Source: Nocardia mangyaensis (lineage in GTDB: Bacteria > Actinomycetota > Actinomycetes > Mycobacteriales > Mycobacteriaceae). Taken from it: a DNA stretch of 64,000 nt. The translations under genes and the position numbers were made by a program. The stretch spans positions 992,001 to 1,056,000 of the forward strand of contig NZ_CP018082.1 in the NCBI RefSeq assembly GCF_001886715.1, given 5' to 3'. Below, piece by piece: positions 1 through 64,000 of the stretch. Each line of letters opens with the position of its first letter. Position 1 is the stretch's first letter. The notes below the pieces were generated by a model. The model made no database searches. It saw nothing but the letters and a program-made list of their open reading frames with translations, and had not been told where the DNA came from.

Positions 1-208
1 GCACGATGCTGCTGCGCAGCGCCTCGGCCTCGGCCTCGCTCAGCCCCGCGGTGGACAGCACCTGCTTGATCGCGACTTCCCGGTTCAGCAGCCGGTCGGT
101 CGCGAGCCAGACCGCGCCCATGCCACCGCCGCCCAGTTTCGACTGCAGGCGGTAGCGGCCCGCGACCAGGTAGTCGGGGCCGATATGGGGACGGGCACGT
201 TCGGTCAC
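1..208 (-). CDS. Serine/threonine protein kinase, N-terminal part (cut by window edge)
   Basis: Only the first 69 codons are present; the rest lies beyond the left edge. The GTG start at 208 gives a protein with a GRYRLQSKLGGGGMGAVW glycine-rich loop at about residues 17-34 and REVAIKQV carrying the ATP-anchoring lysine, the first two subdomains of a Hanks-type kinase. No transmembrane or sensor part can be judged. It is divergent from imuA' with about 210 bases between the start codons. The kinase family is clear; which Pkn it is cannot be said. Confidence 0.85.
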   Translation of the reverse strand, partial: MTERARPHIGPDYLVAGRYRLQSKLGGGGMGAVWLATDRLLNREVAIKQVLSTAGLSEAEAEALRSSIV

Positions 209-317
209 GGGTGCGAGGGTAGTCGAACATGCCGCTGACTGGCGGGTATCCCCGTGTCCGGGTATAAGGCGTCCCGCCGTGGACACGAGGTGGGGGTGGG
301 TGTCACCCTGGTCGCGT

Positions 318-333
318 TCGAACGTATATTCGA
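318..333 (+). promoter_or_regulatory. LexA (SOS) box of imuA'
   Basis: TCGAAC-GTAT-ATTCGA matches the mycobacterial LexA operator TCGAAC-N4-GTTCGA with one mismatch. A -10-like TATATT (325-330) lies inside the box and TACGAT (335-340) just after it, so LexA bound here would block the promoter. The imuA' start is about 90 bases downstream. Confidence 0.8.
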
Positions 334-420
334 ATACGATCGATAGCTGGAACGGTGCTGACTGTTCCGGCGTGGGGCGGTTCGCCGCTCGCGGGTCCAT
401 CGTGGAAGTAGGTGGTTTTG

Positions 421-1161
421 ATGGGTTCGGATGCGTTGTCGCCCGATCAGGGCACGCTCGACGAGCTGCGCAGGCGAATGGCCGCGATACCGGGGCGCGG
501 TGAGTCCGCGTCCGGTCGAATACCCCGTGAACAGCGATTTCGGCGCGACATGCTGCCGGTGCCCGCGCCGCTGGTCGATCTGCTGCCCGATGGTGGGCTG
601 CCCAAGGGCGCGGTGATCGCCTACTCCGGCGCGCATTCGCTGTTGACCGGTCTGCTCGCCGAGGTGACCGCGCACGGCGGCCACGCCGCGGTCATCGGCC
701 TGCCCCGGCTCGGTTTGCTGGCTGCCGCCGAAATGGGTGCCCAACTGTCCCGGCTGGCGGTGATCGCCGACCCAGGGCCCGATCCCGCCGAGGTCGCCGC
801 GGTCCTGCTCGACGGCCTCGACCTGGTGGTCCTCGGTCTCGGCGGGCTCGCCGTGCCGCCCGCCCGCTGCCGTGTCCTGGCCGCCCGGGCCCGCAATCGC
901 GGCGCCACCCTGGTCGTCGCCGGCGGCGAATGGACCAACCCGTCGCTGCGCCTGGACTCCCGCGTCACCGGCTACCGCGGCCTCGGCCCCGGGCGCGGCC
1001 GCCTGCGCTCGGTCTGCCTCGATGTGCGCGTCAGCGCCAAGGCGGGCCCACCCCGCCACGGTCACATCGACCTGTGCGCCCGGCCCGGTCGCACCGAATG
1101 GCAGACCCGCGAAACCGTCCGCGTCGCCGAAGTGCCCGCACTACACGAGGCGGTCTCGTGA
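421..1161 (+). CDS. imuA': ImuA' (mutasome accessory factor, RecA-fold)
   Basis: A 246-residue protein resembling mycobacterial Rv3395c, which works with ImuB and DnaE2 in damage-induced mutagenesis. Recognisable parts are LPDGGLPKGAVIAYSG, a degenerate nucleotide-binding loop region, and the hydrophobic VVLGLGGLAVP strand. The loop lacks a clean Walker A GKT, as is usual in this family, so ATPase activity is doubtful. The ATG at 421 is chosen because AGGTGG lies about 6 bases upstream; a GTG nine bases earlier is the alternative. It sits behind a LexA box and ahead of imuB. Confidence 0.85.
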   Translation: MGSDALSPDQGTLDELRRRMAAIPGRGESASGRIPREQRFRRDMLPVPAPLVDLLPDGGLPKGAVIAYSGAHSLLTGLLAEVTAHGGHAAVIGLPRLGLLAAAEMGAQLSRLAVIADPGPDPAEVAAVLLDGLDLVVLGLGGLAVPPARCRVLAARARNRGATLVVAGGEWTNPSLRLDSRVTGYRGLGPGRGRLRSVCLDVRVSAKAGPPRHGHIDLCARPGRTEWQTRETVRVAEVPALHEAVS

Positions 1162-1400
1162 CCGCCGCGTTCGGCCTGGGTCGATGGAGGTGATGCGACC
1201 TGCCGCCTCCCCGGTGCCTGCCGGGCGATCACCGCTTGCCCTGCGCTCGCACGCTCTGGGGAACGCCTTTCCAGCCAACGGTTTCCCCTGCTTCCATCGC
1301 TCGTCCAGGTCTTCGGCGGTGACTCGTCGTCGAGGCGCAACGCGTGTCCGGCTCGGTGTCCTGACGCAGGTGCTCACGGTGCGGCGGGCCCGGTCCGGCG

Positions 1401-3029
1401 ATGGGGCGGCCGTGGTGGCGGATCGGGCTGCGGCGTCGCGTGTCGGGCGGTGTCGTTGTGGCGCACGGTGATCGGGTGTTGGCGGTGTGGTGCCCGGACT
1501 GGGCGGCGGTCGCGGCGGCGGCGGTGGCCGGGGTGGGTGCGGATCGGCCGGTGGCGGTGTTGCGGGGGAATCGGGTGGTGGTGTGTTCGGCGGTCGCGCG
1601 GGGTGCGGGGGTGCGCCGCGGGATGCGACGTCGGGAGGCGCAGGGGTGCTGTCCGGAACTGCTGGTCGCCCAGGAGGATCCGGATCGGGACGCGCGCCTG
1701 TTCGAGTCGGTGGCCGGTGCGGTCGACGCGACGGTGCCGGGAGTCGAGGTGTTGCGGCCGGGGCTCATCGTGCTCGGGGCACGCGGCGCGGCACGGTATT
1801 TCGGCTCGGAAGAGGCCGCGGCGGAGCAGTTGATCGACGCGGTCGCCGTGGCGGGGGCCGAGGCGCAGATCGGGATCGCCGACGTCCTGTCGACGGCGGT
1901 GCTCGCGGCCAGGGGCGGGGCGATCGTGCCACTGGGGGAGGGGACGCGCTACCTCGCGCCGCTACCGGTGTCGGAGCTCGCGGTCGAACCGAGTCTGGCC
2001 GCTCCGGAACGCGCCGACCTGGTCGACCTGTTGCACCGCTTGGGGTTACGCCGCATCGGGGATTTCGCACGCCTGTCACCCGCCGAGGTGGCTTCCCGGT
2101 TCGGCGCCGACGCCGTGCGCGCGCACCGCATCGCCCGCGCCCTGCCGGAACGTCCGCCGTCGGCGCGGCCACCCGCCCCGGAACTGACCGTGGACCTGGA
2201 CTGCGATCCGCCCATCGACCGGGTCGACGCGGCCGCCTTCGCGGGCAGGCAGCTGTCCACCCGGCTGCACGCGGTCCTGTCGGCGGTGGGGGTGGCCTGC
2301 ACCCGGCTCGCGATCTCGGCCCGCACCGAGGCGGGCGAGGAGCTCACCAGGATCTGGCGCTGTGCCCGCCCGCTCACCGCACCCGACACCGCCGACCGCG
2401 TCCGCTGGCAACTCGACGGCTGGCTCACCCACCGCGACCGCCCCACCGCGCCGATCATCGCGCTGCGCTTGGAACCGGTCGAGGTGGTCGCCGCGGACGC
2501 CCTGCAGCTCGGGCTGTGGGGCGGTGAGGGCGAGGAGGCCGAACGCGCCCGCCGGGTCCTGGTCCGGGTGCAGGGCCTGCTCGGCGGCGAGGCGGTCCGC
2601 ATTGGTGTGCTCAGCGGCGGTCGCGGCCCCGCCGAACGCGTCACCATGATCGCCCTCGGCGACGAACTAGCCCCTGCCGCCGACCCGGCCCAGCCCTGGC
2701 CCGGTCGCCTCCCCGAACCGGCCCCCACCCTGCTGCTCCTGCACCGCCCCACCGTGTGCCTGACCGCCGCCGACGGTACCGACGTTCTGGTCACCGACCG
2801 CGGCCTGTTCACCGCCGACCCCGCTCGCCTGCACTGGGGCAGCAAGCAGTGGGCGCTACTCGGCTGGGCAGGCCCGTGGCCGGTCACCGAACGCTGGTGG
2901 TCCACCGCCGACCACCCCACTGTCGCGATCCGCGCCCAAGTCCAACTCGACGCCGAACCCACCGAGATCCGCGCAGTGCTACTCGTCTTCGACGACCACA
3001 CCTGGCACGCGGAGGGCGTCTACGAGTAG
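1401..3029 (+). CDS. imuB: ImuB, Y-family polymerase-like mutasome hub
   Basis: A 542-residue Y-family polymerase-like protein resembling Rv3394c. ImuB is catalytically inactive in mycobacteria and acts as the hub binding ImuA', DnaE2 and the sliding clamp. The N-terminus reads VLAVWCPDW where active polymerases have the acidic DxD motif, consistent with inactivity. QLGLWG at about residues 369-374 matches the clamp-binding motif QLPLWG. Helix-hairpin-helix-like and little-finger regions lie between. The start is uncertain: the only ATG is 1401, GTG codons at 1440 and 1458 are better by family alignment, and none has a good ribosome-binding site. The 239-base gap after imuA' is unexplained. 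Confidence 0.88.
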   Translation: MGRPWWRIGLRRRVSGGVVVAHGDRVLAVWCPDWAAVAAAAVAGVGADRPVAVLRGNRVVVCSAVARGAGVRRGMRRREAQGCCPELLVAQEDPDRDARLFESVAGAVDATVPGVEVLRPGLIVLGARGAARYFGSEEAAAEQLIDAVAVAGAEAQIGIADVLSTAVLAARGGAIVPLGEGTRYLAPLPVSELAVEPSLAAPERADLVDLLHRLGLRRIGDFARLSPAEVASRFGADAVRAHRIARALPERPPSARPPAPELTVDLDCDPPIDRVDAAAFAGRQLSTRLHAVLSAVGVACTRLAISARTEAGEELTRIWRCARPLTAPDTADRVRWQLDGWLTHRDRPTAPIIALRLEPVEVVAADALQLGLWGGEGEEAERARRVLVRVQGLLGGEAVRIGVLSGGRGPAERVTMIALGDELAPAADPAQPWPGRLPEPAPTLLLLHRPTVCLTAADGTDVLVTDRGLFTADPARLHWGSKQWALLGWAGPWPVTERWWSTADHPTVAIRAQVQLDAEPTEIRAVLLVFDDHTWHAEGVYE

Positions 3030-3105
3030 CCCCGGTCCCGGCTCTAAAGTGAAATGGACGCCTATCGGACTCTCGGGTTTCGAGTCGCCGCGTAAGGAGA
3101 CACCT

Positions 3106-4068
3106 GTGACCCCCTTCGACGGTCTGTCGTGTACCGCGGCCTCTGCCGACCTTCCGATGCTCGGTACCGCGGCCCACGTCACCGGCTGGCTGTGCGTCGA
3201 GCACCCCGGCGCCTGGGGGCGCGACGTGCTCGGTGACGAGGTGCTCGGCCCGGAGATCACCGCCGAACTGGCCGCCCGCAGCACCGCCGCGCATGTCCGC
3301 CCGACGCTGATCCGGCGCCCCGGCCGCAACGAGTTCACCGGCACCCGCACGGTCCTGCTGGCCGCCTCGCGCCCCCAGGGTTCCTGGTGCGAGCGGTTCG
3401 AGATCACCGACCTGCGCGAACTGTTCGACATCGACCTGCGTCTCGTCGACGGCCCGGCACCGGGAATCGGTGCGCCCGTGGACGGTCCGGTGGTCCTGGT
3501 CTGCGCTCACGGCAAACGCGACCAGTGCTGCGCGCGCCTGGGCCGCCCGATCGCCGCCGCCCTCGCCACCGAGAACCCCGGCCGGGTCTGGGAGGCCTCC
3601 CACACCGGCGGCCACCGCCTCGCACCCGCCGTCGTCCTGCTCCCCTCGGGCCTCACCTACGGTCGCCTCGACATCCCCGCCGCCCACGCCGCCCTCGCGG
3701 CCGCCGAGTCAGGCCAGGTCTCGCTGACCGGCCTGCGCGGCCGCGGCTGCTACGACCCCATTGCCCAACTGGCCGAAGTGGCAGTGCGCGAACAACTTCC
3801 ACCCACCCCGCTCGACGACCTCACCGTCCACCCCGACGACGACCCGACTCCAGCGGGCACCACCCCGGGATCCGACCCGACAGTCGCGGGCACCGCCCTC
3901 GTCGCCCACCGCGATGGCCGCCGCTGGCGCGTCACCGCCCGCACCGTTGCCGCCGTCCCGAGGCAGGCCAGCTGTGGTGGCGCCCCGAAACCCGCAACCT
4001 ACCTGGAACCGGCCGCCGTACAACAACTTCCACACCTGTCACCTGCTGAGCATCCCGCCACGATCTGA
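3106..4068 (+). CDS. Sucrase/ferredoxin-like family protein
   Basis: A 320-residue cytoplasmic protein of the sucrase/ferredoxin-like family, thioredoxin-fold proteins thought to bind a 2Fe-2S cluster. The cysteines of VCAHGKRDQCC (C133, C141, C142) followed by HTGGHR are the expected ligand region. The GTG at 3106 is chosen because AAGGAGA (3094-3100) precedes it at ideal spacing. The C-terminus is proline-rich and variable. No substrate or partner can be deduced, and the name sucrase is historical. It is followed by a convergent short-chain dehydrogenase gene. Confidence 0.75.
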   Translation: MTPFDGLSCTAASADLPMLGTAAHVTGWLCVEHPGAWGRDVLGDEVLGPEITAELAARSTAAHVRPTLIRRPGRNEFTGTRTVLLAASRPQGSWCERFEITDLRELFDIDLRLVDGPAPGIGAPVDGPVVLVCAHGKRDQCCARLGRPIAAALATENPGRVWEASHTGGHRLAPAVVLLPSGLTYGRLDIPAAHAALAAAESGQVSLTGLRGRGCYDPIAQLAEVAVREQLPPTPLDDLTVHPDDDPTPAGTTPGSDPTVAGTALVAHRDGRRWRVTARTVAAVPRQASCGGAPKPATYLEPAAVQQLPHLSPAEHPATI

Positions 4069-4166
4069 CGCCGGTCGTCCGGCCAGCGTGCGTGATGGAC
4101 TGCCGAATCCCCTTTCGTCGACGGATCCAGTGGCGTACGCGGGCCGGATCGTCACGACGCGATGCT

Positions 4167-4236
4167 GGACAGTCGATCATCAGGCGCTCAGGTGAGCATC
4201 GGCCGAGAAATGACGCCAACCAGTGCCTGGTGATCA
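4167..4236. repeat. Dispersed inverted-repeat element, copy 1 (convergent gene ends)
   Basis: GGACAGTCGATCATCAGGC (4167-4185) is followed about 40 bases later by the inverted relative AGTGCCTGGTGATCA (to 4236), which also folds as ACCAG-TGC-CTGGT. A 19-base relative with one mismatch occurs inverted at 11756-11774. Both lie between the ends of two convergent genes, suggesting a 3'-end or terminator-related element. Confidence 0.5.
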
Positions 4237-4247
4237 AACGCCCAGGT

Positions 4248-5219
4248 TCACCAGTGGGTGCCGGGGACCCAGCGGGCGGCGCGGCGGAGGGCGGTGCCGG
4301 TGAGTTTGCGGGCGGTCGAGGTGGTGGGACGATCGGCGTGGGGGGTGGCCGATTCCGGGACGGGTTCGGGTGTTTCACCTTTGGCGGCGGGGGAGTCGGG
4401 GAGGGCGCGGTAGTAGCGATGCAGGATGCGGTCGCGGAGTTTGGGGGTGATGATGCCGCCGTATTCGGCGATCGTGCCGAGGGGGACGTCGATACGCTTG
4501 GGGCGTTCGGTGAGGGCGCGCACGATGGTGCCCGCCGCCCACTCCGGGGATTCGGAGGGCCCCTGGTCGCCGCTGGGCGTGATCATGGGAGTGCGCACGA
4601 GCGGCATGTGGATCGTGGTGAAAGTGACGCCGTCGGCGAGGGTTTCGACCGCGGCGACCTCGGTGAACTTGTCCAGTGCCGCTTTGCTGGCGAGGTAGGC
4701 GGAGAAGCGCGGGGTGGCGACCTGCACGCCCGCGGAGGAGATGTTGACGATGTGGCCGAAGCCACGCTCGCGCATCTGCGGCAGCAATGCCAGGGTCATC
4801 CGCAGCGCGCCGAAGTAGTTGACCGCCATGGTGCGCTCGTAGTCGTGCAGGCGGTCGGTGGAGCGATGGATGGCGCGGCGGATGGACCGGCCCGCGTTGT
4901 TGACCAGCATGTCGACATGGCCGTGCTGGTCGAGGATGGTCTTGACGGTCGAATCGACGGATTCGGAATCGGTGACATCGCACTGGTAGCCGTGGGCGTC
5001 ACCGCCGGCGTCGAGGATCTCGGTGACCACCGCGGCCAGCTCGTCACCGCGGCGGGCGAGGAGGAAGACCGAGGCGCCCTTGTCGGCGACCGCGAGCGCG
5101 GCGGCCCGCCCGATCCCGGACGACGCGCCGGTGATCACGACATGCCTGCCGGTCAGATCGCGTCGCCGCCGCCCGCCACGGCCTTGTTCAGTGGGAGAAC
5201 CTGGAGAAACCTGAGACAT
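4248..5219 (-). CDS. Short-chain dehydrogenase/reductase (SDR)
   Basis: A 323-residue classical SDR. It has the cofactor-binding GASSGIGRAA at about residues 32-41, NNAG, the catalytic ISSAG serine and the YLASK tyrosine-lysine pair, then an SDR-atypical C-terminal extension with a helical AALRRAARWVPG-like end. The substrate is unknown; similar actinobacterial enzymes act on lipids or fatty acyl derivatives. The ATG at 5219 follows AAGGAG (5225-5230 on this strand) with 5-base spacing; a GTG one codon earlier is possible. A 22-base palindrome sits just upstream, so regulation by a TetR-type repressor is likely. Divergent from the SOS-controlled TPR gene. Confidence 0.85.
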   Translation of the reverse strand: MSQVSPGSPTEQGRGGRRRRDLTGRHVVITGASSGIGRAAALAVADKGASVFLLARRGDELAAVVTEILDAGGDAHGYQCDVTDSESVDSTVKTILDQHGHVDMLVNNAGRSIRRAIHRSTDRLHDYERTMAVNYFGALRMTLALLPQMRERGFGHIVNISSAGVQVATPRFSAYLASKAALDKFTEVAAVETLADGVTFTTIHMPLVRTPMITPSGDQGPSESPEWAAGTIVRALTERPKRIDVPLGTIAEYGGIITPKLRDRILHRYYRALPDSPAAKGETPEPVPESATPHADRPTTSTARKLTGTALRRAARWVPGTHW

Positions 5220-5247
5220 CACTGCTCCTTTGCAGCTCGTTCCCTAT

Positions 5248-5269
5248 GAACTTACTCCAAAGTAAGTTC
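5248..5269. promoter_or_regulatory. Perfect palindrome, candidate TetR-type operator
   Basis: GAACTTACT and AGTAAGTTC are perfect 9-base inverted arms separated by CCAA. The site is 28 bases upstream of the SDR start, where a repressor would cover the promoter. The regulator is not encoded next to it. The N4-spaced, AT-rich core is typical of TetR-family operators. Confidence 0.6.
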
Positions 5270-5292
5270 GGGAACCAGACCCTTCGAAAAAC

Positions 5293-5308
5293 TCGAAAAT
5301 ATGTTCGA
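5293..5308 (+). promoter_or_regulatory. LexA (SOS) box 1 of the TPR gene-dnaE2 unit
   Basis: TCGAAA-ATAT-GTTCGA differs from the TCGAAC-N4-GTTCGA consensus at one base. A -10-like TATGTT lies inside (5300-5305). Confidence 0.75.
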
Positions 5309-5325
5309 ACCCCTCTCGCCAACAT

Positions 5326-5341
5326 TCGAACGTATGTGCGA
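5326..5341 (+). promoter_or_regulatory. LexA (SOS) box 2 of the TPR gene-dnaE2 unit
   Basis: TCGAAC-GTAT-GTGCGA has one mismatch to consensus. It is 33 bases (about three helical turns) from box 1, so two LexA dimers could bind the same DNA face. It overlaps GATACT (5340-5345), a possible -10 that would place the transcript start at the ATG at 5352, i.e. a leaderless mRNA. Confidence 0.72.
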
Positions 5342-5351
5342 TACTGGGCCC

Positions 5352-5807
5352 ATGGCGGACGATCGGATGGCGGACATCTATGCCGCGGTGCGGCTCGGCG
5401 GATTCGACCCGGAAGCGGCGCGCAGAGCGCTCACCAAGCTCTGGGACGACATAGGGGAAGGCGGCGACCCGTTGCATCGCTGCGTGATCGCGCACCATCT
5501 GGCGGATGTGCAGGACCAGCCGGAGGATGCGTTGCGGTGGGACCAGCGGGCGCTGGCCGCGGTGTTCGGGCCCGGCATTCCGCTGGACGAGGGACTGCGC
5601 GGATTCCTGCCCTCGCTGTATCTGAACCTGGCCGACAGTCACCGCCGCGTCGGCGATTTCGAGATGGCGCGGATGCAGCTCGTCATCGCGCGCGGGCACC
5701 TGGACGTGCTCGCCAACGATGCCTACGGCGCGGTGATCCGCTCGGGTCTTGGCCATGTCGAGGCGGCGCTGGAGCTGCGATCGATGGAGCGGTTGCCCGC
5801 GAATTGA
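5352..5807 (+). CDS. Small TPR-like protein, likely SOS-induced, upstream of dnaE2
   Basis: A 151-residue, all-helical soluble protein with tetratricopeptide-like helices (for example HRCVIAHHLADVQ, LYLNLADSHRRVGDFEMARMQL). I recognise the actinobacterial hypothetical family but no assigned function. Two LexA boxes lie directly upstream. The gene ends 56 bases before dnaE2, on the same strand, with no LexA box or clear terminator between, so the two are probably cotranscribed. The ATG at 5352 is chosen because an earlier in-frame ATG at 5301 would place the boxes inside the gene. TPR folds usually bind proteins; a role with the mutasome is inference from context only. Confidence 0.75.
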   Translation: MADDRMADIYAAVRLGGFDPEAARRALTKLWDDIGEGGDPLHRCVIAHHLADVQDQPEDALRWDQRALAAVFGPGIPLDEGLRGFLPSLYLNLADSHRRVGDFEMARMQLVIARGHLDVLANDAYGAVIRSGLGHVEAALELRSMERLPAN

Positions 5808-5863
5808 GTGTCTGGCGCGGGGGAAGGTGGATGTGATGCGGGGGTCGTGAGAGGAGCCGGCGC

Positions 5864-8800
5864 GTGGGCTGGAGCAACGGTCCCCCGACCTGGTCGGAAC
5901 TGGAACGGGTGCTCTCGGGCAAGCCGAGCCGCCGCCCCGCCGAACAGATGCACCCCGGCGACGGTGGCGACAGCCCGGCCTGGTCGCGCAAACGAGGTGC
6001 GTACCAGGCGGGCTCGCTCGACCGCCCCGCCGAGCCGACCGTGTCTTACGCGGAATTGCATGCCCACTCGGCCTACAGTTTCCTCGACGGTGCGAGCCAG
6101 CCGGAGGAGTTGGTGGAGGAGGCGGTACGCCTCGGCCTCGAGGCGCTCGCGCTCACCGATCACAACGGGTTCTACGGGACCGTCCGGTTCGCCGAGGCGG
6201 CCAGGGAATATGGAATGCCAACGGTTTTCGGTGCCGAACTGTCACTGGGCACCGATGCGGAGGCGGCGCCGGGCCGTGGGGATGCGGTCCGGCGCCGTTC
6301 TGTTCCTCGGGGCGGTGTCCGCGCGACGCCGAACACCGAGCCGCTCGGTGCCTCCACGCGCAGGTCGGGCGATGACTCCGCCGCCGGGAGTGGGCGTGTG
6401 AGCGCCGCGCTGGGTGAGGAGCCCGCGCGCGGGCATATGTTTGCACCGGATTCACTGCCGCGCAATGGGTTTCCTGATCCAGCCGGCCCGCACCTGCTGG
6501 TGCTGGCACGGGGCCAGGAGGGGTACCGGCGACTCTCACGGGAGATGGCGGCGGCGCACATGGCGGCGGGGGAGAAGGGCGTCCTGCGCTATGACCTCGA
6601 CACCCTCGCCGCGGCCGCGGGTGGGCACTGGCACATTCTCACCGGCTGCCGGAAAGGCCACCTGCGCGCCGCGCTCGAACAGGACCTGCGCGACGGCGAC
6701 ACCCGGCTGACCAAAGCCGAAGCGGCCCTGCGTGACCTGGTCGAACGCTTCGGCGCCGACCGCGTGAGCGTCGAACTCACCCATCACGGCATCGCCACCG
6801 ACGACGAACGCAATGCCTACCTGATCGCCGTGGCCGATCGCCTCGGCATCCCGGTACTGGCCACCACCGGTGCGCACTTCGCCGCGCCGGCCCAGCGCCG
6901 CCGTGCGATGGCACTGGCCGCGATCCGGGCGCGGAGCAGTCTCGACGAGATGGCGGGCTGGCTGCCGTCCACCGGTGGCGCGCATCTGCGCTCGGGCGCG
7001 GAGATGGCGCGGCTGTTCGCCGAGCACCCGCACGCGGTGCGCACTGCGGCGGAGCTGGCTCGGGCGTGCGCTTTCGACCTGCGCCTGATCGCGCCCGAAC
7101 TGCCCCCGTTCGAGGTGCCCGACGGTCACGACGAGAACTCGTGGCTGCGTGAGCTCACGATGCGCGGCGCCGCGAAGCGTTACGGCCCGCCGGAGCGGAA
7201 CCCGCAGGCGTACCGGCAGATCGAGCACGAGCTCGCGGTGATCGAGAAGTTGACCTTCCCCGGCTATTTCCTGGTGGTGCACGACATCGTCGAGTTCTGC
7301 AAGGGCAACGACATCCTGTGCCAGGGCCGGGGCTCGGCCGCCAACTCCGCGGTCTGCTACGCCATCGGCATCACGAATGTGGACCCGGTGGGCAACAAGT
7401 TGCTGTTCGAACGGTTCCTCTCGGTCGATCGTGACGGCCCGCCCGACATCGACGTCGACATCGAGTCCGACCGGCGCGAGGAGGCGATCCAGCACGTCTA
7501 CGCCAAGTACGGCCGCGACTATGCCGCCCAGGTGGCGAACGTGATCACCTATCGCGGCAAGTCCTCGGTGCGCGATGCCGCACGCGCGCTGGGCTTTTCG
7601 CCGGGTCAGCAGGACGCGTGGAGCAAGCAGGTGAGTCGCTGGTCGGGAGTGGCCGCCGAGACGGGCACCGACATCCCGCCCGCGGTGCTCGAACTCGCCG
7701 GTGAACTCGACGGCCTGCCAAGGCATCTGGGGATCCACTCCGGCGGCATGGTGATCTGTGATCGCCCGATCGCCGACGTGTGCCCGGTGGAATGGGCGCG
7801 GATGGCCGGGCGCAGCGTGCTGCAGTGGGACAAGGACGATTGCGCCGCAGTGGGTTTGGTGAAGTTCGACCTGCTCGGCCTCGGCATGCTCTCCGCCCTG
7901 CACTACATGATCGACCTGGTGGCCGAGCACAAGGGCGAGCAGATCGAACTACACGCGCTCGATCTCACCGAAGCCGGTGTCTACGAGATGCTCTCGCGCG
8001 CCGACTCGATCGGGGTGTTCCAGGTGGAGTCGCGAGCGCAGATGGCGACGCTGCCCCGATTGAAGCCGCGCGAATTCTATGACCTCGTGGTGGAGGTGGC
8101 GCTGATCCGGCCGGGGCCCATTCAGGGTGGCTCGGTGCACCCGTACATCCGCAGGCGCAACGGCAAGGAGCCGGTCACCTACGACCATCCGGTGCTGGCG
8201 AAGACTTTGGAGCGCACCTACGGTGTCCCGCTGTTCCAGGAGCAGCTGATGCAGATGGCCATCGACGTCGCCGGTTTCACCCCCGCCGAAGCCGACCAGC
8301 TGCGTCGCGCCATGGGTTCCAAACGCTCGCCGGAGAAGATGCGGCGGCTCAAGGACCGGCTCTATCAGGGCATGTATGACCTGCACGGCATCACCGACGA
8401 GGTCGCCGACCGCATCTACGAGAAGCTCTACGCCTTCGCCAATTTCGGCTTTCCGGAAAGCCATTCGCAGAGCTTCGCCTCGCTCGTCTTCTACTCGGCC
8501 TGGTTCAAGCTGCACCACCCGGCCGCCTTCTGCGCGGGCCTGCTGCGTGCCCAGCCGATGGGCTTCTACTCCCCGCAGTCGCTGGTCGCCGACGCCCGCC
8601 GCCACGGGGTGCGGGTGCACGCCCCCGACATCAACGCCAGCCGCGCCGAACCCACCCTGGAGAACGCGGGCACCGAGATCCGCCTCGGCCTGTCCGGCGT
8701 GCGCCACATCGGCACCGACCTCGCCGACCGCATCGTCACCGCCCGCGTCGAACACGGCCCCTTCGCCTCCCTGCTCGACCTCACCGGCCGCGTGGAACTC

Positions 8801-9484
8801 ACCGTCGCCCAGACCGAATCCCTGGCCACCGCCGGCGCGTTGAACACCTTGATTGCGGAAGACGAGCCCCACATCCCCGAATCCGGCGGTACCGAACCTC
8901 GCCTCGGCCGACCCGGCGGCGCCGCGGTGCGGGACGGACCAGCACGCCGCACGCCCGACCCGGCCCTTGCCCGGCGGGCGGCACTGTGGGCGGCGGGGGC
9001 GGCGGCGCGGGAGCGCTCGAACCTGCTGCCCGGCACCGGTCCCGCCGTCGCCGCGCCGTCCCTGCCCGGCATGACCGCACTCGAACTCGCCGCCGCCGAC
9101 GTCTGGGCCACCGGCATCTCACCCGACAGCTATCCCACCGAATTCCTGCGCGCGTACCTGAATTCGCTCGGCGTCGTCCCCGCCGCCGACCTGCTGCTCG
9201 TCGAGGACGGCGCCCGCATCCTGGTCGCCGGTGCCGTCACCCACCGCCAGCGCCCCGCCACCGCCGCCGGGGTCACCTTCCTCAATCTGGAAGACGAGAC
9301 CGGCATGGTCAATGTGGTCTGCTCGGTCGGCCTGTGGACCCGGTACCGCCGCCTGGCGCAGAGCGCGACCGCCCTCATCATCCGCGGCCGCGTCCAGAAC
9401 GCCGAGGGCGCGGCCAGCGTGCTCGCCGACCATCTCGAACACCTCGACCTGCGCATCGTCGCCCGCTCCCGCGATTTCCGCTGA
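5864..9484 (+). CDS. dnaE2: DnaE2, error-prone DNA polymerase III alpha subunit
   Basis: A 1206-residue translesion polymerase that, with ImuA' and ImuB, carries out damage-induced mutagenesis. It starts with the family's MGWSNGPPTWSELERVL, then the PHP domain (ELHAHSAYSFLDGAS), the polymerase palm with PDIDVDIESDRR, the fingers region (PESHSQSFASLVFYSAWFKLHHP) and a C-terminal OB fold (ETGMVNVVCSVGLW). It is longer than M. tuberculosis DnaE2 (about 1080): one Arg/Gly/Pro-rich insertion lies in the PHP domain near residues 130-205 and another near 1005-1060. AGAGGAG precedes the GTG start at good spacing. SOS control probably comes from the boxes before the upstream TPR gene. Confidence 0.95.
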   Translation: MGWSNGPPTWSELERVLSGKPSRRPAEQMHPGDGGDSPAWSRKRGAYQAGSLDRPAEPTVSYAELHAHSAYSFLDGASQPEELVEEAVRLGLEALALTDHNGFYGTVRFAEAAREYGMPTVFGAELSLGTDAEAAPGRGDAVRRRSVPRGGVRATPNTEPLGASTRRSGDDSAAGSGRVSAALGEEPARGHMFAPDSLPRNGFPDPAGPHLLVLARGQEGYRRLSREMAAAHMAAGEKGVLRYDLDTLAAAAGGHWHILTGCRKGHLRAALEQDLRDGDTRLTKAEAALRDLVERFGADRVSVELTHHGIATDDERNAYLIAVADRLGIPVLATTGAHFAAPAQRRRAMALAAIRARSSLDEMAGWLPSTGGAHLRSGAEMARLFAEHPHAVRTAAELARACAFDLRLIAPELPPFEVPDGHDENSWLRELTMRGAAKRYGPPERNPQAYRQIEHELAVIEKLTFPGYFLVVHDIVEFCKGNDILCQGRGSAANSAVCYAIGITNVDPVGNKLLFERFLSVDRDGPPDIDVDIESDRREEAIQHVYAKYGRDYAAQVANVITYRGKSSVRDAARALGFSPGQQDAWSKQVSRWSGVAAETGTDIPPAVLELAGELDGLPRHLGIHSGGMVICDRPIADVCPVEWARMAGRSVLQWDKDDCAAVGLVKFDLLGLGMLSALHYMIDLVAEHKGEQIELHALDLTEAGVYEMLSRADSIGVFQVESRAQMATLPRLKPREFYDLVVEVALIRPGPIQGGSVHPYIRRRNGKEPVTYDHPVLAKTLERTYGVPLFQEQLMQMAIDVAGFTPAEADQLRRAMGSKRSPEKMRRLKDRLYQGMYDLHGITDEVADRIYEKLYAFANFGFPESHSQSFASLVFYSAWFKLHHPAAFCAGLLRAQPMGFYSPQSLVADARRHGVRVHAPDINASRAEPTLENAGTEIRLGLSGVRHIGTDLADRIVTARVEHGPFASLLDLTGRVELTVAQTESLATAGALNTLIAEDEPHIPESGGTEPRLGRPGGAAVRDGPARRTPDPALARRAALWAAGAAARERSNLLPGTGPAVAAPSLPGMTALELAAADVWATGISPDSYPTEFLRAYLNSLGVVPAADLLLVEDGARILVAGAVTHRQRPATAAGVTFLNLEDETGMVNVVCSVGLWTRYRRLAQSATALIIRGRVQNAEGAASVLADHLEHLDLRIVARSRDFR

Positions 9485-9636
9485 CTCCGCGCTCGCCCGC
9501 CGGGTGTCGACCGCCCGTTCCGGCCTTGCGCAGGGGCGAGTCAGAACGCACGAGGCGAGGCCGCGCCGCGCCGAATCCGGCCGCCGCCCACGCCTACCTC
9601 GCTGACGAAAGCGGTGGTGCGCACTACGCTGCGATC

Positions 9637-10626
9637 ATGCGCAAGCTTGCCGTGGTGATGATCGGGTTGCTCGGACTGCTGTTCGTGGCCGGGTGTGGTG
9701 GTGTCGACAGCGAGAACACCGGGGCGTCCGTGCCGACGATGTCCCCGCCCGTCGCCGCGGAGGCGCCCGGATTCCGGGAGGGGGCACCGCCGAAAGACAG
9801 TCCGGCACCGGCGAACTCGGATCGCAAAGAGGTGATCACCGGCTCGATCGACGTGTCCGCCGAGGACCCGATCGCCGCCGCCGCGACCGTCACCGACCAG
9901 GTGAACGCCGTGGACGGCCGGATCGACAGCCGTACCGAACAGCCGGGCACCGACAAGCGCACCGCGCGGGCGGTGCTCAGTGTGCGAGTGCCCGCGGACA
10001 AGACCGACGCCTTCGTCACCGGGCTCGGCGGGGTCGGCACCGTCACCCGGGTCAGCACCAACCGCGACGACGTCACCATGCAGTGGCAGGACCTCGACGC
10101 CCGCATCCGGGCGCTGCAGTCCTCGGTCGACCGGTTGCGCGCGCTCATGGCGGGCGCGGCCAACACCGCCGACCTGATCGCCGCCGAGGAGGCGCTGGCG
10201 AGCAGGCAGGGTGAACTCGACAGCCTCACCGCGCAGAAGCGTTCCCTCGACGACCAGGTCGCCCTGTCGACCCTGACCATCACCCTCACCGCCGACGAGG
10301 ATCGCGCCCCCGGCGACCCCGACAACTTCTGGGACGGCATCGTCTCCGGCTGGCACTCGCTGGTCGACTGGCTGAAGGACGCGGTCGTGTTCGCCGGCAA
10401 GGCGGTGCCGTGGCTGGGCTTCCTCGCGGTGATCGGTGCCGTGTTGTGGGCGCTGGTGCGGTTGGTGCGTGGTCGCGGTCGCAAGACGGGTGCGGCGGTC
10501 TCCGCGCCTACCGCACTCGCGACGAAGCCGGACACCGGTGCGGAAGGAAAGCACTCGGTGGGCGAGGATCCGAAGGGAGCGGACAGTGCCGATGGTGCGG
10601 GCGACGATCAAGCCGAACAGCCGTAA
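9637..10626 (+). CDS. DUF4349 lipoprotein
   Basis: A 329-residue exported lipoprotein. The N-terminal signal ends in the lipobox LFVAGC (Cys about 21). The DUF4349 domain follows (KEVITGSIDVSAEDP through ALSTLTITLTADE), with a central coiled-coil stretch (LDARIRALQSSVDRLRALM and EALASRQGELDSLTAQK), then a transmembrane helix (VPWLGFLAVIGAVLWALVRLV) and a charged cytoplasmic tail. The lipid anchor and TM helix together would hold the coiled coil at the outer membrane face. Function is unknown in the family. The tail overlaps the next gene by 41 bases. Confidence 0.85.
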   Translation: MRKLAVVMIGLLGLLFVAGCGGVDSENTGASVPTMSPPVAAEAPGFREGAPPKDSPAPANSDRKEVITGSIDVSAEDPIAAAATVTDQVNAVDGRIDSRTEQPGTDKRTARAVLSVRVPADKTDAFVTGLGGVGTVTRVSTNRDDVTMQWQDLDARIRALQSSVDRLRALMAGAANTADLIAAEEALASRQGELDSLTAQKRSLDDQVALSTLTITLTADEDRAPGDPDNFWDGIVSGWHSLVDWLKDAVVFAGKAVPWLGFLAVIGAVLWALVRLVRGRGRKTGAAVSAPTALATKPDTGAEGKHSVGEDPKGADSADGAGDDQAEQP

Positions 10627-10813
10627 AGGCCCCCTCGTCGAAGTCGCCGACGACGGCACCCTCACCCTCTACGTCCGCGCCCCCGCCGTCGAGGGCAAGG
10701 CCAACAAGGCCGCCATCGAACTACTCGCCACCCACTTCGGCGTCTCGAGGTCCGCGGTGCGCCTGTCCGCGGGCGCGACCTCCCGCTTCAAACGCTTCGA
10801 GGTCGACATCTGA
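10586..10813 (+). CDS. DUF167 (YggU) family protein
   Basis: A 75-residue small alpha/beta protein of the DUF167/YggU family. VRATIKPNSRKG at the start, VRAPAVEGKANKAAIELLA in the middle and RLSAGATSRFKRFEVD at the end cover the whole family length. Function is unknown. The GTG at 10586 is chosen for AAGGGAG at 10573-10579; ATG 10592 is an alternative. It overlaps the DUF4349 gene in another frame, so it is probably translated from the same message. Confidence 0.85.
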   Translation: MPMVRATIKPNSRKGPLVEVADDGTLTLYVRAPAVEGKANKAAIELLATHFGVSRSAVRLSAGATSRFKRFEVDI

Positions 10814-10869
10814 GCGCCGGCGAGCTGATCGTCGTCGGGCGTGATCCACGGCGACCGGGCCGAGGCTGG

Positions 10870-11334
10870 TCACACCGCCCCGGGAAATCCCAGCTGCCGC
10901 CATGCCTCGTAGACCGTCACCGCGGCCGCGTTCGACAGGTTCATCGAGCGCCGACCGGGGAGCATCGGGATGCGGACCTGGTCGGTGATCGCCGGGTCGG
11001 CGAGCACCTGCTCGGGTAACCCGGTGGGTTCGGTGCCGAACAGGAGGGCGTCTCCGTCGCGGTAGGCGATGTCGGTGTAGCGGGTGCCGGCCTGGGTGGT
11101 GAAGGCGAAGACCCGGCCGGGTTCGATCACGGTCCAGGCGGTCGCCAGGTCGGGATGCACCCTCACCACGGCGAGGTCGTGATAGTCCAGACCGGCGCGG
11201 CGGAGCTTGGACTCGGACAGGTCGAAGCCCAGCGGCTCGATCAGATGCAGCGCACAGCCGGTACCGGCGGCGAGGCGGATCGCGTTGCCGGTGTTCGGGG
11301 GTATCACGGGATTGTGAAAGATCAGATGCAGCAC
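10870..11334 (-). CDS. trmL: tRNA (cytidine(34)-2'-O)-methyltransferase TrmL
   Basis: A 154-residue SPOUT methyltransferase of the TrmL/SpoU group (M. tuberculosis SpoU, Rv3366), which 2'-O-methylates the wobble base of some leucine tRNAs. [27 protein letters not shown] at the start is diagnostic; [11 protein letters not shown] and [28 protein letters not shown] form the knotted SAM-binding site. Length is full for the family. It is divergent from the DUF3017 gene with a 64-base gap and convergent with the DUF167 gene. Confidence 0.93.
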
Positions 11335-11398
11335 AGCGGATCACTCTCCCATGTGGCTGTGCGCCCGCCCGCAGGCGGCATCTGGAACAATCGGGCCC

Positions 11399-11725
11399 GT
11401 GAACAAGGCGGAGACCACCGGCAAGCACCGGGTCGCACGGTTGAGCGCGGGGGAGCAGTACCTGCGCAGTCACCTGCCGATGACTGTGGTGAGCGCGCTG
11501 ATCGTGGTCGCGATCGTGTTCGTCGCGTGGGATCGGTGGCGTCGCGGCGCGCTGATCTTCGGCAGCGCCGCCCTGGTGGCCGCCGCCTTCCGGTTGTGCC
11601 TGCCGACCGTGCAGGTGGGCCTGCTCGCTGTCCGGAGCAAGCCCTTCGACGTCGCCGCGCTCACCGCGCTGGGCAGCGCCATCGTCTTCCTGGCCGCCAC
11701 CATCAACACTCTCGGCGTCAACTGA
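11399..11725 (+). CDS. DUF3017 membrane protein
   Basis: A 108-residue membrane protein with three predicted helices: MTVVSALIVVAIVFVAW, GALIFGSAALVAAAFRLCLP and VAALTALGSAIVFLAATI. It matches the actinobacterial DUF3017 family (Rv3355c-like), which lies beside folD in mycobacteria; folD is absent here. The start is GTG 11399; no strong ribosome-binding site is visible. Function is unknown. Confidence 0.8.
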   Translation: MNKAETTGKHRVARLSAGEQYLRSHLPMTVVSALIVVAIVFVAWDRWRRGALIFGSAALVAAAFRLCLPTVQVGLLAVRSKPFDVAALTALGSAIVFLAATINTLGVN

Positions 11726-11748
11726 GCCCGGTCGTCGAGAGCGAACGC

Positions 11749-11774
11749 CACCAGAGCCTGGTGATCGACTGTCC
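11749..11774. repeat. Dispersed inverted-repeat element, copy 2
   Basis: CACCAG-AGC-CTGGTG (11749-11763) forms a tight hairpin, followed by ATCGACTGTCC. The reverse complement of 11756-11774 matches 4167-4185 at 18 of 19 bases. Like copy 1, it lies between convergent genes (DUF3017 end at 11725, oxygenase gene end at 11792). Confidence 0.5.
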
Positions 11775-11791
11775 GGGTCGCGGCGGGTGGG

Positions 11792-12748
11792 CTACGCGGT
11801 TTCGGGGATCTTGTGGTCCCAGAGGCTGCAGTGGCCCTTGCTGCCGTAGCGCTCGCGGGCTTGCGCGGGGGTGATCGTGCGGGGAGTGGTCGGCTCGCCT
11901 GATCGTGTGTGCGCGGCGAGGATCTGGCCGGTCATCGGGGCGATGTAGGGCGCTGCCTTGATCAGGGCGAAGTTGTCGCGGCGCGTGCTGAGCCAGGCGA
12001 TCGCGGTGGCAGGCAGGCGCACGGCCGGGCCGAGGATCCGGGGCAGGTCGAAGCGGCCGAGTTCGCGCATCCAGATCGGCAGGGTCGGGATGGTCGCCAA
12101 CGAGAGCAACCGGCTGCCGAGCGCGAACGGCAGGCCCTTGCTGGGCGGCGTCCACAGCAGATAGTGCATGCCGCGCACCGCGCGCTCGGAGGAGCACAGC
12201 TGGGGCCGGACCCGCTCGAAGTACGCGCGCACCTCCGCGCGCGAACGCGGCACGTCGGCGGGCTTGCAGGTCTGCAGCTCGGCCGCGATCACGCATTCGG
12301 CCCAGTACCGGTCCTCCTCCGCGGCGCTCAGCGGCCCCGGCCCGTACATCTCGTACGCCTTGAGCACCGAGTGCCAGCCGGTGACGTGGATCCACAGCTG
12401 CGAGTCGGGATTGTTGGCGCTGTAGCGCTTGCCGCTGATCGGTTCGATGCCCGTCATCGAGGCGTGCACCGTCATCAGGTGTTCGGAGGCCTGGATGGCG
12501 GTGCGCCCGTCGCCGAGAGCGACCAGCAGGAAGTACGACAGCGTGTGGTCCAGGCGCGTGCGCGGGTTGTCGTAGATCCCCTCCGAATCGGCGACGGCGG
12601 CGGTCAGGAACGGGTCGAAGTGTTCGAGGGTGACCGCGCGCTGGAACCCGATCAGCGCGGTCGGTGACGCCCACACCTTCCAGCTGGGGGAATCCGGTCC
12701 GAAGAAGCCGTAGTCGTCGCGACGCAGGGTAGCCGGGTCGAAGGCCAT
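11792..12748 (-). CDS. MpaB-type oxygenase family protein (DUF2236), copy 1
   Basis: A 318-residue protein of the oxygenase MpaB/DUF2236 family, whose members include the rubber oxygenase Lcp and are often haem-binding. Family features are DYGFFGPDSPSWKVW near the N-terminus, the central SEHLMTVHASMTGI and LWIHVTGWHSVLKAYEMYGPGPLS, and HYLLWTPPSKGLPFALGSRLLS towards the C-terminus. The ATG at 12748 is preceded by AAAGGAG at good spacing. It is divergent from a TetR gene, with direct repeats between them, so it is likely that regulator's target. A second family member occurs at 33349. Confidence 0.82.
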   Translation of the reverse strand: MAFDPATLRRDDYGFFGPDSPSWKVWASPTALIGFQRAVTLEHFDPFLTAAVADSEGIYDNPRTRLDHTLSYFLLVALGDGRTAIQASEHLMTVHASMTGIEPISGKRYSANNPDSQLWIHVTGWHSVLKAYEMYGPGPLSAAEEDRYWAECVIAAELQTCKPADVPRSRAEVRAYFERVRPQLCSSERAVRGMHYLLWTPPSKGLPFALGSRLLSLATIPTLPIWMRELGRFDLPRILGPAVRLPATAIAWLSTRRDNFALIKAAPYIAPMTGQILAAHTRSGEPTTPRTITPAQARERYGSKGHCSLWDHKIPETA

Positions 12749-12788
12749 GGCACGTGCTCCTTTGCAGTGCTGAGGCGAACCTCGCAGG

Positions 12789-12837
12789 TGAATACAACGC
12801 AACCGTAGCAATTGATCGAAATGAATACAACGGTTGT
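12789..12837. promoter_or_regulatory. Repeated operator in the oxygenase/TetR divergent promoter
   Basis: TGAATACAACG occurs twice as a direct repeat (12789-12799 and 12822-12832), 33 bases apart, about three helical turns. The second copy continues into the palindrome CAACGGTTG (12828-12836). This is the expected layout for a TetR protein repressing both divergent genes. Confidence 0.6.
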
Positions 12838-12888
12838 GTAGGATTTGGGCACCGGACCGGGCCTCGGTCGGATACGGGAGGTGAGCGG

Positions 12889-13533
12889 GTGACCGCAACG
12901 CAGGAGCAACGACCGCGCCGTCGCTACGCCCCGCGCCTGCCGCCGCACGAGCGCCGCGCCCAGCTGCTCGATGCCGCGTTCGCCGTGCTCGGCCGGTTGG
13001 AGCTGCACGAGCTGAGCATGGAAGCCGTCGCGCAGGAGGCCGGCGTCGGAAAACCCGTGCTGTACACGGTGTTCAAGACCCGCGCCGAACTGGTCGAGGC
13101 CCTGCTGGAACGCGAGAGCGAACGCGGCCTCGCCCAGATCGCCGACACCCTGCCGGAGAACCTGATCGGCAGCGATCCGATCGAAGCCGCCCTGGCCACG
13201 GTCGAGGCGTTCGTCGGTGTGGCACTGGCGAATCCGACGCGCTGGCGGCTCATCCTCGCCACCCCGGCGAGCGCGCCCGACGAATACCGTGCCGCCCTGC
13301 GCAATTCCCGCGCCGACATTCTCGAGCGCGCGGAATCCCTTGTCCGCGTGGGTATCGCGATGCTGCCGCGCTGGTCGGCCATGGACGCGGCGCTGCTGGC
13401 GAACTCGACACTCACCGTCGCCGAGATGCTCGGGCGACTGGCGGTCAGCGAGCCGGCGGAATATCCGCGCGAACGTCTCCAGGACTACGTGCGCTCGATC
13501 GTCACCTTGCTGGCCGGGACCACCAAGCGTTGA
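12889..13533 (+). CDS. TetR-family transcriptional regulator
   Basis: A 214-residue TetR regulator. The N-terminal helix-turn-helix runs from ERRAQLLDAAFAVLGR to VAQEAGVGKPVLYTVFKTRAELVEALLERE, with a divergent ligand-binding half. The GTG at 12889 follows GGGAGGTGAG; upstream in-frame sequence would run through the operator. It probably represses itself and the divergent oxygenase gene. It ends one base before the metX stop codon on the other strand. Confidence 0.85.
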   Translation: MTATQEQRPRRRYAPRLPPHERRAQLLDAAFAVLGRLELHELSMEAVAQEAGVGKPVLYTVFKTRAELVEALLERESERGLAQIADTLPENLIGSDPIEAALATVEAFVGVALANPTRWRLILATPASAPDEYRAALRNSRADILERAESLVRVGIAMLPRWSAMDAALLANSTLTVAEMLGRLAVSEPAEYPRERLQDYVRSIVTLLAGTTKR

Positions 13534-13534
13534 C

Positions 13535-14683
13535 TCAGCGGTTCTCCCGCGCCAAGCGCATGGTCTCGGTGAGCAGCTTGGCCACCGCGGCGGCCTCGGT
13601 GAGGAAGCCGTCGTGTCCGTCGCGCGAGTGCACGATCTCGAGTCCGGCGCAGCCCGGCAGCCCCTCGGCCAGCTCGGCCTGGGTGTGCAGGGGATAGAGG
13701 CGATCGGAGTCGACACCGCCCACCACGCACGGCACCCGCGTCGAGGCGAGCGCGGCGGCGACACCACCGCGACCGCGACCGATGTCGTGGCGGTTCATGG
13801 CCTCGCTGAGCAGCACATAGGTGGCCGGGTCGAAGCGCTGGACCAGCTTCTCGGCCTGGTGCTCCAGGTAGCTCTGCACCGCGTAGCGGCCACCCTGCCA
13901 CGGGTCCTCGTCGCCCTGGGGGCGATTGGTGAAGCGGTGGTCGAGTTCGCCCTCGGTGCGGTAGGTCAGGTGCGCGATGCGGCGGGCCAGGCCCATGCCG
14001 GTCGTCGGCGCGCGGCCGGTGCCGTGATAGTCGCCGCCCTGCCAGTCCGGGTCGGCCGTGATGACGGCCATCTGGGTGGTCTGGGTGCCGATCTGATCGG
14101 CGGTGGCCCGCGCGCCGACAGCGAGCACCAGCGCCGCCGAGACCCGCTCGGGCTTGTCGATCATCCACTCGAGCACCCGCATGCCGCCCATCGAGCCACC
14201 GACCACCGAGGCCAGGCGCTCGATGCCGAGCACGTCGAGCAGCTGAGCCTCGGCGGTCACCTGATCACGGATGGTCAACTCGGGAAAACGCGCGCCCCAC
14301 GGCTTGCCGTCGGGCGCGAGCGTGGACGGCCCGGTGCTGCCCTTGCAGCCGCCGAGCACGTTGGTGGCGATCACACACCATTCGTCGGTGTCGATCGGCG
14401 CGCCGGGGCCTACCATGCCCTCCCACCAGCCGGGCTGGGCATTGTCGGCACTGGTGATGACGTGCGAGTCACCGGTGAGCGCGTGTTCGACGAGCACCAC
14501 GTTGTCCAGGGTGGGCGAGAGCTCACCCCAGCGTTGCACCGCCAGCCGCACATCGGGGACGACGGCGCCGTTCTCCAGCGCAACCTCCCCGATGGCGACC
14601 ACGCCGAGACGCCCGTCCGGCGGTGGCAGCAGAGCCACTCCGGTGCCGGGACGGGCGATCGGCGATTCGGTGCTCACAGTCAC
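13535..14683 (-). CDS. metX: Homoserine O-acetyltransferase
   Basis: A 382-residue alpha/beta-hydrolase-fold enzyme that acetylates homoserine with acetyl-CoA, the first committed step of methionine synthesis (MetA/MetX of mycobacteria). The nucleophile elbow [14 protein letters not shown] carries the catalytic serine at about residue 157; the LYPLHTQ aspartate region and the [10 protein letters not shown] histidine complete the triad. [14 protein letters not shown] is family-specific. The GTG start overlaps the metC stop by four bases (GTGA), so translation is coupled and both fall under the metC leader. Confidence 0.95.
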
Positions 14684-15996
14684 GTGGTCGCCGCCGCGAA
14701 ACCGGCCCGCAGATCGGCCAGGATGTCGTCGATACCCTCGATGCCCACGGCGAGCCGGACCAGGCCGGGCTTGACGCCCGCGGCCAGCTGCTCCTCCGGT
14801 GTCAACTGCGAATGCGTGGTCGACGCCGGGTGAATCACGAGAGAACGCACATCCCCGATGTTAGCGACATGGCTGTGCAGGCTGAGCGCGTCCACGAACT
14901 TCTTGCCCGCGTCGACGCCACCGGCCAGCTCGAAGGCCACGATCGCACCCGCGCCCTTCGGCGCCAGTTCCTTGGCCCGCGCGTGCCAGGGCGAGGACTC
15001 GAGGCCCGCGTAGTGCACCGTCTCGACGCCGGGCTGCTCGGCGACGAACTTCGCGACCACCTCGGCATTGGCCACGTGCCGCTCGACGCGCAGGCTCAGC
15101 GTCTCGATGCCCTGCGCGATGAGGAAGGCGTTGAACGGCGACACCGCCGCGCCGAGGTCGCGCAGCAGCTGTACGCGAGCCTTGAGCGCGAAGGCGGGCG
15201 CGCCCAGGTCGGCGAAGACCGCGCCGTGGTAGCTCGGGTCGGGCTCGGTGAAGCCGGGATAGCGGGACTTGCCGTCGGCGTCGCGCACGGTCCAGTCGAA
15301 GGTGCCGCCGTCGACGATCACCCCGGCCACCGCGGCGCCGTGGCCGCCCAGGTACTTGGTGGCCGAGTGCACGACGATGTCGGCGCCGTGGGCCAGCGGC
15401 TGGATCAGGTACGGGGTCGCGACGGTGTTGTCGACGATCAGCGGCAGGCCCGCCGCGTGCGCGACACCGGCGATGCCGGGGATGTCGAAGACCGCGCTGC
15501 TCGGGTTGGCGATGGTCTCGCCGTAGAGGGCCTTGGTGTTGGGCCGGATCGCGGCTTCCCACTGGGCGAGGTCGTCGGGGTCTTCGACGAAGGAGACCTC
15601 GATGCCGAGCTTGGGCAGCGAGTAGTGGAACAGGTTGTAGGTGCCGCCGTAGAGGTGCGGGCTGGACACGATGTGGTCGCCCGCGCTCGCCAGGTTCAGG
15701 ATCGCGTAGGTCTCGGCGGCCTGACCGGAGGCCAGCAGCAGTGCCGCGACGCCGCCTTCCAGCGCGGCCACGCGCTGCTCCACCGCGTCCTGGGTGGGGT
15801 TCATGATCCGGGTGTAGATGTTGCCCGGCTCGGCGAGACCGAACAGCGCGGCGGCGTGGTCGGTGTCACGGAAGGTGTAGGAGGTGGTCTGGTAGATCGG
15901 CAGGGCCCGCGCGTTGGTCGCGGCGTCGGGGGCTTGGCCCGCGTGGACCTGCTTGGTCTCGAACGACCAGTTCTCGGGCAGGGTGGAGTTGGACAT
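14680..15996 (-). CDS. metC: O-acetylhomoserine sulfhydrylase (MetC/MetY type)
   Basis: A 438-residue PLP enzyme that makes homocysteine from O-acetylhomoserine and sulfide; it is called MetC in mycobacteria and MetY or MetZ elsewhere. The PLP lysine is in [11 protein letters not shown] (about residue 210). The fold is marked by [31 protein letters not shown] and [13 protein letters not shown]. The ATG at 15996 follows CTGGAG at 8-base spacing. The roughly 190-base leader holds a SAM-IV riboswitch and a Cys-rich leader peptide, both expected to lower expression when product is plentiful. Confidence 0.94.
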
Positions 15997-16032
15997 GGTG
16001 ATGCTCCAGGGGGTTGTTCGCCGGGTATCTCG

Positions 16033-16065
16033 TCAGCTGGGTCGGATCGACGGGCAACAACACAT
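16033..16065 (-). CDS. Poly-cysteine leader peptide MCCCPSIRPS
   Basis: A ten-codon frame, ATG-TGT-TGT-TGC-CCG then SIRPS and TGA. It has AGGAGG five bases before the ATG, a stronger ribosome-binding site than that of metC. Three consecutive Cys codons in a leader upstream of sulfur genes fit the poly-cysteine attenuators described in mycobacteria, where ribosome stalling at low cysteine raises expression downstream. The Cys codons (16054-16062) can pair with 16013-16023, just before the metC ribosome-binding site. It is too short to recognise by similarity; the assignment rests on codons, ribosome-binding site and context. Confidence 0.65.
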   Translation of the reverse strand: MCCCPSIRPS

Positions 16066-16078
16066 GGTGGCCTCCTAC

Positions 16079-16190
16079 GAATGCGCGCTTGCCCTCGACC
16101 TTCGAGGGCCCGGTCATCACCCGGAGCACCCCACCGCAGCTGGAGGGTTGCCGACCAGCGAGCCGGGGCTTGACGCTGGTACTCATGACC
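16079..16190 (-). promoter_or_regulatory. SAM-IV riboswitch upstream of metC-metX
   Basis: Read on the minus strand, the element begins GGTCATGAGTACCAGCGTC and continues with AAGCCCCGGCTCGCTGG, CCGGCAACCCTCC-like sequence, GCGGTGGGGTGCTCCGGG and TGATGACC closing the first stem. It ends with a CCCTCGA-AGG-TCGAGGG hairpin and GCAAGCGCG. This matches my memory of the M. tuberculosis SAM-IV aptamer almost base for base in the core. It binds S-adenosylmethionine and reduces expression of methionine genes. The 3' boundary is approximate. Confidence 0.88.
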
Positions 16191-16198
16191 TTGCCGTC

Positions 16199-16204
16199 AT
16201 GTTA
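16199..16204 (-). promoter_or_regulatory. -10 element of the metC-metX promoter
   Basis: TAACAT (TANNNT type) ends nine bases before the first base of the riboswitch, which puts the transcript start at or just before the aptamer. No convincing -35 is seen, which is common in actinobacteria. Confidence 0.5.
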
Positions 16205-16362
16205 ACCGGACATCTCGCCCGCGCGGAAATTTCTCCCGATTTCGTCGAGAAGATCACTGGTCGGCGCGGTGTGTCGCCGCCGCAGTCCCGCACAGCGGGC
16301 CCTCCCATCGCGGTGAGGTCACTGGCAGCAGTACGCTTGTCTTGTTTGCACCACACGTCCCG

Positions 16363-16391
16363 CAGACAACGCGGGGCATATACGTTGTCTG
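16363..16391. promoter_or_regulatory. Inverted repeat over the icd promoter
   Basis: CAGACAACG and CGTTGTCTG are perfect 9-base arms with an 11-base spacer. The spacer holds CATATA, and a TATACG -10-like hexamer overlaps the right arm, so a bound protein would affect icd transcription. The site is about 80 bases before the icd start. The regulator is unknown; it does not look like the corynebacterial AcnR site. Confidence 0.5.
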
Positions 16392-16472
16392 TTGGAACAG
16401 CTGGGGTCCGCTCACAAGCGTGTTCGCCTGGCCGTGCAATGAGGGCACCATCCTAGGAGGACACGAAGATCC

Positions 16473-17705
16473 ATGTCCAAGATCAAGGTTGAAGGTACCG
16501 TCGTAGAACTCGACGGCGACGAGATGACCCGGATCATCTGGCAGTTCATCAAGGACAAGCTGATCCATCCGTATCTCGACGTGAACCTCGAGTACTACGA
16601 CCTCGGCATCGAGTATCGCGACAAGACAGACGACCAGGTCACAGTTGACGCCGCGAACGCCATCAAGAAGCACGGCGTCGGCGTCAAATGCGCCACCATC
16701 ACCCCCGACGAAGACCGGGTGAAGGAGTTCGGCCTCAAGAAGATGTGGCGCTCGCCCAACGGCACCATCCGAAACATTCTGGGTGGCACCATCTTCCGCG
16801 CGCCGATCATCATCTCCAACGTGCCCCGCCTGGTGCCCGGCTGGACCAAGCCGATCATCATCGGCCGTCACGCCTTCGGCGACCAGTACCGCGCCACCGA
16901 TTTCAAGGTTTACGAGGCGGGTACCGTCACGCTGACCTTCACGCCCGAGGACGGCAGCGAGCCGATCGTGCACGAGGTCGTGAAGATGCCCGCCGACGGC
17001 GGCGTCGTCATGGGTATGTACAACTTCAAGAAGTCGATCGTGGACTTCGCGCGGGCCTCGTTCAACTACGGCCTGCAGCAGAACTACCCGGTGTATCTCT
17101 CCACGAAGAACACCATCCTCAAGGCCTACGACGGCATGTTCAAGGACACCTTCCAGGAAGTCTTCGACGCCGAGTTCAAGGCCGAGTTCGACGCGGCGGG
17201 CCTGACCTACGAGCACCGTCTGATCGACGACATGGTCGCCTCCTCCATGAAGTGGGAGGGCGGCTACGTCTGGGCCTGTAAGAACTACGACGGCGACGTG
17301 CAGTCCGACACCGTGGCCCAGGGCTTCGGCTCGCTCGGCCTGATGACCTCGGTGCTGCTCACCCCGGACGGTCGCACCTGCGAGGCCGAGGCCGCGCACG
17401 GCACCGTCACCCGGCACTTCCGTCAGCACCAGCAGGGCAAGCCGACCTCGACCAACCCGATCGCGTCGATCTTCGCCTGGACCCGCGGCCTCGAACACCG
17501 CGGCAAGCTGGACAACACCCCCGAGGTGATCGGCTTCGCGCAGGCGCTCGAAGACGTCGTCATCAAGACCGTCGAGGGTGGGCAGATGACCAAGGATCTG
17601 GCGCTGCTCGTCGGCGGAGATCAGGGATACCTGAGCACCGAGGAATTCCTCGGCGCCCTGGACGCCAACCTGGCCCGCACGCTGTCCGCCTCTCCGCGTA
17701 TTTAG
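16473..17705 (+). CDS. icd: NADP-dependent isocitrate dehydrogenase
   Basis: A 410-residue enzyme of the dimeric, eukaryote-like type (M. tuberculosis Icd1, Rv3339c), catalysing oxidative decarboxylation of isocitrate to 2-oxoglutarate in the TCA cycle. Family marks are [30 protein letters not shown], the substrate loop [33 protein letters not shown] and [18 protein letters not shown] lies about 12 bases before the ATG. Single gene, with an inverted repeat at its promoter and a strong hairpin about 70 bases after its stop. Confidence 0.96.
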
Positions 17706-17773
17706 GCCGGATTCAGGTGCGGGGGGACCTGGGCGGGCGGCAAGCTTCGGCCGCGTAGTGGGGTTGGCCCGCA

Positions 17774-17853
17774 CCCGGTGAGTTACCCATGTTCTTGCGA
17801 GATCGGTGGGTAACTCACCGGGCTTTTCCACTGCCGGGTGGGGTAGCTCACGG
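17774..17853 (+). terminator. 16-bp hairpin after icd with repeated GGGTAACTCACC motif
   Basis: CCCGGTGAGTTACCCA (17774-17789) and TGGGTAACTCACCGGG (17807-17822) are perfect arms with a 17-base loop, followed by CTTTTCC, so the structure could end icd transcription. The motif recurs as GGGTAGCTCACGG at 17841-17853 ahead of the MFS gene. Three related sites suggest a regulator-binding array instead of, or as well as, a terminator. Confidence 0.5.
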
Positions 17854-17898
17854 TCTTCCCGGGTAGCAATCGGGTAACCGGGGTCGTTGCATGGAGGC

Positions 17899-19104
17899 GT
17901 GACTTCTTCCCTCGCCGTCGTCGAGACGCCACGGACCAGTTGGCATGTCCCGGCGATGCTGGCGCTGGCACTCGGTGGGTTCGGAATCGGTACCACCGAA
18001 TTCGTGACCATGGGTTTGCTGCCCGATATCGCCAGGGCCTTCGACATCTCCGAGCCCTCGGCCGGGCACGCGGTGTCGGCCTACGCGCTCGGGGTGGTGG
18101 TCGGCGCGCCGTTGATCGCCGCGCTGTGCGCGCGGGTGTCGCGAAAGAAGCTGCTGATCGCGTTGATGGCGGCGTTCACCATCGGCAATGCCGCGACCGT
18201 GCTCGCGCCGACCTTCCCGACGCTTGTCGCGGCGCGGTTCGTGTCCGGTCTGCCGCACGGCGCGTACTTCGGTGTCGCCTCGCTGGCCGCCGCGACGCTC
18301 GCGCCTGTGGGGCAGCGGGCCAAGGCGGTGGCGGCGGTGATGCTCGGGTTGAGTGTGGCGAACGTGCTCGGGGTGCCGGGGGCGACCTGGTTGGGTCAGC
18401 ATCTCGGGTGGCGCAACGCCTATGTGGTCGTCGCGGTGATCGGGGTGGCGACCGTGGCCGCGCTGTGGCGCTACGTGCCCGATCTGACGGGCATGAAGAT
18501 CAGCGACCCGATGACCGAGCTGGGGGCGCTGCGCCGCCCGCAGGTGCTGCTCACCCTGGCTGTCGGCGCGATCGGCTTCGGCGGCATGTTCGCCGTCTAC
18601 ACCTACATCGCCACCACCATGACCGACGTGGCCGGCATGGCCATCGGCGCGGTCCCGATCGTGCTCGCGCTGTTCGGCCTCGGCATGATCGTGGGCAACA
18701 TCGGCGGCGGCATCCTCGCCGACCGCGGCGTCGACCGGTCGATCTTCGTCGCCATGATCGCCATGGTGGTGATCCTGGCCGGCTTCGTCCTCGCCGCCCA
18801 CCACCCGATCACCGCCGGGATCGGCGCCTTTCTGGTCGGCGCGTCCGGCGCCGCCCTCGCCCCCGGCCTGCAAACCCGCCTGATGGACGTCGCCGCCGAC
18901 GCCCAAACTCTCGCCGCCGCCCTCAACCACGCCGCCCTCAACCTCGCCAACGCCGTGGGGGCGTGGCTCGGCGGCCTGGTCATCGCGGCGGGGCTGGGCT
19001 ACACCGCACCGGCCATGATCGGCGCCATGCTCGCCGTGGCAGGCGTCCTGCTGTTCACCGTGACCGTCTGGCTCCAGCACCGCGAGTCACGCAACACGCC
19101 ATAG
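17899..19104 (+). CDS. MFS transporter (AraJ/Cml-like drug:H+ antiporter)
   Basis: An inner-membrane major facilitator of about 400 residues with twelve hydrophobic helices. The first helix region (GGFGIGTTEFVTMGLLPDIA) and SGLPHGAYFGVASLAAATLAP are typical of the AraJ/chloramphenicol-efflux branch, so efflux of a drug or sugar-like solute is likely; the substrate cannot be assigned. The GTG at 17899 is tentative: GGAGG is almost adjacent to it, and TTG 17887 is in frame. Repeated GGGTAACTCACC motifs upstream may bind its regulator. Confidence 0.82.
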   Translation: MTSSLAVVETPRTSWHVPAMLALALGGFGIGTTEFVTMGLLPDIARAFDISEPSAGHAVSAYALGVVVGAPLIAALCARVSRKKLLIALMAAFTIGNAATVLAPTFPTLVAARFVSGLPHGAYFGVASLAAATLAPVGQRAKAVAAVMLGLSVANVLGVPGATWLGQHLGWRNAYVVVAVIGVATVAALWRYVPDLTGMKISDPMTELGALRRPQVLLTLAVGAIGFGGMFAVYTYIATTMTDVAGMAIGAVPIVLALFGLGMIVGNIGGGILADRGVDRSIFVAMIAMVVILAGFVLAAHHPITAGIGAFLVGASGAALAPGLQTRLMDVAADAQTLAAALNHAALNLANAVGAWLGGLVIAAGLGYTAPAMIGAMLAVAGVLLFTVTVWLQHRESRNTP

Positions 19105-19485
19105 CTGATTCGAAAGTCTCTTCGATGAAGCCGTACCTTGCGGCGCATGCCGAGCTACCTCCACGAAGCTTTGCTCGAACTCGACACTTTCGGGTCGGCA
19201 ATCCAGCCGCAGGTGCTCGGCCCCGACCGCTTTCCCCTGGTTACCGACCCCGGCGAGGCCAGGCGCTGCCCCGAACGCGCTGTACTCTCGGCCATGGCGC
19301 ACGGCGCAGGACCGCACATGGACGAAGTCTTGGCGGCGTTCCTGTCCGGCCTGATGAAAACCGACGACGAACATGTAAAAATGTACTCGACGAATGGCTG
19401 AAGCAGGCCGTCACCGCAACGTCCGCGAACGAGCTCTTCGGCTGATCTCGGCGGCGCGGGCGGCCGTGGTGGAACTGTCGAGTGG
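19105..19485. other. Gap between MFS gene and glpK copy 1
   Basis: About 380 bases with no intact gene. It contains a degraded coding remnant (19147-19443, listed separately) and nothing else recognisable: no terminator hairpin, tRNA or insertion-sequence end was seen. Confidence 0.5.
19147..19443 (+). pseudogene. Degraded remnant of an actinobacterial transposase-like/Rpn-like protein
   Basis: The frame from ATG 19147 begins MPSYLHEALLELD, like the MPSxLHEALxELF start of a widespread actinobacterial protein family, but then loses similarity. HMDEVLAAFLSGLMKTDDEHVKMY near 19316-19389 resembles a later part of the same family. The match seems to continue in another frame as VLDEWLKQAV before a stop at 19443. 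Internal loss plus a frameshift suggests a dead gene. The family call is from memory and weak. Confidence 0.35.
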
Positions 19486-21000
19486 TCAGTCCGGTTTCGG
19501 TGGGCTGCCGGCCGCCGGACGGACCCAGCCGACGCTGAGCTGTACTGCGCGTTGCCACTGCTCGTACTCCGCGTCGCGCACAGTGCGGGCGGGGCAGGGG
19601 CGCCATTGGGCGGCCACCCGCCAATTGCGCCGCAGTCCTTGAAGATCCGGCCAGTAGCCGACCGCGAGGCCCGCGGCGTAGGCGGCGCCGAGGGAGACCG
19701 TTTCGGTGACCAAGGGACGGGTGACGGGGATGTCGAGGACGTCGGCGATGATCTGCATGAGCAGGTTGTTGGTCGCCATGCCGCCTGCTACGCGCAGGGA
19801 GGTCGCTCGCAGGCCCGCGTCGGCGTTCATCGCCTCGACCACGTCGCGGGTCTGCCAGGCGGTCGCCTCGAGGACCGCGCGGGCCAGGTGGCCCTTGGTG
19901 ACGTAGGAGGTCAGGCCGATGAGCAGGCCACGGGCATCGCTGCGCCAGTGCGGGGCGTAGAGCCCGGAGAAGGCGGGGACCAGGTAGCAGCCGCCGTTGT
20001 CGTCGACAGTGTTTGCGAGAGTTTCGATTTCGGGCGCTGTCGCGATCAGGCCGACGATGTCGCGCAGCCACTGCACCAGCGAACCGGTGACGGCGATCGG
20101 GCCTTCCAGCGCGTACACCGGTTCCGGGCCGACCTGATACCCGATGGTGGTGAGCAGGCCGTGTTCGGAGCGGACCAGCTCGGTGCCGGTGTTCATCATC
20201 AGGAATCCGCCGGTGCCGTAGGTGCATTCGGTCTCGCCCGGCGCGAAACAGGTCTGGCCGAACAGCGCGGCGTGTTGATCGCCGAGCGCGGCGCCGATGC
20301 GCACGCCGGGCGCCACCGTGCGCGCCGTGCCGAAATCGCCGGTCGAGGATTCGATGCGGGGGAGCACCGCGCGGGGAATGTCGAAGAACCGCAACAGTTC
20401 CTCGTCCCACCGGCGGGTCGTCAGGTTCATCAGCAGGGTACGCCCGGCATTGGTCACATCGGTGACGTGCTCGCCGCCGGTGAGGTTCCAGATCAGCCAG
20501 GACTCCATCGTTCCGAACAGCACCTCGCCCCGTTCGGCACGCTCGCGCAGCCCGTCGACGGAGTCGAGCAGCCAGCGCAGTCGGGGCGCGGCGAAGTAGG
20601 TCGCCAGCGGCAGCCCGGTCAGCTCTCTGATGCGTTGTGCGCCAGGCAGTTCCCGCAGCCGCTCGACCAGCTCCTCGGTGCGCACGTCCTGCCAGACGAT
20701 CGCCAACCGCACCGGCACCCCGGTCTTCCGGTCCCAGACCACCGTCGTCTCACGCTGATTCGCGATCCCGATCGCCGCCACCTGCTCGACGGCGACCCCC
20801 GCGTCCCGCAGTGCCGCGGGCACGATCCGCTCCACCGTCCGCCAGATCTCGACCGCGTCCTGCTCCACCCATCCGGACCTGGGGTAGTGCTGACGATGCG
20901 TCCGCTGCGCCATCCCCACCAGGCGGGCGTGCCGGTCGAACACCATGCACCGGCTCGACGTGGTCCCCTGATCGATCGCGAGTACGTATCGCTGCGTCAT
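19486..21000 (-). CDS. glpK: Glycerol kinase, copy 1 (IclR-linked)
   Basis: A 504-residue FGGY kinase that phosphorylates glycerol to sn-glycerol 3-phosphate. [15 protein letters not shown] is the ATP/phosphate loop, and GDQHAALFGQ carries the catalytic Asp at 241. The second FGGY signature region (GLYAPHWRSDARGLLIGLT) is intact. The usual DGG motif reads AGGMATNN (Ala 405), unlike copy 2, which has DGG. The gene lies 136 bases downstream of an IclR regulator on the same strand and may be controlled by it. It is a paralogue of the kinase at 22034, so the two may differ in substrate or condition. Confidence 0.9.
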   Translation of the reverse strand: MTQRYVLAIDQGTTSSRCMVFDRHARLVGMAQRTHRQHYPRSGWVEQDAVEIWRTVERIVPAALRDAGVAVEQVAAIGIANQRETTVVWDRKTGVPVRLAIVWQDVRTEELVERLRELPGAQRIRELTGLPLATYFAAPRLRWLLDSVDGLRERAERGEVLFGTMESWLIWNLTGGEHVTDVTNAGRTLLMNLTTRRWDEELLRFFDIPRAVLPRIESSTGDFGTARTVAPGVRIGAALGDQHAALFGQTCFAPGETECTYGTGGFLMMNTGTELVRSEHGLLTTIGYQVGPEPVYALEGPIAVTGSLVQWLRDIVGLIATAPEIETLANTVDDNGGCYLVPAFSGLYAPHWRSDARGLLIGLTSYVTKGHLARAVLEATAWQTRDVVEAMNADAGLRATSLRVAGGMATNNLLMQIIADVLDIPVTRPLVTETVSLGAAYAAGLAVGYWPDLQGLRRNWRVAAQWRPCPARTVRDAEYEQWQRAVQLSVGWVRPAAGSPPKPD

Positions 21001-21136
21001 TGGCCCCTGCTCCTGTCGTCCGTCCTCGGCTCAGCCGTTGCGCCGGGCGATGTCACGCCGATGGTCCCGAGCGCGGCTGCTGTGCCGCGCTCGCCAGAAG
21101 TCGACGACACGGTGGTGGTCGCTGGTGCTGTGGACT

Positions 21137-21889
21137 TCATCGTGGCTCTCGCAGATCGCGGTGGATGGCTTGGGCGGCGGCTCGGACCTGGGCGATGGTA
21201 ACCGGGCGGAGTTGTAATCGACTGTCGCACAGGCGCTCTGTGGGCCCCGAGATGCCGATGGCGGCGACCACCAGACCGCCCCGGGTTCGGATGGGCGCGG
21301 CGATCCCTGACTCGCCGGGCCGGGACTCATCGATCTCGCCTGCCCAGCCGGTGTGGCGCACCTCGGCGATGGCACGGTCGAGTTCTCCCCGATCCGTGAG
21401 GGTGCGACGGGTGAAGGCCGTCAGGGGTCCGGGTTCGGTGGCGCTGTCGTAGGCCAGCAGGACCTTGCCCAGCGCGGTCGCATGGGCGGGCAGTACTTCG
21501 CCGAGCGCCAGCGCTTGCGCACTGTTGTCGGGCCGGAAGACGTGATGGATGACCGTCACCGTCGAGTTTCGCGCCACCGCGATCCGCACCGATTCCCCAC
21601 TGCGCGCCGCGAGGGCATCGGCCCGGTGGATCGCCCGGGCACGCAACTCGTTGACGTCGAGCCGGTCTGTTCCCAGTTCACCGAGCGCGGGACCGAGCAG
21701 ATACCGGCCCGAGGCCGCGTCCTGGGCGACGAACCCGACGCCGACCAGCGTGCGCACAATCCCGTGCGCGGTGGGTTTGGCCAGGTCGAGGGTGGCCGCG
21801 ATCTCACCGACGGCCAGCGGTCCGGGGGCGCGCGCGAGCAGGCGCAGCACGGCTGCGGCTCGTTCGATCGACTGGATCGCGCCAGGCAC
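21137..21889 (-). CDS. IclR-family regulator (GylR-like)
   Basis: A 250-residue IclR protein: an N-terminal winged helix ([17 protein letters not shown] then [19 protein letters not shown]) and a C-terminal effector domain ([38 protein letters not shown]). IclR proteins such as Streptomyces GylR control glycerol operons, and this gene lies between two glycerol kinase genes, so glycerol or glycerol-3-phosphate is the likely signal. It is divergent from glpK copy 2. A palindrome between them is a probable binding site. Confidence 0.88.
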
Positions 21890-21910
21890 ACCCCGAACCT
21901 ATCAGCCGAT

Positions 21911-21929
21911 CGTTCGGCATTGTCGAACG
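21911..21929. promoter_or_regulatory. Candidate IclR operator
   Basis: CGTTCG-N7-CGAACG is a perfect inverted repeat 22 bases before the IclR start and about 105 bases before glpK copy 2. GTTC/GAAC half-sites are common for IclR proteins. Confidence 0.5.
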
Positions 21930-22033
21930 GTGGCGGTGGCGGCGCGCGCGGGCCGTTCCTAGCGTGGCGTTCGGGGCCCGGCCGCCACCGCGCCCGAGCG
22001 ACGGACTCGACGGTGAGTCCAGGGAAGGACACG

Positions 22034-23548
22034 ATGAGCCGGTACGTGGGTGCGATCGATCAGGGCACCACCTCGACACGCTTCATGGTCTTCGACCACG
22101 CGGGCACCGTCATCGCCCGGCACCAGCTCGAACACGAGCAGATCATGCCGAGGGCGGGCTGGGTCGAACACAATCCGGACGAGATCTGGGAACGCACCCG
22201 CACCGTCGTCAAGACCACGCTCGCGGTGGCCGAGCTGAGCGCCGCCGACCTGGCCGCCGTCGGCGTCACCAACCAGCGCGAGACCACCGTGGTGTGGAAT
22301 CGCCGCACCGGCCGCCCCTACGGCAATGCCATCGTCTGGCAGGACACCCGCACCGACCGCGTCATCGCCGACCTCGAAGCCGCCGGTCACAGCGAATTCG
22401 TGCGCGCCAGAACCGGATTGCCGCCCGCGCCGTATTTCTCCGGCGGCAAGTTGCGGTGGATCCTCGACAACGTCACGGGCGTGCGAGCCGACGCCGAGCG
22501 CGGCGACGCCCTGTTCGGCACCATGGACAGCTGGCTGATCTGGAACCTCACCGGCGGTGTCCGCGGCGGCGTGCACGTCACCGATCCGACCAATGCCTCG
22601 CGCACCATGCTGATGGATCTCGAGACGCTGAACTGGGACGACGAACTGCTCGCCCTGTTCGGCATCCCGCGCGTCATGCTGCCGACCATCGTGTCGTCGT
22701 CGAACCCGGCGGGCTTCGGCACCACCAATCCCGACGGCCCGTTCAAGGGTGCGGTCCGCATCGCGGGTGTACTCGGTGACCAGCAGGCCGCGGGCGTCGG
22801 CCAGGTGTGTTTCCAGCCGGGCGAGGCCAAGAACACCTACGGCACCGGCAATTTCCTCATGCTCAACACCGGCACCGAGATCGTGCGCTCGACGCACGGC
22901 CTGCTCACCACCGTCGCCTACCAGTTCGGTGACGACAAACCCGCCTACGCCCTGGAAGGCTCGATCGCGGTGACCGGCTCGGCCGTGCAGTGGCTGCGCG
23001 ATCAGCTCGGCATCATCGCGGGCGCGGCCCAGATCGAAGACCTCGCCGGACAGGTCGAGGACTCGGGCGGGGTGTATTTCGTGCCCGCCTTCTCCGGCCT
23101 GTTCGCACCGTACTGGCGACCTGATGCGCGCGGTGCCGTCGTCGGCCTCTCGCGCTACAGCAACAACGCCCACTTGGCCAGGGCGACACTGGAATCCATC
23201 GCCTATCAGACCCGGGATGTGGTCGAGGCCATGCAGCGCGATGCCGGGGTGCGTCTGGCGACGCTGCGGGTGGACGGCGGCGTCACCGTCAACCAGCTCG
23301 CCATGCAGATCCAGGCCGACCTGCTCGGTGTGCCGGTCTCGCGACCGGTCGTCCCGGAGACCACCGCGCTCGGCGCCGCCTACGCCGCCGGACTGGCCGT
23401 CGGATTCTGGCGCGGCACCGACGAATTGGTGGCCAACTGGGCCGAGGACGTTCGCTGGTATCCCACCTGGACCGATTCCCAGCGCGAGAACGGCTATCGC
23501 CGCTGGCTCAAAGCCGTCTCGCGCACCCTCGACTGGGCCGAAATCTGA
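22034..23548 (+). CDS. glpK: Glycerol kinase, copy 2 (glpD-linked)
   Basis: A 504-residue glycerol kinase. [26 protein letters not shown]-like [11 protein letters not shown], the catalytic [10 protein letters not shown] and the full [12 protein letters not shown] motif are all present, so this is the canonical copy. The ATG at 22034 follows GGAAGGA. Thirty-one bases separate it from glpD, its metabolic partner: together they convert glycerol to dihydroxyacetone phosphate. The much longer open frame upstream is only a stop-free extension across the IclR gene. Confidence 0.95.
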
Positions 23549-23579
23549 GCACCGCCAAAACTTTTCGAAGGAGAATGTC

Positions 23580-25259
23580 GTGACCGTCCACCTGGACTCC
23601 ACCTACCGCGCCGAGGCGATCGCGGCGCTCGGCGACCACGAGATCGACGTGCTGGTGATCGGTGGCGGGGTGACCGGCGCCGGTGCCGCGCTCGACGCCG
23701 CCGCGCGCGGACTGTCGGTCACCCTGGTCGAAGCGCGCGATTTCGCGGCGGGCACCTCGAGCCGTTCGTCCAAGCTCATCCACGGCGGTCTGCGCTACCT
23801 CGAGCAGCTGGACTTCGCGCTGGTGCGTGAGGCGCTCAAAGAGCGTGGGCTGCTGCTCGATACGCTGGCCCCGCACCTGGTTCGACCGGTGCCGTTCCTG
23901 TTCCCGCTGCGGCACCGGGTCTGGGAACGGGCCTACATCGGCGCCGGCATCGCCCTCTACGACACCCTCGGTGGCGCCCGCGCGGTGCCCATGCACAAGC
24001 ACCTGTCCCGCACCGGCGCACTGGAATTGGCGCCCGCCCTGCGCGAGGACGCGATGACCGGCGCGATCCGCTACTACGACGCCCAGGTCGACGATGCCCG
24101 CCACACCATGATGATCGCCAGGACCGCCGCCGAGCACGGCGCCACCGTGCTCACCCGTACCTCGGTGATCGGCCTGGAACGCGAGGGCGATCGGGTTGTC
24201 GGGGCTCGCGTGCTCGACCGGGAAACCGGGGTGGCCCAGACGATCCGGGCGCGCAGTGTGATCAGCGCGACCGGGGTGTGGACCGACGACATGATCAAGC
24301 TGACCGGCGTCGACTTCCCGTTCCACGTGCGCATGTCCAAGGGCGTGCACATCCTGGTCCCGCGCGACCGGCTCGACCTGCGCACCGGCCTCATCACGCG
24401 CACCGAGAAGTCGGTGCTGTTCGTGATCCCGTGGGCCGAGCACTGGATCATCGGCACCACCGACACCGAATGGTCACTGGACAAGAACCACCCGACGGCC
24501 ACCGCCGCCGACGTCCAGTACATCCTCGACCACGTCAACGCCCTGCTGCGCAAGCCGCTGACCAGGGCTGACATCGTCGGTACCTATGCCGGGCTGCGTC
24601 CGCTGATGACCGGCGCGTCCAAGGAGACGGCCAAGCTCTCCCGTGAGCACGCCGTCGCCGAGCCCGCGCCCGGCCTGTTCGTGATCGCGGGCGGCAAGTA
24701 CACGACTTACCGGGTGATGGCGGCCGACGTCGTCGATGCCGTCGCCGAACGTCTCGGCGGCGCCATCGGACCCTCGACCACCGCCGAGCTGCCCCTCGTC
24801 GGCGCCGCCGGTTATCACGAGTTGCGGGCCGACCTCGCCCCGCTCGCCGCCGAGGCCCGGCTCCCGGTCGACGTGGTCGAGCACCTGCTCGGCCGCTATG
24901 GGTCCCTGGTCACCGACCTGTTCGCGTCGATCGACGCCGATCCCGCGCTGCGTCAACCGATTCCGGGCGCACCCGACTATCTCGCCGCCGAGATCGTCTA
25001 CGCCGTCACCCACGAGGGCGCCCTGCACCTCGACGACATCCTCACCCGCCGCACCCGCATCTCCATCGAGGTCCCCGACCGCGGCCTCACCGCCGCCCCC
25101 GAAATCGCCCGCCTGGTCGCCCCGCTGCTCGGCTGGGACCCCGAGACCACCGAATCCGAGATCAACCGTTACTTCGACCGCGTCCACGCCGAACTCGCCG
25201 CCAACCAGGCAGGCGACGACACCACGGCCAACACCGCCCGTCTGGTCGCGGTGCGCTGA
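23580..25259 (+). CDS. glpD: Aerobic glycerol-3-phosphate dehydrogenase
   Basis: A 559-residue FAD flavoprotein, peripheral at the membrane, which oxidises glycerol 3-phosphate to dihydroxyacetone phosphate and passes electrons to quinone. The N-terminal DVLVIGGGVTGAGAALDAAARG binds FAD. GTSSRSSKLIHGGLRYLEQLDFALVREAL is the family signature. GGKYTTYRVMA lies near the end of the catalytic domain, followed by the GlpD C-terminal domain. The GTG at 23580 follows GAAGGAG at 6 bases. Operon with glpK copy 2. Confidence 0.95.
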   Translation: MTVHLDSTYRAEAIAALGDHEIDVLVIGGGVTGAGAALDAAARGLSVTLVEARDFAAGTSSRSSKLIHGGLRYLEQLDFALVREALKERGLLLDTLAPHLVRPVPFLFPLRHRVWERAYIGAGIALYDTLGGARAVPMHKHLSRTGALELAPALREDAMTGAIRYYDAQVDDARHTMMIARTAAEHGATVLTRTSVIGLEREGDRVVGARVLDRETGVAQTIRARSVISATGVWTDDMIKLTGVDFPFHVRMSKGVHILVPRDRLDLRTGLITRTEKSVLFVIPWAEHWIIGTTDTEWSLDKNHPTATAADVQYILDHVNALLRKPLTRADIVGTYAGLRPLMTGASKETAKLSREHAVAEPAPGLFVIAGGKYTTYRVMAADVVDAVAERLGGAIGPSTTAELPLVGAAGYHELRADLAPLAAEARLPVDVVEHLLGRYGSLVTDLFASIDADPALRQPIPGAPDYLAAEIVYAVTHEGALHLDDILTRRTRISIEVPDRGLTAAPEIARLVAPLLGWDPETTESEINRYFDRVHAELAANQAGDDTTANTARLVAVR

Positions 25260-25384
25260 GCGGGCGTGGCGGCGCCCTGCGGGGAGCGTCGTCGCGATCC
25301 AGTACCGCGGTGGCGCCGCGGTGGCTAGCGTGGGTGCATGGAATCGCTGATCGGGCCGCTGCGGCCGACGTCGGGTGTGTTGTC

Positions 25385-26134
25385 GTGAGTCGGGGGACCG
25401 TGGTGATCACCGGGGCCAGTTCCGGGCTCGGTGCGGAGATGGCGCGGCAGTTCGCGGCGCTGGGCTACGACCTGGGGTTGTGTGCGCGGCGCACGGATCG
25501 CCTCGACGAGTTGCGCACGGAGATCCTCGGCGCGCATCCCGAGCGAACCATCTCGGTGAAGCAGCTCGATGTCGTCGAGGACGCGGCGGTGTTCACCGTC
25601 TTCGACGAGTTCGCGCGCGAATTCGGCACGATCGACCGGGTCGTGGTGAACGCCGGCCTCGGCAAGGGCGCCCCGCTGGGCACCGGCCGCCACGACGCCA
25701 ACCGTCAGACCGCGACGGTCAACTTCCTCGCCGCGCTCACCCAGACCGAGGCGGCCATGACCATCTTCCGCGCCCAGGGCCACGGCCACCTGGTGATGAT
25801 CTCCTCGATCTCGGCCCTGCGCGGCATGCCGAAAACCCTCACCACCTACGCCGCCACCAAAGCGGGCGTCGCGGCACTGGCCGAGGGTTTGCGCGCGGAA
25901 GCCATCCCCGGAGTGGATGTCTCGGTGATCTACCCCGGCTACATCCGCTCGGAAATGAACGACCGCATCAAACACGAGCCCAAACTCATGGTCGACACCG
26001 AAACCGGCGTCCGCGCCATGGTCGCCGCCATCGAGAAGCGCCGCCCCAAGGCCTACGTCCCCACCTGGCCCTGGCTCCCGCTCGGCTACGCCCTCCGCGT
26101 CCTCCCCACCCCCCTTGCCCGCAAACTGCTCTGA
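25385..26134 (+). CDS. Short-chain dehydrogenase/reductase
   Basis: A 249-residue SDR with TVVITGASSGLGAEMARQFA at the N-terminus, VVVNAGLG, the catalytic ISSISALRG serine and YAATKAG tyrosine-lysine, and YPGYIRSEMND after it. The family includes lipid-modifying and ketoacyl reductases; the substrate is unknown. The GTG at 25385 gives the classical start a few residues before the nucleotide-binding motif. It may be independent of glpD (125-base gap). An acyl-CoA dehydrogenase gene follows on the same strand. Confidence 0.85.
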   Translation: MSRGTVVITGASSGLGAEMARQFAALGYDLGLCARRTDRLDELRTEILGAHPERTISVKQLDVVEDAAVFTVFDEFAREFGTIDRVVVNAGLGKGAPLGTGRHDANRQTATVNFLAALTQTEAAMTIFRAQGHGHLVMISSISALRGMPKTLTTYAATKAGVAALAEGLRAEAIPGVDVSVIYPGYIRSEMNDRIKHEPKLMVDTETGVRAMVAAIEKRRPKAYVPTWPWLPLGYALRVLPTPLARKLL

Positions 26135-26294
26135 CCGCGCCGCCGCGGTTCCGGCAGCCTGCTGCTGAAGGTAGTGAGTCGAACCGGCCACCTTGCCGGG
26201 CACTAACTGGCACGATGTCAATACGACGAGGCCGGCGGGACGCACGGTGCGCGCGATGGTCGCGCCGGGCGGCCGGGAGAGCAGGAGAACGACG

Positions 26295-27527
26295 ATGTTC
26301 GAATGGTCAGAGACCGACTTGATGATCCGCGATGCTGTGCGGGCGTTCATCGACAAGGAGGTCAGGCCGAATCTGGATGCGCTCGACAGTGGGGAGATGC
26401 TGCCGTATCCGATTCTGCGGAAGCTGTTCGCGCAATTCGGGATCGACGCGATGGGGGAGGACGCGGTCGCGAAGATGCTGGCCAAGGAGGCGGCCGGGCC
26501 GGGGGAGGACGGGGAGAAGAAGCCGGGGAGTCCGTTCGGGGATCAGCAGTCGATGATGGCGGTGCTGATCAGCGAATTGTCCGGTGTCTGTATGGGTTTG
26601 GTGTCGGCGCTGGGCGTGAGTATCGGGCTCGGGGCGACCACGATCATGTCGCGGGGCACCCTGGCCCAGAAGCAGCGCTGGCTCGCCGACATCGTCACCC
26701 TGCGCAAGGTGGCCTCGTGGGCGATCACCGAACCGGACTCGGGCTCGGACGCGTTCGGCGGCATGAAGACCCGGGTGGAACGCGACGGCGAGGACTACAT
26801 CCTCAACGGGCAGAAAACCTTCATCACCAACGGCCCGAACGCCGACGTGATGATCGTCTACGCCAAGCTCGACGAGGGTGACGGCGCCGACAAGCGCGAC
26901 CGCAAGGTGCTCACCTTCGTGCTGGACAAGGGCATGGAGGGCCTCACCCAGGGCAAGCCGTTCAAGAAGATGGGCCTGCACTCCTCGCCCACCGGCGAGC
27001 TGTTCTTCGACAATGTCCGCCTCGGCAAGGATCGACTGCTCGGCGAGACCGAGGACCATCGCGGCGGTGACGGACGCGACAGCGCCAGAGCGAGTTTCAC
27101 CGCCGAGCGGATCGGCGTCGGGTTCATGGCGCTGGGCGTGATCGACGAATGTCACCGGCTCTGCGTCGATTACGCGCGCAACCGCACGCTGTGGGGTCAG
27201 GAGATCGGACGCTTCCAGCTGGTCCAGCTCAAGCTGGCCAAGATGGAGATCGCGCGAATCAATGTGCAGAACATGGTGTTCAACGTGCTCGAACGCGGGC
27301 GCGCGGGCAAGCCGCCGAGCCTGGCCGAAGCCTCGGCGATGAAGCTGTACTGCTCGGAGGCGGCCACCGAGGTGGCGATGGAGGCGGTGCAGTTGTTCGG
27401 CGGCAACGGGTACATGAGCGAGTACCGGGTCGAGCAGCTGGCCCGCGACGCCAAGTCGCTGATGATCTACGCGGGCAGCAACGAGATCCAGGTGACCCAC
27501 ATCGCCAAGGGTCTGCTGGACAAGTAG
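26295..27527 (+). CDS. Acyl-CoA dehydrogenase (FadE family)
   Basis: A 410-residue FAD enzyme of fatty acid beta-oxidation. ASWAITEPDSGSDAFGGMKTR and the following beta domain, GQKTFITNGPNAD, and VEAVQLFGGNGYMSEYRVEQLARDAK are typical. The usual C-terminal catalytic Glu (YEGT in medium-chain enzymes) reads YAGS here; isovaleryl- and long-chain-type enzymes use a Glu on another helix, so activity is still likely. A charged insertion (GEDGEKKPGSPFG) lies near residue 75-88. The ATG at 26295 follows GCAGGAGAA. A perfect terminator hairpin follows the stop. Confidence 0.9.
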   Translation: MFEWSETDLMIRDAVRAFIDKEVRPNLDALDSGEMLPYPILRKLFAQFGIDAMGEDAVAKMLAKEAAGPGEDGEKKPGSPFGDQQSMMAVLISELSGVCMGLVSALGVSIGLGATTIMSRGTLAQKQRWLADIVTLRKVASWAITEPDSGSDAFGGMKTRVERDGEDYILNGQKTFITNGPNADVMIVYAKLDEGDGADKRDRKVLTFVLDKGMEGLTQGKPFKKMGLHSSPTGELFFDNVRLGKDRLLGETEDHRGGDGRDSARASFTAERIGVGFMALGVIDECHRLCVDYARNRTLWGQEIGRFQLVQLKLAKMEIARINVQNMVFNVLERGRAGKPPSLAEASAMKLYCSEAATEVAMEAVQLFGGNGYMSEYRVEQLARDAKSLMIYAGSNEIQVTHIAKGLLDK

Positions 27528-27531
27528 TGAC

Positions 27532-27559
27532 GAGGGCCCGGCCGTCGTGCCGGGCCCTC
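27532..27559. terminator. Bidirectional terminator
   Basis: GAGGGCCCGGC and GCCGGGCCCTC are perfect 11-base arms with a 6-base loop, between two convergent genes. It overlaps the stop codon of the hydrolase gene on the minus strand. Confidence 0.8.
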
Positions 27560-28418
27560 AGACCGCGCGCAGGTGCCCGCGGCTGGCGTAGATGTGTTCG
27601 GCGATGAGTGTGGCGATGCGGTCGGGTGCCTCCAGCATCGGCACGTGCCCGACGCCGTGGATCAGGATCCGGTCCGCCGATTCGGGGAGTTCGCGCAGGT
27701 AGCGGGTGGCGTAGACGCGGTTGGGGATGATTCGGTCGTACTCGGCGAGCAGCATCCGCACCGGCGTGGTCAGCTCGCCGAGATCGTCCATACCGGGGGC
27801 GCGCAGGCTGCCGAGAATCAACGGGAGCATCGCCTCGCAGTGCAGGACAGCCGTGATGACGGTCGCCAGGTCGCGGCGTGCGACGGCCCCGGTGTTCTTG
27901 GCCAGCAGGAACGCGGCCACCTGCTGGACCAGCAGATTGTTGACCGCCAAGCCGCCGAGCCGCTTGCCGATCTCGACGAACGGGATCATCGACGCGAACT
28001 TCACCCCGACCCTGATCTGGCTCAGCGACGGTGAGGCCCACCCGCCCGCCGCGGCGACCGTGGTGAGGGTGCGAGCCCGACCGCGTCGGGCCAATTCCAG
28101 CCCGACCCACCCGCCGAGTGAGTTCCCGGCGATGTGACAGGTGCGCCAGCCCAGCTCGTCGAGCTGATCCTCGATCTGATCGGCCAGGGCGTACACATCC
28201 AGAGACCAGCCCTCGACCTTGGGCCCGCCCCAGTGCCCGGCGAAAGCGGGGGCGTACACCTCGCAGTGTGCCGCCATCCGGTGCGCGACCTGCTCCCAAC
28301 AGTGTGGCGACAACATGAACCCGTGCAACAGCAGTACCGGGTCACCGGACCCGGTGTGCAGCGCCGCGACGGGCGCGGGCGGGGCAGCGGACTTGGCGGT
28401 GCGTGACGTCATCGTCAT
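27558..28418 (-). CDS. Alpha/beta hydrolase
   Basis: A 286-residue alpha/beta hydrolase. LLLHGFMLSPHCW forms the oxyanion region, AGNSLGGWVGLELA carries the nucleophile serine (about residue 98), LAEYDRIIPN the acid and GVGHVPMLEAPD the histidine. The substrate is unknown; the family covers esterases, haloperoxidase-like and epoxide hydrolases. AAGGGGTGA precedes the ATG. It is divergent from the exonuclease gene, with a short palindrome between. Confidence 0.85.
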   Translation of the reverse strand: MTMTSRTAKSAAPPAPVAALHTGSGDPVLLLHGFMLSPHCWEQVAHRMAAHCEVYAPAFAGHWGGPKVEGWSLDVYALADQIEDQLDELGWRTCHIAGNSLGGWVGLELARRGRARTLTTVAAAGGWASPSLSQIRVGVKFASMIPFVEIGKRLGGLAVNNLLVQQVAAFLLAKNTGAVARRDLATVITAVLHCEAMLPLILGSLRAPGMDDLGELTTPVRMLLAEYDRIIPNRVYATRYLRELPESADRILIHGVGHVPMLEAPDRIATLIAEHIYASRGHLRAV

Positions 28419-28467
28419 TCACCCCTTCCTGGACGGCGGTGTCCGGGGGAGCATTCCTGCCTGCATT

Positions 28468-28479
28468 GTACGGTCGTAC
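28468..28479. promoter_or_regulatory. Short palindrome before xthA
   Basis: GTACG-GT-CGTAC lies immediately before the GTG at 28481 and 50 bases from the hydrolase start. It could be a repressor site for either divergent gene; it is short, so chance is possible. Confidence 0.35.
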
Positions 28480-28480
28480 G

Positions 28481-29260
28481 GTGCCGATCATCCTCTCAAC
28501 CGTCAACGTCAACGGCGTGCGCGCCGCGGCGACCAAGGGCATGGTGTCGTGGCTGGCCGCGACCGAAGCCGACATCGTCTGCCTACAGGAGACCAGGGCG
28601 ACCGACGCGCAGACCGCGGCGGCACTGGCTCCGGCACTCGACGCCGGATGGGTGCTCTCCCACGCCGAGCCGGAATCGAAGGGCCGCGCCGGGGTCGCCA
28701 TCCTGTCGCGGCGCGCGCCCGACGCGGTGCGCATCGGGTTCGGCAGCGCGGAATTCGCCGCGTCGGGGCGCTACCTCGAGGCCGACTTCGATGACGTCAC
28801 CGTGGCCAGCGTGTACGTGCACTCCGGTGAGGCGAACACACCCAAACAGGACGAGAAGTACCGGTTCATGGCCGAACTCGGCGCCTACCTGAAGTCGCGC
28901 ACCGGGCAGTTCGTGGTGAGCGGCGACTGGAACATCGCGCCCGCCGAAGCGGACCTCAAGAACTGGAAGGGCAACCAGAAGTCGGCGGGATTCCTGCCCG
29001 AGGAGCGAGCCTGGATCGCCGATCTGCTCGCCGCGGGCTACGTGGACGTGGTGCGCGCCCTGCACCCCGACGTCGCGGGCCCCTACAGCTGGTGGTCCTA
29101 CCGTGGCCGCGCCTTCGACAACGACTCCGGATGGCGCATCGATTATCAGCTCGCGCTCGGTGAGCTGACCGGGCGCGCCAAGCAGGCGGTGGTCGAGCGG
29201 GCCGAGGCCTACGATCAGCGCTGGTCCGACCACGCTCCGGTCACGGTGCAGTACCGATGA
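28481..29260 (+). CDS. xthA: Exodeoxyribonuclease III / AP endonuclease
   Basis: A 259-residue member of the exonuclease III/AP endonuclease family, which cuts DNA at abasic sites in base excision repair. LSTVNVNGVRAA, DIVCLQETRA (catalytic Glu), VVSGDWNIAP, WWSYRGRAFDNDSGWRIDYQLA and RWSDHAPV (catalytic Asp-His) are all intact. The GTG at 28481 matches the family N-terminus VPIILSTVNVNG. Its stop overlaps the start of the RNase gene by four bases (ATGA), so all three genes to 30230 are probably one operon. Confidence 0.93.
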   Translation: MPIILSTVNVNGVRAAATKGMVSWLAATEADIVCLQETRATDAQTAAALAPALDAGWVLSHAEPESKGRAGVAILSRRAPDAVRIGFGSAEFAASGRYLEADFDDVTVASVYVHSGEANTPKQDEKYRFMAELGAYLKSRTGQFVVSGDWNIAPAEADLKNWKGNQKSAGFLPEERAWIADLLAAGYVDVVRALHPDVAGPYSWWSYRGRAFDNDSGWRIDYQLALGELTGRAKQAVVERAEAYDQRWSDHAPVTVQYR

Positions 29261-29751
29261 ATCTCTCGCGCAAGACGCTCGGTCTGCTCGGCGGGCTCGT
29301 TCTGATCGTGCTCGCGCTCGGGCTCAGCCTCGTCGGCGGGCGCGGCGACAGCGACACCACCACGGCCGCGACCACCACGCGGGTGGTTGTCGAGACCACC
29401 ACCGACAGCGCGCCGAAACCCGGTCCGCCTGCCGCGAGTGTGTCGGCGGCGCCGGTCACGAAGGTCAGTGGCGTGCCCGACCGGGCCTACACCACGCTCG
29501 TCGAGATCGATGCGGGCCGGTGGCCGGATTCGGCCGACGCGCCGGGCACCAAGGGCGGCGACCGGTTCATGAATCGCGAATCGAATCTGCCCGCGAAGGA
29601 TTCGGCGGGCAATCCGGTGACCTACCAGGAATGGGACGTCAATCCCAAGCAGCGCAATCGTTCTCGCGATGCCGAACGGATCGTCACCGGCAGTGATGGC
29701 AGCGCCTGGTACACCGGCGACCACTACGACACCTTCACGAGGATGCGCTGA
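29257..29751 (+). CDS. Secreted barnase/RNase Sa-like ribonuclease
   Basis: A 164-residue protein with one N-terminal signal or anchor helix (about residues 8-27), a Thr/Pro-rich linker and a C-terminal microbial RNase (N1/T1/barnase) domain. Residues lining up with RNase Sa catalytic positions are Glu 125 in TYQEWDV, Arg 141 in ERIVTG and His 156 in GDHYDTF, so it should be an active extracellular RNase. It overlaps xthA by four bases and the barstar gene by one. The immunity protein encoded next supports a toxic activity. Confidence 0.88.
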   Translation: MNLSRKTLGLLGGLVLIVLALGLSLVGGRGDSDTTTAATTTRVVVETTTDSAPKPGPPAASVSAAPVTKVSGVPDRAYTTLVEIDAGRWPDSADAPGTKGGDRFMNRESNLPAKDSAGNPVTYQEWDVNPKQRNRSRDAERIVTGSDGSAWYTGDHYDTFTRMR

Positions 29752-30230
29752 TGACGACGCGAATGACGCTGTCGCAGTTCCTTGCTCGTCCCACCGCCGA
29801 GGCGCCGGTCGCCGGTCGGCCGCCGGTGCTCGGCGCGCTGCCGGTCGACGCCGCGCAGTTCAGCGGCGTCCGCTACGACGCGCCCGCCGACTACCAAGTG
29901 CGTGAACTGCGCGGACCCAAGATGCGCACCGTCGCGGAGCTGTTCGACGAGTTCGCCGCCGCCTTCCAGTTCCCGTACTACTTCGGCGCCAACAAGGACG
30001 CCTTCGACGAGGCCCTGCGCGATCTCGACGACGTCGTCGGCGACGCCCCGGGCTATGTCGCGGTGGTGCGCGCCGCGGCCGAGCTGCTGGCCGAACAGCC
30101 CACCGAACGTGCCTGGTTCGAGGCCGCCGTGCGCGACGCCGCCGCCTACTGGGGTCGGCGCGAGGTCGCCTTCCGGGTAGTCCTGCAGGGCGACCCGGAC
30201 GACTTCGCCGCGATCGCCCTGTCCGCCTGA
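29751..30230 (+). CDS. Barstar-family RNase inhibitor
   Basis: A 159-residue cytoplasmic protein with a barstar core: RGPKMRTVAELFDEFAAAFQFP, then YYFGANKDAFDEALRDLDD, the helix and loop that plug the RNase active site. The C-terminal part (FRVVLQGDPDDF) completes the fold; about 35 extra N-terminal residues precede the core. The ATG shares one base with the RNase stop, giving a coupled toxin-inhibitor pair. Confidence 0.9.
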   Translation: MTTRMTLSQFLARPTAEAPVAGRPPVLGALPVDAAQFSGVRYDAPADYQVRELRGPKMRTVAELFDEFAAAFQFPYYFGANKDAFDEALRDLDDVVGDAPGYVAVVRAAAELLAEQPTERAWFEAAVRDAAAYWGRREVAFRVVLQGDPDDFAAIALSA

Positions 30231-30347
30231 TTCGGCCCGTTGGACAGCGTGCCCGCCAGACGTTCCCGGGCAGGACCGCGAAACAGGCCCTAGGGTCGGT
30301 TCCGGGCCCGTCGAGACGCGGCGGGCCGGGACGGGAGTTCGGCCGGC

Positions 30348-32195
30348 GTGATGCGTTTCGCGAAGATCATCGGACTGGTGGGGGTGCTCGGTCTGCTGGC
30401 CGCGCCTGCCCCCGCGCAAGCAGCACCCGAGACCAGCCCTTACGCGCCGACCATGCTGGTGCTCGACGCCTCCGGCTCGATGCTGGCTCCCGACCCCGGC
30501 GGTGGCACCAAGATGGACGCGGCGAAGTCGGCGGTGCGCGCTTTCGTCGACACCGCCCCGGAGCAGGCCCAGGTTGGCCTGTCGGTGTACGGCACCGGCA
30601 CCGGCTCCACCGACGCGGAACAGGCCGCGGGCTGTCGTGACGTGTCGGTGCTGCGTGCGCCGGAGACCATCGACCGCCCCGCGCTGACCACCGCCGTCGA
30701 CGGGATCGTCCCGCGCGGCTACACCCCGATCGGCACCGCGTTGCGCACCGCCGCGGCCGAACTCCCCACCGAGGGCCCACGCTCGATCGTGCTGGTCTCC
30801 GACGGCCTCGACACCTGCGCGCCGCCCGATCCGTGCGAGGTCGCCCGCGAACTCGGTGGCAACGGCGCCGAGATCGTGGTGCACGCCATCGGTTTCGGCG
30901 TCGACGATCCCTCGCGCGTCCAGCTGACCTGCATCGCCGAGACCACCGGTGGCACCTACACCGACGCCGCCGACGGCACGGCGCTCGAACAGGTGCTGCC
31001 CCGGGTGAGCAAGGCGGCCCTGCGCGACTACGCCTCGGAAGGCGATCGCGTCGAGGGCACCGCGAGCTACCAGGACGCTCCCGTGCTGGCGGCCGGGCAG
31101 TACCTCGACACCATCGGGCAACAGCAGCGGCGCCACTACGCGGTCGATATTCCCGAGGGGGCGACGGCGTACTTCGCCGGAACCGTCTCCTTCCCGCGCG
31201 GCGAGAACAACCCCCGGTCCAACAACGTCCTCCAACAGCGAGTCTTCGGTGCCGAGGGCAGGGACTGCAACGCCTTCGAATTCGAGCAGGCCACCCGATC
31301 CACCGATGGTGTCGCGCTCACGGTCGCCAAGGAGTGGAAGGGCGCGACCGAGGCGAGCGACACCGACGGGTGCAAGGGCGGCGGCCGGTACTACTTCACG
31401 CTGGAGTGGTCCAGCGTCGCCGACGGCGCGCCCGAATCGTTGCCGCTGGAACTCAATGTCGCCATCGAACCGGGCGTCACCGACCCAGGTCCGGCCGCGG
31501 ACCCCGCACCGGTCGCCTTCGTCGAGCCGAGCGGACCGAGCACCCCGGTGACCGGCGGCGGCTCGCTCAATGTGGCGACCGAACTCGGCGGCTCCGGCAG
31601 CTACACCGACACCCTGCAGCGCGGCGAATTCGTCTTCTACAAGGTGAAGGTGGACTGGGGGCAGGGCCTGGCCTACCGGGTGCGCTACCTCGAGACGCCG
31701 GGTCGCGGCATCGAGCACGTCTCCTCGATCGACACCACCCTCTACACCCCCTACCGCAAGGAACTCGACCGCGAGTTCGGCGTCTACACGGGAACGGCAA
31801 CGGCCCTGCCGACGAACGAGCCCGCCTTGGTCACTCCGGAGGTGCGCTATCGCAACCGCGAATCCTCCGCCCCCGATGTCGCCGCGGTCGCCATGGCCGG
31901 GTGGTACTACATCGCCGTGAAGTTGGCTCCCGCCAGGGACGACGCCGTCGCGGGCCCCGTGCCCGTCGAACTCGACCTCGCCGTGACCGGTACCCCCGAG
32001 CCGGGCCCCACCTTCCGCGCGACCGCCCCCGAGCCCGCCGACGAGGGCCGAACCGACGCGACGACGTCTGCCGAGCCAGCGGGCGACAGCACGGTGCTCG
32101 TCACCGCCCTCGCGATCGCCGCCTTCGTCTTCGCCGTCGGCGGTACGGCCGCGATCGTGGTGCTGCGCAAGCGAGGCCATCGGCGCCACCGCTGA
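30348..32195 (+). CDS. Exported VWA-domain protein with C-terminal membrane anchor
   Basis: A 615-residue surface protein. A signal peptide ends near APAQA (about residue 26). A von Willebrand A domain follows with the MIDAS motif DASGSM (about 40-45) and VSDGLDTC. A long beta-rich extracellular region lies after it, and a C-terminal helix (VLVTALAIAAFVFAVGGTAAIVVL) precedes RKRGHRRHR, a stop-transfer tail. VWA domains bind proteins through a metal ion; the ligand is unknown. GTG 30348 or ATG 30351 may be the start. Confidence 0.85.
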   Translation: MMRFAKIIGLVGVLGLLAAPAPAQAAPETSPYAPTMLVLDASGSMLAPDPGGGTKMDAAKSAVRAFVDTAPEQAQVGLSVYGTGTGSTDAEQAAGCRDVSVLRAPETIDRPALTTAVDGIVPRGYTPIGTALRTAAAELPTEGPRSIVLVSDGLDTCAPPDPCEVARELGGNGAEIVVHAIGFGVDDPSRVQLTCIAETTGGTYTDAADGTALEQVLPRVSKAALRDYASEGDRVEGTASYQDAPVLAAGQYLDTIGQQQRRHYAVDIPEGATAYFAGTVSFPRGENNPRSNNVLQQRVFGAEGRDCNAFEFEQATRSTDGVALTVAKEWKGATEASDTDGCKGGGRYYFTLEWSSVADGAPESLPLELNVAIEPGVTDPGPAADPAPVAFVEPSGPSTPVTGGGSLNVATELGGSGSYTDTLQRGEFVFYKVKVDWGQGLAYRVRYLETPGRGIEHVSSIDTTLYTPYRKELDREFGVYTGTATALPTNEPALVTPEVRYRNRESSAPDVAAVAMAGWYYIAVKLAPARDDAVAGPVPVELDLAVTGTPEPGPTFRATAPEPADEGRTDATTSAEPAGDSTVLVTALAIAAFVFAVGGTAAIVVLRKRGHRRHR

Positions 32196-32304
32196 CCACC
32201 CGGATGACGCGGTGCCAACGGAATTGGTGTCTCCCGTCCGGTGTGGGCGGGCGATAGCGTCATCGTCGGTGCGGCCGATGGCGGTCGCCGGTGAGGAGAT
32301 GATG

Positions 32305-32601
32305 ATGAGGCGAGTACTGGCGAGCGCGGGCGTTTTCTCCGCGATCATGCTGGCGACGACCGGGATGGCGGCGGCGAACGCGGACCGGGCGCCGCTGACC
32401 ATTGCCCAGCAGGCGAATCCGGTGCGGATGGCCGAGGCGCCGTCGGGGACCACTGGTTTCGGGGCCACGGTCGACAACACGGCGCGCCCGATCGTGGACA
32501 CCGGCTCCGGCGCTCAGCTGGGCTGGGAAATCCTCCGGCTGATCGGCTGGTTGGCCAACGGGTCCTCGGAGCCGTGCACCGGGTTGTGCGGTCCGTTCTG
32601 A
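32305..32601 (+). CDS. Small secreted hypothetical protein
   Basis: A 98-residue protein with a Sec signal (MRRVLASAGVFSAIMLATTG, cleavage likely after AANA, about residue 26). The mature part of about 70 residues ends EPCTGLCGPF, where two cysteines may form a disulfide. The third of three consecutive ATG codons, at 32305, is chosen because GAGGAG (32293-32298) is at proper distance only from it. No family recognised. Confidence 0.65.
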   Translation: MRRVLASAGVFSAIMLATTGMAAANADRAPLTIAQQANPVRMAEAPSGTTGFGATVDNTARPIVDTGSGAQLGWEILRLIGWLANGSSEPCTGLCGPF

Positions 32602-32607
32602 GGCCGA

Positions 32608-33249
32608 TCAGCGGTATCGGGCGGCGAGGTCGTCGCCCAGCAGGACGAACACATCGGTGGTCTGGTCGATCAGTTCCGCGCGCGTCAGCGGGAGGTCGCC
32701 TGCCAGCCAGGCGGTGAGGGTCTGGACCAGACCACCGATCAGATAGTTCGCGCGGAAGTCGACCACGGTGTCCGGGGCGACGATGCCGCCGTAGAAGTCG
32801 GTGCCCTCGGCCGCGACCAGGCGGGCGAAGGCGCTGACCGTGCGGGCCGTGCGGGCCCGCAGTTCGGGGGTGGCGACGCTGGCCACGAGCGCGGCGCGGG
32901 CCTTGCGCGGATCGTCGGTGAGTACCGCGATCCCGGCGCTGATCGCGGCATGGGCCTGGGCGCGGCTCTCGGCGGGGGACGAGGCCAGCGCGATGGCGAT
33001 GGCGGTCGCCAGCTCCTCGGCGATGCGGTCGAGCAGCGCCTCGAGCACGGCATCGCGGCTGGGGAAATTCTCGTAGTAGTAGCGCTCGTTGAGCCCGGCG
33101 CGCGAGCACAGCCCGGCGACGGTCAGCTTGGCCTGCCCATCTTCGGCGACGATGTCGAGTGCGGCGTCGAGCAGCGCGGTACGCCGCTGGGCCTGTCGTT
33201 GCTGGGCCGAGACTCCGCCATATGTCCGCTGTGCTGCCACGGCTCCCAT
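32608..33249 (-). CDS. TetR-family transcriptional regulator
   Basis: A 213-residue TetR protein: helix-turn-helix from QRRTALLDAALDIVAEDG to LCSRAGLNERYYYENFPSRDAVLEALLDR, then an alpha-helical ligand domain. GGAGGG lies before the ATG at 33249. It is divergent from an MpaB-type oxygenase gene, with a clear palindrome between. The arrangement repeats that at 11792-13533, so both pairs may be duplicates of one regulatory module. Confidence 0.87.
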   Translation of the reverse strand: MGAVAAQRTYGGVSAQQRQAQRRTALLDAALDIVAEDGQAKLTVAGLCSRAGLNERYYYENFPSRDAVLEALLDRIAEELATAIAIALASSPAESRAQAHAAISAGIAVLTDDPRKARAALVASVATPELRARTARTVSAFARLVAAEGTDFYGGIVAPDTVVDFRANYLIGGLVQTLTAWLAGDLPLTRAELIDQTTDVFVLLGDDLAARYR

Positions 33250-33290
33250 TCTGCGCCCTCCGCTCGCCGAATTTCTGGTATGGGCTCTTG

Positions 33291-33308
33291 CCAGATTATC
33301 AAATCTGG
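33291..33308. promoter_or_regulatory. TetR-type operator between regulator and oxygenase
   Basis: CCAGATT-ATCA-AATCTGG is a perfect 18-base palindrome. A further half-site, CCAGAT, lies at 33321-33326. It is 58 bases before the oxygenase start and 42 before the TetR start. Confidence 0.7.
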
Positions 33309-33348
33309 TGGATTCTATTGCCAGATGTACTCGACGAGGAGGCGCGAC

Positions 33349-34296
33349 ATGGCGGTACAACACGGCGAACCCGGCTACTTCGCCGACCAGTCGATGATTC
33401 GACGGGTGATGAGCAAGCGCGCGGTCGGTGTCACCTATGGCCTGCGAGCACTGGTCGTCGGTGCGGTGCACCCGCTGCTCTACGTCGGCACGGCCGAACA
33501 CACCAGCCATCGCGACACGCCCTACACCCGCCTCGCCACCACCGGCGCCCTGTTCGAAGCGGTGTTCCTCGGCAGCAAAGCCGAGGCCGACCGGGCGCTC
33601 GCCTTCACCCGTCGCAAGCACAGCCAGGTCGTGGGAACGCTGCCCGAGGACGCGGGTCCGCATCATCCGGCGGGTACCGCCTACGCGGCCCACGATCCGC
33701 AGCTGATGTTCATGACCATGGCCTTCACCTTCGACTCGGCCGAGGTCATGCACGACACGCTGGTCCGCGAACTCACCCCTACCGAACGCGAGGACCTCTA
33801 CCAGGACTACGTGCGCTGGGGCGAACTGTTCGGTATGCCGCGTGAGGCCGCGCCCGCCGACTACCCGGCCTTCCGCCGGTACTTCGACGACTACCTGAGT
33901 TCGGGCGAACTGTTTCTCACCGACGAGGCCCGGCTGGTCGGCTCCTATCTGGCCGGGCAGCGCCGGGCCTACCGCTTGGCGCCGCCCGCCGAACAGGTCG
34001 GCACGGCACTGTATCTGCTGGTGCAGGGCAGTCTGCCGCCACGGATCCGGCAGCTGTACGGGATGGCGTGGGGGATCACCGACGAGCTCGCCTACCGCAC
34101 GCTGAGCACCGGCATCCGCACCGCGCACCGCGCACCGCCGCTGGCGCCCCGAGTGCTCGCGGGCACGTTGGCCGGGCCGAGCACCCCGTCCTACCAGCTG
34201 CTCGCGCGCCGTGAGCAGCACATGGTCAGGACGGGAAAGCCGAGTATGCCCGGTGTCGATCCGCGCAACTGGGTGCAGCGAAATCTCGCGGTGTGA
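33349..34296 (+). CDS. MpaB-type oxygenase family protein (DUF2236), copy 2
   Basis: A 315-residue member of the DUF2236/MpaB oxygenase family. The N-terminal region GYFADQSMIRRVMSKRAVGVTYGLRALVVGAVHPLLYVGTAEH-like sequence, the RRKHSQVVGT histidine and AAHDPQLMFMTMAFTFDSAEVM are the conserved segments; Lcp-like relatives use a haem here. GAGGAGG precedes the ATG by 6 bases. The substrate is unknown. Control by the divergent TetR is likely. Confidence 0.84.
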   Translation: MAVQHGEPGYFADQSMIRRVMSKRAVGVTYGLRALVVGAVHPLLYVGTAEHTSHRDTPYTRLATTGALFEAVFLGSKAEADRALAFTRRKHSQVVGTLPEDAGPHHPAGTAYAAHDPQLMFMTMAFTFDSAEVMHDTLVRELTPTEREDLYQDYVRWGELFGMPREAAPADYPAFRRYFDDYLSSGELFLTDEARLVGSYLAGQRRAYRLAPPAEQVGTALYLLVQGSLPPRIRQLYGMAWGITDELAYRTLSTGIRTAHRAPPLAPRVLAGTLAGPSTPSYQLLARREQHMVRTGKPSMPGVDPRNWVQRNLAV

Positions 34297-34372
34297 CCGG
34301 TGGGCCCGGAGGCGGTAGCGCGGCGTCACCACGCGGGGCCCTCGGGAGCACCGCCAGAAAAAGGCGGTTTGA

Positions 34373-35425
<1,053 letters not shown>

Positions 35426-35467
35426 CCCGGTGCGCGCCTGGGGCTTTCAGCTGAAGGGGCGCGTGTC

Positions 35468-36487
35468 ATGCAGATCGTCGACAACATCTCCGCTGCTGTC
35501 GAGCGGCAGATCGGGCGCAGGCCCTGGCTGGATCATCTGGTCAGGGCAGGCGGCCGGTTCCAGCGCCAGCGCGGCGACTTCTTCGCCGCCGGTGCCACCT
35601 ATTTCACTGTGCTGTCGCTGTTTCCGCTGCTGATGGTGGCCTTCTCGGTGGCCGGATTCGTGCTGGCCGGACAACCGCAGCTGCTCACCGAGCTGCAGGA
35701 GAAGGTCCAGGAGAACATTCCCAGTTCCTTCGGCGAGCAGATCAACACCCTGATCGACCAGGCCGTCGACTCGCGCGGCACGGTCGGCCTGATCGGTCTG
35801 CTGGTCGGCCTGTGGACCGGCCTCGGCTGGATGGCGAACCTGCGGGCCGCGCTCACCGAGCAGTGGGAGAGTCCGAGTTCCGAGAAGCCGTGGTGGCGCA
35901 GCAAGCTCTCGGATCTGGGGGCGTTGCTCGGGCTCGGCGCGGCCTTCGTCGTCTCGCTCGGACTGTCGGCGGTGGCGACCAGCGGAATCAGCAAGCGCCT
36001 GCTCGAGGCGATCGGCGTCGACGACCTGCCCGGCGCGTCGCTGGTGCTCTCGCTGGTCTCGATCGTGCTCGGGCTGCTCGCCTCGTGGGCGGTGTTCGCC
36101 TGGATGATCGCGCGATTGCCGCGCGAGCCGGTCTCGCTGCGCAGCGCGGTGCGTGCGGCGGCGCTGGCGGCGATCGCGTTCGAGATCTTCAAGTTCGTCG
36201 CCGCGATCTACCTGCAGACGGTGCTGTCGAGCCCGGCCGGGGCCGCCTTCGGCTCGATCATCGGTCTGCTGGTATTCACCTACATCACCTACCGGATCCT
36301 GCTGTTCGCCACCGCGTGGGCGGCGACCTCCTCCGACAACGAACGTGTCGACATCGCGCCGCCGAACCCGGTGATCATCCAGCCGCGGGTGGTCGAGCAC
36401 GGCATGTCGACCGGGGCGGGCGCCGCCTACTTCGGCGCCGGCGCGGTCGCGGCGCTGGCGCTGCTGCTGGTCGGCAAGCGCCGCTGA
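35468..36487 (+). CDS. YihY/BrkB-family inner membrane protein
   Basis: A 339-residue membrane protein with six hydrophobic helices and the family motif GATYFTVLSLFPLLMVAFSV near residues 42-61, then GLWTGLGWMANLRAALTEQW. A glycine/alanine-rich seventh segment (GAAYFGAGAVAALALLLVGKRR) ends it. YihY proteins are of uncertain function; they are not ribonuclease BN as once thought. It is probably cotranscribed with trpS. It ends one base from the dacB stop on the other strand. Confidence 0.88.
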   Translation: MQIVDNISAAVERQIGRRPWLDHLVRAGGRFQRQRGDFFAAGATYFTVLSLFPLLMVAFSVAGFVLAGQPQLLTELQEKVQENIPSSFGEQINTLIDQAVDSRGTVGLIGLLVGLWTGLGWMANLRAALTEQWESPSSEKPWWRSKLSDLGALLGLGAAFVVSLGLSAVATSGISKRLLEAIGVDDLPGASLVLSLVSIVLGLLASWAVFAWMIARLPREPVSLRSAVRAAALAAIAFEIFKFVAAIYLQTVLSSPAGAAFGSIIGLLVFTYITYRILLFATAWAATSSDNERVDIAPPNPVIIQPRVVEHGMSTGAGAAYFGAGAVAALALLLVGKRR

Positions 36488-36488
36488 C

Positions 36489-37790
36489 TCACCGGCCGCG
36501 CCGCGCGATCCGCCTGCCGAGCAGCAACAACACCACCACGAGCACCGGTGCGCCGATCAGCGTGGCCACCCGCGCGCCGTGGTGCGGCTGCTGCTCGGTC
36601 GCGGCCTGTGTGCCATCGGCGCGTGGCGGCGGCGAGGCCAGCGGCACGCTGGGTTGTACTGCCGCACCGCCGGTTTCGGGCAGCTTGCCGATCCGGGCGT
36701 CGGGGTCGAGGGCAAAGCCGTAGTCCAGCAGCCGGGCGGCCTGCTCCCACGGCCGGATCGGGCGCACATCGGCCTTGAGCAGGGTGACGACCAGGCGATG
36801 TCCGTCGCGCTCGGCGGCGGCGACGAAGGTCTGGCGGGCGTCGTCGGTGAAGCCGGTCTTGCCGCCGATCGCGCCCTCGTAGTTGTAGAGCAGCTGGTTG
36901 TCGTTGGCGATCGGATAGCCGGGGCGATCGGTGTCGCCGGGGATCTTCGGATCGGCCGGGTGGCCGGGGAAGTCGACCTGTTCGGTGTGGAGCAGCTCGG
37001 CGAACAGTGGGATGGTCATCGCCTCGCGGAACAGTACCGACAGGTCGTAGGCGGAGGTGCTCATGCCGGGGCCGTCGAGGCCGGAGGGGGTGGCGGCGCG
37101 AGTATCCATGGCGCGCAATGTCTTCGCCACCTCGTTCATCTTCGCCACGGCCGCCTTGTCGCCACCGAGCTGGGTGGCGACGGCGTGCGCGGCGTCGTTG
37201 CCCGAGGCCATGATCAGCGCTTCCAGGAGCTGGCGGTTGGTGTAGCGCCCGCCGGGGCCGATCCCGACCCTGGTGCCTTCGACGTCGGCGTCGGCCTGGG
37301 TGCCGATGACCACCTCGTCGAGGTCCAGGCTGCGCAGCGCGACGATGGCGAGGGCGACTTTGATGGTGCTGGCGGGCCGGTAGCGCCCGTGTGGGTCCTT
37401 GGCGGCGAGGACGCGGCCGGTGTCGAGGTCGGCGACCAGCCACGCGGTGGCCGAGATGTCGGCGGGTAGCGGTGGCGCGCCGTCGGTCAGCACGACGCCG
37501 CATTCGCCGAGGCGCTGACCGCCGATGGGCGGTGACGGTACCGGCAGCGCGGTGGGGGTCGGCTCGCCCGGCAGTGGCACCTCCGAGGTGTCGATCGGGG
37601 CGGGCGGTTGCGTGCGCTGCGCGCAGTCCTCGGTGTTCGGTGTGGTGAACGGCGGCGTGGTCGTCGTGCTCGATCCGCTGTCGGTGTCCGGGGCGGGAAC
37701 GGCGGTGGCGGGAGCGACGGTGAGGGCGGCGACGGTGAGAGTGGCACCGAGCAAGCAGGCGGCGCGCACGCCGAGATCGCGGATCTTCAT
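36489..37790 (-). CDS. dacB: D-alanyl-D-alanine carboxypeptidase (penicillin-binding protein)
   Basis: A 433-residue exported DD-carboxypeptidase that trims peptidoglycan stem peptides. A signal peptide (to about 31) is followed by a Thr/Pro-rich linker, then the serine-peptidase motifs SxxK at 141-144 (STIK), SGN at 196-198 and KTG at 311-313, all intact. A C-terminal helix (VATLIGAPVLVVVLLLLG) before RRIARRGR anchors it to the membrane. It corresponds to M. tuberculosis DacB1 by gene order (trpS, yihY, dacB). Confidence 0.93.
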   Translation of the reverse strand: MKIRDLGVRAACLLGATLTVAALTVAPATAVPAPDTDSGSSTTTTPPFTTPNTEDCAQRTQPPAPIDTSEVPLPGEPTPTALPVPSPPIGGQRLGECGVVLTDGAPPLPADISATAWLVADLDTGRVLAAKDPHGRYRPASTIKVALAIVALRSLDLDEVVIGTQADADVEGTRVGIGPGGRYTNRQLLEALIMASGNDAAHAVATQLGGDKAAVAKMNEVAKTLRAMDTRAATPSGLDGPGMSTSAYDLSVLFREAMTIPLFAELLHTEQVDFPGHPADPKIPGDTDRPGYPIANDNQLLYNYEGAIGGKTGFTDDARQTFVAAAERDGHRLVVTLLKADVRPIRPWEQAARLLDYGFALDPDARIGKLPETGGAAVQPSVPLASPPPRADGTQAATEQQPHHGARVATLIGAPVLVVVLLLLGRRIARRGR

Positions 37791-37995
37791 CGCCCATGAG
37801 GTTAGCGAACGGCCGCCCTACCGGCCCTGGTGGTCGATCAGATGCGAATACCGCAGCGCGGCAATGGGTGCAGCATCGACGAACTCGCTGCTGCCGACCC
37901 GCTCCCGGTCTCGCCGGCGGAATCGCCACAGGCCGGATGAGGCAGCGACCGCCCGGTCGATGCCGACAAGGTCGGCCACGCGCTTGTCTCGCCGC

Positions 37996-38027
37996 GGGCG
38001 GGCCTGTCGTTCTGCGACGGCCCGCCC
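37996..38027 (-). terminator. Terminator hairpin after the NTF2-like gene
   Basis: GGGCGGGCC and GGCCCGCCC are perfect 9-base arms; GTCG and CGAC extend the stem beyond a one-base bulge. It lies 7 bases after the stop codon of the minus-strand gene. The rest of the 37791-38033 gap shows nothing recognisable. Confidence 0.7.
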
Positions 38028-38033
38028 TGACCA

Positions 38034-38723
38034 CTACTTCGCCGTGTGCTGCACCGGGCAGCCGTGCGCCAGCGGACCGAGCAGCTGATTGTTGTCGTAG
38101 AAGTGCTCGAGCTCGACGATGCGCAGATCCTCGCTGACCCGGGCGATGGTGACGCCGTACATCTCGATCTGCTCACCGGTGGGCTGGTGGCCCTTGTACT
38201 CGCCCTCGTACCTGCCCCAGTGCCGCCAGCGGAAGCTGACGGTCGGCGGACCCGAGAGCACCTCGAGCACCTCCCAGAAGAAGCCGCCGGGGAAGGCGGT
38301 GTGGAAGATGTGGTGCGAGGACTCGAAGGTCTCGTTCGCCGACTCGTAGTACGGATTGTCGCCGATCAGGATGTTGTAGCTGCCGATCCGGGCGAACTCC
38401 TCGGCGTCCTGCCACACCCCGCCGTTGACCCGGCCGCGGTACTGCTCGGCCACCACCGACAGCCAGGTGGCCGGGTCTCCCTTGTGCGAGACCTCCATTT
38501 CGAAGACCTTCACCAGATCCTCGACGATCGCCTCCAGCGACCCGGGCGCGTGCTCGACGCTGCGCTCGCGCGGAATCACCTCGTGGCTCAGTTCGTAGTC
38601 GGGAACGTTGCCCCGCCATTCCGACGGCGCCGCCGCCGCGATCACGGCCTCCCTGCCCCGCAACCACAGCGGGGCTTCCGGCTCCGGGTTCTCGGCTTGC
38701 GTATCCGTCACGTCCACAGTCAT
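38034..38723 (-). CDS. NTF2/SnoaL-like hypothetical protein
   Basis: A 229-residue soluble protein with an NTF2/SnoaL-like cone fold suggested by FHTAFPGGFFWEVLEVL, FRWRHWGRYEGEYKGHQPTGEQIEMYGVTIARV and EDLRIVELEHFYDNNQLLG, the typical end of SnoaL-like ester cyclases. Such proteins are cyclases, isomerases or ligand binders; none can be chosen here. A single gene with a terminator just after it. Confidence 0.7.
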   Translation of the reverse strand: MTVDVTDTQAENPEPEAPLWLRGREAVIAAAAPSEWRGNVPDYELSHEVIPRERSVEHAPGSLEAIVEDLVKVFEMEVSHKGDPATWLSVVAEQYRGRVNGGVWQDAEEFARIGSYNILIGDNPYYESANETFESSHHIFHTAFPGGFFWEVLEVLSGPPTVSFRWRHWGRYEGEYKGHQPTGEQIEMYGVTIARVSEDLRIVELEHFYDNNQLLGPLAHGCPVQHTAK

Positions 38724-38855
38724 CTTCGGTCTACCCGACCCCTTCGTAAAGCTCGTAGAACCGGTCGAAAGTAACAGTTGGATACCGCTTCGCGCGTGCC
38801 GGATCTCACCAAGTGAGAAGCTTCCGAATGGTGAACTGTGCTCTGTGGCAACGAT

Positions 38856-39752
38856 TTACGGACGCGTCACCGAATCCCTGGCAAACCGGTCCGGTGTCTC
38901 GTCATCCATGGTCGCGAAGAATTCGCCGAGCACGTCGACGAGCTGATCCACCGAATCCGCGCAGAACAACACGGGCTGGTAGCGGGTGATGTCGTAGGTG
39001 ATCGTGCCCATCGCGGCAACATCGAGCGGGCGTAGCCGGGCGTGCCGGAATTCATCGATCTCGCCGTAGGAGGAGAGCAATCCGGCGCCATAGCAACGGA
39101 TCTCGTCGTCCTCACGGACCACACCGAATTCGAGGGAGAACCAGAACACGTCGGCCAGGAATTTCAGCGCGGTATCGGTGGTCAATCGGGCCACCGCGGC
39201 GCCGACCGTCGCGTAGAGCGCGGCGAAGCGCGGGCTCGCGATCTGGTTCGCGTGGCCGATGATCTCGTGGATCGCGTCGGGCTCGGGGGTGTAGAGCGGG
39301 GCGGAGTGGTGGCGGATGTACTGGGTGGAGTGGAAGGTGCGCTCGGCGAAGGAACCGAAGAACTCGCGGAGCCCGACGAGTCCGGCGGCCGGCACGTAGG
39401 TGAACCCGGTGAGCGGGGCGAGCAGCGCCGACACCTCGTCGAGTTGCGGGATGTGATCGCGCGGCAGGGCGAGTTCGGCGGCCGCCTCGCGTACCTCGCG
39501 ACAGGCGTAGGTCTGGTGCTTGCGGGCCAGTTCGGCCGAGGCGATCCGCCACACCCGCTCTTCGTCGTCGGTGTAGTCGATGTGCGGAGCGGGTGCGCCG
39601 GGTGTGTAGTCGAGTGCCAGCGCGGCGATGGCGTTGCGGCGGGCTCGATAGTTCTCGTCGTGCACGCCGGGATGATCATCGCTCAGGTGAACGGTGACAT
39701 CGCCGTCACGCTCGCGCGTCACCGGCGAATACAACTGTGCCTCGGTGAACAT
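38856..39752 (-). CDS. phhA: Aromatic amino acid hydroxylase (phenylalanine 4-monooxygenase)
   Basis: A 298-residue pterin-dependent hydroxylase, probably converting phenylalanine to tyrosine. The iron ligands are His 162 and His 167 in IHEIIGHANQ and Glu 208 in WFSLEFGVV; FTYVPAAGLVGLREFF precedes them. No N-terminal ACT domain is present, as usual for bacterial enzymes. The ATG at 39752 follows CTGGAGAC closely; a longer frame to 39800 lacks support. It diverges from a VapB-like gene. Confidence 0.9.
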   Translation of the reverse strand: MFTEAQLYSPVTRERDGDVTVHLSDDHPGVHDENYRARRNAIAALALDYTPGAPAPHIDYTDDEERVWRIASAELARKHQTYACREVREAAAELALPRDHIPQLDEVSALLAPLTGFTYVPAAGLVGLREFFGSFAERTFHSTQYIRHHSAPLYTPEPDAIHEIIGHANQIASPRFAALYATVGAAVARLTTDTALKFLADVFWFSLEFGVVREDDEIRCYGAGLLSSYGEIDEFRHARLRPLDVAAMGTITYDITRYQPVLFCADSVDQLVDVLGEFFATMDDETPDRFARDSVTRP

Positions 39753-39977
39753 GTCTCCAGGCAAGCACCGCTGGATCGTCGCGACAACAACGACGCGCAC
39801 AACTGCGCAAACTGCACAGTTCGGGTGCGGGCAGGCCCATGATTCCGACGGTCACCAGCGATTTCCACCCGCGTGCCAGCCGTTCGCCCTCGCCCACCCG
39901 GCCGGCCGCTGTGCGGACTTGCGAACGCCTGGGTTCGGTAACGACGCGGTGAATCGGCGCCCGCGCGCAACGCCCAT

Positions 39978-39993
39978 GACGCAAGATTGCGTC
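39978..39993. promoter_or_regulatory. Palindrome before the VapB-like gene
   Basis: GACGCAA-GA-TTGCGTC has perfect 7-base arms, 18 bases before the VapB-like start at 40011. It could be that protein's own operator, since VapB proteins autoregulate, or serve the divergent phhA. Confidence 0.5.
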
Positions 39994-40010
39994 CGTACGA
40001 AGGAGGACGT

Positions 40011-40256
40011 GTGCGAACCCTGCGGATAGATCTCGATCAGCACCTGCTGGCCGCTGCTGCCGACATCATGGGCACCACCGACAGCAACGCGACGATCAAC
40101 GAGGCGCTTCGCCGCATCGTGGTGCACGAACGCCAGCTACGCAACCTCGAACGGTTGATGGCGGATTCGGTCTTCAGTCGCGAGCGGCCTGCGCGCGAAG
40201 ACAGTCCCGCTGACCCGGATTCGGTCGTCACCGCCGACGCGGTGGCCGAGCGGTAG
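40011..40256 (+). CDS. VapB-family antitoxin-like protein, orphan
   Basis: An 81-residue ribbon-helix-helix-type protein: VRTLRIDLDQHLLAAAADIMGTT is the DNA-binding half, ATINEALRRIVVHERQLRNLERLM the helix typical of VapB antitoxins, and the acidic C-terminus is the part that normally wraps the toxin. No VapC or other PIN-domain gene follows: radC starts at 40378 and no frame between is toxin-like. AGGAGG sits 4 bases before the GTG. It may be a solitary regulator or the remnant of a toxin-antitoxin pair. Confidence 0.78.
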   Translation: MRTLRIDLDQHLLAAAADIMGTTDSNATINEALRRIVVHERQLRNLERLMADSVFSRERPAREDSPADPDSVVTADAVAER

Positions 40257-40377
40257 CTCGGTAGCTCGGCCGGTCCCGGCGGCGCGGGGTACGCCGGGAC
40301 CGCGGGCCGATGCCACACCGCCGGATCTGTCGGTGCCCGCTGCGATGATCGACGTTCACCGATCCGCAGGGGGAACG

Positions 40378-41046
40378 ATGTCGGTCCCGATCGCCAATCT
40401 GCCACTCGCTCAGCGCCCACGCGAGCGGCTGCTCATGCTCGGTCCGCACGCGCTGGCCGATGCCGAACTGCTCGCACTGCTGCTCGGGCAGGGCACGCGC
40501 GGGCAGTCCGCGCTGGAACTGGCCGCCGCGCTGCTCGGCGAGTACGGCGGTCTCGCCGACCTGGCCGCCGCGCGCCCGGAGGAGCTGGCCCGCAGGGCGG
40601 GTATCGGACCGGCCAAGGCCGCCACGGTGATCGCTGCCTTCCACCTCGGCACCCGCTCGCGCACCACCGAATCGGTGCCGCGGCTCACCGCGCCCGCCGA
40701 CATCGCCCGTGTCGCGGTGCCCCTGTTCGCCGGCGCCCGCGTGGAACGGCTGCTCGTGCTGATCTGCGACACCCAGAACCGCCTGCGCCACCGGGCCTTC
40801 GTCGCCGAGGGCGCGATCGACCACGTCGCGGTCCCCGTCCGCGAGATCCTCAACACCGTCCTGCGCCACGACGGCCGAGCCTTCGCCGTCGCCCACAACC
40901 ACCCTTCCGGTGACCCCGAACCCAGCCCCGACGACCGCCGAGCCAGCACCCTGCTCCACCAAGCCGCCCACACCGTCGGCCTCCGCTACCTCGACCACCT
41001 CGTCATCGCAGGCGAAACCTGGTCCACCGCCCCACCACTCACCTAG
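40378..41046 (+). CDS. radC: RadC-family JAMM domain protein
   Basis: A 222-residue RadC protein. An N-terminal helix-hairpin-helix region (LARRAGIGPAKAATVIAAF) is followed by an MPN/JAMM metalloprotease-like domain with the zinc motif HNHPSGDPEPSPDD near the C-terminus. RadC was named for DNA repair but its role is unsettled. The ATG at 40378 follows AGGGGGAA. It is a single gene. Confidence 0.93.
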   Translation: MSVPIANLPLAQRPRERLLMLGPHALADAELLALLLGQGTRGQSALELAAALLGEYGGLADLAAARPEELARRAGIGPAKAATVIAAFHLGTRSRTTESVPRLTAPADIARVAVPLFAGARVERLLVLICDTQNRLRHRAFVAEGAIDHVAVPVREILNTVLRHDGRAFAVAHNHPSGDPEPSPDDRRASTLLHQAAHTVGLRYLDHLVIAGETWSTAPPLT

Positions 41047-41094
41047 GCCGGGGCAGAATACAGTCGGGTCCAGACGGGGGAAGGGAAATCGATC

Positions 41095-41907
41095 TTGTTA
41101 TCGGCTACACGAGGTTTCGGCACGTTTCTGATCTGCCTGATGGGCACAGGACTCTTCCTCGTCGGCCTCGGTGTCACGGGCTATGCGGCGGCGCTCCTCG
41201 TCGACCCGGACCTGTCCTGTCACCGAATCATCGGGTCGGACAATTGTGCGAGCGGAAGCTATCCACTGTCAGCAGCACAGCGTGACCAGGTCACCGCGTA
41301 CGCGCGCATGTTGCTGTTGCTTGCCGTGTCTGTCGCCATCTGCTGTGTGGCTGTCGTGGCAGTCTCGGCACGCGTCTTGCGACGGATCGTGGCCGAGGAG
41401 GACACCGCGCCGGAGATCCCTGAGCGGCCGACGGTGGGCGACATCGCGATCGCGGTGATCGGGGTGGCGCTCGGTGCGCTCGCACTCGCCGGGGGCTTCG
41501 AGGCGCTGATGTCGAGTGTGCTGCCGACCTGTCAGGGTGTGGTGATGGAATCGGCGGCCACGTGCCCGACCACGGGAAGGTACGGCCTGGCCATCAGCGA
41601 AACCGCCGCGAAGATCCAGGGACGTAACCGCCTGCTGAGTACCTTTGGCCTCATGTTCGGCGTTCTGCTGACCGGTGCTGGACTGGCCTTCGGCTACAGC
41701 GTGATCGACGACATCAGGTCCCGCCGACGACACCGAGAAGTCCACGCCGCACCGCCGTCGGTGACCCTACCGCCACCACACTGGCCGTCGGCGCCGCCCT
41801 CGATGCGGCCGCACAGCTCTCCGGTCGCATCGCACCAGCCGTACCCCTACCCGCCACCGCCCCCTGGGATCGATCCCCGCGTTCCGCCGCGCGGCCCCCG
41901 GCCCTGA
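41095..41907 (+). CDS. Hypothetical membrane protein with proline-rich tail
   Basis: A 270-residue protein with four likely transmembrane helices: FLICLMGTGLFLVGLGVTGYA, MLLLLAVSVAICCVAVVAVSA, IAIAVIGVALGALALAGGFEAL and LLSTFGLMFGVLLTGAGLAFG. The two extracytoplasmic loops each carry paired cysteines (CHRIIGSDNC and CQGVVMESAATC), probably disulfides. The cytoplasmic tail is proline-rich (PYPYPPPPPGIDP). The start is TTG 41095 after GGAAGGGA; the next ATG would delete part of the first helix. Family not recognised. Confidence 0.68.
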   Translation: MLSATRGFGTFLICLMGTGLFLVGLGVTGYAAALLVDPDLSCHRIIGSDNCASGSYPLSAAQRDQVTAYARMLLLLAVSVAICCVAVVAVSARVLRRIVAEEDTAPEIPERPTVGDIAIAVIGVALGALALAGGFEALMSSVLPTCQGVVMESAATCPTTGRYGLAISETAAKIQGRNRLLSTFGLMFGVLLTGAGLAFGYSVIDDIRSRRRHREVHAAPPSVTLPPPHWPSAPPSMRPHSSPVASHQPYPYPPPPPGIDPRVPPRGPRP

Positions 41908-41927
41908 GCTCGAGTTCCTGACGATCC

Positions 41928-42665
41928 TCAGGCGTCGGGGTGGTGGTCGAAGCCCGCGGTGCGGGCGAGGTCGGCGAGCATGGCGTCGAACATGATCTCC
42001 GGGTCGGCCAGGGGGATGGGGTAGTTGCCGAAGACTTCGAGGGTGACGTGGCCGAAGAGGCGGGCCCAGGTCTGGACCATGAGGTAGGTGACGCTGAGGT
42101 CGAGTTTCTCGGCGGGGAACTTCTGGCCGGAGTCGGAGAGCATGGCGAGCAGGTCGGTCTGGAAGCGGATGAGGTCCGCGCGCAGGGCGGCGGGGATGGT
42201 GTCGCCGGGTGGGGTGGCGATGTCGAAACCGGCGAGCAGGCGGCCCGCGGCGGCGAGGAAGATGCGGCCGAAGGGTTCGTCGAAGCGGCCGATCATCGGG
42301 CGCTGACTGGCGGTGGGGGAGGCGAAGACCAGGGTGAATTCTCGGGGGTTGGCCAGCGCCCAGCGGCGGAAACCCCGGCAGATGGCCAGGAACTGGACCG
42401 CGCCGTCGTCGGGGAGCTGGTCGAGCTGCGCGGCGAGGAAGGCGGCCAGATCGGCGCAGAACTCCACGCGCAGCCGTTCCAGCAGGTCGTCGTGGGAGGC
42501 GTAGTGACGGTAGAGGGCGGGGGCGGTGACGCCGAGTTCGCGGGCGATGGCACGCAGGGTCACCGCGTCGGGGCCGTGCGCGGACAGCAGCGCCCGCGCG
42601 ACGCGCCGAATATCGGCGTCGGACACCACCGGCGCCCGCCCCCGTGCCCGCTGTGGCTCCGTCAC
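41928..42665 (-). CDS. TetR-family regulator (WHG-domain type)
   Basis: A 245-residue TetR protein: VSDADIRRVARALLSAHGPDAVTLRAIARELGVTAPALYRHYASHDDLLERLR is the DNA-binding half (about 14-66), and the C-terminal half resembles WHG-domain regulators. It starts 10 bases after the P450 stop, with GAGGAGGGC before the GTG, so it is in an operon with the P450 and probably represses it from the palindrome at 44025. Confidence 0.88.
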   Translation of the reverse strand: MTEPQRARGRAPVVSDADIRRVARALLSAHGPDAVTLRAIARELGVTAPALYRHYASHDDLLERLRVEFCADLAAFLAAQLDQLPDDGAVQFLAICRGFRRWALANPREFTLVFASPTASQRPMIGRFDEPFGRIFLAAAGRLLAGFDIATPPGDTIPAALRADLIRFQTDLLAMLSDSGQKFPAEKLDLSVTYLMVQTWARLFGHVTLEVFGNYPIPLADPEIMFDAMLADLARTAGFDHHPDA

Positions 42666-42675
42666 CCAGCCCTCC

Positions 42676-43920
42676 TCATTCGCCGCGGGCTCGAGCGTAT
42701 TCGACTTCCCAGCGTTTGATGCCGTTCAGCCACCCGGTGCGCAGCCGGACCGGCTCGGCGACCTGGCGCAGATTGGGCATCGCGTCGGCGATGGCGTTGA
42801 ACATCAGGTCGATCTCGAGGCGGGCCAGATTGGCGCCCACGCAGTAGTGGGTGCCGGTGCCGCCGAAGCCGACGTGCGGGTTCGGGTTGCGCAGCACGTC
42901 GAACCGGAACGGATCGGTGAAGGCGGTCTCGTCGAAATTGGCCGAGCTGTAGAACAGCCCGATCCGCTGCCCCTTCCTGATCTGCTGACCGCCGAGTTCG
43001 AGGTCGCGGGTGGCGGTGCGCTGGAACGCGGTCACCGGCGTCGCCCAGCGCACGATCTCGTCCGGCGCGGTGCGCGGGCGCTGTTCCTTGTAGAGCTCCC
43101 ACTGCTCGGGGTTGTCGACGAAGGCCTTCATGCCGTGGGTGATCGAGTTGCGGGTGGTCTCGTTGCCCGCGACCGCGAGCAGGATGACGAAGAACGCGAA
43201 CTCGTCCGAGCCGAGGTGCTCGCCGTCGACATCGGCGTTGACCAGTTGGGTGACGATGTCGGCGGCTGGACAGCCGCGCCGTTGCTCGGCCATGTTCCAG
43301 GCATAGCCCATCACCTCGGCGGTGGCGGTGTGGTGATTTCCCTCGAACTCCGGATCGTCGTAGGAGATCATCTGATTGGTCCAGTCGAAGATCTTCCTGC
43401 GGTCCTCTTGCGGCACCCCGAGCAGTTCGGCGATCGCCTGCAGCGGCAGTTCGACGGCCACCTGTTCGACGAAGTCACCGCGCCCGGACTTCTTGGCCTC
43501 GTGCACGATGCGCTCGGCGCGCTCGGTCAGCGCCGCGCGCAGGTTCTCCACCGCGCGCGGGGTGAACCCCTTCGACACGATGCGCCGAATCTTGGTGTGT
43601 TGCGGCGGATCCAGGTTCAGCATCAGCATGTTGCCGAGCATGTCGATCTGCTCGCGGGTGGTTTCCTCGTTGAATCGGATGATCGCGGTGTTCTCGTGCG
43701 AGGAGAAGTCTTCGGGGTTCTTCGAGATCTCCTTGATGTCGGCCAGTTTCGAGACCACCCAGTAGCCGCCGTCGTCGAATCCGCTGGCGCGATCCGGCTG
43801 GGCGCACCACCAGACCGGCGCGGTCTTGCGCAGCTCGGCGAACTCCTCGACGGGCAGGCGTTCCGCCAGCAGATCCGGGTCGGTGAAATCGAATCCTGCC
43901 GGGATGTTCGGGCTGATCAC
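42676..43920 (-). CDS. Cytochrome P450, CYP125-like
   Basis: A 414-residue P450. The I-helix is VAGNETTRNS, the ExxR motif is in APDEIVRW, and the haem loop is FGGTGTHYCVGANLAR with the Cys thiolate. Much of the sequence (PNIPAGFDFTDPDLLAERLPVEEFAELR, ATPVTAFQRTATRD) resembles CYP125, the cholesterol 26-monooxygenase of mycobacteria, so a steroid or other terminal hydroxylation is plausible. No cholesterol genes surround it. The GTG at 43920 is chosen for GGAGGAG upstream; the frame can extend to 43992. Confidence 0.88.
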   Translation of the reverse strand: MISPNIPAGFDFTDPDLLAERLPVEEFAELRKTAPVWWCAQPDRASGFDDGGYWVVSKLADIKEISKNPEDFSSHENTAIIRFNEETTREQIDMLGNMLMLNLDPPQHTKIRRIVSKGFTPRAVENLRAALTERAERIVHEAKKSGRGDFVEQVAVELPLQAIAELLGVPQEDRRKIFDWTNQMISYDDPEFEGNHHTATAEVMGYAWNMAEQRRGCPAADIVTQLVNADVDGEHLGSDEFAFFVILLAVAGNETTRNSITHGMKAFVDNPEQWELYKEQRPRTAPDEIVRWATPVTAFQRTATRDLELGGQQIRKGQRIGLFYSSANFDETAFTDPFRFDVLRNPNPHVGFGGTGTHYCVGANLARLEIDLMFNAIADAMPNLRQVAEPVRLRTGWLNGIKRWEVEYARARGE

Positions 43921-44024
43921 GGGTCTCTCCTCCGGTTCGTCACGCGGTGTTGCCCGCGTGATGTAGAACACGTTCCGAGACCATGAAAGCATGCCGAACC
44001 GTTTTATGAACAGTGTTTAGTAAT

Positions 44025-44042
44025 ACCTGTTAACAAACAGGT
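44025..44042. promoter_or_regulatory. Palindromic operator between P450-TetR and the kinase-like gene
   Basis: ACCTGTT-AACA-AACAGGT is a perfect 18-base palindrome. A related AACAGTGTTT lies 15 bases to its left (44009-44018). It lies in the divergent promoter; the TetR protein encoded downstream of the P450 is the obvious candidate to bind it. Confidence 0.65.
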
Positions 44043-44090
44043 GTGGCCGGAATGGGAGCCGTCGGACGCACGGCTGGGCAAGATGGCAGC

Positions 44091-45095
44091 GTGGACCTGC
44101 CGTTCTTACGCGCCAACCCGCACCTGCTGCCGACCTTCCTCGCCCATCAGCGGCTGCGCACCACGCCGGTCTCGGGCGGCTCGATCAGCGTGGCCGAGCG
44201 GATCGGTCTCGACGACGGCACGCAGCTGTTCCTCAAGACCTGGCCGGGTGGATTGTCCGCGGCGCCGACGACCGAGGTCGCCGCCGCGCCGCCCGGTCTC
44301 TTCGCCGGGGAAGCCGACGGTCTGCGGTGGCTGCGCTCGGCCGGTGGGGTCGCGGTGCCGGAGGTGTACGCGGTCACCGAGGACCTGCTGCTGATGGAGT
44401 GGATCGAGCACGCCGAACCGACCCGCGCCGCCGCCGAGCGCTTCGGCCGCGAGCTCGCCGCGACGCACCGGGCCGGCGCGTCCCAGTTCGGTGCCACGGT
44501 GCCGCCCAGCGCAGCCGTGTCGTCGGGCCGGGCCGGGCCGTCGGGTCATGCCATGTCGCCGAGTCAAGGCGAGTCGCCGACTGCGACCACCTCGCAGAGT
44601 TCGGGTCCGCCGGCCGCGGGATTTCTCGCCGGGTTACCGCTGGACAACACCCCCGGCGACGACTGGCCGACCTGGTACCGCGAACGCCGCATCCTCCCGT
44701 ACCTGCGACTCGCCGTGGACGCGGGCGCCCTCGATCCCGCCGACGCCGCCCTCGTCGAATCCATCCACATCGAGGCGCCGACCGAACCTCCCGCTCGTAT
44801 CCATGGTGACCTCTGGCCCGGCAACGTCATCTGGGGCTGGGCCGACACCCCCTATCTCATCGACCCCGCGGCCCATGGCGGCCACCGCGAAACCGACCTC
44901 GCCACCCTCACCCTCTTCGGCGCCGCTCCCCACTTCTCCCGAATCATCGCCGCCTACGGCGAGATTCACGCCCTCGCCCCGGGCTGGGAGTCCCGCATCC
45001 CCTTGCACACCCTCCCGCTACTCCTGGTTCACGCCGTCCTTTTCGGCCGCGGCTACCGGAGGGCCGTCTTGGCGGCGGCCGACCGCTATCGCTAG
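44091..45095 (+). CDS. Fructosamine kinase-like protein
   Basis: A protein of about 334 residues in the fructosamine/ketosamine kinase family, which phosphorylates glycated amines. LPFLRANPHLLPTFLAHQRLR starts the family alignment, LFLKTW holds the ATP-binding lysine, IHGDLWPGNVIWG is the catalytic loop and LIDPAAHGGHRETDL the metal-binding motif. A low-complexity Ser/Gly/Pro insertion lies in the middle (44495-44630). The GTG at 44091 is chosen by family alignment; an in-frame GTG at 44043 would abut the operator. Neither has a strong ribosome-binding site. Confidence 0.82.
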   Translation: MDLPFLRANPHLLPTFLAHQRLRTTPVSGGSISVAERIGLDDGTQLFLKTWPGGLSAAPTTEVAAAPPGLFAGEADGLRWLRSAGGVAVPEVYAVTEDLLLMEWIEHAEPTRAAAERFGRELAATHRAGASQFGATVPPSAAVSSGRAGPSGHAMSPSQGESPTATTSQSSGPPAAGFLAGLPLDNTPGDDWPTWYRERRILPYLRLAVDAGALDPADAALVESIHIEAPTEPPARIHGDLWPGNVIWGWADTPYLIDPAAHGGHRETDLATLTLFGAAPHFSRIIAAYGEIHALAPGWESRIPLHTLPLLLVHAVLFGRGYRRAVLAAADRYR

Positions 45096-45148
45096 CTGTT
45101 CGGCTCGAGGGGCAACGAGGTTCGATTCATCGACCTATCGGAGGCAAG

Positions 45149-45173
45149 GTTACATCTTTACGTAAACTGTAAC
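45149..45173. promoter_or_regulatory. Nested palindrome upstream of the sphingomyelinase remnant
   Basis: TTTACGTAAA (45157-45166) lies inside the wider pair GTTACA (45149-45154) and TGTAAC (45168-45173). It is an AT-rich island in high-GC DNA, 60-85 bases before the decayed gene; likely an operator with promoter. Confidence 0.5.
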
Positions 45174-45234
45174 GATTTGATGTAGGGGTGACCGAGTGGC
45201 GGCCAATGAAGTGGACGTGTGACCAAGATCCCCC

Positions 45235-45928
45235 ATGTTCAAACGAAGGGCACTCGCTGTCCTCTGTGGTGCGGCCGTCTTGCTTCCCGTCGTCCCCGCC
45301 GGGGCCGCACCCGCGCCCGCGTCGCCGAAGATCGCGTCCTACAACGTCTTCCTGATGCCCAAGACGCTCTACCCGAACTGGGGACAGGAGCAGCGTGCGG
45401 ATCTGATCGCCCAGCAGAATCTGCTGGCCGACCAGGATGTGGTCGTGTTGCAGGAGCTGTTCCACAGTGATCGGCACCCACATGCAGTCCGAGGACGACG
45501 GCTGCCGCTCGGGTCAGCCAGGTCAGGTGCGGGCGAAACAGCGGGCCCAGATCACGGCGTTCCTCGCCGCCGAGCGGATTCCCGCCACCGAGCCGGTGTA
45601 CGTGGCGGGGGACATGTACGTGATCGAATCCAGCGCCGAATACCCGGCCATGCTCAGCGAACTCGATGCCGTCACGCCGCGGCACACCGGCCATCCGCAC
45701 TCCTGGGACTGCCGCGACAACTCCGTCTGCCTCGACCAGTACGGCCCGGAATACGCCGCCGAGCACCTCGACTACGTTCTGCCGATCAACGGCCACCCGG
45801 TCCCCAATGGCTACGTCAACGAAACCCGTCGGGTGAAGAGCCCGGCCTGGAGCGTCACCGCGGGCGGCACCACCTACACCGACACCGACTACAGCGACCA
45901 CTACCCGGTCTTCGGCTACGCGGGCTGA
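45235..45928 (+). pseudogene. Secreted sphingomyelinase C-like gene with internal deletion and frameshift
   Basis: The first frame gives a signal peptide (MFKRRALAVLCGAAVLLPVV, cleavage near GAA) and the N-terminus of a DNase-I-like sphingomyelin phosphodiesterase: KIASYNVFLMPKTLYPNWGQ, then DQDVVVLQELF with the catalytic Glu. Similarity stops at 45465. It resumes at once in another frame with VIGTHMQSEDDGCRSGQP and runs to SDHYPVFGY, including DYVLP and the final catalytic Asp-His. About 80-90 codons expected between these parts (the NGGVAIVSRWPI region) are missing, so the gene is dead unless the assembly is wrong here. No intact copy in this window. Confidence 0.75.
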
Positions 45929-45936
45929 TCCAACGC

Positions 45937-45974
45937 CGAAGGCCGCCCGCATCTTTCGATGCGGGCGGCCTTCG
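45937..45974. terminator. Strong bidirectional terminator
   Basis: A 17-base perfect stem (CGAAGGCCGCCCGCATC and its complement) with a TTTC loop, between the sphingomyelinase remnant and the convergent end of the sdh operon. Confidence 0.88.
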
Positions 45975-45989
45975 CGGACCGAGGGCAGA

Positions 45990-46760
45990 TCAGCGGGTGA
46001 AGAGCAGGGCCCGCTTGACTTCCTGGATGGCCTTGGTGACCTCGATGCCGCGGGGGCACGCGTCGGTGCAGTTGAAGGTGGTGCGGCAGCGCCACACGCC
46101 CTCGACGTCGTTGAGGATGTCGAGGCGCTCGCGGGCGCCCTCGTCACGGCTGTCGAAGATGAAGCGGTGCGCGTTCACGATCGCGGCCGGGCCGAAGTAG
46201 CTGCCGTCGCTCCAGTACACGGGGCAGGAGGTGGTGCAGCAGGCGCACAGGATGCACTTGGTGGTGTCGTCGAAGCGGGCGCGGTCGGCCTGGCTCTGGA
46301 TGCGCTCGCGGGTCGGCTCGTTACCCGAGGTCATCAGGTACGGCTTCACGGCACGGAAGGCGTCGAAGAACGGCTCCATGTCGACGATGAGGTCCTTCTC
46401 CACGGGCAGGCCGCGGATCGGCTCCACCGACATGGTGAGGGTCTTGTCGCCCTTGGGCAGCAAGTCCTTCATCAGCACCTTGCAGGCCAGCCGGTTCACA
46501 CCGTTGATCCGCATCGCGTCCGAACCGCACACACCGTGGGCGCAGGAGCGCCGGAAGGTGAGGGTGCCGTCCAGATAGGACTTGATGTAGATCAGCACGT
46601 TGAGGAAGCGGTCGGTCGGCAGGACCGGCACCTGGAACGAATCCCAGTACGCGCCCTTGTCGTTCTCGGTGCTGAACCGGGCCACCTTCACGGTGACCAT
46701 GACCGAGCCCTCGGGGACGGGCGCGGGCTTCTGGGTGATGGGTTCGGCTACAGCAGTCAT
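45990..46760 (-). CDS. sdhB: Succinate dehydrogenase iron-sulfur subunit
   Basis: A 256-residue SdhB carrying electrons from FAD to quinone in complex II. The 2Fe-2S ligands are in RRSCAHGVCGSDAMRINGVNRLAC; CILCACCTTSCPVYW holds the 4Fe-4S cysteines and CTDACPRGIEVTKAI the 3Fe-4S set. The ATG shares one base with the sdhA stop. It is the last gene of the sdhC-D-A-B operon, with a terminator after it. Confidence 0.97.
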   Translation of the reverse strand: MTAVAEPITQKPAPVPEGSVMVTVKVARFSTENDKGAYWDSFQVPVLPTDRFLNVLIYIKSYLDGTLTFRRSCAHGVCGSDAMRINGVNRLACKVLMKDLLPKGDKTLTMSVEPIRGLPVEKDLIVDMEPFFDAFRAVKPYLMTSGNEPTRERIQSQADRARFDDTTKCILCACCTTSCPVYWSDGSYFGPAAIVNAHRFIFDSRDEGARERLDILNDVEGVWRCRTTFNCTDACPRGIEVTKAIQEVKRALLFTR

Positions 46761-48559
46761 CAGTACTTACGCTCCATCGGCTCGTAGCGGGTCTGCACCA
46801 CCGGCTTGAAGTCGAGCCGGATATCGGAGGTGAGTTCCGAACCGACCTTGTAAGCCATCGTGTGCCGCATGAAGTTCACGTCGTCGCGATCCGGGTAGTC
46901 GTCGCGGGCGTGGCCGCCGCGCGATTCCTTCCGGTTGAGCGCGCCGACGACGGTGACCTCGGCCAGCTCGAGCAGGAAGCCCAGCTCGACGGCCTCGAGC
47001 AGGTCGCTGTTGTAGCGCTTGCCCTTGTCCTGCACGGTGATCCGGGTGTAGCGCTCCTTGAGCACGTGGATGTCGGTGAGGGCTTGCTTGAGGGTGTCCT
47101 CGGTGCGGAACACGGCGGCGTTCATGTCCATCGTGTACTGCAGTTCGGTGCGGATGTCGGCCACCCGCTCGTCGCCGTGGTCGGACAGGATCAGCGTCAG
47201 CCAGTCCTGCACCATCTGCGCCGGGTTCTCCGGCATCTCGACGAACTCGGTGCGCAGCGCGTATTCGGCGGCGGCGATACCGGCGCGACGGCCGAACACG
47301 TTGATGTCGAGCAGCGAGTTGGTGCCGAGGCGGTTGGCGCCGTGCACGGACACGCACGCGCACTCGCCGGCGGCGTAGAGGCCGGGGACCACGTCGGTGT
47401 TGTTGCGCAGTACCTCGCCACGGATGCGGGTGGGGATGCCGCCCATCACGTAGTGGCAGGTCGGCATGACCGGCACGAGCTCCTTGACCGGGTCCACGCC
47501 CAGGTAGGTGCGCGCGAACTCGGTGATGTCGGGCAGCTTCTCCTCGAGCACGTCCTCGCCGAGGTGGGTCACGTCGATGTAGACGTAGTCCTTGTTCGGT
47601 CCGGCGCCCCGGCCCTCGAGCACCTCGAGCACCATCGAGCGGGCGACGATGTCGCGCGGCGCGAGGTCCTTGATGGTGGGGGCGTAGCGCTCCATGAAGC
47701 GCTCACCGGAGGCGTTGCGCAGGATGCCACCCTCACCGCGGACCGCCTCGGAGATGAGAATGCCCAGGCCCGCGAGGCCTGTCGGGTGGAACTGGTGGAA
47801 CTCCATGTCCTCGAGCGGCAGGCCCTTGCGGAACACGATCGCCATGCCGTCGCCGGTCAGCGTGTGCGCGTTCGAGGTGGTCTTGTACATGCGGCCCGAG
47901 CCGCCGGTGGCGAACACGATCGACTTCGCGTGGAAGACGTGGATCTCACCGGTCGAGAGCTCGTAGGCAACAACACCAGTCGCCGTCGGTCCTCTGTCGG
48001 AATCGGCCATCACCAGGTCGAGCACGTAGAACTCGTTGTAGAACTCGACGTCGTGCTTGACGCAGTTCTGGTAGAGGGTCTGCAGGATCATGTGACCGGT
48101 GCGGTCGGCGGCATAACACGCGCGACGCACCGGCGCCTTGCCGTGATCGCGGGTGTGGCCACCGAAACGACGCTGGTCGATCTTGCCCTCGGGCGTGCGG
48201 TTGAACGGCAGGCCCATCTTCTCCAGGTCCATCACCGCGTCGATGGCCTCCTTGGCCATGATCTCCGCGGCGTCCTGGTCGACCAGGTAGTCACCACCCT
48301 TGACGGTGTCGAAGGTGTGCCATTCCCAGTTGTCTTCTTCGACGTTGGCCAGTGCGGCGCACATGCCGCCTTGGGCCGCGCCGGTGTGGCTGCGGGTCGG
48401 GTACAGCTTGGTCAGGACCGCGGTGCGGGTGCGCGGACCGGCCTCGATCGCCGCGCGCATGCCCGCGCCACCGGCGCCGACGATGACCACGTCGTAGCGA
48501 TGCTCCTGGACTGGGCGAGATTCACCCGAACCGCTGATTCGTTCGCTTCGCTCACTCAT
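46760..48559 (-). CDS. sdhA: Succinate dehydrogenase flavoprotein subunit
   Basis: A 599-residue SdhA oxidising succinate to fumarate. DVVIVGAGGAGMRAAIEAG binds FAD; RSHTGAAQGGMCAAL includes the covalent FAD histidine region; EFHQFHPTGL and HYVMGGIPTRIRGEV form the active site. The start is ATG 48559, giving MSERSERISGSGESRP before the conserved EHRYDVVIVG. This Ser/Glu/Arg prefix comes from a GAGCGAAGCGAACGAA-like short repeat and is absent from M. tuberculosis SdhA, so the true start is a little uncertain. Confidence 0.95.
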   Translation of the reverse strand: MSERSERISGSGESRPVQEHRYDVVIVGAGGAGMRAAIEAGPRTRTAVLTKLYPTRSHTGAAQGGMCAALANVEEDNWEWHTFDTVKGGDYLVDQDAAEIMAKEAIDAVMDLEKMGLPFNRTPEGKIDQRRFGGHTRDHGKAPVRRACYAADRTGHMILQTLYQNCVKHDVEFYNEFYVLDLVMADSDRGPTATGVVAYELSTGEIHVFHAKSIVFATGGSGRMYKTTSNAHTLTGDGMAIVFRKGLPLEDMEFHQFHPTGLAGLGILISEAVRGEGGILRNASGERFMERYAPTIKDLAPRDIVARSMVLEVLEGRGAGPNKDYVYIDVTHLGEDVLEEKLPDITEFARTYLGVDPVKELVPVMPTCHYVMGGIPTRIRGEVLRNNTDVVPGLYAAGECACVSVHGANRLGTNSLLDINVFGRRAGIAAAEYALRTEFVEMPENPAQMVQDWLTLILSDHGDERVADIRTELQYTMDMNAAVFRTEDTLKQALTDIHVLKERYTRITVQDKGKRYNSDLLEAVELGFLLELAEVTVVGALNRKESRGGHARDDYPDRDDVNFMRHTMAYKVGSELTSDIRLDFKPVVQTRYEPMERKY

Positions 48560-48575
48560 GCGAGGTGGCCTGTTC

Positions 48576-49010
48576 CTAACCTGTGATGTTGGGGTCGAAG
48601 GTGAAGATGACGTACGTGCCAACGCCCATGACCAGGATCATCGAGACGACCAGGATGGTCTTGAGCCAGAACCGCGTGGAGTCGTTGCGGGAGTAGTCAT
48701 CGATGACGGTGCGCAGGCCGTTGCCGCCGTGCAGCTGGGCCAGCCACAGCATCGTCAGGTCCCAGATCTGCCAGAACGGGCTGGCCCAGCGGCCCGCCAC
48801 GAACGCGAAGTTCAGGCGCTTCACGCCGCCGTCGATCATCAGCATGATGAACAGGTGACCGAGCACGAGGAAGATCAGCAGCACACCGGAGAAGCGCATG
48901 AACAGCCACGCGTACTTCTCGAAGTTGTTGTTCGACCGGGCGCGCGGGGAGCGGGGCAGGTCCAGGCTGGCCGGGCGGTCGTAGGACTTTCCGATGATGG
49001 GTGCGCTCAT
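48576..49010 (-). CDS. sdhD: Succinate dehydrogenase membrane anchor SdhD
   Basis: A 144-residue anchor subunit with three transmembrane helices (FMRFSGVLLIFLVLGHLFIMLMI, the WQIWDLTMLWLAQLHGGNGLRTV region and LKTILVVSMILVMGVGTYVIF). The first helix carries the haem/quinone-side His of GHLF. Two bases after the sdhC stop, so translation is coupled. Confidence 0.93.
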   Translation of the reverse strand: MSAPIIGKSYDRPASLDLPRSPRARSNNNFEKYAWLFMRFSGVLLIFLVLGHLFIMLMIDGGVKRLNFAFVAGRWASPFWQIWDLTMLWLAQLHGGNGLRTVIDDYSRNDSTRFWLKTILVVSMILVMGVGTYVIFTFDPNITG

Positions 49011-49012
49011 GA

Positions 49013-49417
49013 TCAGTGCTCCGTCAGCAGGTAGAAGAACTGGCGGCCGACGCCTGCGGCGGAGACCAGGACCCAGATGGTCAGCACGACCCAGAGCATC
49101 TGCTTCTGGTAGCGCGGCCCTTGCGACCAGAAATCGACCAGGATCACGCGGACGCCGTTGAGGGCGTGGAAGAGCACGCAGACGACGAGGCCCATCTCCA
49201 TGAGCGCGACCAGCGGGGTCTTGTAGAGCTCGATGGCCTCGTCATAGGTGTTCGGGTTGACCCGAACCAGTGCCGTGTCCAGCACGTGCACGAAGAGGAA
49301 GAAGAAGATCGTGACACCGGTGATCCGGTGCAGCGCCCAGGACCACATGCCCGGGTCGCCGCGGTACAGCGTCTTCCGCTTCGGCTGGGCCGGAGCCGGA
49401 GCTTCTATCGTGGTCAT
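49013..49417 (-). CDS. sdhC: Succinate dehydrogenase cytochrome b556 subunit SdhC
   Basis: A 134-residue anchor subunit: LYRGDPGMWSWALHRITGVTIFFFLFVHVLDT is the SdhC signature (SxxHR-like HRITG plus the haem His in FVHV), and HALNGVRVILVDFW lies later. Three helices. The ATG at 49417 has GGAGG ten bases upstream; a TTG six codons earlier is possible. First gene of the sdh operon, divergent from cdd. Confidence 0.93.
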   Translation of the reverse strand: MTTIEAPAPAQPKRKTLYRGDPGMWSWALHRITGVTIFFFLFVHVLDTALVRVNPNTYDEAIELYKTPLVALMEMGLVVCVLFHALNGVRVILVDFWSQGPRYQKQMLWVVLTIWVLVSAAGVGRQFFYLLTEH

Positions 49418-49708
49418 AGAGTGCGGTGCCTCCAACGTCGTTGATGGACCCGGTCACAGACCCGACGCCAGCGTGCGTGGAGAGGCAATTGCCCAGGTGG
49501 CTGCGCTGTGTTGCGCTGAGCGCTGCCCGCCGCCGGGAACCTGAACCGATCTGCGGTGAACTCTAATCCTCTCTGTTTCGCGGAACTAATTCGGCGTGCC
49601 GCGCGTTGCGTGCAAATCCGGCGAGTTAGGTTTACCTTTCTCGATGTCGGATACTGGTGCGCAGGTCTTCATCGAGGCGTATTCGGCATCAATGTGTGGA
49701 GGTTCGCC

Positions 49709-50122
49709 ATGTCCGAGATCGACTGGAATACCTTGCGTGACAAGGCCATTCACGCTATGGGACTTGCGTACGCCCCGTACTCGCGGTTCCCGGTCGGCGC
49801 AGCTGCTCTCAGTGCGGATGGGCGAATTGTGAGCGGTTGCAATGTGGAGAATGTCTCACTCGGGGTAACTCTGTGTGCCGAATGCGTACTCGTCGGTAAC
49901 TTATTCACTTCGGGTGGCGGGCGTCTCATTGCGGTCTCGGTGACCGATTCTCGGGGCGAAATCCTGATGCCGTGCGGGCGTTGCCGCCAGCTGCTGTACG
50001 AACACGGCGGGGGCGAACTGCTCATCGACCATCCCGAGGGCCCGAAGCCGCTGAGCGAGCTGCTCCCGTACGCCTTCGGACCCGACGACCTGGCGGCCGG
50101 TCGCGCTGGCGAAGGCGGGTAA
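49709..50122 (+). CDS. cdd: Cytidine deaminase
   Basis: A 137-residue zinc enzyme deaminating cytidine and deoxycytidine. GCNVENVSLGVTLCAE provides one zinc Cys and the catalytic Glu, and MPCGRCRQLLYEHGG the other two Cys. AYAPYSRFPVGAA starts the domain. GGAGG is 6 bases before the ATG. It is followed 19 bases later by deoA: the pair feeds pyrimidine nucleoside salvage. Confidence 0.96.
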   Translation: MSEIDWNTLRDKAIHAMGLAYAPYSRFPVGAAALSADGRIVSGCNVENVSLGVTLCAECVLVGNLFTSGGGRLIAVSVTDSRGEILMPCGRCRQLLYEHGGGELLIDHPEGPKPLSELLPYAFGPDDLAAGRAGEGG

Positions 50123-50141
50123 CCACTGATTTAGTGGGCAC

Positions 50142-51524
50142 ATGGGTAACTCGTCGGGGACGAACGACCGCTCCACCCACCTGCCGCCTGCCGCCGACGC
50201 GAGTCCGCCCGCGCGCGAGTCCGGCCAGAGTTCGCGGGGCGGCGGCCACAGCGCGGTATCGATCATCACTGCCAAGCGCGACGGCGGGGAGCTGTCGGAC
50301 GCGCAGATCGACTGGGTGGTGGACGGATTCACCCGGGGAATCGTGGCCGACGAGCAGATGTCGGCGCTGGCCATGGCGATCGTGTGGCGGGGGATGACCC
50401 GGCGCGAGACCGCGCGGTGGACGGCGGCGATGATCGCCTCCGGCAGCCGGATGGACTTCACCGACCTGCCCCGGCCCACCGTCGACAAACATTCGACCGG
50501 CGGCGTGGGCGACAAGATCACCCTGCCGCTGGCCCCGCTCGTCGCGGCCTGCGGGGCGGCCGTGCCGCAGCTGTCGGGGCGCGGGCTCGGGCACACCGGC
50601 GGCACGCTGGACAAGCTCGAGTCCATCCCCGGCTGGCAGGCCGATGTCACCGTGGCGCGGATGCGCGAGATCCTGTCCGACCCGGCGACCGGCGCGGTGG
50701 TGTGCGCGGCCGGCGCCGACCTCGCACCCGCCGACAAACGGCTCTACGCACTGCGCGATGTGACCGGCACCGTCGAGTCCATTCCGTTGATCGCGAGCTC
50801 GATCATGAGCAAGAAGATCGCCGAGGGGACGGCGGCGCTGGTCCTGGACGTGAAGGTCGGCTCCGGGGCCTTCCTCGAGACCCTCGACGGCGCCCGCGAA
50901 CTCGCGACCGTGATGGTCGAACTCGGCCGCGACGCCGGGGTACGCACGGTCGCCCTGCTCACCGCAATGGATACCCCGCTGGGGCGGACCGCGGGCAATG
51001 CACTCGAGGTCGCCGAATCGGTGGAGGTGCTGGCCGGTGGGGGACCGGCCGATGTGGTCGAACTGACGCTGACCCTCGCCCGGGAGATGGTCGCCCAGGC
51101 CGGGCTGAACATCGATCCCGCCGACGTGCTCTCCGACGGGCGGGCCATGGATCACTGGCGGTCGATGATCCAGGCGCAGGGCGGTGATCCGGATGCCGCG
51201 CTGCCGGTGGCTCGGCATACCGAGGTCGTGAAGGCGGAATCGACCGGTGTGCTGACTCGGCTCGACGCGATGGGGGTTGGCGTCGCTGCTTGGCGGCTCG
51301 GTGCGGGTCGGGCGCGACAGGGGGAGAAGGTGCAGGCGGGGGCCGGGATCGAGATGCACGCCAAGCCGGGGGATTCGGTGGTGGCGGGGCAGCCGTTGCT
51401 GACGTTGCACACCGATACGCCGGATGCGTTCGCCGGCGCGGTCGCCGCACTCGATGGTGCTGTGGTGATCGAGTCGGCGCCTGCGAGTGAGCCGGGCGAG
51501 CTGATACTCGGGCGGATCGGGTAG
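50142..51524 (+). CDS. deoA: Thymidine phosphorylase
   Basis: A 460-residue pyrimidine nucleoside phosphorylase splitting thymidine or deoxyuridine to base and deoxyribose 1-phosphate. The signature SGRGLGHTGGTLDKLESIPG and DKHSTGGVGDKITLPLAPLVAACG (phosphate site) are intact; LDVKVGSGAF follows. The first 35 residues before the conserved start are low-complexity, so a later start is possible. Operon with cdd; a repeat element follows the stop. Confidence 0.95.
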   Translation: MGNSSGTNDRSTHLPPAADASPPARESGQSSRGGGHSAVSIITAKRDGGELSDAQIDWVVDGFTRGIVADEQMSALAMAIVWRGMTRRETARWTAAMIASGSRMDFTDLPRPTVDKHSTGGVGDKITLPLAPLVAACGAAVPQLSGRGLGHTGGTLDKLESIPGWQADVTVARMREILSDPATGAVVCAAGADLAPADKRLYALRDVTGTVESIPLIASSIMSKKIAEGTAALVLDVKVGSGAFLETLDGARELATVMVELGRDAGVRTVALLTAMDTPLGRTAGNALEVAESVEVLAGGGPADVVELTLTLAREMVAQAGLNIDPADVLSDGRAMDHWRSMIQAQGGDPDAALPVARHTEVVKAESTGVLTRLDAMGVGVAAWRLGAGRARQGEKVQAGAGIEMHAKPGDSVVAGQPLLTLHTDTPDAFAGAVAALDGAVVIESAPASEPGELILGRIG

Positions 51525-51539
51525 CGGGTTGTTCGGTGA

Positions 51540-51607
51540 GTGCGGTAGTGGCTGACTTGGGTTTTGGTGACACGGGGGCTGGGAGCTGGGGTGGTGGCGG
51601 ACTCGGG
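51540..51607. repeat. Intergenic repeat after deoA, related to the repeat block after amiA1
   Basis: GTGCGGTAGTGGCTGACTTG through GACACGGG (51540-51576) and GGGCTGGGAG to TGGCGGACTCGGG (to 51607) match 62793-62831 and 62994-63025 with few differences. In the second location about 160 bases of hairpin DNA separate the two parts. Each copy begins 15-22 bases after a stop codon. Confidence 0.55.
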
Positions 51608-51695
51608 GCCGCGCAGTCGGGAGCCGATGCGTCGGTCACGGCACTTTGTCTGGCTAGGGGGCGCGGGGCGGCCAGCTGCCAGCTACCGTTTGAAC

Positions 51696-52793
51696 ATGAC
51701 TGGACCGATGCCCCTCGACCTTGCTTCGATCCGACAAGCACCGAAGGCTTTGCTGCATGATCACCTCGATGGTGGTCTGCGGCCGGCGACGGTGCTCGAG
51801 CTGGCCGCTGACTGCGGTTATGACCAACTACCCGCGCGCGACGCCGAGAGTTTGGGGGCGTGGTTCCGGGACGCCGCCGACAGCGGATCGCTGGAGCGGT
51901 ATCTGGAGACCTTCGCCCACACCGTCGCGGTGATGCAGACTCCGGAGGGTTTGCGCCGGGTGGCTCGTGAGTGCGCGATCGACCTCGCCGAGGACGGTGT
52001 GGTCTACGCGGAGGTCCGCTTCGCCCCGGAACAGCATCTCGAGAAGGGGCTGACGCTCGACGAGGTCGTCGAGCACACCCTCGCGGGGTTCCGGGAAGGT
52101 GAGGCGCTGGCCGCCGAAAAGGGCAACGTCATCCGGGTGACCTGCTTGCTCACCGCCATGCGGCACGCGGCGCGCTCTCGCGAGATCGCCGAGCTGACGG
52201 TGCGGTTCCGCGACAGCGGGGTCGGCGGGTTCGACATCGCGGGGGCCGAGGCCGGGTTCCCGCCCACCCGTCACCTCGACGCCTTCGAGTATCTGCGGGC
52301 CAACCACGCGCACTTCACGATTCACGCGGGCGAGGCGTTCGGGCTGCCCTCGATCCACGAGGCGCTGGCGTTCTGCGGCTGTGATCGGCTCGGGCACGGG
52401 GTGCGCATCACCGACGACATCAGCGTCCCGGGCGCCATCGAGGAGGCCCAGCTGGGCCTGGTCGCCAACTATGTGCGCGACATGCGGGTGCCGCTGGAGC
52501 TGTGTCCGTCGTCGAATGTGCAGACCGGCGCGGTGCCCTCGCTGGACAAGCACCCGTTCGACCTGCTGGCCCGCTTGCGTTTCCGGGTCACCGTGAACAC
52601 CGACAACCGGCTGATGAGCGACACCTCCATGAGCGAGGAGATGCGCAAGCTGGTCGATACCTTCGGCTACGGCTGGAGTGATCTGGAGCGGTTCACCATC
52701 AACGCCATGAAGTCGGCGTTCATCCCGTTCCCGGACCGGCTGAAGATCATCGACGAGGTCATCAAGCCGGGTTACGCCGTCCTGCTCGGCTGA
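51696..52793 (+). CDS. add: Adenosine deaminase
   Basis: A 365-residue zinc deaminase converting adenosine to inosine. [12 protein letters not shown] carries the first zinc ligands (HDH), [10 protein letters not shown] the next His with catalytic Glu, RLGHGVRI the catalytic His and [10 protein letters not shown] the last zinc Asp. Length is normal. The ATG at 51696 has no strong ribosome-binding site. It feeds purine salvage with deoD; a long terminator hairpin starts right after its stop. Confidence 0.95.
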
Positions 52794-52835
52794 GACAGCG
52801 GGGGTGGCACCTGGATGGGTGCCACCCCCGCTGTC
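52794..52835. terminator. Strong bidirectional terminator
   Basis: An 18-base perfect stem (GACAGCGGGGGTGGCACC and complement) with a 6-base loop, immediately after the add stop and before the convergent end of the next gene. Confidence 0.88.
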
Positions 52836-52847
52836 CGGGTCGTCAGC

Positions 52848-54089
52848 TCACTCGGCGACCAAGCGCGCCTCGAAGACGCGCTGCAGGTCGCGGAACTGCT
52901 GGGCCTCGGTCGCGAACGGCGGGTTGGGTGCCATCCGGTTCGGGTCGGGATTGAGCAGGTAGGAGACGTACCAGCCGAGCGGATTCGACGGGGCCAGCGC
53001 CTGTTCCACGCTGTCGTCGTCGGCGTAGTCGGCGGCGTCGCTGAACAGTTCTACGGCGAGGTCGAGCTGTTCGACGTCGACCGCCTCGGGGCCCTCGGCC
53101 AGATCCTCGACCAGGCCGGTGAGCACGTAGACGTTCTCGTCGGTCACCTCGACCTCGAGCGAACCGTCGACCGCGGCGGTCTGCACCTCGGCGAAGGTGG
53201 AAACCCTGGCCAGCTCGTGTTCGTGATCGTCGGCCAGGTAGCGGGCCAGCGCGCGCTCGGAGGCGAACACCGTGATGGTCCGGCCGTTGCCGAGGAAGAT
53301 CGGCTCGTCGTCGAGGTAGCAGCGCAGGGTGTACTGCTCGCCGTCGGAGGTGACGATCTTGACCGGGTCGATGCCGACGCCGTGCCAGAACGACTCGTCC
53401 TCGTCTTCGTCGTCCTCGGCGGTGAGGTCGACGTTCTCGAACTCCTCGTCCTCCTCGGCGACATCGTCGGCGTCGACCACGTTCTCCTCGGCGGCCAGCA
53501 GCTCGGCCTCGGCGACGGCGACCGCGGCCGCGTCCACCTCGGGGGTGCTGACCACACTGTCGATCGCGTCGAGGACGTCGTCCCAGCCCTTGATGATGGC
53601 CGCCCCGACCTGGTCCCAGAGCTCCTCACCGTCGCGCCCGGCAAACGTGCTCACCCCGCTGGCCAGCGCGCCGAGCACCGGGTTGGACCCGAAGAACTTG
53701 GTCACCACGTCGAGTTCGCACACCTCGCCGATGTTGCGCACCATCGCCAGGGTGTCCTCGAGCTCGCCGATGACCTCGGCCTCGGGATCGCCCGCGGCCA
53801 GCTCCGGCACCGCGACCAGATCGAAGCTGAAGTTCTCCTCCGGCTCCAGCTCGGCGGCCGACAGACCGGCGATGACCGCCCAGGACGGGTGGTCGACGAG
53901 GTCGTTGTCGGAGTTGGTGCGGATGAACGCCGCCAGCTCCGCAACGGACTCGAATCCGTAGAGGTCGTCCTCGTGACCGAGGAACGCCTCCCACTCGTCG
54001 TCACCGTCGCGCCAGCGCGGTGCCCACAGGGTGACGAGATCGCCATCGGTCAGACCGAGCTCGATCGGGACGATGTCTCCAGAAGCCAT
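52848..54089 (-). CDS. Rv3311-like conserved hypothetical protein
   Basis: A 413-residue soluble, strongly acidic protein conserved in mycobacteria and relatives at this place (Rv3311, between add and upp). Visible parts: an N-terminal domain (PIELGLTDGDLVTLWAPRWRDGDDEWEAFLG), a long run of Asp/Glu around residues 205-235, and a C-terminal half ending NPDPNRMAPNPPFATEAQQFRDLQRVFEA. No known domain, signal peptide or membrane segment is visible. Function unknown; synteny suggests a conserved role. Confidence 0.8.
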   Translation of the reverse strand: MASGDIVPIELGLTDGDLVTLWAPRWRDGDDEWEAFLGHEDDLYGFESVAELAAFIRTNSDNDLVDHPSWAVIAGLSAAELEPEENFSFDLVAVPELAAGDPEAEVIGELEDTLAMVRNIGEVCELDVVTKFFGSNPVLGALASGVSTFAGRDGEELWDQVGAAIIKGWDDVLDAIDSVVSTPEVDAAAVAVAEAELLAAEENVVDADDVAEEDEEFENVDLTAEDDEDEDESFWHGVGIDPVKIVTSDGEQYTLRCYLDDEPIFLGNGRTITVFASERALARYLADDHEHELARVSTFAEVQTAAVDGSLEVEVTDENVYVLTGLVEDLAEGPEAVDVEQLDLAVELFSDAADYADDDSVEQALAPSNPLGWYVSYLLNPDPNRMAPNPPFATEAQQFRDLQRVFEARLVAE

Positions 54090-54109
54090 GACGCGAAGCC
54101 TATCGAGCT

Positions 54110-54463
54110 TCAGCGCCGCGCACTATCCGGCCCGGGTGCTAACCGATCGGCCGGTACCGCGCTCGAGCCGGTGAGTGATTCGTTCAGTGTCGCAATGATG
54201 TTGGAACGCTCTGTCCCGGCGCCCTCGGTGGCCTGCTTGCAGGCGTGCAGGATCAGCTGCGCGGCCTCGGGCGGAGCGAGTGCGGTGATGCCTTCATCGA
54301 GGGTCAGCGCGACCAGCGCGCCGTCGCTGTTCACCTCGGCGGTGACCAGGCCGTCCTCGGTGGTGAATCGCCCGTTGACCTGCTTCAACCCGTACAGCGC
54401 CGCCTCCAGCGCCTCGAGTTTGTCGGTCACGCCCTTGACCAGGGCGTCCATTTCCGCACTCAC
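54110..54463 (-). CDS. YbaB/EbfC-like nucleoid-associated protein
   Basis: A 117-residue protein with the YbaB/EbfC fold: MDALVKGVTDKLEALEAALYGLKQV is an N-terminal helix, then a beta sheet (FTTEDGLVTAEVNSDGALVALTL) and a C-terminal helix. Such paralogues often accompany type VII secretion substrates in Nocardia and relatives. The GTG at 54463 overlaps the upstream stop by four bases (GTGA). Last gene of a four-gene operon. Confidence 0.78.
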   Translation of the reverse strand: MSAEMDALVKGVTDKLEALEAALYGLKQVNGRFTTEDGLVTAEVNSDGALVALTLDEGITALAPPEAAQLILHACKQATEGAGTERSNIIATLNESLTGSSAVPADRLAPGPDSARR

Positions 54464-54813
54464 AGTGGCCTCATCCAACTCGTCTGACCGGTGTCGGCGT
54501 CGTCGATGCGATCGAGCTCCTCGACGGCCTGGCGCCGAGTGGGCAGGTTCATCTTGTCCAGCAGTTCGTCGGGGATCTGGGCCTGCTCGCTGTAGACCTC
54601 GCGCAGCCGGGCGGCCGCGGCGATGGTCGAGCGCCGGGTCAGGCGCAGGATCTCGTCGGCGAGCGCCTGGGCGCCGTACTGGTACTCACTGCGCTCGAAC
54701 TTGATCGCGATCGGCAGACCCATACTGGTCGCGCGGACCGAGATCGTGCCCGACCGGTTGGTGCTGACCGCGGACTCCACATTGGGAACCTCGGGGATCG
54801 GCGTGCCGGTCAT
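54460..54813 (-). CDS. Small hypothetical protein of the type VII-associated operon
   Basis: A 117-residue protein beginning MTGTPIPEVPNVESAV, with a short beta region (SGTISVRATSMGLPIAIKFE) followed by helices (GAQALADEILRLTRRSTIAAAARLREVY). The short beta part then helix pattern resembles a YbaB-like fold, so it may be a divergent partner of the next gene product. Start and stop each overlap their neighbours by four bases. Confidence 0.65.
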   Translation of the reverse strand: MTGTPIPEVPNVESAVSTNRSGTISVRATSMGLPIAIKFERSEYQYGAQALADEILRLTRRSTIAAAARLREVYSEQAQIPDELLDKMNLPTRRQAVEELDRIDDADTGQTSWMRPL

Positions 54814-55940
54814 GAGGTAGGCCTGTAGAAGCCGTAGAACTCCATGCCACTGTTCTCCGTTCGGATGGAACTGATCGAGACGGGATCGCCCGCCTCGACG
54901 AGCTGCCCGTTGCCGACCACCATGGCGACGTGGCCGTCCCACACGGCCAGATCGCCCGGCATCAGATCACCGGGTGAGACCTGAGGGTTTCCGATGTGCT
55001 GTTCCTGCGCGAGCCGGGGCAGTTCGACCCCGGCCTCGCCGTAGGCGTACTTGGTGAGGCCACTGCAGTCGATGCCGGAACCCGGGGTGTTGCCGCCCCA
55101 GACGTACGGTGTGCCGACGGCGCTGATGGCCGAGCGGACCGCGGTCGCGGCCTCTTCGTTCGGCGCCTCGACGACGCTGCCGTCGGGCAGGGTGATCTTG
55201 ACACCGGTGCCGCTCGACCCGGCCGAGGAGCCGGATTCGGTCGAGGGCGCTCCGTTGCCGGGGGCGGTTCCGCCGGTGGCCGCCGGGGAGCCGGAACTGG
55301 TCAGCGCCGAGGAGGCCGACGACGACATGGCGCCGAGCATCGAGCTACCGGTGCTCGCGACCGTGGACAGCAGGTTGGAACCGAGCGTGGACGCGGCGTT
55401 GGTCGCGCCGCCGGCGGTGCCGGCCAACGGTGTGCTCGACGGTGCCGGGGTGAGCCCCTGGATCGCCGCGGTCTGGGTGCTCAGTTCGTCCTGCACCCGG
55501 CCGACGACGCCGAGGCCCTGGCCGATGTGGTCGATCGCCGAGCTCACGACGGCGGTGAGGCCGACCGGCGTGCCGAGGGTGGGTGCCAGTGCGGATACAT
55601 TGGTCAGGAACGAGTTGACGATCCCGTCGAGTTCCTTCTGCCCGGTCTCGACGTAGGCCGCGGCCTGGTCGACCACGGTCGCCATCTCGTTGCCGTTGTC
55701 GGACAGGGTGGCCGAGGAGGTCTGTACGCGCAGTGCTTTGGAGGTGGCCGCGTCGACGGCGACACCGTCCCACGCGGTGTTCACGGCGTTGATGCCGCTG
55801 CGCCCGAGCTCGTAGATCTGGTCGAGATTGGTGGAGGTCGACCGCAGCCCGTCGGAGGCGCCGCCGGCGCCGACCACTCCGCTACCGAAGCTCGACAGCA
55901 GGTCGTAGAGCGGTTGGGCGATGCCGCTGAGGTCGATCAT
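54810..55940 (-). CDS. NlpC/P60 (C40) peptidase with WXG-like N-terminus
   Basis: A 376-residue protein with three parts. The N-terminal helical region (about 1-150) contains NTAWDGVAVDAA, a WXG-like turn as in type VII substrates. A Ser/Gly/Ala-rich linker spans about 165-245. The C-terminal NlpC/P60 domain has catalytic Cys in GIDCSGLTKYAYG, His in WDGHVAMVVG and the usual PGDLMPGDLAVW. No Sec signal is present, so export by a type VII-like route is inferred. C40 enzymes cut peptidoglycan peptides. It overlaps both neighbours by four bases. Confidence 0.83.
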   Translation of the reverse strand: MIDLSGIAQPLYDLLSSFGSGVVGAGGASDGLRSTSTNLDQIYELGRSGINAVNTAWDGVAVDAATSKALRVQTSSATLSDNGNEMATVVDQAAAYVETGQKELDGIVNSFLTNVSALAPTLGTPVGLTAVVSSAIDHIGQGLGVVGRVQDELSTQTAAIQGLTPAPSSTPLAGTAGGATNAASTLGSNLLSTVASTGSSMLGAMSSSASSALTSSGSPAATGGTAPGNGAPSTESGSSAGSSGTGVKITLPDGSVVEAPNEEAATAVRSAISAVGTPYVWGGNTPGSGIDCSGLTKYAYGEAGVELPRLAQEQHIGNPQVSPGDLMPGDLAVWDGHVAMVVGNGQLVEAGDPVSISSIRTENSGMEFYGFYRPTS

Positions 55941-56266
55941 GCGCCCGCACCGAGTTCGCCGGCCGTCGACCCGAGCGCGGCGGCGTTGTTCAGATCGGTG
56001 TCGACGAGCGTGGCGGCGGCGCCGGCCGTGGCCGTGCCCATGCTCGCCATGACGGCCGACAGCTGACCGATGGCCGCCACGTGGCCGAAGTGCGCGGCGG
56101 AGTAGGCGGCCACGAAATCACCGCCGATCAGGCCCATGATCGGGCCGAGCAGGGTGGGGTCGGAAGCCACCGCACCAGCCGCCGCGGTGGCCAGGTCGGT
56201 GGCCATGACCTCGGCAGTTCCGCTATAGGCGACGATGCCCTCGGCATCGGCCGACATCTTTACCAT
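55937..56266 (-). CDS. EspC-like type VII secretion target
   Basis: A 109-residue, alanine-rich helical protein with no signal peptide: [25 protein letters not shown] then helices ending [18 protein letters not shown]. It resembles the EspC/DUF2580 family of ESX-linked secreted proteins in size and composition and in its place before an NlpC/P60 gene. The stop overlaps the next start by four bases. First gene of the operon, divergent from upp. Confidence 0.68.
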
Positions 56267-56396
56267 CGAACTTCCCCCAATCCTCGAGTTCCCGGGCAGA
56301 GTACGTCATTCAATAGCTTCGACGCACCGGCGCCGCGTTCGGTTCCCTCGACCGCGAAATTTCCCCAGCAGTCGCACCGGAACCGCCTGGCGACTT

Positions 56397-56402
56397 TATC
56401 GT
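56397..56402 (+). promoter_or_regulatory. -10 element of upp, implying a leaderless mRNA
   Basis: TATCGT (TANNNT) ends 6 bases before the ATG at 56409, leaving no room for a leader, and no ribosome-binding site is present. Confidence 0.5.
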
Positions 56403-56408
56403 TTTTTC

Positions 56409-57032
56409 ATGCGCACCGACACTGTCGACCATCCGCTCGCCGCGACGCTGCTGAGCACCATGCGGGACGCCCGCTCCGACAACGCCACCTTCCGCAATGC
56501 TCTGCGCGACCTCACCGGCATCCTCATCTACGAGGCGCTGCGCGACGCGCCGGTGGTGCGTGCGCCCATCGACACACCGGTCGCCGTCACCGAGGGGGTG
56601 CGCCTGGCCGCGCCGCCGCTGCTCGTTCCGGTGCTGCGGGCCGGCCTCGGCATGGTGTACGCGGCCGCCGATCTCGTGCCGCAGGCCCGCGTCGGCTTCG
56701 TCGGCATCGCCCGCGACGAACAGACCCACGAGCCCGTGCCCTATCTGGAATCGCTGCCCGAGGACCTCACCGGCCTGCCGGTGTTCGTCCTCGATCCCAT
56801 GCTGGCCACCGGCGGTTCGATGCTCTACACCCTCGAACTCCTCGCCGCCCGACGCGCCACCGACATCACCGCCGTCTGCGTCGTCTCCGCCCCTGAAGGC
56901 GTTGCCGCCCTGGCCGACTCGGGCCTCCCGGTCCGCCTGATCACCGCCGCGGTCGATGAGGAACTCAACGAGAACGCCTACATCGTCCCCGGCCTCGGCG
57001 ACGCGGGCGACCGCCAGTTCGGCCCGCGCTGA
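56409..57032 (+). CDS. upp: Uracil phosphoribosyltransferase
   Basis: A 207-residue enzyme making UMP from uracil and [15 protein letters not shown], the PRPP loop [13 protein letters not shown] and the uracil-binding C-terminus ([28 protein letters not shown]) are all intact. The start is set by the family N-terminus and a -10 box that makes the message leaderless. It works with cdd and deoA in pyrimidine salvage. Confidence 0.96.
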
Positions 57033-57055
57033 ATCGGACGCGGGACCACCGCAAG

Positions 57056-57081
57056 CCGGCGCGGCGCACTTCTCGCCGGCG
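57056..57081. terminator. Weak hairpin between upp and pmmB
   Basis: GCCGGCG and CGCCGGC, 7-base arms with a 12-base loop, between convergent genes. It could be chance in GC-rich DNA. Confidence 0.35.
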
Positions 57082-57093
57082 CCGACGCAGGCC

Positions 57094-58599
57094 CTAGCCG
57101 GTCGCGGCGAGCGACCGGCAGTACGTTCCTAGTTCGGTGAGGCGTTCCGACGCAGCGGCTCTGGCTGTCGGCAGGTCGGCCGTCGTTGCCACCGGAGCGA
57201 AGACTTCGAGGTAGCACTTGAGTTTCGGCTCGGTGCCCGAGGGGCGCACGACGATGCGGAAGTCGTCGGCGTCGAAGATGAGGGCGTCGGTGCGCAGTGG
57301 GCCGCGGACCTGCGCTTGGTCGGTGAATTTCACCGGGGTACCGGCTATTTCGCTGGGTGGGTCGGCGCGCAGGACGGCGGCGAGGGCGCCTGCCGCGGCG
57401 TGGTCGGGCAGGCGCAGGGAGACCTGGTCGCCCGCGTGCAGACCGAATTCGACAGCGTAGGAGTCCAATTCGTCGACCAGGCAGGTGTCCTGCGCCTTCA
57501 ACAGGGCGACGAGATCGGCGGCCGACACAGCTGCCGAGATGCCGTCCTTGTCACGCACCTTCGCCGGGTCCACACAGTGGCCGATCGCCTCCTCGTAGGC
57601 GTACACGAGCCCGTCACCCGCTCTGGCCAGCCATTTGAAGCCGGTCAGGGTTTCCGCGTAGCGGGCCGAGCGCGCGGCCGCCAGCTTCGCGAGCAGGCGT
57701 GAGGAGACGATGGTGGTGGCGACCAGGGGCTCGGCGGGGGCGGTGCGCAGGACGTAGTCGGCCAGCAGCACGCCGGTCTCGTCGCCGCGCAGCATCCGCC
57801 AGCCCTGCGGTCCCAGCACACCGAGGGCGCAGCGGTCGGCATCGGGGTCGAGCGCGATCGCCACATCGGCGTCGACCCGCTCGGCCAGGGCGAGCAGCAG
57901 GTCGGCGGCGCCGGGTTCCTCGGGGTTGGGGAAGGCGACGGTGGGGAAGTCGGGATCGGGCGCGAACTGCTCGTCGACGACGTGCACATCGGTGAACCCG
58001 GCCGCGGCCAGTGCCCGCACCGCGAGTTCGCCGCCGACCCCGTGCAGGGGAGTCAGCGCGATCCGCACCTCGGCCCGCGCACCGGGCCCGCCCAGCAGCG
58101 CGGGCAGGTCGGCGACCCGCGCGAGATACCGATCGACCAGCTCCGCACCGGAGGTCGAAACCGGCTCCCTGGCAACAGGTTCGGCCACGACCTCGATGCA
58201 CTTCTCGATCTCGGTGTCGGCGGGCGCGATGAGCTGTGCCCCACCGTCGAGATACACCTTGTACCCGTTGTCGGCGGGCGGATTGTGCGAGGCGGTGATC
58301 TGCACGCCGGCCACCGCGCCCAGCTCGCGCACCGCGAAGGCCACCACCGGCGTCGGCACCGGCTCGGGCAGCAGCGTCACCGGGAAGCCCGCCGCCGCGA
58401 AGATCTCGGCCGTGGTGGTCGCGAACTCGGCCGACCCGTGCCGGGCATCGCGTCCGACGACCACCGCGCCGCCGCCCAGACACCGTTCCCGCAGCCAGGC
58501 GGCCACCCCGGCCGTGGCCCGCGACACCGTGGTCACGTTCATCCCGTCCGGGCCATCGCGCAGCGGTCCGCGCAGGCCCGCGGTCCCGAAGCGCAGCAT
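57094..58599 (-). CDS. pmmB: Phosphomannomutase/phosphoglucomutase
   Basis: A 501-residue alpha-D-phosphohexomutase (PmmB, Rv3308 place) interconverting hexose 6- and 1-phosphates, or pentose phosphates by its salvage context. TASHNPPADNGYKVY has the phosphoserine, DPDADRCA the metal site, RGDETG the sugar loop and RPSGTEPKLKCYLE the phosphate loop. It starts directly after the deoD stop. Ribose 1-phosphate released by DeoD and DeoA could be a substrate for a mutase placed here; that is inference. Confidence 0.94.
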   Translation of the reverse strand: MLRFGTAGLRGPLRDGPDGMNVTTVSRATAGVAAWLRERCLGGGAVVVGRDARHGSAEFATTTAEIFAAAGFPVTLLPEPVPTPVVAFAVRELGAVAGVQITASHNPPADNGYKVYLDGGAQLIAPADTEIEKCIEVVAEPVAREPVSTSGAELVDRYLARVADLPALLGGPGARAEVRIALTPLHGVGGELAVRALAAAGFTDVHVVDEQFAPDPDFPTVAFPNPEEPGAADLLLALAERVDADVAIALDPDADRCALGVLGPQGWRMLRGDETGVLLADYVLRTAPAEPLVATTIVSSRLLAKLAAARSARYAETLTGFKWLARAGDGLVYAYEEAIGHCVDPAKVRDKDGISAAVSAADLVALLKAQDTCLVDELDSYAVEFGLHAGDQVSLRLPDHAAAGALAAVLRADPPSEIAGTPVKFTDQAQVRGPLRTDALIFDADDFRIVVRPSGTEPKLKCYLEVFAPVATTADLPTARAAASERLTELGTYCRSLAATG

Positions 58600-59379
58600 C
58601 TACACGCGCTCCAGAATCCCGCGCAGCAGCTTGCCCAGCCGGGGCGCGGCCGCCTGCCCCTCGGCGAGCACCTCCGCGTGCGACAGATGCGCACCGGTGA
58701 CACCCGCGGCCAGATTGGTGACCAGCGAGATCCCGAGCACCTTCGCGCCACGCGAACGCGCCTCGATCGCCTCCAGGACCGTCGACATGCCGACCAGATC
58801 GGCACCGATCGTGGCCAGCATGCGGATCTCGGCGGGCGTCTCGTACTGCGGACCGGTGAGTCCGGCGTAGACGCCGTCGCTCAGGCTCGGATCGATCTCC
58901 CTGGCCAGCGCCCGCAACTCCGGGTCCCAGGCATCGACCAGATCGACGAACCGCGCCCCTTCGAGCGGGGTCCGCGCGGTGAGATTGAGGTGATCGGCGA
59001 TCAGCACCGGCTCACCCACTTGCAGGCCGGGCCTGATCCCACCCGCGGCATTGGTGAGCAGGACGATCTCGGCGCCCGCGGCGATCGCGGCGGTCACCGG
59101 GTGCACGACCTGCTGGGGGGTGTAGCCCTCGTAGAGATGCTGACGGCCCATCAGCAGCAGCACGTTGTTGTCGTTCACGGTGAGCGAATGCACCATGCCG
59201 CCGTGCCCCTGCGCACTGGGTCGGCCGAACCCGGGTAACTCCGGCATGGCGATCGAGGCACGCGGCGCCCCGATCTCGGCTGCTGCCTCCTGCCACCCCG
59301 ATCCCAGCACCACGGCCACGCGGTGACGCGGCACTCCCGTACGTTCGGCGATCGCCTGAGCGGCCTGTTCGGCAAGCAT
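58600..59379 (-). CDS. deoD: Purine nucleoside phosphorylase
   Basis: A 259-residue trimeric-type purine nucleoside phosphorylase (M. tuberculosis DeoD/PunA). [13 protein letters not shown] binds phosphate, [11 protein letters not shown] the His loop, [28 protein letters not shown] the base site and [11 protein letters not shown] is diagnostic; [11 protein letters not shown] follows. Operon with pmmB. An 8-base-arm palindrome lies 10 bases before the start. Confidence 0.96.
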
Positions 59380-59388
59380 GCTGTGATA

Positions 59389-59408
59389 CTAGCGGCGGGC
59401 GCCGCTAG
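59389..59408. promoter_or_regulatory. Palindrome in the deoD/enoyl-CoA hydratase divergent region
   Basis: CTAGCGGC-GGGC-GCCGCTAG, perfect arms. CTAG is rare in such genomes, so a chance match is unlikely. The position, just before deoD, fits an operator. Confidence 0.5.
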
Positions 59409-59529
59409 TTCGCGGCTCCCAGGGGCCGCCCCTCCTCGAGGTCGGGGTGCGGGGCTGGACAGGCGAGCAGCCTCGGCCCGGACTACCCGCGAGTAAGTAC
59501 ATGCCCAGCTGCGGTTTATTCTTCCCTGC

Positions 59530-60231
59530 ATGCCGTATTTGGAGCGCTCCGGTGACGTGTTCGTGCTGTACCTCGGAAACGAGGGCCAGACCGACAACGA
59601 GAACCGTTTTTCGCCGGACTGGATCGATGCTTTCCACGCCGAGCTCGACAAGGTCGAGGCGTCCGAGGGCGCGGCCGCGCTGGTGACCGTCGCGACCGGC
59701 AAATTCTACAGCAACGGTCTCGACACCGACTGGGTGTTCGGCAACCTGGACAAGATTCACGGCTACCTGGACCGCGTGCACACCCTCTACACCCGCTTGC
59801 TGACCTTCCCCCTGCCGACCGTCGCCGCGATCAACGGTCACGCGTTCGGTGCGGGCGCGATGCTGGCCCTCTCGCACGACTTCAGCGTGATGCGCGGTGA
59901 CCGCGGCTTCTGGTCGCTGCCCGAGGTGCACCTCGGCATGCCCTTCACCGTCGGGATGAACGGCCTGCTCAAGGGGCGTCTCGCCAACCCGGTGTGCGTG
60001 CAGGCCATGACCACCGGCCACCGTTTCGGTGCCGACGAGGCCATCGCCGCCGGCATCGTGACCGCCAAGGCCGATGCCGAGGAGGTGCTGCCCGCCGCGA
60101 TCGCGCGCGCGGCCGCGCTGACCAGCTTGCGCAAGCCGATCGCCCCGATCATCAAGACCGCCCTGCACGCCGAGACCCTCGCCGCGCTGGCCACCCCGGT
60201 CACCCCGGAGAACCTGCCGTTCGGCAACTGA
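59530..60231 (+). CDS. Enoyl-CoA hydratase/isomerase family protein
   Basis: A 233-residue crotonase-fold protein most like delta3,delta2-enoyl-CoA isomerases. KFYSNGLDTDWVFG and VAAINGHAFGAGAMLALSHDFSVM give the oxyanion hole, and PEVHLGMPFTVGM supplies the third conserved segment. The substrate is probably a fatty enoyl-CoA. TATTCT (59517-59522) 7 bases before the ATG suggests a leaderless transcript. Not part of the salvage pathway around it. Confidence 0.87.
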   Translation: MPYLERSGDVFVLYLGNEGQTDNENRFSPDWIDAFHAELDKVEASEGAAALVTVATGKFYSNGLDTDWVFGNLDKIHGYLDRVHTLYTRLLTFPLPTVAAINGHAFGAGAMLALSHDFSVMRGDRGFWSLPEVHLGMPFTVGMNGLLKGRLANPVCVQAMTTGHRFGADEAIAAGIVTAKADAEEVLPAAIARAAALTSLRKPIAPIIKTALHAETLAALATPVTPENLPFGN

Positions 60232-60279
60232 GCACTCGCCGGTGCGCCCCGGTCCGTCACTGATGCGAGACTGGAGGGT

Positions 60280-61482
60280 ATGGCACCCTCGCGCACCGGC
60301 GAACTCTCGGCCACCGCGTCCGATGCCGCGATCCTCGCGGCCTCGGCCGAACTGATCGGTCTCTCACACGCGATCCACGCCGAACCCGAGCTCGCCTTCG
60401 CCGAGACGCGCAGCGTGGCCAAGGTCCTCGAACCGCTGGTCGGACGTGGTTTCGCCGTCACCACCGGCGTCGCGGGCCTGCCGACCGCGTTTCGCGCCGT
60501 CTACGGCAGCGGCCCGCTGACCGTCGGCATCTGTGCCGAATACGACGCGCTCCCCGAGATCGGGCACGCCTGCGGGCACAACATCATCGCCGCCTCGGCC
60601 GTCGGCGCCGCGCTCGGCCTGGCCGAGGTGGCCGATCCGCTCGGCCTGACCGTCGTCGTGCTCGGCACTCCGGCCGAGGAGAGCGGCGGCGGCAAGATCC
60701 TCATGCTGGAAGCGGGTGCCTTCGACGACATCGCGATGGCGATGATGGTGCACCCCGGCCCCGTCGACATCGTCGGCGCGCGGTCACTGGCCCTGGCCGA
60801 TCTGGCGATCACCTTCCACGGTCGTGAAGCGCACGCCAGCGCCGCACCCGAACTGGGCCGCAACGCGGGCGACGCGGTGACGCTGACCCAGGTTGCCCTC
60901 GGATTGCTGCGCCAGCACCTGCGCCCCGGTCAACAACTGCACGGTATAGTGTCCGACGGTGGCGTAGCCCCCAACATCGTGCCCGGACGCGCGGAGTTGC
61001 TGTACTACCTCCGCGCTGCCGATTCCACCTCCCTCGACGACCTGATGCGCCGAGCGAAGGCGTGTTTCGAAGCGGGCGCCCTGGCAACCGGCTGCACTCA
61101 CGACATACGGACGCTCGCGCCCACCTATACCGAGCTCACCCCCGATCCGGTTCTCTCGGCGCTCTACCGCGCGCAGCTCACCGGGCTGGGCCGGACGCCG
61201 ATCGCGCCCGAGCTCGAGGTGCTGCGTCCGCTCGGGAGCACCGACATGGGCAACGTCACCAACGTCATCCCCGGCATCCACCCGGTGATCGGTATCGATG
61301 CCGGTGGCGCGGTGACTCATCAGCCCGAGTTCGCGACCGCCGCGGTGAACACCTCGGCTGATCGGGCGGTGCTCGACGGCGCCCTCGCACTGTCGCGTAC
61401 CGCTGTCGCGACGGCGCGCGATGAAGTACACAGGGACAGGTTGTTGCAACGGTTGCTCCAACGACAGGAGGACATTCGGTGA
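60280..61482 (+). CDS. amiB1: M20-family amidohydrolase (AmiB1-like)
   Basis: A 400-residue M20D metal-dependent amidohydrolase. EYDALPEIGHACGHNIIAASAVGAALGL and GTPAEESGGGKILMLEAGAFDD carry metal ligands and the catalytic Glu; HGREAHASAAPELGRNA is the lid/dimer part. Substrates are N-acyl amino acids or similar amides; not known here. It ends with a four-base overlap (GTGA) to the next M20 gene, matching the M. tuberculosis amiB1-amiA1 pair. Confidence 0.9.
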   Translation: MAPSRTGELSATASDAAILAASAELIGLSHAIHAEPELAFAETRSVAKVLEPLVGRGFAVTTGVAGLPTAFRAVYGSGPLTVGICAEYDALPEIGHACGHNIIAASAVGAALGLAEVADPLGLTVVVLGTPAEESGGGKILMLEAGAFDDIAMAMMVHPGPVDIVGARSLALADLAITFHGREAHASAAPELGRNAGDAVTLTQVALGLLRQHLRPGQQLHGIVSDGGVAPNIVPGRAELLYYLRAADSTSLDDLMRRAKACFEAGALATGCTHDIRTLAPTYTELTPDPVLSALYRAQLTGLGRTPIAPELEVLRPLGSTDMGNVTNVIPGIHPVIGIDAGGAVTHQPEFATAAVNTSADRAVLDGALALSRTAVATARDEVHRDRLLQRLLQRQEDIR

Positions 61483-62771
61483 GCATTTCCGGCCATTCGG
61501 ACACCGCGCGCACAGGCGCCGAGGCGCTGTCGAGGGGCGTCGGCGCCCACTCGATGATGCGTGAGAACGCGGCGTGTCCGACCCTGCCGGCCACCGAAAG
61601 CGCCAGGATGTCCGGCTCGGAGATCGTCGAGTCGTGGCTGGCCGAACACACCGCCGACCTGGTGCAGTGGCGTCGGCACATCCACGCCAACCCCGAGCTC
61701 TCCCGCGCGGAGTTCGCCACCACCGAGTTCGTCTCCGGCTGGCTGACCAAGGCCGGGCTGAGCTGGCAGGTGCTGCCCAGCGGCACCGGGCTGCTGTGCG
61801 ATTTCGGCCCCGCCGACCGGCCCCGGATCGCGCTGCGCGCCGATATGGACGCGTTGCCGATGCAGGAGTTCACCGGCCTGAGCTTCGCCTCGACCGTGCC
61901 CGGCGTCTCGCACGCCTGCGGCCACGACGCGCACACCACGGTGCTGCTCGGCACCGCGTTGGCGCTGGCCGAGGCCGAGGACACGTTGCCGGTCGGGGTG
62001 CGGCTGGTGTTCCAGCCCGCCGAGGAAGTGATGCCGGGCGGTGCGATCGACGCCGTCGCCGCGGGCGCGATGGACGGTGTCGACCGGATCTTCGCGCTGC
62101 ACTGCGATCCCCGGCTCGAAGTCGGCAAGGTCGGCGTGCGCACGGGTGCGATCACCTCGGCCGCCGACACGGTCGAGCTGGTGTTCGACTCACCCGGCGG
62201 GCACACCTCACGTCCGCATCTGACCAGCGATCTGGTCTACGCGATCGGCGCCGTCATCACCGGGCTGCCCGGGCTGCTGAGCCGTCGGGTCGACCCGCGA
62301 ACCAGCACCGTGATGGTGTGGGGCGCGGTGAGCGCGGGTAAGGCGCCCAATGCGATTCCGCAGACCGGCATGCTCACCGGCACCGTCCGCACCGGCGATC
62401 ACGCGACCTGGCTGCTGCTGGAACCGCTGGTTCGCGAGATCATCGACGGGCTGCTCGCGCCGACCGGGGTGCGCTACCAGCTCAACTACAAGCGGGGAGT
62501 GCCGCCGGTGGTCAACGATCCGGCCTCGGCGCTGATGGTCGAGAACGCGGTGCGGGCGCTGGGGCCCGACGCGCTCGCCGACACGCCGCAGTCCGGGGGC
62601 GGGGAGGACTTCTCCTGGTATTTGGAGGAGGCGCCCGGCGCCATGGCGCGGTTGGGTGTGTGGCCGGGAACCGGGGAGCAGTTGGACCTGCATCAGCCGA
62701 CGTTCGACATCGACGAGCGGGCGTTGGCGGTGGGGGTCCGGACTCTCGCCAACATCATCCTGCAGGCTTAG
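61479..62771 (+). CDS. amiA1: M20-family amidohydrolase (AmiA1-like)
   Basis: A 430-residue M20D amidohydrolase, paralogous to its neighbour. RADMDALPMQEFTGLSFASTVPGVSHACGHDAHTTVLLG and VFQPAEEVMPGGAIDAVAAGAMDGVDRIFALHCDP hold the metal ligands; GGGEDFSWYLEEAPGAMARLG is the last. The first 43 residues before MSGSEIVESWLAEH are not conserved, so ATG 61608 could be the real start; the GTG at 61479 is kept for its coupling to amiB1. Repeat DNA follows. Confidence 0.9.
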   Translation: MSISGHSDTARTGAEALSRGVGAHSMMRENAACPTLPATESARMSGSEIVESWLAEHTADLVQWRRHIHANPELSRAEFATTEFVSGWLTKAGLSWQVLPSGTGLLCDFGPADRPRIALRADMDALPMQEFTGLSFASTVPGVSHACGHDAHTTVLLGTALALAEAEDTLPVGVRLVFQPAEEVMPGGAIDAVAAGAMDGVDRIFALHCDPRLEVGKVGVRTGAITSAADTVELVFDSPGGHTSRPHLTSDLVYAIGAVITGLPGLLSRRVDPRTSTVMVWGAVSAGKAPNAIPQTGMLTGTVRTGDHATWLLLEPLVREIIDGLLAPTGVRYQLNYKRGVPPVVNDPASALMVENAVRALGPDALADTPQSGGGEDFSWYLEEAPGAMARLGVWPGTGEQLDLHQPTFDIDERALAVGVRTLANIILQA

Positions 62772-62880
62772 GTGTTTTGTGTGGGGCGGATAGTGCGGTA
62801 GTTGGCTGACCTGGGGTTGTGGTGACACGGGCTGTGTTTGTTGGAGCGCTGGCGCGCTCGAGTCGCGGCCCCTGGGGGCC

Positions 62881-62937
62881 GCCGGTCAGCGCTCGAGACT
62901 CGCGCCTGCGGCGCATGCGCTTCGAGCGCTGACCGGC
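62881..62937. repeat. 16-bp perfect inverted repeat
   Basis: GCCGGTCAGCGCTCGA (62881-62896) and its exact complement (62922-62937) flank a 25-base loop that itself contains GCGCC/GGCGC. It is far beyond chance and could form a cruciform or long RNA hairpin; possibly a dispersed REP/MITE-like unit. Confidence 0.7.
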
Positions 62938-63015
62938 GACCCGGCCGCGACCGGCCGACTTCGTCGGCCGCCGCTCCTCGGGGTCGCGGGTGCGGGGCTG
63001 GGAGTGCGGTCATGG

Positions 63016-63179
63016 CGGACTCGGGTGGTGCGGTGTGGCTGGGAGTGCGGCAGGTCGCGGACTCGGGTGGTGCGGTGTGGCTGGGAGTGCGGCAGGTCGC
63101 GGACTCGGGTGGTGCGGTGTGGCTGGGAGTGCGGCAGGTCGCGGACTTCAGGGCCTTGTGGCCGAGGTGCGGCAGGTCG
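63016..63179. repeat. 42-bp tandem repeat, three perfect copies plus degenerate copies
   Basis: Copies at 63016-63057, 63058-63099 and 63100-63141 are identical (starting CGGACTCGGGTGGTGCGG). A shortened copy runs 63142-63179 and a fifth begins at 63180 with CGGACTTCAGGGG. Because 42 is a multiple of three, any frame through it is periodic. No spacers, so not CRISPR. Confidence 0.85.
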
Positions 63180-63247
63180 CGGACTTCAGGGGTGCCGTAT
63201 GGCGGGGAGAGCCGGAGGTGCCGACTCAGTTGGGGGGTGGGGGCGGT

Positions 63248-63712
63248 TCACGCTGAGCCGGGGCCTACGTTCTTGCTGTTACGGGTGCGCAGGGAGTGGA
63301 CGTATTCCTCGGGGGCGCCTGCTTTTTCGGCCGCGTCGGCGATGACGCCGATGTAGCGGGCCGAGGGGAGGCCGCCTTCGTAGGCGTCGAGGACGTAGAG
63401 CCAGGCCAGGCGGGACTCGCCCTGGGTGCCGGTGACACGGAGTCGGATCTTCTTGTGGATGCCGAAGTCCGAGCCCTCCCAGCGGTCGAGGCGCTCCTCG
63501 TCCTCGGGGGAGACGTCGTAGAGGACGACGAACACCCGGGAACCCGGATCCTCGACGACGGTGGCCAACGGCCCTTCCCAGCCGATGTCGTCACCGGCGA
63601 AGGTCAGGCGCCAACCTTCCAGCCACCCGGTCCCGGACATGGGCGAATGCGGGCAGCGTTCCAGCATCTGCGTCGAGTCCATGTTGGACCCGTAGGCGGC
63701 ATAGATCGGCAC
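63248..63712 (-). CDS. Gamma-glutamylcyclotransferase-like protein (Rv3304-like)
   Basis: A 154-residue protein with the gamma-glutamylcyclotransferase fold: IYAAYGSNMDSTQMLERCPHSP at the N-terminus is the YGSN substrate loop, followed by GTGWLEGWRLTFAGDDIGWEGPLATVVEDPG and LDRWEGSDFG with the likely catalytic Glu. It is the counterpart of Rv3304, which lies between amiA1 and lpdA in M. tuberculosis. The GTG at 63712 gives the conserved N-terminus; a longer upstream frame is not supported. Confidence 0.88.
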   Translation of the reverse strand: MPIYAAYGSNMDSTQMLERCPHSPMSGTGWLEGWRLTFAGDDIGWEGPLATVVEDPGSRVFVVLYDVSPEDEERLDRWEGSDFGIHKKIRLRVTGTQGESRLAWLYVLDAYEGGLPSARYIGVIADAAEKAGAPEEYVHSLRTRNSKNVGPGSA

Positions 63713-63922
63713 CTGAGGAACTGTAGCCAATAACAGCGGCGGAATTCCTGTCTCCCACCCAGATCGGCTCACCGTCACATTCGGTGAGGGCGTCGAACAC
63801 GCCCGGCGGTGTTCACCGAGCCGACCCGTCACTGTCACAACGCACCTGAAATGATGGGTCGACAGCACGGGCAGCCCCCACAAGGGGCAGGTCCGATCAG
63901 GCGAGCAACAGGAGCGTGACTG

Positions 63923-64000
63923 GTGGCACGGATTGCGATCATCGGTGGTGGACCGGCCGGATACGAGGCGGCCTTGGTGGCCGCCCAGCACGGGGCCTCG
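63923..64000 (+). CDS. lpdA: LpdA-like NAD(P)H quinone reductase, first 26 codons (cut by window edge)
   Basis: GTG 63923, preceded by AGGAG at 8 bases, opens ARIAIIGGGPAGYEAALVA, the FAD-binding start of the pyridine nucleotide disulfide oxidoreductase family. Its place after the Rv3304-like gene matches M. tuberculosis lpdA (Rv3303c), a quinone reductase that lacks a redox disulfide. The rest is outside the window, so the assignment rests on synteny. Confidence 0.75.
   Translation, partial: MARIAIIGGGPAGYEAALVAAQHGAS

Follow-up and report, generated by a model that had tools for sequence, protein, structure and literature searches.

The leader of the metC-metX operon is, on balance, likely to be a two-input RNA control region in which a SAM-IV riboswitch and a short upstream open reading frame (uORF) rich in cysteine codons stand in series. 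The operon lies in the stretch of DNA analysed here (64 kb in length; hereafter the window) and comprises the gene pair that makes homocysteine, the methionine precursor, with metX overlapping metC by 4 nt; the closest named matches to its MetC are from Nocardia. If the two sensors are stacked in this way, a single RNA would balance the end product, SAM, against the available cysteine at the branch where sulfide enters homocysteine. The elements of the locus, listed in the order of transcription, are as follows.

16199..16204, minus strand: -10-like hexamer TAACAT, read from the sequence, its position kept in relatives
16080..16190, minus strand: SAM-IV riboswitch aptamer, full-length match to Rfam RF00634, refound by a whole-genome search
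16135..16138, minus strand: UGCG, P3-loop strand of pseudoknot PK-2, with the pairing deduced from the sequence and the geometry taken from the accessible text of PMC6890682
16087-16084, minus strand: possible alternative and equally long register for the PK-2 3' strand, CGCG
16082..16085, minus strand: probable 3' strand of PK-2, CGCA, 5 nt upstream of the uORF Shine-Dalgarno (SD) sequence
16071..16076, minus strand: uORF SD AGGAGG, read from the sequence
16033..16065, minus strand: uORF encoding MCCCPSIRPS and a stop, 10 codons, ATG at 16065, read from the sequence and from relatives
16054..16062, minus strand: Cys codons TGT TGT TGC, codons 2-4 of the uORF, from the sequence and from relatives
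15997..16032, minus strand: 36-nt gap between the uORF stop and the metC start, holding the weak metC SD GGAG (16007-16004)
14680..15996, minus strand: metC, O-acetylhomoserine/O-acetylserine sulfhydrylase (NCBIfam NF005872, 828.6 bits, cut-off 703)
13535..14683, minus strand: metX, homoserine O-acetyltransferase (NCBIfam NF047917, 587.9 bits, cut-off 475)

The first-pass annotation of this DNA had proposed that the metC-metX leader carries a SAM-IV aptamer, that the aptamer sits at the predicted transcript start, and that an AGGAGG-led uORF encoding MCCCPSIRPS follows directly. The aptamer and the uORF are confirmed, and the placement at the transcript start is very probable. The covariance match (16190-16080) spans the complete model (positions 1-116 of 116) with 108.3 bits against a gathering threshold of 38 (E 5e-19), and it is the sole gathering-level Rfam match within the window. 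The element is therefore classed as a SAM-IV riboswitch, for which SAM binding is predicted. After the aptamer come CGT, AGGAGG (16076-16071), CCACC and the ATG at 16065, giving an SD-ATG spacer of 5 nt.

The hexamer TAACAT ends 8 nt upstream of the aptamer, and this spacing is kept in relatives. Among 153 distinct upstream sequences, the pattern TANNNT ended 7 nt from the aptamer in 51 instances, 8 nt in 84 and 9 nt in 13 (148 in all), and at no other distance more than 11 times. Since the distance is fixed, transcripts very probably start at or beside the SAM-IV aptamer. A consensus promoter scan of 15900-16480 did not pick the hexamer (16204-16199); its one promoter-like site on the minus strand was at 16479-16450, away from the -10 of the aptamer.

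The loci of relatives were collected with MetC as bait in three samples: a genus sample of 98 genomes (93 with a strong MetC match), 80 named MetC records, and a family sample of 201 genomes from 31 genera (a strong match in 193). The family sample supplied 30 matches with loci, to which 80 further regions fetched among the matches listed were added. SAM-IV was found upstream in 171 of the 218 metC loci searched (85/100, 72/100 and 14/18) by covariance model R1, which was built from 27 aptamers, most of them also among those 218 loci; one locus (L137) matched this model at only 35.7 bits. The 171 loci reduce to 164 distinct leaders, upon which the following counts are based.

Under the looser of two SD rules, an SD-led ORF with at least two Cys codons was present in 93 of the 164 leaders against 1.1 expected from dinucleotide shuffles, and one with at least three in 65 against 0.2, where related leaders are counted as separate and the shuffle expectations are not probabilities. 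Frames with at least three of one residue numbered 65 for Cys, 46 for Leu, 37 for Pro and 34 for Arg (the shuffle expectation was obtained for Cys only). Under the stricter rule, the first strong-SD start opened a closed uORF in 100 of the 164 leaders, of which 88 had at least two Cys and 98 had one or more. The 12 that fell short of two were MSRCR (six leaders), MCRSPR (two), MRSCR, MRSYR, MQLSLNHPQT and one longer single-Cys peptide. Of the remaining 64 leaders, 51 lacked a strong SD, and 13 had a first strong-SD start with no stop codon before the stretch ended, the frame probably being metC itself.

The first-pass annotation had made its proposal depend on conservation of the Cys codons and of the SD-ATG arrangement in relatives, and both recur in many genera. 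Of the 22 genera with SAM-IV before metC, 15 include one or more leaders with a 2-Cys uORF (genus tallies leave out the 80 named records). Two of the other seven genera, g21 and g24, carry MSRCR, with its one Cys. In genera g9 (0/7 leaders), g11 (0/4), g13, g17 and g19, SAM-IV stands before metC and a 2-Cys uORF is absent, g13 and g17 being represented by one leader each; these five genera would lend themselves to tracing how the second sensor was gained or lost. In several of the leaders lacking a uORF, the metC SD comes a short distance past the aptamer (for example, L102, L105, L111 and L114). Mycobacterium gastri (L127) and M. ostraviense (L124), which we take to be kin of the M. tuberculosis group, have SAM-IV and no Cys uORF, and this absence may explain why work centred on M. 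tuberculosis missed the arrangement.

Closer to the window the arrangement is more uniform. SAM-IV, a GGAGG-type SD and a uORF beginning MCC are present together in every one of the best 30 of the 93 genus loci, that of the window included. GGAGG itself was seen in 37 of 37 leaders (36 from the genus and one from Antrihabitans), although the search pattern required it. Among 17 named Nocardia MetC loci, seven have SAM-IV, all seven of which have the MCC uORF, and ten lack SAM-IV. Nocardia-type metC copies are of two kinds, having SAM-IV with a Cys uORF or neither (L069-L074, L147-L150). In the 7.3 Mb genome of the window, the pattern GGAGG-N4..9-ATG-TGY-TGY occurs twice, once as the metC leader uORF and once within what by eye is a long open coding-like stretch. 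A narrow MCC pattern run over 394 genomes of the class gave five matches, three of which look genuine (the window and two others of its genus); most relatives would escape so strict a pattern, and the result is a poor guide to breadth.

These counts bear directly on whether the metC leader is an ordinary SAM-IV leader beside which a uORF has arisen by chance. The existence of leaders without a 2-Cys uORF, as in g9 and g11, would fit such an origin. However, the 93 leaders observed against 1.1 expected rule out a chance uORF, and they are joined by the spread over 15 genera and by the control set of metC upstream regions without SAM-IV, in which an SD-led frame with at least two Cys was found in 1 of 46. 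In that control 250 nt of upstream DNA were scanned rather than the aptamer-to-metC interval, one of 47 regions was dropped for want of upstream DNA, one wrongly anchored locus (L164) is included, and the frame of the one positive region (L099) begins 225 nt upstream. We consequently give a chance origin a virtually negligible probability.

The 65 distinct uORF peptides have little in common besides their Cys codons, which are mostly UGU. Within the genus they include MCCCPSIRPS, MCCCRSLFAFR and MCCCG; genus g10 has MCCCLE, MCSCHE, MCCSPP and MCCCRR, Mycolicibacterium has MCMCP and MCRCP, and Aldersonia has MSCCRR. Beyond the Cys codons, sequence and length vary freely, from five codons upward. 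Cys first appears at codon 2 in 83 of the 93 uORFs selected under the looser rule and in 80 of the 98 Cys-containing uORFs under the stricter one. Cysteine makes up 27.7% of post-start residues in the 100 closed uORFs but accounts for 0.78% of the codons across 34 gene-like frames taken from the window, and the UGU:UGC ratio is 229:33 in uORFs against 23:90 in the same 34 frames, a comparison (Fisher test) that sets uORFs of many species against genes of one window. Since Cys is kept in differing contexts and spacings (for example, MCMCP, MCRCP, MCSCHE and MFSHRLCCSRR), it is the meaning of the Cys codon upon which selection seems to act. A putative response to the charging of Cys-tRNA, as proposed in the first-pass annotation, fits both this codon content and its conservation.

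Two other roles for the uORF can be weighed against the same data. The mini-peptide itself might act, for example by binding metal or reporting thiol redox state, as adjacent cysteines can bind metals or form disulfides. Free variation past the Cys codons is easier to reconcile with a decoding signal than with a folded product, and we regard an acting peptide as very improbable. Alternatively, the uORF might merely load ribosomes onto the leader or shield it from Rho, its Cys codons being no cysteine sensor. Riboswitch-controlled uORFs of a similar general kind are described for M. tuberculosis in the accessible portions of PMC11260477 and PMC12810186, and the interval between uORF and metC in relatives is C-rich and G-poor (approximately 40% C and 23% G, n = 88). 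But this role leaves unexplained both the presence of Cys in nearly all closed uORFs (98/100, 80 of them at codon 2) and the reversed codon preference, and it seems to us unlikely.

In the two-input reading that we favour, the transcript would begin at the SAM-IV aptamer, and where SAM is plentiful the closed aptamer would keep ribosomes off the uORF. Where SAM is low, ribosomes would enter the 10-codon uORF and meet Cys at codons 2-4, stalling there if charged Cys-tRNA is scarce, or finishing and leaving if it is ample. Occupancy of the uORF would then set metC-metX output, with the operon going up when SAM and the cysteine pool are both low. Of these steps, the SAM gate on uORF initiation is inferred from the geometry of aptamer and uORF; the stalling is suggested by the codon content, and the direction in which the operon responds follows from the model.

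The other SAM-IV sites bear on the first of these steps. At the loci with rhodanese-like frames, the SD following SAM-IV belongs to the gene, whereas before metC it belongs to the uORF; any gating of ribosome entry by the aptamer would therefore act there on the uORF. The second SAM-IV in the genome of the window (L002, 1501-1617, minus strand) lies directly before AGGAGG and a frame that we take to be rhodanese-like, and can serve as a uORF-free counterpart against which to compare the metC leader. No Cys uORF was seen by eye at 31 other SAM-IV sites, the downstream frames of which are presumably rhodanese-like or aminotransferase class V-like. In some genomes of the genus (L005, L018 and L020), the aminotransferase class V-like protein after SAM-IV has an extra Cys-rich N-terminal stretch of approximately 50 residues, which is absent in L003 and L008. 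In L003-L008, an inverted repeat, GGACUCC(G)...(C)GGAGUCC, was found by eye 0-60 nt past the aptamer; its sequence overlaps the PK-2 3' strand by the final GG of that strand, and it is a possible expression platform.

All 33 selected genus leaders have a uORF start 13-19 nt past the end of the modelled aptamer. PK-2 connects the strand before P3 to the aptamer 3' end, according to the accessible text of PMC6890682. In the window, its probable 3' strand stops 5-7 nt short of the uORF SD and lies approximately 17-22 nt upstream of the start codon. Owing to this closeness, a closed aptamer should hinder initiation at the uORF and a stalled ribosome should in turn hinder closing of the aptamer. 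This strand would lie at the edge of the footprint usual for an initiating ribosome. In the window PK-2 would have only 4 bp, in either of two overlapping registers; in relatives a loop U often goes with a tail A and a loop A with a tail U, while several combinations misfit. In the other 60 selected leaders the uORF starts 15-94 nt past the aptamer end (25 nt or less in 14), and where it is far from the aptamer a direct clash is impossible and another expression platform is needed.

This geometry also allows the two sensors to be conceived as one device, in which a ribosome awaiting Cys-tRNA at codons 1-4 would cover the sequence that closes PK-2. We consider this proposed coupling a doubtful possibility. 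If it were true, cysteine shortage would hold the SAM switch open at any SAM level, and the response of a riboswitch to its ligand would be overridden by the speed of decoding.

How ribosomes on the uORF would affect metC is the step for which structural candidates were sought. No terminator-like site was found in 15900-16480, and consensus folds of the uORF-to-metC regions gave nothing convincing among the leader groups listed. The gap between uORF stop and metC spans 2 to 182 nt across leaders, and therefore there is no fixed stop-start coupling. A translational attenuator, in which the stalled ribosome breaks a helix hiding the metC SD and SAM-IV acts independently, has some appeal in Nocardia-type leaders, where the UGUUGU run can pair with ACAAC or GGCGAC just before the metC SD, the partners differing in sequence between groups (mean z -0.79, n = 30). 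In the other leaders, however, pairing of the Cys run was near chance (mean z -0.37, n = 47), and G/U-rich codons pair with much. Overall, pairing of the Cys run with the pre-metC stretch was weakly better than in shuffles (mean z -0.53) in 77 of the 93 selected leaders, six having been dropped for lack of a metC start and ten for too short a pre-metC stretch. This pairing, attractive by eye in Nocardia-type leaders, was given no evidential weight. Likewise set aside was the idea that a stalled ribosome unmasks the metC SD: predicted opening of the SD by a ribosome on the Cys codons was no greater than in shuffled leaders (77 leaders selected likewise, Wilcoxon p = 0.78), and in the leader of the window the predicted change was slightly negative (0.38 to 0.35). 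Thus, a translational attenuator is in our estimation improbable, and modelling does not support a classical attenuator with alternative structures that hide a terminator or the metC SD.

Because no structural attenuator was found, Rho-dependent termination of the untranslated leader is our guess for the effector that would act between uORF and metC in the two-input reading. Rho sites tend to be C-rich and G-poor. Against this guess, the authors of PMC11260477 report for M. tuberculosis ppe2 that Rho does not explain why expression is lost when the uORF is missing; in the Mbox leaders of that species, termination is Rho-dependent and independent of translation of the conserved uORF, according to the part of PMC12810186 available. 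The smallest uORFs (MCCCG and a stop) place their regulatory codons against the start, unlike textbook attenuators, and hence would have to work in some new way or through a further effector, such as Rho.

Leaders with poly-Cys runs and riboswitch-controlled uORFs have each been published. The first-pass annotation had put forward their combination as new, and a literature search (Canestrari 2020 and most subscription journals lay outside its scope) found no paper describing SAM-IV together with a Cys uORF, so that within the searchable literature the combination is apparently a new variant. The known systems below are described from the portions of the cited papers that were accessible. SAM-IV before an O-acetylhomoserine sulfhydrylase gene has already been reported for M. 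avium (PMC3774663), and the aptamer of the metC leader resembles known members of RF00634 in being full-length, high-scoring and ahead of sulfur-metabolism genes. It differs in that the SD adjoining the aptamer serves a uORF and not the enzyme gene.

Cys-rich short ORFs have several published forerunners: hairpin-less Cys leader peptides were predicted for cys operons in 2005 (PMC1262725), in a study whose accessible text reports no conserved RNA structure before methionine operons, Cys-rich uORFs were detected by profiling in 2015 (PMC4633059), and Canestrari 2020 treats cysteine-responsive leaderless poly-Cys ORFs of mycobacteria. The metC leader has in common with these a short upstream ORF, a run of Cys codons and sulfur genes downstream. 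Unlike the ORFs of Canestrari 2020, leaderless by the title of that paper, its uORF lies approximately 125 nt into the likely transcript and has an AGGAGG, and the accessible portions mention no aptamer alongside the mycobacterial ORFs. In the leaders of PMC1262725 the Cys run is near the stop, whereas in metC leaders it mostly follows the start (codons 2-4 of 10 in the window), although some uORFs of relatives are so short that the run adjoins the stop too.

Outside these, the cysS attenuator uORFC-8-2 of Rhodobacterales (PMC8632094) likewise has tandem conserved Cys codons in a uORF, but these are usually codons 14-15, UGC is preferred, the end is terminator-like, and the accessible text mentions no riboswitch. 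MetL, before metNIQ in Streptomyces lividans (PMC8079986), is a 29-residue peptide ending in RCMCRRMCAF, and so is Cys-rich like several of the uORFs; it is leaderless, methionine-dependent according to its authors, and ahead of a transporter, with no SAM-IV reported in the portion available. The SAM-II metA riboswitch of Sinorhizobium (PMC9373788) is also a SAM switch acting on an SD distant from the true start of a methionine gene, but in a different aptamer class and, as far as the accessible text describes it, without a Cys uORF. A similar layout is found in the B12 (metE, ppe2) and Mbox (pe20) riboswitches of M. tuberculosis, which likewise precede and partly control a translated uORF (PMC11260477 and PMC12810186). 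Those switches have other ligands (B12 and Mg), the accessible text describes no amino-acid-sensing codon run in them, and ppe2 requires a tight stop-start overlap where the metC leader has a 36-nt gap. The metC leader nevertheless has the M. tuberculosis-type layout, with a uORF bearing its own SD between aptamer and gene.
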